18,579 nt of DNA from an uncultured Nitrosomonadales bacterium. Lineage in GTDB: Bacteria; Pseudomonadota; Gammaproteobacteria; Burkholderiales; Gallionellaceae. The position numbers and the translations under genes were made by a program. The stretch covers positions 1-18,579 of the forward strand of contig CAIZNF010000567.1 in NCBI GenBank assembly GCA_903934275.1, in the 5' to 3' direction. Of this stretch, positions 1 to 18,579 are shown piece after piece (positions within the stretch are counted from its first letter, which is position 1; every line of letters begins with the position of its first letter). Below the pieces are notes generated by a model that saw only the letters and a program-made list of their open reading frames with translations, was not told where the DNA came from and did not search any database.

Positions 1-490
1 CGCCCGCTGGTTCGCGCAGAGGCGGGCAAGGCGAGGCAATGCTTATACGGTCGGCTACGCCGATTTGGGTTGTGTTTGTAAGGCGTGGTCGCTGCGCGGT
101 ATCGTTCACAGCAGAAGTGCATTTTATTGTTCGCGGCAACGTCACGATGCAGGCATGAATCAAAAGCGCCTCCACCGTCACGCCACCGCTGCCGTGTGCG
201 GGTCGTGCGCGACAACAAAAAAACCATGCCGGACAAAACCCCCGGCACCGGCTTTTTCATTGCCACACACCACCCTGGAGTCAAAGTCAGGTTTGGTCGC
301 TGCGCGTTCTGTTTGATTGTCCCCGCCCACCCAGCCTGTCAGCCTGCCACGCTTCCCATCCGCCCAAGGGGCTCCCTCAATCCGGTCAATCTGTTTCGGA
401 TGCTATAAAATTCGGAGGCGTCTGCGGCAAGCAAGACCGCCTATGAAAAGGTTTTTTGCGGGTTGCCGTTTGATGGTAATAATGATGGGA
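1..490. other. Gene-free or unrecognised left-edge region
   Basis: I recognise no gene here. Frame 2 is open from the left edge to about 316, but its translation is rich in Arg, Cys, Thr and Pro and looks like no family I know. Other ORFs are short and overlap one another. A 13-base string (tggtcgctgcgcg) occurs twice, near 87 and 294. A TGCCGG/CCGGCA stem near 229-251 followed by a short T-run at 262-266 could be a weak plus-strand terminator for a gene lying left of the window. The segment could be the degraded end of a gene or plain intergenic DNA. Confidence 0.4.
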
Positions 491-518
491 TTAAAAACAA
501 AACGCCCCGAAAGGCGCT
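491..518 (-). terminator. Rho-independent terminator after tRNA-Ser
   Basis: Read on the minus strand, a GC-rich hairpin (CGCC, a loop around TTTCGG, GGCG) is followed directly by TTTTGTTTTT. It lies 16 bases beyond the 3' end of the tRNA. It is correctly placed to end transcription of the tRNA, and of any read-through from gloB. Confidence 0.7.
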
Positions 519-533
519 TGTTTGCTTGCTGTG

Positions 534-624
534 TGGCGGAGAAGGGGGGATTCGAACCCCCGTTGGGATGTTATCCCAAACACGCTTTCCAGGCGTGCGA
601 CTTAAACCGCTCATCCACCTCTCC
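534..624 (-). tRNA. tRNA-Ser (anticodon GGA)
   Basis: On the minus strand the acceptor strand GGAGAGG pairs with CTTCTCC, followed by discriminator G and an encoded CCA at 534-536. The anticodon loop reads CTGGAAA on a CACGC/GCGTG-type stem, giving anticodon GGA, which reads UCC and UCU serine codons. The long variable arm (TTGGGAT, AAC, ATCCCAA) is the class II mark of tRNA-Ser. The T arm is GGGGG-TTCGAAT-CCCCC. Length is 88 nt without CCA, normal for this isotype. It lies 41 bp downstream of gloB on the same strand, but it has its own promoter and terminator. Confidence 0.96.
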
Positions 625-635
625 GAAGGGCGCGC

Positions 636-664
636 AGGATAAACCAGAACGCTATTCATGGCAA
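636..664 (-). promoter_or_regulatory. Sigma-70 promoter for tRNA-Ser with GC-rich discriminator
   Basis: Reading the minus strand, TTGCCA (664-659) and TATCCT (641-636) are separated by exactly 17 bases. They sit between the gloB stop codon and the tRNA 5' end at 624. The bases after the -10 box are GCGCGCCC, a GC-rich discriminator of the kind known from stringently controlled stable-RNA promoters. The predicted start lies about 5-6 bases before the mature tRNA, so the leader would be very short. The boxes and spacing are seen; stringent control is inferred. Confidence 0.6.
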
Positions 665-665
665 T

Positions 666-1427
666 CTAAAAGTGGTTCCTCCATTCACGCAAGGCAATAA
701 ATACGCTGAGTTCTCCAGCGTCTGTCAAGCCGCGTTGTTGCAGAGTGCGGATGAGTTCCGGCTGATTGCAGCGCAGGAACGGGTTGGTGGCTTTTTCCAG
801 TGCGATGGTGGAGGGCAGCGTGGGGAGGTTCGCCATAAGCTGTTGCTCAGCTTGTTCGATGCGGCGCAGCAACTCCATGTTATGCGGTTCGCAGGCCAGT
901 GCGAAACGGAGATTGGCTGTTGTATATTCGTGCGCGCTATACACTCGGGTGGTATCGGGTAATTGTGCGAGACGTTGTAGGGAGAGATGCAGTTGTGCCA
1001 GGGTTCCTTCAAAATTTCTGCCGCATCCGGCACCGAACAACACATCGCCGCAAAACAGGATGTCCGGTGCATAGTAGGCAATGTGGTCATTCAGGTGGCC
1101 GGGAATTTCAAGGATGTCAAAATTAATACCAAGCGCATCAAATTTGAGCTGACTACCCTCGTGCAGGTCATGACTGACGTACGGATTGCCGGGGTGCTGT
1201 CTCCCGTACACCGGCACGCTGTATACTTCGCGCAATTTTGTGATGCCGCCGATGTGATCGGCGTGGCGGTGGGTACACAAAATAGCGTTTAATTGGAGCC
1301 CGTGAGTATCAAGGAAATCCAGCACCGGCGCGGCCTCGCCGGGATCGACCACTGCGGCATACCGGCTATTGTGGAGCGCCCAGATGTAGTTGTCTCGCAG
1401 TGCGGGTATGGCGGTAATGTCGGTCAT
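666..1427 (-). CDS. gloB: Hydroxyacylglutathione hydrolase (glyoxalase II)
   Basis: This cytoplasmic metallo-beta-lactamase-fold enzyme hydrolyses S-D-lactoylglutathione to D-lactate and glutathione, the second step of methylglyoxal detoxification. The 253-aa protein has the family's usual length. The metal-binding motif THRHADH is at residues 52-58, with the further ligands H111, D128 and H166 (in SAHEYT). The N-terminus (ITAIPALRDNYIW) is typical of GloB. The motif usually written GHTxGH reads GHLNDH here (110-115), but both histidines are kept. It is divergent from the methyltransferase with only 22 bp between the start codons, so each promoter must lie in or near the other gene's 5' end. 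No strong Shine-Dalgarno sequence precedes the ATG. gloB next to a methyltransferase, rnhA and dnaQ is a conserved arrangement, which supports the call. Confidence 0.95.
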   Translation of the reverse strand: MTDITAIPALRDNYIWALHNSRYAAVVDPGEAAPVLDFLDTHGLQLNAILCTHRHADHIGGITKLREVYSVPVYGRQHPGNPYVSHDLHEGSQLKFDALGINFDILEIPGHLNDHIAYYAPDILFCGDVLFGAGCGRNFEGTLAQLHLSLQRLAQLPDTTRVYSAHEYTTANLRFALACEPHNMELLRRIEQAEQQLMANLPTLPSTIALEKATNPFLRCNQPELIRTLQQRGLTDAGELSVFIALREWRNHF

Positions 1428-1449
1428 GGGGTAAATTGGAAAAGAGAAG

Positions 1450-2223
1450 ATGCCGAATTGTAAGTTAACTGCGCAAAGTTTGAGCGAGTGGTTTGCTACT
1501 CCGCAGGGAGGCTATGTGCAGGTGCGCGAACAGGCGTATTTTGACCGTACGGTGAGCGATATATTCGGCTACAACGCGCTGCAGTTGGGGTTGCCTGAGC
1601 ATGATTTTTTGCGCAGCAGCCGTATGCCGTTGCGCTTTAGTGCCGGTGATCAGGCGGGGAATGCCGTGCGGTTGTGTTGCGCGGAATTGCCGATTGCCAG
1701 CGCCAGTATGGATTTGGTATTGGTACCGCATACCCTCGAATTTTCCGAAAACCCGCATCAGATTCTGCGGGAGGTGGAACGAATTTTGATGCCGGAAGGC
1801 AGTCTTGTCATCAGTGGCTTCAACCCGCGCAGTCTTTGGGGGATGCGCCGCGCGCTGGGCAACAGGGAGTGTTATCCGTGGAACGGCAATTTTATCGCAT
1901 TGCCGCGCCTCAAGGATTGGCTGGCGCTGCTCGGCTTTGAAGTGGCGGGTGGCCGATTTGCCGCTTATGCACCGCCGTTTCGCAAGAGTAAATGGTTGGA
2001 ACGCTACGCTTTTATGGAGGCGGCGGGCGATCGCTGGTGGGCGGTGAGCGGCGGGATATATTTTTTGCATGCGATCAAACGTGTGCATGGCATGCGGTTG
2101 ATCAAGCCGCAGTGGAATAAGGGTTTGGTGGAAAGGTTGCTGCCTGTTGCACCAAAATTAAATAACAAGATTACGCAGCGAGAGGGAGTCGCGCGCAGTA
2201 CCTCTACAGAAACATTTAAATAG
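1450..2223 (+). CDS. Class I SAM-dependent methyltransferase, YafS-like
   Basis: This 257-aa protein has a methyltransferase type 11-like core. An acidic/hydrophobic stretch SMDLVLVPHTLEF (about residues 85-98, motifs II/III) is followed by a helix and the strand-turn ILMPEGSLVISGFNP (about 111-125, post-motif II region). The glycine-rich SAM loop (motif I, expected near residues 40-50) is degenerate: YNALQLGLPEHDFL, with no GxGxG. SAM binding is therefore likely by family but not shown by a clean motif. Its position between gloB and rnhA matches E. coli yafS, whose substrate I do not know. It starts 22 bp from the divergent gloB start, behind a purine-rich GAAAAGAGAAG, and ends 9 bp before rnhA, so it is probably co-transcribed with rnhA. 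Confidence 0.8.
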   Translation: MPNCKLTAQSLSEWFATPQGGYVQVREQAYFDRTVSDIFGYNALQLGLPEHDFLRSSRMPLRFSAGDQAGNAVRLCCAELPIASASMDLVLVPHTLEFSENPHQILREVERILMPEGSLVISGFNPRSLWGMRRALGNRECYPWNGNFIALPRLKDWLALLGFEVAGGRFAAYAPPFRKSKWLERYAFMEAAGDRWWAVSGGIYFLHAIKRVHGMRLIKPQWNKGLVERLLPVAPKLNNKITQREGVARSTSTETFK

Positions 2224-2232
2224 TTTTCAGAA

Positions 2233-2685
2233 ATGAATAAAGAGATCATAGAAATTTTTACCGACGGCGCGTGCAAAGGCAATCCTGGCGTGGGCGGTTG
2301 GGGCGCATTGCTGCGAACCAAGGGCAATGAGCGCGAGTTATTCGGCGGCGAGGCGCATACCACCAATAATCGTATGGAGCTTATGGGGGCGATTTCAGCG
2401 CTGGAGGCGTTGAAGCGGCATTGCCATGTCAAGCTGCATACCGACTCGAAATATGTGCTGCAAGGCATAACCGAGTGGTTGGAGGGTTGGAAAAAACGCG
2501 GCTGGAAGACGGCGGACAAAAAGCCGGTGAAGAACGAAGACTTGTGGCGCAGGCTGGATGCGTTGGCAGTGCAACATCAGATTGAATGGATATGGGTCAA
2601 GGGGCACGCCGGGCACGATGGCAATGAACGTGCCGATGTGTTGGCGAATCGCGGTGTGGAAGATTTTCTGAACAGGAAGTTGTAG
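2233..2685 (+). CDS. rnhA: Ribonuclease HI
   Basis: RNase HI cuts the RNA strand of RNA-DNA hybrids, removing R-loops and primers. The protein is 150 aa, close to the usual 150-155. The catalytic carboxylates are in place: D11 ([11 protein letters not shown]), E49 (NNRMEL), D71 (HTDSKYV) and D135 (NERADVLAN), with the mobile-loop histidine H125 (VKGHAGH). The basic protrusion [21 protein letters not shown] (about 85-105) is the substrate-binding handle of the bacterial type I enzyme. The stop codon TAG lies inside the first copy of a 55-bp palindromic element. The last 36 codons are repeated downstream as part of a tandem duplication. The gene sits upstream of dnaQ as in many proteobacteria, but here on the same strand. 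Confidence 0.97.
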
Positions 2686-2736
2686 GTCGGGTTGCACCCG
2701 ATATTTTTGGGATGCGGCGGGTAGAACCCGCCCTAC
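2682..2736 (+). repeat. 55-bp double-hairpin palindromic element, copy 1
   Basis: The outer ends GTAGGTCGGGTT and AACCCGCCCTAC form an 11/12 inverted repeat. Inside are two compact hairpins, CGGGT-TGC-ACCCG and GCGGGT-AGA-ACCCGC, separated by ATATTTTTGGGATG. The arrangement could fold as one long stem or as two stem-loops. It resembles REP/MITE-like intergenic elements known in betaproteobacteria. The rnhA stop codon lies within the left end. It may act as an mRNA-stability element or a weak terminator between rnhA and dnaQ; that role is inferred. Confidence 0.8.
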
Positions 2737-2754
2737 AGAAACGGACAAAATTTT

Positions 2755-2874
2755 ATGAGGCGAAATCAGATTGAATGGATATGGGTCAAGGGGCACGCCG
2801 GGCACGATGGCAATGAACGTGCCGATGTATTGGCGAATCGCGGTGTGGAAGATTTTCTGAACAGGAAGTTGTAG
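2755..2874 (+). pseudogene. Duplicated RNase HI C-terminal fragment fused to the old dnaQ start
   Basis: The first copy of the dnaQ start codon (ATG AGG CGA) reads in frame into a second copy of the rnhA tail. It gives a 39-codon open frame, [17 protein letters not shown] to NRKL, ending at TAG. It keeps the H125/D135-equivalent residues but lacks D11, E49 and D71, so it cannot be an RNase H. Since it uses a copy of the dnaQ translation start it may still be translated. I call it a by-product of the tandem duplication. Confidence 0.75.
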
Positions 2875-2925
2875 GTCGGGTTGCACCCGGCATTTTTGGA
2901 ATGCGGCGGGTAGAACCCGCCCTAC
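2871..2925 (+). repeat. 55-bp double-hairpin palindromic element, copy 2
   Basis: This is the second copy of the element at 2682-2736, offset exactly 189 bases, with the same outer inverted repeat and both inner hairpins. The central spacer reads GCATTTTTGGAATG instead of ATATTTTTGGGATG, so both hairpin stems are conserved while the linker varies. It ends 17 bases before the functional dnaQ start. Confidence 0.8.
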
Positions 2926-2942
2926 AAAAACAGGCAAGATTT

Positions 2943-3647
2943 ATGAGACGAATTGTAGTCGATACTGAAACCACCGGGCTTGACCCAAAACAGGGGCATC
3001 GTATCATCGAACTGGCGGCGATTGAACTGGACGGGCGCAAGTTGTCTTTGCGTCGTTTTCACCGTTATCTCAACCCTGAACGGGAGATCGAAGCAGGGGC
3101 GGTCGCGGTGCATGGATTGACCTACGAGCGTTTGCAAAATGAGGCAAAGTTTGCCGATGTCGCGGCCAGTTTTATGGAGTTCGTCGAAGGCGCGGAGCTT
3201 ATTATTCATAATGCTCCGTTCGACATGAGCTTTATCAATCACGAGATGGAATTGATCGGGTTGCCGCCATTGCAGAATAAAGTGATTGATACGTTGAAGG
3301 TCGCGCGCGAAATGCATCCGGGCAAGAAAAACAGCCTGAATGCGCTGTGTTCCCGCTATGAAATCGACAACTCGCATCGCAGCCTGCATGGTGCGTTGCT
3401 GGATACCGAGTTGCTAGCCGAAGTTTATTTCGCCATGACGCGAGGCCAAGAAAGCTTGCTTGGCGACGACCTCGCGCCCAAGGTACGCCAACCTGCGGTG
3501 TTGAGCGCAGATGCGTCGCGCCCCAAACTGCGCGTATTGCTGCCAAGCGCTGAAGAGCTGGCCGAGCACGCGCAACAATTGATAGATATCGACAAGGCCA
3601 GCAAGGGCGCGTGTTTGTGGAAAAAACTGGACAGTGTGGCTTTATAG
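2943..3647 (+). CDS. dnaQ: DNA polymerase III epsilon subunit (3'-5' proofreading exonuclease)
   Basis: Epsilon proofreads newly made DNA inside the Pol III core. I chose the ATG at 2943, giving 234 aa, because the family begins right before the ExoI motif (MRRIVVDTETTG); the in-frame ATG at 2901 would only translate the hairpin element. The DEDDh residues are all present: D7 and E9 (ExoI), D94 in HNAPFDMSF (ExoII), and H149 and D154 in HGALLDTELLAEVY (ExoIII). QESLL at 169-173 matches the internal beta-clamp-binding motif of epsilon. The C-terminal tail (about 185-234) is where this subunit binds the polymerase alpha PHP domain. The ribosome-binding site is weak (CAGGCAAG). Both its upstream region and its start are products of the tandem duplication. 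Confidence 0.96.
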   Translation: MRRIVVDTETTGLDPKQGHRIIELAAIELDGRKLSLRRFHRYLNPEREIEAGAVAVHGLTYERLQNEAKFADVAASFMEFVEGAELIIHNAPFDMSFINHEMELIGLPPLQNKVIDTLKVAREMHPGKKNSLNALCSRYEIDNSHRSLHGALLDTELLAEVYFAMTRGQESLLGDDLAPKVRQPAVLSADASRPKLRVLLPSAEELAEHAQQLIDIDKASKGACLWKKLDSVAL

Positions 3648-3814
3648 AGCCGCTGGCTGAAACCTGCGGAATGGGTTCATCTTATTGTGAGATGTCGTGG
3701 GACGCATTCCATGCCCCAATGGCAATAGTGCGTGGAGCACGTCATCCTATCTTATTGTTTTTAAAAAAATGAAATTAATTAACAAGCGCTCTTCCCGAGC
3801 ATTCTGGAACGAAT

Positions 3815-5032
3815 ATGAAAAATGATGTAATTGTTATTGGCTCCGGCGCGGCGGGCATGATGTGTGCCCTGCATGCCGGACAGCGCGGGCGTTCCGTGGT
3901 GTTGCTCGACCATGCCAAGAAGCTTGCGGAGAAAATCCGCATCTCCGGTGGCGGGCATTGCAACTTCACAAACCTCAACACCAAGCCGGAGAATTTTATT
4001 TCCGCGAACCCAAGCTTTTGTCGTTCCGCGCTGGCGCGCTACACGCCGCAGGATTTCATCGCGCTATTACAAAAACACAACATCGGTTATCACGAAAAAA
4101 TCTCCGGGCAATTATTCTGTGATGATGAATCGGAAGTGGTTGTTGCAATGCTGCGCGAGGAGTGCGATGCGGCAGGCGTAAAACGCTTTATGAACTGCGA
4201 GATCGGGGAGATCAAGCGTTCTCCTCTAACGCACTCAGGGGAGGAACCCAATGAGAAGGTGAAATACCACGTCAGCACTTCGCGCGGCGAATTCGAAGCG
4301 AAGTCGTTGGTGGTCGCCACCGGCGGCCTGTCCATCCCCAATACCGGCGCAACGCCGTTCGGTTATCACGTCGCCGAACAATTTGGCATTCCCATTTCAA
4401 AGCTCAAGCCTGGCCTGGTACCGCTGAGTTTCGCGCCGGATGACTGGAAGCCTTACGCCGATCTGACCGGCGTTTCATTCGATGCGATTGTCACCGTTGG
4501 CAAACGCTCGTTCCGCGAAAATGTGCTGGTGACCCATCGCGGCCTGAGCGGCCCGGCGATACTGCAAATCTCCTCATACTGGCAGCATGGCCAGCCGCTG
4601 CATATCAACCTGTTGCCGGATTGCGCTATGGCTACCCTGTTGGATGAACAAAAGGCCAGCAAAAAATTGCTCAGCAATTACCTGACGCAATGGTTCCCTA
4701 GGAGTTTTTCCGATGTGTGGTGTGCGCAGTTAACCGAGCATCAGAAAATCGAGAACAAACCGCTGAACCAATACAACGACAAACAGCGCAAGCAAATTGC
4801 CGCGCAACTGCACGACTGGCAGATTACACCAAGCGGCACATTGGGCTACACCAAGGCGGAGGTGACCTGCGGTGGAATCGACACGCGCGCATTGTCATCG
4901 AAAACCATGGAATGCAATGATTTTCCCGGCCTGTATTTCATCGGCGAAGTGGTGGATGTGACCGGGCAACTGGGTGGCTATAACTTTCAGTGGGCATGGG
5001 CATCTGGCTATGCTGCGGGCCAGGCTGTTTGA
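3815..5032 (+). CDS. BaiN/HI0933-type NAD(P)/FAD-dependent oxidoreductase
   Basis: This 405-aa flavoprotein has the Rossmann FAD motif VIGSGAAGMMCALHAG at 7-22. It also has the family signature IRISGGGHCNFTN (41-53), a second dinucleotide-type motif VVATGGLSIPNTGATPFG (166-183), and the C-terminal FAD-contact block FIGEVVDVTGQLGGYNFQWAWASGYAAG (375-402). This is the YhiN/HI0933 group, whose best-described relatives are the bile-acid reductase BaiN and related enzymes; the substrate of proteobacterial members is not established. A short hydrophilic segment (about 135-148, KRSPLTHSGEEPNE) is encoded by DNA with CTCC/GGAG inverted symmetry and may be a small insertion. Upstream, 167 bp separate it from dnaQ, including an A/T-rich stretch just before the gene. 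GGAACGA lies before the ATG. Confidence 0.9.
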   Translation: MKNDVIVIGSGAAGMMCALHAGQRGRSVVLLDHAKKLAEKIRISGGGHCNFTNLNTKPENFISANPSFCRSALARYTPQDFIALLQKHNIGYHEKISGQLFCDDESEVVVAMLREECDAAGVKRFMNCEIGEIKRSPLTHSGEEPNEKVKYHVSTSRGEFEAKSLVVATGGLSIPNTGATPFGYHVAEQFGIPISKLKPGLVPLSFAPDDWKPYADLTGVSFDAIVTVGKRSFRENVLVTHRGLSGPAILQISSYWQHGQPLHINLLPDCAMATLLDEQKASKKLLSNYLTQWFPRSFSDVWCAQLTEHQKIENKPLNQYNDKQRKQIAAQLHDWQITPSGTLGYTKAEVTCGGIDTRALSSKTMECNDFPGLYFIGEVVDVTGQLGGYNFQWAWASGYAAGQAV

Positions 5033-5081
5033 CGAATAATTACTGTTTCTCAATGCATTTTGTCCGCTGTTTTGATGCATA

Positions 5082-5092
5082 TTTAAGGAGAG
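5082..5092 (+). promoter_or_regulatory. Strong Shine-Dalgarno for the EF-hand protein
   Basis: AAGGAGAG lies a few bases before ATG 5096. It is one of the best ribosome-binding sites in the window and fixes this start. Confidence 0.7.
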
Positions 5093-5095
5093 CTT

Positions 5096-7231
5096 ATGGC
5101 TTCTTCACATACATGGAATTTTTTTCGCGCCGGCGGATTTGATCAGGTGCAACTTGATACCGGCGCAGATTTGCTGGCGCTCAGGGAGCTGGATCAAAAG
5201 CTGTGGGTAGCCCTGAGTTGCCCGACGCGCGGCATCGAGTTTGATACAAAAACACTGGATTTGATCGATGCCGATGGCGATGGCTATGTACGCGCCAATG
5301 AAGTGCTGGCGGCTATCGCTTGGGCTGGTGTGTTGCTGAAGAATGCCGATTTATTAGTCGGGGGAGCGGATAGTCTGGCATTGGCCGACATAGAAGACTG
5401 TAGCGAAGCGGGCAAGCAGGTGTTGGCTTCAGCGCGGCACATCTTGAAAAGCCTCGGCAAGACCGATGCGGAGAGCATCTCGCTGGCTGATATGGCCGAC
5501 ATTGAGAAATTTGTAGCAAGCCTGGAATTCAACGGTGACGGGGTAATTTGTGCCGAGCAAGTCGCAAATATAGAGTTGCGCGCAACTGTCAACGATATTG
5601 TCAAATGCGCCGGATCGGTAGCGGATTTGGGTGGGGGAGAGGGGATCAATAAGGATATCGCAGCCAGGTTTTTTGCCGATGTGACCGCCTATTCGGATTG
5701 GCATGCCAGGGGCGGGGGTGACGCGGCAGTTCAGTTGTTGGGCGACAAAACACAGGCGGCGGCTGATGTTTTTCACGCCGTCAAGGATAAAGTCAGCGAC
5801 TATTTCACGCGCTGCCAGTTAGCGGCATACGATGCGCGCGCCGCCGTACCATTAAGCCGTTCTATCGAAGATTACCAGCGACTTGCCGCGCAAAACCTTT
5901 CTGCACAAAATCAGGAGGTGGCCAACTTTCCGCTGGCGATGATAGAAGCAGATAAGCCATTGCCATTGGTCTCCGGCATCAATCCGGTTTGGCAGGGCAA
6001 GATTGAAACGCTGCGAGAGCAAGTTGTCGCGCCGCTGCTTGGCGATAAAAAGACCTTGGGCGCGCCGGAATGGGCCGAATTGTGCGCAAAATTTGCAGCG
6101 TTCGAAGCTTGGCAGGCGGATAAACCTGCAACCGATGTCGAACAACTCGGTATTGTGCGCATAAGAGAGATTTTCGGTAGCGGGCACAAGGAGGCAATCG
6201 ATGATTTGGTCGCTCAGGATAAGGCTGTCGAAACCGAAGTGAAGGCCATTCGTTCAGTGGAAAAATTGCTGCGCTACAACCGTGATTTGTTTTGTCTGGT
6301 GAACAATTTTGTATCGTTTCATAATTTTTACACCAGTAACGACAAAGCGATATTTCAGGCTGGCACGCTCTACCTGGACGGGCGCAGTTGCGAGCTGTGC
6401 GTCAGAGTCGAGGATGTGGTCAAGCACGCCGGATTCGCTAATACGAGCGGCATTTGTCTGGTGTATTGCGATTGCGTGCGCAATGGTGGCGCGGAAAAAA
6501 TGAGTATCGCTGCCGCATTTACTGCGGGCGACTCGGATTTTTTGCTGGTCGGGCGCAACGGCATCTTTTACGACCGCAAGGGGCGGGATTGGAATGCCAG
6601 CATCGTGCGCATCATCGACCATCCGATAAGTATTCGCCAAGCGTTTTGGTCGCCATATAAAAAATTGTCCAAGGTGATCGGCGAACAGATGCAAAAATTG
6701 GCCGCATCGAAAGCCAGTTCGGTGGAAGACAAGATGCTCAGGGCTGTGGTGGCTGGCAGTAATCCGGTGGTAGATATACCTGTCGCGCCGCCCAAACCGC
6801 CCTTCGACGTGGGCAAATTTGCCGGTATTTTTGCAGCGATAGGTTTGGCAATCGGTGCCATCGGCGGCATTCTCGCTTCGGTCGTCAGCGGATTGCTGGG
6901 GCTGAAGCTCTGGCAAATGCCTCTAGCGGTAATCGGTCTGATGTCGCTGATTTCCGGCCCGGCTATGCTGATGGCATGGTTCAAGTTGAAGAAGCGCAAC
7001 CTCGGCCCGATACTGGATGCCTGCGGTTGGGCGATCAACGCGCGGCTGCTCATCAATATTCCATTCGGTACCTCGTTGACTGGCTTGGCCGATTTGCCGG
7101 AAGGCGCGCAGCGCTCGCTGGTTGATCCATTTGCCGAAAAACAAGTTGTTTGGCCTTATTATTTGGCGATTGCGGCGTGTATCTGCGCATTGATCGGCTT
7201 TTGGTACGCCGGTTTTTTCGGGGATAGGTGA
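5096..7231 (+). CDS. EF-hand calcium-binding membrane protein of unknown function
   Basis: This 711-aa protein has no signal peptide. Residues 58-69 (DADGDGYVRANE) form a complete canonical EF-hand loop with D at positions 1, 3 and 5, G at 6 and E at 12. A second, degenerate EF-like segment follows at about 144-155 (EFNGDGVICAEQ). The middle (about 250-540) is soluble, with some charged helices (for example 365-395) and two cysteine-bearing patches (SCELC 431-435, CLVYCDC 454-460). A proline-rich linker (PVAPPKPP, 562-569) leads to a C-terminal membrane region with helices at about 573-603, 606-628 and 685-705. It reads as a large cytoplasmic calcium-sensing domain anchored by its C-terminus; that topology is inferred. 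I do not recognise the family and assign no reaction. It starts 63 bp after the flavoprotein gene, so co-transcription is possible. It converges on ugd with a 30-bp gap and no clear terminator. Confidence 0.85.
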   Translation: MASSHTWNFFRAGGFDQVQLDTGADLLALRELDQKLWVALSCPTRGIEFDTKTLDLIDADGDGYVRANEVLAAIAWAGVLLKNADLLVGGADSLALADIEDCSEAGKQVLASARHILKSLGKTDAESISLADMADIEKFVASLEFNGDGVICAEQVANIELRATVNDIVKCAGSVADLGGGEGINKDIAARFFADVTAYSDWHARGGGDAAVQLLGDKTQAAADVFHAVKDKVSDYFTRCQLAAYDARAAVPLSRSIEDYQRLAAQNLSAQNQEVANFPLAMIEADKPLPLVSGINPVWQGKIETLREQVVAPLLGDKKTLGAPEWAELCAKFAAFEAWQADKPATDVEQLGIVRIREIFGSGHKEAIDDLVAQDKAVETEVKAIRSVEKLLRYNRDLFCLVNNFVSFHNFYTSNDKAIFQAGTLYLDGRSCELCVRVEDVVKHAGFANTSGICLVYCDCVRNGGAEKMSIAAAFTAGDSDFLLVGRNGIFYDRKGRDWNASIVRIIDHPISIRQAFWSPYKKLSKVIGEQMQKLAASKASSVEDKMLRAVVAGSNPVVDIPVAPPKPPFDVGKFAGIFAAIGLAIGAIGGILASVVSGLLGLKLWQMPLAVIGLMSLISGPAMLMAWFKLKKRNLGPILDACGWAINARLLINIPFGTSLTGLADLPEGAQRSLVDPFAEKQVVWPYYLAIAACICALIGFWYAGFFGDR

Positions 7232-7261
7232 GCGGTAAATTTAAACCCGCCAATATTCTGC

Positions 7262-8674
7262 TTAGCCTTCTCTTCCGATTCCGTGATATTCAATGCCTTG
7301 TGCGGCAACGCTGGACGGCTCGAATAAATTTCTCCCATCAAAAATTATGGGCTGTTTCAAGCGTGCTTTGATGACGTTGAAGTCGGGGCTCTTGAAGGCT
7401 TTCCACTCGGTGACAATGACCAGCGCATCGGCTTCGTGCAGCGCATCCTGCGGGTTGTCGGTGTAGCCTAGGTCGGCGCGTGCGGCTCCCGCCTTTTGGT
7501 GGCTTTGCAGAGGATAGATATGCCGGGTTCCTTCCATTGCCGCCGGGTCATACGCGGTGACAGTCGCGCCTCGCGCCCATAACCCTTCCATCACCACGCG
7601 GCTGGTCGCCTCGCGCATGTCGTCGGTGCCCGGCTTGAAAGCCAGCCCCCATAGTGCGAAGTGCTTGCCCTTCAAGTTTTCGCCGAAGCGTTTGGTGATT
7701 TTTTGCAGCAGCACGGATTTTTGGGAGTCGTTGACTCGCTCTACAGCTTCCAGTACTTTCAGCGGCAGGCCATATTCCGCACCGGTGCGTTGCAGTGCGC
7801 GGATGTCCTTGGGGAAACACGAGCCGCCGTAGCCGCAGCCAGCATACAGAAAGTGGTAGCCGATGCGCTGGTCTGAGCCGATTCCTTTGCGCACATGTTC
7901 TATGTCCGCGCCGACCTTCTCGGCCAGGTTGGCCAGTTCGTTCATGAACGAGATGCGCGTGGCGAGCATCGCGTTGGCGGCATACTTGGTCAGTTCGGCG
8001 GAGCGGATGTCCATCACCATCAAGCGGTCATGGTTGCGCTGGAACGGTGCATACATCTCGCGCATGATTTTGATCGCATCTTCGTCCTCGGCACCGATGA
8101 CGATGCGGTCAGGGCGGTTGAAGTCGTCAATGGCTGCACCTTCCTTGAGGAATTCCGGGTTTGAGACTACGCTGAAATTTAATCCGCGCTCTCCCAAGCC
8201 CTCACCCCCAGCCCCTCTCCCGCCTACGGTAGAGGGGAGAGAGGTAATGCCACGCTTGTTCAATTCTTCCTGCACCGCCTGCTTAACCTTGTCGGCGGTG
8301 CCGACCGGCACGGTTGATTTATCGACGATCACCTTGTATTCGGCCATGGCGCGACCAATGGCGCGGGCGGCTGCGATGACATATTGCAGATCCGCCGAGC
8401 CATCCTCTCCGGAAGGTGTGCCCACTGCGATCATTTGCACGAGTCCGTGCGCCACGCTTTCATTGATGTCGGTGGTGAAGCGCAGGCGGCCTGCGGCGAC
8501 ATTGCTTTTGATGACGGATTCCAGGCCGGGCTCGTAGATCGGCACGCCGCCGTTGTTGAGGATGTCGATCTTGCGTGGATCGATATCCAGGCAGACGACA
8601 TCGTTGCCCAGTTCGGCGAGACATGCACCGGATACTAATCCGACATAGCCGGAACCGATTACTGTGATTTTCAT
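7262..8674 (-). CDS. ugd: UDP-glucose 6-dehydrogenase with an in-frame repeat insertion
   Basis: Ugd oxidises UDP-glucose to UDP-glucuronate with two NAD+, feeding capsule, exopolysaccharide or LPS sugar synthesis. The N-terminal Rossmann motif is [15 protein letters not shown] (7-21). The Cys nucleophile is C286 in [11 protein letters not shown], and the catalytic-domain motif [24 protein letters not shown] is at 171-194. The C-terminal UDP-binding block [16 protein letters not shown] is at 343-358. Length is 470 aa, against about 435-450 for the family. The excess sits at about residues 143-165 ([22 protein letters not shown]), exactly where a palindromic repeat lies in the DNA. The segment is in frame and replaces a short linker before the strand leading to SNPEF, so the enzyme may still work. 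An AAGG precedes the ATG by a few bases. The mRNA leader would contain another repeat hairpin (8696-8731). Confidence 0.94.
8185..8250. repeat. GC-rich palindromic repeat inserted in frame in ugd
   Basis: The plus strand reads CTCTCCCAAGCCCTCACC, then CCCAGCCCCTCTCCCGCC, then a TACGGT loop, then AGAGGGGAGAGAGG. The core stem is CCCCTCT (8212-8218) with AGAGGGG (8231-8237). The pattern of CCCTCACCC, CCAGCCC, CTCTCCC and a palindrome closing with GGGGAGAG is a recurrent dispersed-repeat type in many proteobacterial genomes. It encodes the Gly/Arg/Glu-rich segment of Ugd that homologues lack. Confidence 0.8.
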
Positions 8675-8695
8675 AAAATGCCTTTTTTGTTTGTC

Positions 8696-8731
8696 TTCTC
8701 TCCCGTAAGCGGGAGGGGGTCAAGGTGAGGG
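8696..8731. repeat. Palindromic repeat of the same family, upstream of ugd
   Basis: A CTCCCG-TAAG-CGGGAG hairpin (8700-8715) is followed by GGGGTCAAGGTGAGGG. This is the complementary orientation of the CCCTCACC/CTCTCCCG pattern found inside ugd. It lies 22 bases upstream of the ugd start on the minus strand, so if ugd is transcribed from further out the hairpin would be in its 5' leader. Confidence 0.75.
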
Positions 8732-8766
8732 AAATGCGAATCGTTTATCCAAATAATACATTAGGT

Positions 8767-8793
8767 CGTCATTCCGGCGAAGGCCGGAATCCA
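8767..8793. repeat. Short palindromic repeat (ATTCCGGC/GCCGGAAT)
   Basis: GTC precedes a perfect 8-bp stem, ATTCCGGC (8771-8778) and GCCGGAAT (8783-8790), with loop GAAG, followed by CCAG. The layout GTCATTCC..GGAATCCAG is a common dispersed palindrome in proteobacterial intergenic regions. It is unrelated in sequence to the CTCCC family 40 bases away. Confidence 0.75.
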
Positions 8794-9182
8794 GCAATCA
8801 AAAAATACTCCTAGAAGCGAACAAACCATGATGTTGTATCACCTACATGGGAAATTTTTAATCATCTGAGGCTCTTGCAAAACTCCCCATCCGAGTTGAA
8901 TTAACCGCCAAATTGGGAGCGAAAAGACGTATGGAAGGGCGATCATTGCTGGCAAGATGGATGTTCTAAAAACCTCATCGATACCCGATATAGATGTTAC
9001 GCAACGCAGTGGAATAATGCAACGCTGGTTTGTGATTCAAGTGAACCTCTATAAGAGACGCTCTGATGTTTTGCAACGGCAGCAGCGTCCCGTTTTTTTA
9101 AAGTTGCAGGACGATTTTTAAAATTATCTAGGATTTCCTTCCACACAAAAAACACTCACATCAACTTTAAATTGATAATATA
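8794..9182. other. Gene-free stretch with a MITE-like segment
   Basis: No coding frame is convincing between ugd and the HTH-receiver gene. GAGGCTCTTGCAAAAC (8868-8883) and GTTTTGCAACGGCAGC (9068-9083) are imperfect inverted repeats, 12 of 16 positions, 216 bp apart outer to outer. The left end has the look of transposon ends ending in TTGCAAAA. No transposase is seen between them. It could be a decayed MITE or insertion-sequence relic, or chance. From about 9100 the DNA turns strongly A/T-rich, as expected for a promoter region. Confidence 0.3.
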
Positions 9183-9211
9183 TTGCAAAATATGGTAATT
9201 AATGATACTAT
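9183..9211 (+). promoter_or_regulatory. Candidate sigma-70 promoter of the signalling locus
   Basis: TTGCAA (9183-9188) and TACTAT (9206-9211) are 17 bases apart, in A/T-rich DNA 67 bases before the first gene. A consensus TTGACA (9212-9217) lies immediately after but has no good -10 partner at 17 bases. This would be the main promoter of the co-directional gene run that begins at 9278. Confidence 0.45.
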
Positions 9212-9277
9212 TTGACAAGTAAATTTAGATTTGAGTGATTTCACCAGTGACTAAACAAATATTTATAGTAATCCACA

Positions 9278-9940
9278 ATGAATAATAACAACCCGACCCA
9301 GAAGACATTTTGCACGACGAGAGAGACAGCAATAATTCTTGGCGTGTCATTGCGCACTGCGCAGCTTTGGACCGAAAGTGGCTTACTTGAGGCTTGGAAA
9401 ACCAAGGGTGGGCATCGGCGCATCGCGCGCAAATCAATTGAGCTGCTACTCGCCAATCCCACTGTGCGCGAATTACCTGCCGAATCAAACCTGACACGCC
9501 GAATCACTGACGCGGGCAACGAAACATCCGCGCCCGAAGCACTGAATATTCTGGTAGCCGAAGATGACCAGACTCTGTGCCTGCTTTATGAATACAAGCT
9601 TCGTGGTTGGCCGATGCAGCCCAACGTCTGTATCGTCAACGATGGATACGAGGCGCTCATCCGTATGGGCCATGTTAAACCGGACATCCTGATTGCAGAC
9701 TTGCAGATGCCGGGAATGGACGGATTCAAAATGCTCAACACTATCCGTAGTGTGCCCGAACTGTCAGGAATGAAAATTATCGTTGTGAGTGGCCTTGATC
9801 CGGAAGAAATAGCCAGTCGCGGCGGCGTTCCTGAAGACATACCTGTTCTATCCAAACCCATACCGTTCGACCAGTTGCAGGCAATTGCCGAAGTCGTGGC
9901 GGCCCAACGCCAGAATCTCAAAACAAAGGAGCCAACATGA
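9278..9940 (+). CDS. Response regulator with N-terminal HTH and C-terminal receiver
   Basis: This 220-aa protein begins with an excisionase/MerR-type winged helix-turn-helix (about 11-58). It shows TTRETAIILGVSLRTAQLW followed by the basic wing TKGGHRRIARKSI. A linker of about 30 residues leads to a CheY-like receiver (about 89-208). Acidic pocket E95/D96/D97, phosphoacceptor D141 (IADLQMPGMDG), S171 in the Thr/Ser switch position and K193 (LSKPIP) are all present. The order is reversed compared with usual response regulators, where the receiver comes first. It is probably the DNA-binding output of the locus; the targets are unknown and autoregulation is possible. No clear Shine-Dalgarno precedes ATG 9278. 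It overlaps the next gene by 4 bp (ATGA). Confidence 0.88.
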   Translation: MNNNNPTQKTFCTTRETAIILGVSLRTAQLWTESGLLEAWKTKGGHRRIARKSIELLLANPTVRELPAESNLTRRITDAGNETSAPEALNILVAEDDQTLCLLYEYKLRGWPMQPNVCIVNDGYEALIRMGHVKPDILIADLQMPGMDGFKMLNTIRSVPELSGMKIIVVSGLDPEEIASRGGVPEDIPVLSKPIPFDQLQAIAEVVAAQRQNLKTKEPT

Positions 9941-10302
9941 AAAAAATATTAATCGTTGATGATCATTCCGACATGCGTCGCTTGATTCGCATCACGTTGG
10001 GCAAGGCATTTGAAGTGATTGAAGCGGAAGATGGAGACAGTGGACTCGCAATCATCCGTCAGAGGAAACCTGATCTTGTCGTGCTGGATGTGATGATGCC
10101 CGGCGGGCTGAATGGACTGGAAGTGCTGGATGCCATCAAGAGCAACCCTGATCTCAAGCATATACACGTCATCATGGTCACGGCTCGCGGCCAGGTAGCA
10201 GACTATGAAGATGGAATGCTGCGCGGCGCGGATGCTTACTTTATCAAGCCTTTCAGCCCGCTGCAGGTCACTGCCTTAATCAATAAAATACTAACCCAGT
10301 GA
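9937..10302 (+). CDS. Stand-alone CheY-like receiver protein
   Basis: The 121-aa protein is a single receiver domain and nothing else. Acidic pocket D8/D9 (LIVDDH), phosphoacceptor D51 (VLDVMMPGG), T82 (MVTARG) and K104 (FIKPFSP) are intact, so it should be phosphorylatable. Single-domain receivers act as shuttles in phosphorelays or bind targets by protein contact. It overlaps the HTH-receiver gene by ATGA and has a strong AAAGGAG five bases before its start. The two are therefore translationally coupled, and the small receiver can also be made at its own rate. Confidence 0.93.
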   Translation: MKKILIVDDHSDMRRLIRITLGKAFEVIEAEDGDSGLAIIRQRKPDLVVLDVMMPGGLNGLEVLDAIKSNPDLKHIHVIMVTARGQVADYEDGMLRGADAYFIKPFSPLQVTALINKILTQ

Positions 10303-10309
10303 GAACACC

Positions 10310-10927
10310 ATGATCCATGAAACCGATGCACTTGATAAAACACTGCCGGCTGGCGGCCAATCATTTCGCCCGTCCAATAGTTTGTTTCTTGAAGGAATTC
10401 TTGGCGACAATGCTATTAATTTTACTATGCAGGCTCTCCGCTACGCCGAAGATCTGCAGAAAATGATCGAACGTTACGAAAATGTAAAAAATCACTATGA
10501 GGAGATGCTTGAATCATGCACTGTGCTCGCGGAAGGCTTGGATGAAATGAATGAACTGGTGCGCAGTTTGCGCGACATGTACATCATCACCGACATAGTG
10601 GGCACGATAATTGAGTTCAATCCGGCAAGCGAGGTGTTGATTCCCCCGCACCTGATGATGCACACCAAGCTGCAGGACTTGGTGCTGCCTTCGGACCGTG
10701 AAAAATTTATTGCGCTGCAATCGAAAGCCATTGAGAACAGCGTTTCACCGGTGCAGGCGAGTGAAATGAGCTTATACCGTAAAAACTGCGATGCACCACC
10801 GCTGTTTGTTTCGGCTCAGGTACTGGTGGTGCGCAAGGAAGGCAAGGTACGTTTCCTGAAATGGGTGATGCGCGACATAACTCCTCAGCGTGAAAATAAA
10901 ATTGAATGTTCCGTCACCCTGACTTAA
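10310..10927 (+). CDS. Coiled-coil/PAS sensory protein without an output domain
   Basis: This 205-aa protein has an N-terminal module (1-78) with the pattern DALDxTLPAGGQ, then RYAEDLQKMIER (44-55), a heptad-like helix and HYEEMLESC. It is followed by a PAS-like domain (about 85-192; IITDIVGTIIEFNPASEVL is the PAS core, and FLKWVMRDITPQRE the final strand and exit helix). There is no kinase, GGDEF or other output domain, so it may act by dimerising with PAS/coiled-coil partners. The same N-terminal module opens the diguanylate cyclase at 16022, so the two could hetero-associate or compete. It starts 7 bp after the receiver gene. An AAGGAG at its end serves the next reading frame. The function is not established. 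Confidence 0.8.
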   Translation: MIHETDALDKTLPAGGQSFRPSNSLFLEGILGDNAINFTMQALRYAEDLQKMIERYENVKNHYEEMLESCTVLAEGLDEMNELVRSLRDMYIITDIVGTIIEFNPASEVLIPPHLMMHTKLQDLVLPSDREKFIALQSKAIENSVSPVQASEMSLYRKNCDAPPLFVSAQVLVVRKEGKVRFLKWVMRDITPQRENKIECSVTLT

Positions 10928-10936
10928 GGAGTGCTC

Positions 10937-11074
10937 ATGAGTACAAACACGGCAAGAAATACAATCTTGAACCCAAATAGAATGCCAGCCAAAAAACCGT
11001 TCGCCCCGAGCATGTCGAAGGGTATCTTATGGTTAAGCAAGGTTGTCATGAACAATTTTTTAGCTCAGGCTTGA
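10937..11074 (+). CDS. Possible 45-aa peptide, or truncated gene start
   Basis: An ATG at 10937 follows TAAGGAG with a five-base gap, the best ribosome-binding site near here. It opens a 45-codon frame (MSTNTARNTILNPNRMP to FLAQA) ending at TGA 11072-11074. Codons 20-29 are encoded by a palindromic repeat (10997-11022), so the reading frame may be the leftover 5' end of a gene disrupted by it. It overlaps the start of the PhnD-like gene in another frame and may couple its translation. I recognise no family. Confidence 0.3.
   Translation: MSTNTARNTILNPNRMPAKKPFAPSMSKGILWLSKVVMNNFLAQA
10997..11022. repeat. Short palindromic repeat near the PhnD-like gene start
   Basis: CCGTTCGCCCCGAGC followed by ATGTCGAAGGG has near-palindromic ends (CCGTTCG against CGAAGGG, 6 of 7) around a GAGC core. 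It matches from memory the GTTCGCCCTGAGC..GTCGAAGGG type of repeat scattered in many proteobacterial genomes. It supplies the GAAGGG that precedes ATG 11029. Confidence 0.55.
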
Positions 11075-11967
11075 TCTTGTCTAATGAGTTATTCGGGTTG
11101 AAGCAACTTGCGCACAGCGTCCGGCGCGCAAATCTACGGGCAAGCCGCCTCCTGTTTTTGCTGCTGGCCTGCATGATAGGAGTCACGTTTCAGGCGCGGG
11201 CGGAAGAGCCTTCGCTGACAATCGGCATTGTGCCGCAACAATCGGCCAGCCGGTTGGCCGAGGAATGGGGGCCGCTGCTGGCCGAAATCACGCGGCGCTC
11301 CGGTGTTCAGCTGGTCTTGCGCACGGCTCCCAGCATTCCTGTTTTCGAACAGCGCCTGGCCAAGGGCGAATTCGATCTGGCCTACATGAACCCCTATCAT
11401 TATGTCGTCTTCCACAAAGCGGCCGATTATCTCGCCTTTGCCAAGGAGCAGGATCGCAGGATCAAAGGCATTCTGGTCGTGAAAAAAGATAGCCACTACC
11501 AGAAACCGGCAGACCTGGCAGGAAAGACCGTGGTATTCCCGGCTCCCGCAGCATTCGCCGCCAGCATCCTGCCACAGGCCGAGTTTGGCCGTTTGAACAT
11601 CCCCATCAACACCAAATTCGTTACCTCCCACGACTCCGTGTATCGGGCGGTATCCTCGGGTCTGCAAGAGGCGGGCGGGGGGATCCAGCGCACCCTTGAG
11701 GCGGCACCGGCAGAGATCCGCGATTCCCTGCGGATACTTTCTGAAACACCCGCCTACACCCCGCATGCGTTCGCCGCACATCCGCGCGTGCCGCACGAGA
11801 CACTGGCAAAGGTGATGGCTGCCATGCAATCGCTCAATGGTGACGATGCTGGACGACTCCTGCTTGCGCCACTGGCCTTCAAAGGTATCACTGCGGCACA
11901 GGACAAGGAATGGAACGACATCCGCGCCCTGGATATTAACCTCCTGGAACGTTACAGCCGCCAGTAA
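11029..11967 (+). CDS. PhnD-like periplasmic substrate-binding protein
   Basis: This protein belongs to the PhnD/SsuA/transferrin-type solute-binding fold. LTIGIVPQQSASRLAEEWGPLLAEI (63-87) is the typical opening of phosphate/phosphonate-binding homologues, and FDLAYMNPYHYVVFHK (115-130) is the ligand-site loop. DLAGKTVVFPAPAAFAASILP (162-182) and the HDSVYRAV helix (201-208) follow. A signal peptide is clear (basic RRANLRASR, hydrophobic LLFLLLACMIGVTF, ARA cleavage near residue 58). Counted from ATG 11029 its n-region is unusually long, so TTG 11098 (giving about 289 aa) is a plausible real start. No ABC permease or ATPase genes are adjacent; a membrane kinase follows after 7 bp. It is therefore more likely a periplasmic ligand sensor for that kinase than a transporter part. 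The ligand is unknown; an oxyanion is a guess from the family. Confidence 0.87.
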   Translation: MVKQGCHEQFFSSGLILSNELFGLKQLAHSVRRANLRASRLLFLLLACMIGVTFQARAEEPSLTIGIVPQQSASRLAEEWGPLLAEITRRSGVQLVLRTAPSIPVFEQRLAKGEFDLAYMNPYHYVVFHKAADYLAFAKEQDRRIKGILVVKKDSHYQKPADLAGKTVVFPAPAAFAASILPQAEFGRLNIPINTKFVTSHDSVYRAVSSGLQEAGGGIQRTLEAAPAEIRDSLRILSETPAYTPHAFAAHPRVPHETLAKVMAAMQSLNGDDAGRLLLAPLAFKGITAAQDKEWNDIRALDINLLERYSRQ

Positions 11968-11974
11968 CCAATCC

Positions 11975-13834
11975 ATGCGCTTTCGCACAAAAACCATTCT
12001 GGGTATTGCCGTGATCGAAATCACGTTGCTGGCCATTCTGGTCGGCAGCACCCTGTCGATTCTGCGAAAGTCCAACGAGGCCGAACTGATACGCAGGGTG
12101 CAACTGGCCGGCCAGTTGCTTGCCGTCGCCGCCAAGGATGCCGTGATCTCGCAGGACCTGGCCACACTGGACAGTCTCGTTGACGAGGCCATGATTTCCG
12201 ATCAGATCAACTTTGTGCGTATCCTTGACGCAAGAGGTGCCGTGCTGACTGAGCGGGGAGCTGCACCGCTACTCGCGCGGCCTTTTCACCAGGAAGCCAC
12301 CATCGTTCAAGTGCTCGACAACATCTTTGATTGGTCATCACCTGTCGTGGCGGGCAACATTCGTTATGGCGAAGTGCAGCTCGGGGTATCCACCCACCCC
12401 CTGGCCGATTTAATGGCCTCCACCCAAAGATGGGCAGCGGGTATTGCCGGCATAGAAATGCTCCTCGTCGCCATGTTTTCCTGGTTGCTCGGGAGCTATC
12501 TGGTGCGCCAGATGAGGGCGTTGCGCGAAGCCAGCTATACCTTTGCCGGAGGTGCCTTTGATCATCGTGTACCGGTGAAAGGCAACGATGAACTGGCACA
12601 AGTGGCGGTTGCCTTTAATCTCATGGCGCAGCAACTGGGTACCAGAGAAAATTTACTTCACGAAGAGAGCATCAAATACTACGAAGCACAGAAGGAAGCA
12701 GAATTTGCAAAGTTTCAGGCAGAAGACCGCACCGAGCAGCTGAATGCAATTTTCGAACTGAGCCCCGATGGCTTCGTAACCTTCGATGCAGCAGGCCGTG
12801 TCAAGTACATGAACCCGGCCTTCACGCGCATTTCCGGCCTGCCGACAGCCGAGATCATAGGTCTGGATGAAGCCGATTTTTCCGCGCGTCTTGCGCGTGA
12901 ATGCATTGGGACGGCACGCTTCCAAGGCATTGCAGCATTGCGTGAGATAAAAAAACTGGGCGCAGGCGAATCAAGCTATCACCCCCAGCAGATTGAATTG
13001 ACAGGTGTCGGCAATTGCGTACTCGAAGTCGTTTTGCGCGAATCTCAAGCGAGCACCGTCTCGCAAATTCTCTACTTCCGCGACATCACCCATGAAACCG
13101 AAATAGATCGCATGAAGAGCGAATTTCTCGCCACCGCCGCGCACGAACTGCGCACCCCGATGTCAAGCATCTACGGGTTTGCCGAACTTCTTGTGGAGCG
13201 GGAATTCAGCGCAGCCGAACAGCGCGAGTATCTCGGCATCATCTTCAGGCAATCCCAGTTGATGGCCAACATTATCAACGAACTGCTCGACCTCGCCCGC
13301 ATCGAGGCACGCCGCGGCCAAGACTTCGTCATCACCCGCATTGATCCCCGCATCCTGATGCAGGAGATCGTGACCGGCTTCAAGACATCGGAGGGGCGGT
13401 TGCCACCCGAATTGCAAGCTGGCGAGATTCCGCTCCAGGTAGATGCCGACCGCTCGAAGCTGATCCAGGCAATCACCAACGTACTCTCCAACGCCTATAA
13501 ATACTCCCCCGGTGGCGGTGCGGTGGCCGTCGAATTCATCGCACCGACCATCGAAGCGCAATCGCTGTCAAACGAGCGGACCTCGCGGGTCGGCATCCGC
13601 ATCACCGATCAGGGCATTGGCATGACGCCGGAACAACTGGCCTGCGTCTGCGAACGTTTTTACCGCGCCGATGCCTCCGGCAAGATTCCCGGCACCGGTC
13701 TGGGCATGAGCATCGTCAAAGAGATCGTCGAATTGCACGGCGGCGAATTGAATATCACCAGCACGATTGGCGCCGGCACGACCGTCACAATCTGGCTGCC
13801 CGGCAGCACACAACCACCGGCTGAACCAACATGA
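11975..13834 (+). CDS. Membrane sensor histidine kinase (HAMP-PAS-HisKA-HATPase)
   Basis: I start at ATG 11975, 7 bp after the PhnD-like stop, because it opens directly into the first membrane helix (residues 7-29); 619 aa. A periplasmic sensor segment (about 30-150) is followed by a second helix (153-177), HAMP (about 178-228), a coiled coil, PAS (about 253-373), and HisKA with H390 in FLATAAHELRTPM. The HATPase follows: N-box with N506 (NVLSNAYKYS), G1 DQGIGM 545-550, F-box ERFYRAD 560-566, G2 GTGLGM 573-578. It should autophosphorylate and pass phosphate to the unlinked receivers of the locus, as it has none of its own. The periplasmic part probably reads the PhnD-like protein; that is inferred from gene order. 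Its last 753 bp are almost the same as in the next kinase. Confidence 0.93.
   Translation: MRFRTKTILGIAVIEITLLAILVGSTLSILRKSNEAELIRRVQLAGQLLAVAAKDAVISQDLATLDSLVDEAMISDQINFVRILDARGAVLTERGAAPLLARPFHQEATIVQVLDNIFDWSSPVVAGNIRYGEVQLGVSTHPLADLMASTQRWAAGIAGIEMLLVAMFSWLLGSYLVRQMRALREASYTFAGGAFDHRVPVKGNDELAQVAVAFNLMAQQLGTRENLLHEESIKYYEAQKEAEFAKFQAEDRTEQLNAIFELSPDGFVTFDAAGRVKYMNPAFTRISGLPTAEIIGLDEADFSARLARECIGTARFQGIAALREIKKLGAGESSYHPQQIELTGVGNCVLEVVLRESQASTVSQILYFRDITHETEIDRMKSEFLATAAHELRTPMSSIYGFAELLVEREFSAAEQREYLGIIFRQSQLMANIINELLDLARIEARRGQDFVITRIDPRILMQEIVTGFKTSEGRLPPELQAGEIPLQVDADRSKLIQAITNVLSNAYKYSPGGGAVAVEFIAPTIEAQSLSNERTSRVGIRITDQGIGMTPEQLACVCERFYRADASGKIPGTGLGMSIVKEIVELHGGELNITSTIGAGTTVTIWLPGSTQPPAEPT
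13082..13834 (+). repeat. Duplicated kinase module, copy 1 (pairs with 15273-16025)
   Basis: The segment from GACATCACCCATGAAACC to the stop codon recurs at a constant offset of 2191 bases over 753 bp without indels. It covers the HisKA and HATPase domains. The first roughly 80 bases are essentially identical, and so are long stretches of the ATPase part. Most differences lie between the two domains. Confidence 0.93.
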
Positions 13835-13847
13835 TCGGAAAAATATT

Positions 13848-16025
13848 ATGCTGACAATCTTTCTGAGCAGGAAAACATTGCTCGCCTGGCTGATTCTCTG
13901 CATAGGGCTATTGGCTACCGTTTTCGCCAGCCTTCATGTCAAGCATGGCATCGAACAGGAAGTGGTGAAACAGTTTGCCTTCACCTGCGATCAAATCACC
14001 CTGAAAATCCAGGAACGGCTTCAAGCCTATGCGTTGATTCTTCGCGGCGGCAGCGGTCTTTTCGGCGCGTCAACCTCTGTAGAGCGCGATGAATGGCGTG
14101 CCTACGTTGAGGCACTGCAAGCAGAGAAGAGCATTCGTGGCGTGCAAGGAGTAGGATTTGCACAAGTCATTCCGGCCGATCAACTTGCCAGCCACATCGC
14201 CGCTATTCGCCGCGAAGGCTTCCCCGACTACACCGTGCGCCCGCCCGGCGAACGCGCCCTCTACACCTCGATCATCTTTCTGGAACCTTTTCGCGATCGC
14301 AACCTGCGCGCCTTCGGCTTCGACATGTTCTCCGAACCGGTCAGGCGCAACGCCATGGAACAGGCGCGCGACACGGGTGAAGCGGCACTGTCCGGCAAGG
14401 TCGAACTGGTGCAGGAGACTGCCTCCCAGGTTCAGGCGGGGACGCTGATGTATGTCCCCATCTATCGCAATGGCGCTGTGGTGGACACGGTAGAGCGGCG
14501 CCGGGCGGCGCTGGTCGGTTGGGCCTACAGCCCCTACCGCATGAATGATCTCATGGAGGGCATTATTCTCGACTGGGATAGCCTCAACGGAAAAACCGTT
14601 GACCTGCACATCCATGATGGCTCCAAGGCAACGCCCGCCAACTTGTTGTTCGATAGCAAGCCTGACACCCCCTTTGATTTGTCCTCGCTGTTTAACCAGT
14701 CACGGATGATCAACTTCAACGGACGTCCGTGGCTGCTGGCCTTCAATCAGCACGTAACAGCATCCGGCATCAGCTACATGCCTGCATGGCTTAGTCTGAT
14801 TGGCGGCTTCGCGCTCAGCGGCATGTTGTTCTGGTTAATGCTCTCGGTGATCAACACGCGAATCAACGCCAAGCGCATTGCCGATGAGCTGACAGGAGAG
14901 CTCACAACCAGTGAGAAGATGCTACGCAAAACCAGCAATCGTCTGAAACAAGCCACGCTCGCAGGCGGAGTGGGTATCTGGGACTTTGACGTTGCCAGAA
15001 ATATCCTGTCGTGGGATGACCAGATGTATGTACTTTATGGGCTCACGCGGACTCAGTTCGGCGGCGTATATGAGGCATGGAAGTCGGCTGTCTCCCCGGA
15101 AGATGCAACGAGAATCGAGTTGGAAATGCAGCGGGCGCTGCGCGGTGAAAAGGAATTTGACACTGAATTCAGTGTGGTCTGGCCGAACGGAGCGATCCAC
15201 AACATCCGCGCCATTGGCAGTGTGGAGCGTGATGATTGCGGCCAGCCGGTGCACATGATAGGCACCAACTGGGACATCACCCATGAAACCGAAATAGATC
15301 GCATGAAGAGCGAATTTCTCGCCACCGCCGCGCACGAACTGCGCACCCCGATGGCAAGCATCTTCGGCTTTACCGAACTTCTTCTGGAGCGGAAATTCAG
15401 CGCAGCCGAGCAGCGCGAGTTTCTCGGCACCATCTACAGACAATCAAAATTGATGTCCAAGATCACCAACGAACTGCTCGACCTCGCCCGCATCGAGGCA
15501 CGACGCGGCAAAGACTTCATCATCACCGGCATTGATCTGCGCATCCTGTTGCAGGAGATTGTAACCAGCTTCAAGGTACCGGAGGGGCGGTTGCCACCCG
15601 AATCGCAAGCTGGCGAAATTCCGCTTCAGGTGGATGCCGACCGTTCAAAGCTGATCCAGGCAATCACCAACGTACTCTCGAACGCCTATAAATACTCCCC
15701 CGGCGGCGGTGCTGTGACCATCGAATTCATAGTACCGGCCATCGAAGCGCAGTCGCTGCCAAACGAGCGGGCCTCGCGGGTCGGCATCCGCATCACCGAC
15801 CAGGGTATCGGCATGACGCCGGAGCAGCTGGCCCGCGTCTGCGAACGCTTTTACCGCGCCGATGCCTCCGGCAAGATTCCCGGCACCGGCCTGGGCATGA
15901 GCATCGTCAAAGAGATCGTCGAATTGCATGGTGGAGAGTTGAATATCACCAGCACTCTCGGCACCGGCACGACCGTCACAATCTGGCTGCCCGGCAGCGC
16001 ACAATTACAGGCTGAACCGACATGA
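13848..16025 (+). CDS. CHASE-domain sensor histidine kinase (CHASE-PAS-HisKA-HATPase)
   Basis: The first in-frame ATG after the previous stop is 13848, giving 725 aa with a membrane helix at 8-29. A CHASE sensor domain spans about 60-240. Its recognisable signature runs from ILRGGSGLFGAS through GVGFAQVIP to YTSIIFLEPFRDRNLRAFGFDM and RRNAMEQARDTGEAALSGKV. CHASE domains bind small ligands outside the membrane. A second helix lies at 313-335. A PAS_3-type domain (about 370-478) has WDFDVARNILSWDDQMY. H496 (FLATAAHELRTPM) is the phospho-site; N612, DQGIGM 651-656 and GTGLGM 679-684 form the ATP site. No receiver is attached. It ends in a 4-bp ATGA overlap with the cyclase gene. The start has only a weak ribosome-binding site (CGGAAAAA). 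Confidence 0.93.
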   Translation: MLTIFLSRKTLLAWLILCIGLLATVFASLHVKHGIEQEVVKQFAFTCDQITLKIQERLQAYALILRGGSGLFGASTSVERDEWRAYVEALQAEKSIRGVQGVGFAQVIPADQLASHIAAIRREGFPDYTVRPPGERALYTSIIFLEPFRDRNLRAFGFDMFSEPVRRNAMEQARDTGEAALSGKVELVQETASQVQAGTLMYVPIYRNGAVVDTVERRRAALVGWAYSPYRMNDLMEGIILDWDSLNGKTVDLHIHDGSKATPANLLFDSKPDTPFDLSSLFNQSRMINFNGRPWLLAFNQHVTASGISYMPAWLSLIGGFALSGMLFWLMLSVINTRINAKRIADELTGELTTSEKMLRKTSNRLKQATLAGGVGIWDFDVARNILSWDDQMYVLYGLTRTQFGGVYEAWKSAVSPEDATRIELEMQRALRGEKEFDTEFSVVWPNGAIHNIRAIGSVERDDCGQPVHMIGTNWDITHETEIDRMKSEFLATAAHELRTPMASIFGFTELLLERKFSAAEQREFLGTIYRQSKLMSKITNELLDLARIEARRGKDFIITGIDLRILLQEIVTSFKVPEGRLPPESQAGEIPLQVDADRSKLIQAITNVLSNAYKYSPGGGAVTIEFIVPAIEAQSLPNERASRVGIRITDQGIGMTPEQLARVCERFYRADASGKIPGTGLGMSIVKEIVELHGGELNITSTLGTGTTVTIWLPGSAQLQAEPT
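14961..15277 (+). repeat. Duplicated PAS module, copy 1 (pairs with 16274-16590)
   Basis: The DNA for the PAS domain of the CHASE kinase recurs in the diguanylate cyclase gene at a constant offset of 1313 bases over about 310 bp without indels. Conservation stops abruptly at TGGGAC (GTNWDIT against GTNWDFT), where the kinase goes on to HisKA and the cyclase to GGDEF. Confidence 0.9.
15273..16025 (+). repeat. Duplicated kinase module, copy 2 (pairs with 13082-13834)
   Basis: This is the second copy of the HisKA-HATPase block. The repeat begins within a few bases of where the PAS-module repeat ends, so module borders coincide with domain borders. Both copies end with GGCTGAACC-ACATGATC, meaning the 4-base stop/start overlap is part of the duplicated unit. 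Confidence 0.93.
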
Positions 16026-17182
16026 TCCCTGCTGCCGATGCACTTGATACAACGTTACCGGCTGGCGGGCAAACGTTGCGTCTGCCCGGCGGCGACCACA
16101 CCAGCGCGCTCCATGATCAGCTCTACCGCTACGCCGAGGATTTGCAGAAGTTGATCGAACGCAACGTCGAGTTGCAAACTCACTACGAAGAAATGATTAG
16201 GTCATGCAAGATACTTATTGAAGGCCTGGAGAAATCGGAGGATAAAAATGATCTGGTGACTCTGGCTACGCGCGTGGGCGGGGTGGGAATATGGGACTTT
16301 GACGTTGTCCGGAACACGATGTTGTGGGATGACCAGATGTTTGTACTTTATGGGCTCACGCAAAATCAGTTCGGCGGTGTCTACGAGTCATGGAAGTCGG
16401 CAGTCTCCCCGGAGGACGCACCGAGAATCGATGCGGAAATGCAGAGGGCGCTGCGCGGCGAAAAAGAATTCGACACTGAATTTCGCATTGTCTGGCCGAA
16501 CGGGACTATCCGCAACATCCGCGCCATCGGCAGCGTAGCGCGTGATACTTCCGGTCAGCCCGTACACATGACAGGCACCAACTGGGACTTCACCGAACGC
16601 AAGCAGATGGAAGACCGGATAAGTCAGCTTGCGTTCTACGATGCGCTCACCAATTTACCGAACCGTCGTTTGCTCAATGACCGCCTGGCCCAGTCCATTG
16701 TCGCCAGCAATCGCAGCGGTTGCTATAGCGCGCTGATGTTCCTTGATCTGGACAACTTCAAGCCCCTCAATGATACACATGGGCATGTGGTGGGCGACTT
16801 GTTGCTGATGGAAGTGGCCAGCCGGCTGAAAGGTTCTGTGCGTGAGAAGGATACTGTGGCGCGCTTTGGCGGTGACGAGTTTGTGGTGATGCTGGGCGAT
16901 TTGGATAAGGATAAAAACGCATCGATTTCCCATGCCGAGTTTGTTGCAGAAAAAATACGCGCTGCCGTGTCTGAACCCTATCGGTTGACCATCTGTCACG
17001 ATGATCAAACTGAGACCACTGTTGAACACCGCTGCACTGTGAGTATCGGTGTAGTCGTGTTCATCGGCCACAATGGCAACCAGGAAGACTTCCTCAAGTG
17101 GGCCGACCATGCCATGTACCAAGCCAAAAAGGCGGGGCGCAACTCGATTCGGTTTCATGATGCAGATGGGATGACATCATGA
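16022..17182 (+). CDS. Diguanylate cyclase (coiled coil-PAS-GGDEF)
   Basis: The protein makes cyclic di-GMP from two GTP. It is 386 aa and soluble. The N-terminal module (1-72; DALDTTLPAGGQ, RYAEDLQKLIER, HYEEMIRSC) matches the PAS protein at 10310. PAS spans about 80-192 (VGIWDFDVVRNTMLWDDQMF) and GGDEF about 200-378. The active-site motif GGDEF is intact at 283-287. DNFKPLNDTHGHVVGD (244-259) carries the metal and guanine contacts. The inhibitory I-site RxxD is present at 274-277 (REKD), exactly five residues before GGDEF, so product inhibition is expected. No EAL or HD-GYP domain is attached and no phosphodiesterase gene is in view. It is coupled to the CHASE kinase by ATGA and to the receiver-Hpt gene by another ATGA. 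Confidence 0.95.
   Translation: MIPAADALDTTLPAGGQTLRLPGGDHTSALHDQLYRYAEDLQKLIERNVELQTHYEEMIRSCKILIEGLEKSEDKNDLVTLATRVGGVGIWDFDVVRNTMLWDDQMFVLYGLTQNQFGGVYESWKSAVSPEDAPRIDAEMQRALRGEKEFDTEFRIVWPNGTIRNIRAIGSVARDTSGQPVHMTGTNWDFTERKQMEDRISQLAFYDALTNLPNRRLLNDRLAQSIVASNRSGCYSALMFLDLDNFKPLNDTHGHVVGDLLLMEVASRLKGSVREKDTVARFGGDEFVVMLGDLDKDKNASISHAEFVAEKIRAAVSEPYRLTICHDDQTETTVEHRCTVSIGVVVFIGHNGNQEDFLKWADHAMYQAKKAGRNSIRFHDADGMTS
16274..16590 (+). repeat. Duplicated PAS module, copy 2 (pairs with 14961-15277)
   Basis: This copy lies in the cyclase gene, ungapped against the kinase copy. Shared blocks include FGGVYE-WKSAVSPEDA, MQRALRGEKEFDTEF, VWPNG and NIRAIGSV, so ligand or redox sensing may be common to both proteins. 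Confidence 0.9.
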
Positions 17183-18432
17183 AAATTGCCGGGTTGCTTC
17201 AGCGTGTTAAATCCTCCTATGCCGGTGCGCGCATCTTGTTGGTCGAAGACGACGAGATCAACCAGCAAGTGGCACTGGAACTGTTGCGTCAGGCGCATTT
17301 CAATGTCGATCTTGCCGAGAATGGCCGCATTGCGCTCACCCGGCTTCAGGCTCAGAACTACGACCTGGTATTGATGGATGTGCAGATGCCGGTGATGGAT
17401 GGTATCGCCGCCACCGTTGAATTACGCGGCCACCCTCGCTACGCCAAACTGCCGATTGTGGCAATGGCCGGCAACGTGTTGGCGGCAGATCAGAAGCGCT
17501 GCCTTGATGCCGGCATGAACGATTTTATTGCCAAGCCTGTCGAGCCGGAGCAGCTCTGGCAGGTTTTGCTCAAATGGATTCCCGTGCGCCACGCACCAAC
17601 CCCGTTAGCGACCATCAGCCCGAATGACACACCGTCAAATGCCACCTTCAATCTCAATATTCATGGGATAGACCCGATAACGGCACTACGGCGTATGCTG
17701 GGCAATACCGAACTTTATACCTCCACCCTGCGCAAGTTCTGCGAATTTCAGGAAAATATGCCAGTTGCAACCCGTGTGGCGCTTGACGCTGACGACTGGA
17801 TCACAGCACAACGACGCGCCCACACTTTGAAAGGTGTGGCTGGCAGCATCGGTGCCAACAGACTGGCGGCGGATGCCGCATTGCTGGAGCAAGCCCTGGC
17901 AGAGCATTGGTCTCGGGGCGAGGCTGACAAGCTCATCGACACACTCGAAGTGCAACTGCTGGAAATGATCGCCACCGTACGTCTCGGTCTGCCGCCCGCT
18001 GGCAGCGTAGTGGTAACCGATCGGGCTGGCAGTGCGGAGGCAATGGCGGCGTTCGAAGCACTGCTGGCCGATAGTGACCCCGAAGCGGTGGCATGGCTGG
18101 ATCGCAATACCAGTGTAATGAGCGTCCTTCTGTCAGCGTCGCACCTGGCGAAAATCCAGGCGGCGGTAAACACCTGCGATTTCGACGATGCCTTGCATCT
18201 GCTGCGAAAAGCCCACCTTACGGAGCAGGAATTTACTAAAGAACCACTTGTAAATTTATACCTGTCAAACCAAAAACAACCCACCCCCACCCTAACCCTC
18301 CCCCTGAAGGGGAGGGAACATGGCTCCTCCCCATTCAAGGGGGAGGTTGGGAGGGGGATGGGGGGAAATGCTGGAGACATGATTAAGGGTATTTTTAGAA
18401 TTTCTGTCTCCCTTACCAAAGGAAACTCTTGA
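17179..18432 (+). CDS. Receiver-Hpt phosphotransfer protein
   Basis: This 417-aa protein has a receiver (about 17-132) with acidic pocket E23/D24/D25, phosphoacceptor D67 (VLMDVQMPVMDG) and K119 (FIAKPVEP). The usual Thr/Ser switch position (normally AMTAN) is alanine here (AMAGN, A97). An Hpt domain (about 160-270) follows with phospho-histidine H215 in RRAHTLKGVAGSIGANRLA. A C-terminal alpha-helical region (about 285-350, MAAFEALLADSDPEAVAWLD and DFDDALHLLRKA) resembles the extra helical part found after Hpt in some hybrid kinases. It can connect the kinases to the other receivers in a His-Asp-His-Asp chain. Residues from about 366 on are encoded by a palindromic repeat and the sequence after it, so the natural end was probably near LSNQK. 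It overlaps the cyclase gene by ATGA and the next gene by one base (TGATG). Confidence 0.92.
   Translation: MKIAGLLQRVKSSYAGARILLVEDDEINQQVALELLRQAHFNVDLAENGRIALTRLQAQNYDLVLMDVQMPVMDGIAATVELRGHPRYAKLPIVAMAGNVLAADQKRCLDAGMNDFIAKPVEPEQLWQVLLKWIPVRHAPTPLATISPNDTPSNATFNLNIHGIDPITALRRMLGNTELYTSTLRKFCEFQENMPVATRVALDADDWITAQRRAHTLKGVAGSIGANRLAADAALLEQALAEHWSRGEADKLIDTLEVQLLEMIATVRLGLPPAGSVVVTDRAGSAEAMAAFEALLADSDPEAVAWLDRNTSVMSVLLSASHLAKIQAAVNTCDFDDALHLLRKAHLTEQEFTKEPLVNLYLSNQKQPTPTLTLPLKGREHGSSPFKGEVGRGMGGNAGDMIKGIFRISVSLTKGNS
18281..18365. repeat. Double GC-rich palindromic repeat at the 3' end of the receiver-Hpt gene
   Basis: Two hairpins lie in series: CCCTCCCC-CTGAA-GGGGAGGG (18296-18316) and CCTCCCC with GGGGAGG (18326-18346). 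They are flanked by CCACCCCCACCCTAACC on the left and a matching GGTTGGGAGGGGGATGGGG on the right. It is of the same general type as the ugd repeat but a longer, two-stem form. It encodes PTPTLTLPLKGREHGSSPFK and onward in frame. Confidence 0.85.
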
Positions 18433-18579
18433 TGACACATACAAATAGCAACACTGTTTTGTTAATCGATGACAGCCCGGAGATCATCAGCCTCATCAAC
18501 GGATTACTCAAGCCGAGCTACCTCATCAAGGCCGCCAATGGTGGCGAGAAAGGGTTGCATCTGGCGGAGCAGGAGCCCA
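18432..18579 (+). CDS. Response regulator receiver domain protein (partial, runs off the right edge)
   Basis: ATG 18432 overlaps the preceding TGA by one base and has AAAGGA eight bases upstream. The 49 visible codons read MTHTNSNTVLLIDDSPEIIS to HLAEQEP: beta-1 with the acidic pair D13/D14, then alpha-1, beta-2 (YLIKAANGGEKGL) and alpha-2 of a CheY-like receiver. The phospho-Asp and any output domain lie beyond the window. It is probably the next member of the same operon. Confidence 0.85.
   Translation, partial: MTHTNSNTVLLIDDSPEIISLINGLLKPSYLIKAANGGEKGLHLAEQEP

What the first reader, a model, noticed from the sequence alone, without database searches (positions are those of the whole stretch)
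9278..18579. Compact nine-gene multi-input phosphorelay and c-di-GMP locus
Seen: nine co-directional signalling genes with short gaps or 1-4 bp overlaps at most junctions. They encode two membrane kinases without receivers, four receiver proteins (one with HTH, one with Hpt, one alone, one partial), a PAS-only protein, a GGDEF cyclase and a PhnD-like periplasmic binder. Known: such parts form His-Asp-His-Asp relays. Inferred: the PhnD-like protein and the CHASE domain supply two external inputs, converging on one Hpt and splitting into a transcriptional (HTH-receiver) and a c-di-GMP output. I do not recognise this combination as a described system.
Basis: partly seen in the sequence, partly recalled or inferred. 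Interest (0 to 1): 0.75.

Follow-up and report, generated by a model that had tools for sequence, protein, structure and literature searches.

The report
Modular multi-sensor phosphorelay and c-di-GMP operon
A bacterium related to iron oxidisers carries one operon that couples exchangeable outside sensors to a shared set of phosphate-relay proteins which probably control genes and the messenger c-di-GMP; versions of it recur in related bacteria.

Summary
Eight complete genes and one cut by the contig end run in one direction with gaps of -4, 7, 101, 7, 13, -4, -4 and -1 bp: HTH-REC, REC, PAS, PhnD-like binder, HAMP-PAS kinase, CHASE-PAS kinase, PAS-GGDEF, REC-Hpt, cut REC. The cut gene is very likely the start of a REC-HD-GYP c-di-GMP phosphodiesterase: two relatives carry the intact gene right after their Hpt gene. 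Similar, modular operons recur, chiefly in Betaproteobacteria; HTH-REC is usually first. The binding-protein slot holds PhnD, LivJ-type or family-3 proteins in different members, while HTH-REC, a single REC and one kinase-core type recur. The PhnD-like protein looks like a kinase partner, not a transporter part, and lacks arsenite-pocket residues of AioX. The two kinases carry nearly identical cores (88% protein, 91% DNA) behind unrelated sensors, as if homogenised to share targets. No phosphotransfer was tested. The parts are known kinds; the combination is a new variant of branched systems such as Roc. Ligand and target genes are unknown.

The parts
9278..9940 (+). g1: response regulator with N-terminal HTH_17/MerR-like DNA-binding domain and C-terminal receiver
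   Evidence: Pfam; 1256 relatives at E<=1e-20; 17 of 150 family genomes
9937..10302 (+). g2: single-domain receiver, 67-77% identical to the receiver gene near HTH-REC in five relatives
10310..10927 (+). g3: coiled N-terminus plus PAS; matches the front half of the diguanylate cyclases that follow HTH-REC in relatives; no GGDEF
   Evidence: 40-42% over 203 aa to the cyclases of L051, L053, L054 and 45% to the L052 gene in that place, which had no GGDEF label
11029..11967 (+). g4: PhnD-like periplasmic binding protein, likely ligand receptor for g5
   Evidence: Pfam; 72-78% identical to PhnD beside a kinase in five relatives, 57-59% in two more; no ABC gene among the nine
11975..13834 (+). g5: histidine kinase with two predicted membrane helices around a periplasmic sCache/PAS-like domain, HAMP, PAS, HisKA, HATPase
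13082..13834 (+). kinase core block of g5, 90.8% identical in DNA to the g6 block
13848..16025 (+). g6: histidine kinase with CHASE, PAS_3, HisKA, HATPase
   Evidence: Pfam
14952..15281 (+). PAS block of g6 shared with g7 (83% DNA identity over 330 bp)
15273..16025 (+). kinase core block of g6 shared with g5 (90.8% over 753 bp)
16022..17182 (+). g7: coiled N-terminus, PAS_3, GGDEF diguanylate cyclase with RxxD site, no receiver
   Evidence: 78% identical to the L214 gene in the same place
17179..18432 (+). g8: REC-Hpt; matches the tail of hybrid HK-REC-REC-Hpt kinases of relatives; the last ~65 aa are absent from the L214 gene and include a dispersed repeat
18432..18579 (+). g9: first 49 codons of a probable REC-HD-GYP phosphodiesterase, cut by the contig end

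Best explanation
This is one member of a modular, mainly betaproteobacterial family of operons that feed several outside signals into a shared phosphorelay with a transcriptional and a c-di-GMP output. The PhnD-like g4 binds an unknown small ligand and, by opening or closing, acts on the periplasmic PAS-like domain of kinase g5. CHASE kinase g6 reads a second ligand. Because g5 and g6 carry nearly the same HisKA-HATPase core, both phosphorylate the same receivers: the single receiver g2, the HTH-REC g1 (transcription) and/or the receiver of g8. The Hpt of g8 passes phosphate on, most likely to the REC-HD-GYP g9, which degrades c-di-GMP. The cyclase g7 has no receiver and is set by its PAS and coiled region, perhaps through pairing with g3, which has a like coil but no cyclase domain. 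Shown: gene order, domains, recurrence, the kinase neighbours of this PhnD subfamily, core sharing. Inferred: each ligand, contact and phosphotransfer step.
For: Recurrence: 80 HTH-REC loci from public genomes. In 77 with a placed anchor, the part of the same-strand run downstream of HTH-REC holds a kinase in 43, a single REC in 37, GGDEF in 20, Hpt in 11, PhnD in 7, HD-GYP in 7, none of the scored kinds in 26. A same-genus genome (L140) has HTH-REC, REC, cyclase, PhnD, kinase, kinase, hybrid kinase with Hpt and REC-HD-GYP in a row. Profile: kinase core at E<=1e-45 in 13 of 150 family genomes, 12 of which have HTH-REC (17 of 150), Fisher p 4.5e-13, not corrected for kinship; 20 of 27 such cores lie within about 13 kb of an HTH-REC on the same contig (my count). 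The next-best kinase in the own genome is 36% identical. Kinase partner: 9 of 10 genes with the g5 sensor N-terminus sit next to PhnD. Of 5 sister PhnD places (48-52% identity) looked at, 4 are followed directly by a kinase, while 3 of 3 transporter-type PhnDs looked at are followed by a gene that I read as an ABC ATPase. Fold: the g5 sensor model (pLDDT 83) matches WalK and a LapD-type periplasmic output domain. REC-HD-GYP in the same place. Swapped binding proteins.
Against: 26 of 77 HTH-REC genes have none of the scored partners downstream in the run, and 5 of 17 family genomes with HTH-REC lack the kinase core. In the nearest relative, G019, the HTH-REC and the operon tail are on separate contigs and the HTH-REC is followed by opposite-strand genes. 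One g5-type kinase (L139) has no PhnD beside it, and one sister PhnD (G013) is followed by a PAS protein with no kinase domain seen before the fetched stretch ends. The REC-Hpt belongs in relatives to hybrids whose own kinase core (MSHEIRTPMN type) is about 29-34% identical to g5, so g5/g6 may not phosphorylate it. There are no expression, binding or phosphotransfer data. Domain calls outside the Pfam runs used home-made profiles and motifs.
Confidence: 0.6

Rival explanations
1. Several separate two-component systems merely sit side by side: PhnD-g5 with g2, CHASE-g6 with g1, and the REC-Hpt/HD-GYP as a leftover of a lost hybrid kinase fed from elsewhere. No real convergence.
For: The REC-Hpt is part of a full hybrid kinase in L140; modules come and go between loci; g3 has no GGDEF, which suggests decay.
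Against: g5 and g6 share an 88% identical core, and grouping the g5 core with other PhnD-partner cores is rejected (AU p 9.8e-5 and 9.4e-6), so the two should share targets; overlapping genes; co-occurrence.
Confidence: 0.28
2. The PhnD-like protein is an ordinary phosphonate/phosphite transporter subunit and the signalling genes around it are unrelated.
For: Pfam Phosphonate-bd match; the best solved relatives are PtxB and a phosphonate binder.
Against: No ABC gene among the nine; kinase neighbours in 4 of 5 sister places, ABC-type neighbours for 3 of 3 transporter-type PhnDs looked at; scores under the NCBIfam transporter cut-offs (72 vs 112, 70 vs 261); the S-T-S stretch of PtxB reads A-F-A.
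Confidence: 0.06
3. The near-identical kinase cores are an assembly artefact of a metagenome bin rather than real homogenisation.
For: G000 is a 722-contig genome with 5.7% contamination.
Against: The blocks differ at about 9% of bases, too many for a collapsed repeat; L214, from another genome, carries a core 81-83% identical to both next to the same downstream genes.
Confidence: 0.05

Closest known systems
Roc system of Pseudomonas aeruginosa (RocS1/S2/S4, RocA1-3, RocR, HptA; PMC12051241, passages seen)
   Same: Several kinases with different sensors and like cores act on shared receivers; a separate Hpt can serve; outputs are transcription factors plus a receiver-linked c-di-GMP phosphodiesterase; solute-binding-type sensing.
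   Different: Roc kinases are hybrid or unorthodox and RocS1 and RocS4 carry fused SBP_bac_3 domains; regulators have GerE, the phosphodiesterase is EAL; genes are in several loci. Here the sensors are a free PhnD-like protein and CHASE, the two kinases have no REC, the HTH is N-terminal, the phosphodiesterase is HD-GYP, and a cyclase is in the operon.
AioX / ArxX / ArrX arsenic sensing (PMC5908839, passages seen)
   Same: A PhnD-fold periplasmic protein that signals to a histidine kinase.
   Different: g4 has N, A, A where AioX has Cys106, Ser161, Ser163 (numbering offset of 21 worked out by me); the regulator here is HTH-REC.
RpfC/RpfG (recalled)
   Same: Hpt-bearing relay and REC-HD-GYP phosphodiesterase.
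   Different: RpfC is one hybrid kinase with a DSF synthase gene nearby (recalled); the nine genes here hold no such enzyme by Pfam.
LuxP and TorT signalling (named in PMC5908839; kinases recalled)
   Same: A free periplasmic binding protein signals through a kinase.
   Different: Binding proteins stated there to be structurally and phylogenetically distinct from AioX; c-di-GMP enzymes in those operons are not known to me.

Membership tests
AioX-type arsenic three-component system | PhnD-fold binder encoded next to a sensor kinase | tested here: met
AioX-type arsenic three-component system | Arsenite-binding Cys106 and pocket Ser161/Ser163 (residues from PMC5908839) | tested here: not met
   Aligned letters in g4 are N, A, A; the pocket His192 is kept
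AioX-type arsenic three-component system | Arsenic oxidase/reductase genes beside it | not tested
   None of the nine genes by Pfam; ORFs upstream of 9278 and the rest of the genome were not searched for them
ABC phosphonate/phosphite transporter binding protein | ABC ATPase and permease genes in the operon | tested here: not met
   none among the nine genes; the operon is cut on the right
ABC phosphonate/phosphite transporter binding protein | Curated family score over cut-off | tested here: not met
   TIGR01098 72.0 vs 112.05; TIGR03431 70.2 vs 261.1; the general Pfam family cut-off is passed
Roc-type branched system | Two or more kinases with alike cores and different sensors | tested here: met
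   g5/g6 core 88% identical, CHASE vs PhnD-partner sensor
Roc-type branched system | Kinases carry REC or REC and Hpt; regulators carry GerE; phosphodiesterase is EAL | tested here: not met
Roc-type branched system | Shared phosphotransfer to several regulators | not testable with these tools
   needs biochemistry
His-Asp-His-Asp phosphorelay | HisKA, REC, Hpt and output REC with intact acceptor residues in one locus | tested here: met
   motifs; the g8 switch residue is Ala; transfer itself untested
c-di-GMP metabolising locus | Cyclase with intact GGDEF motif and a phosphodiesterase domain | tested here: inconclusive
   GGDEF and RxxD present in g7; the HD-GYP part lies beyond the contig end and is inferred from L214 and L140

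The most novel reading that the evidence does not exclude
A sensor-swappable signalling chassis: a fixed set of HTH-REC, single REC and one histidine-kinase core type accepts interchangeable binding-protein/kinase cassettes (PhnD, LivJ-type, family-3, CHASE, dCache), and kinases with unrelated sensors can keep their cores alike by local copying so that all inputs stay wired to one set of receivers that drive transcription and c-di-GMP.
Probability: 0.4. Interest if true: 0.68.

Novelty: new variant of a known kind. Interest (0 to 1): 0.5.

Why it matters
Two-component signalling is usually described as one kinase for one regulator (recalled). An operon family whose front ends are exchanged while cores and receivers recur offers natural replicates for asking how bacteria add inputs without losing wiring. 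It would also give a c-di-GMP system fed by free binding proteins: a 2022 review states that, of the periplasmic-binding-protein clan, only SBP_bac_3 (in RmcA) had been studied in c-di-GMP networks (PMC8846402, passage seen). The PhnD subfamily here is a candidate for finding a new ligand.

Tried and rejected
Transporter reading of the PhnD gene: judged unlikely on neighbours, family scores and pocket letters. Arsenite sensing: judged unlikely because Cys106 is absent. Upstream UDP-glucose-dehydrogenase-like gene (7262-8674, minus strand; name recalled from the sequence) as regulated target: not supported; of the window genes upstream of 9300 only the one at 2901-3647 had a match (in L087) among the ORFs picked from the relatives' loci. 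Other contigs of the own genome as continuation of g9: the DNA search gave 13 other places, all matching parts of the query up to position 127, i.e. the g8 tail, none the end of the contig. Promoter/terminator scan: 11 promoter-like against 6.9 expected and 6 terminator-like against 10.6 in shuffles, so no evidence for or against one transcript. A Poisson value used an expectation set by hand and is not used. A paper on a novel two-component system (PMC12826045, passages seen) concerns a REC-RsbW regulator and is not this. Homogenisation is not general: of the 12 loci with within-locus core pairs listed, the pair lies together in the tree in L073 (100/90) and L121 (86/91, two of its three kinases); the window pair groups with L214 at 100/99 with the order inside unresolved; the other 9 do not, though in the smaller tree the L139 pair joins weakly (91/26). 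The AU groups were named after I had seen the first tree. Rows dropped: L105, L109 and L117 had no placed anchor; in L052 and some others a small antisense ORF breaks the run, so the L052 PhnD counted as outside. The PhnD genes of the own genome other than g4 show further arrangements: a tandem pair behind GGDEF (L023/L024), a PhnD-PAS-PAS fusion (L025) and one place (L026) where my profile found no PhnD.
Full report
What is there. The window is a complete 18,579-base contig of a 3.33 Mb, 722-contig genome, 93.9% complete and 5.7% contaminated. A genome placed in the same genus, G086, is a single contig of 3,162,471 bases; the protein set lists a contig of exactly that length for a protein named from Gallionella capsiferriformans (P0098), so I take G086 to be that species. 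From 9278 to the contig end there are nine genes on the plus strand with junctions of -4, 7, 101, 7, 13, -4, -4 and -1 bp. The active-site motifs searched for are present, except that the switch residue of the g8 receiver is Ala.

The cut gene. The last 49 codons begin a receiver. The best match among the picked ORFs is the start of a 379-aa protein in L140 (71% over 42 aa), which Pfam reads as Response_reg plus HD_5. In L214, a contig of another genome of the same family, the order kinase, PAS-GGDEF (78% identical to g7), REC-Hpt (73% to g8), REC-HD-GYP (70% over 43 aa to g9), REC is kept. So the operon very likely continues with a c-di-GMP phosphodiesterase and another receiver. In L140 the genes after that are a receiver, a HisKA-like protein with Glu in place of the phospho-accepting His, a 108-aa protein without a Pfam match and an HDOD protein.

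A recurring family. Most record titles that name a group name Betaproteobacteria or a genus of them; several say only proteobacterium or bacterium, and one says Gammaproteobacteria. In 77 with a placed anchor, the part of the same-strand run (gaps under 350 bp) downstream of HTH-REC held a kinase in 43, a single receiver in 37, GGDEF in 20, the coiled N-terminus shared by g3 and g7 in 17, Hpt in 11, PhnD in 7, HD-GYP in 7, EAL in 6, CHASE in 2, and none of these in 26. The labels come from profiles built here and from motifs, which miss some genes (the L140 HD-GYP was missed at first), and many contigs are cut. HTH-REC is usually first but not always (L078, L127, L147). HTH-REC at E<=1e-20 is in 17 of 150 family genomes and 15 of 369 class genomes, own included, and 1256 such proteins were found in the large protein set.

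Linkage. The g5 core at E<=1e-45 is in 13 of 150 family genomes, and 12 of these also carry the HTH-REC; G036 does not. Five genomes have HTH-REC without the core. Fisher p is 4.5e-13, which does not correct for shared ancestry. Comparing the places, 20 of 27 cores lie within about 13 kb of an HTH-REC on the same contig; 7 do not (my count). In the own genome the best other kinase is 36% identical. Of 19 family PhnD places at E<=1e-45, the 7 at 57% identity or more are all on HTH-REC contigs, six within 5 kb and one at 10 kb; none of the 12 at 52% or less is within 20 kb of an HTH-REC hit.

PhnD with a kinase. The g5 sensor N-terminus (54-71% identity to the window) was found in 10 genes including the window. 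Nine are next to PhnD; the exception is L139. PhnD is 72-78% identical in five relatives and 57-59% in two more. Five sister PhnD places at 48-52% were looked at: four are followed directly by kinase genes (L190, L200, L201/L230, L202/L228), the fifth (L229, G013) by a PAS protein cut by the end of the fetched stretch, with a GGDEF gene before it. Three transporter-type PhnDs (L184, L186, L189) are followed by genes that I read as ABC ATPases. g4 scores below the NCBIfam transporter cut-offs. Against AioX it has N, A, A in place of Cys106, Ser161 and Ser163 (roles from PMC5908839; I matched the numbering by hand). An AlphaFold2 model of the g5 sensor (pLDDT 83, pTM 0.62) matches the WalK-YycH model (E 6.9e-7, TM 0.63 on the query) and a LapD-type periplasmic output domain (E 1.1e-6, TM 0.41). 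Both work with protein partners (recalled).

Swapped sensors. PhnD is found in L051-L055, L059, L061 and L063, 8 of 80 loci, mostly just after the cyclase. In the like place L056, L057, L084 and L104 carry Peripla_BP_6 proteins (51-59% alike) and L091 an SBP_bac_3 protein. A kinase follows directly in L057, L084 and L091, after an HDOD gene in L056; L104 is cut after a PAS stretch. L121, L125 and L127 have Peripla_BP_6 hits in other places. L119 has a dCache kinase instead.

Mosaic kinases. g5 and g6 share 753 bp at 90.8% with a sharp left edge near 13082; g6 and g7 share 330 bp at 83%, ending where the first block begins. Core identity is 88%, against 59-61% for the kinase pairs of L055, L059, L139 and L140. 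In the tree the g5 and g6 cores and the L214 core form one group (100/99), order inside unresolved. Holding g5 with other PhnD-partner cores is rejected (p 9.8e-5 for four rows, 9.4e-6 for seven), with the caution that I had seen a tree first. Since the g5 sensor half is clearly like theirs, the simplest reading is copying of one core over the other. Of 12 loci with pairs compared, L073 and L121 also have sister cores behind different front halves; 9 do not.

Reduction. g8 matches residues 1069-1397 of the 1407-aa hybrid kinase of L140 at 53%; the kinase half is missing in the window and in L214. g3 matches the front half of the cyclases of L051, L053 and L054 at 40-42% and has no GGDEF. So the window's version has lost, or never had, two catalytic parts seen in relatives and may rely more on g5 and g6.

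Mechanism. I favour PhnD/g5 and CHASE/g6 as two inputs to common receivers, with HTH-REC as transcriptional output and REC-Hpt to REC-HD-GYP as c-di-GMP output; the cyclase is not phospho-controlled. Only the anatomy and comparisons are shown. The main weakness is whether the AAHELRTPM-type cores phosphorylate a REC-Hpt that in relatives belongs to a different kinase type.

Literature. Nine keyword searches gave no title or abstract in the listings that describes this set; the search for PhnD, GGDEF, CHASE and histidine kinase together gave 0 papers. Only open-licence papers are held. Passages were seen in four papers: PMC5908839, PMC12826045, PMC8846402 and PMC12051241. The nearest described system in design is Roc.

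Noticed in passing
window 18300-18426: A dispersed repeat (13 other places in the own genome, 69-93% identity) lies in the C-terminal tail of g8; the L214 orthologue ends about 65 residues earlier.
   Followed up: partly
L061:13941-14468, L069:19388-19885, L139:2655, L140:2310-2801, L143:1099, L216:1815-2309: Short (157-175 aa) HisKA-like proteins next to a single receiver near the operon end; in the five aligned the phospho-accepting His reads Glu (L216 not aligned). Possible decoys or regulators of the kinases.
   Followed up: no
L051:6920-7747, L053:10657-11793, L069:10615-11811, L091:1471-2409: Kinase-like proteins of 275-398 aa right after HTH-REC that gave no BLAST match to the g5 core and end in a cysteine-containing stretch (ends only seen); possible pseudokinases.
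   Followed up: no
L023/L024 (G000:C442): Two PhnD-like genes in tandem behind a GGDEF gene in the own genome; another possible sensor set.
   Followed up: no
L097, L110: Record titles name Bordetella parapertussis for bins that encode this kind of locus; I suspect the names are wrong.
   Followed up: no
window 10928-11028: 101-bp gap between g3 and g4, the only sizeable gap among the nine genes; several relatives carry a full cyclase where g3 stands.
   Followed up: partly
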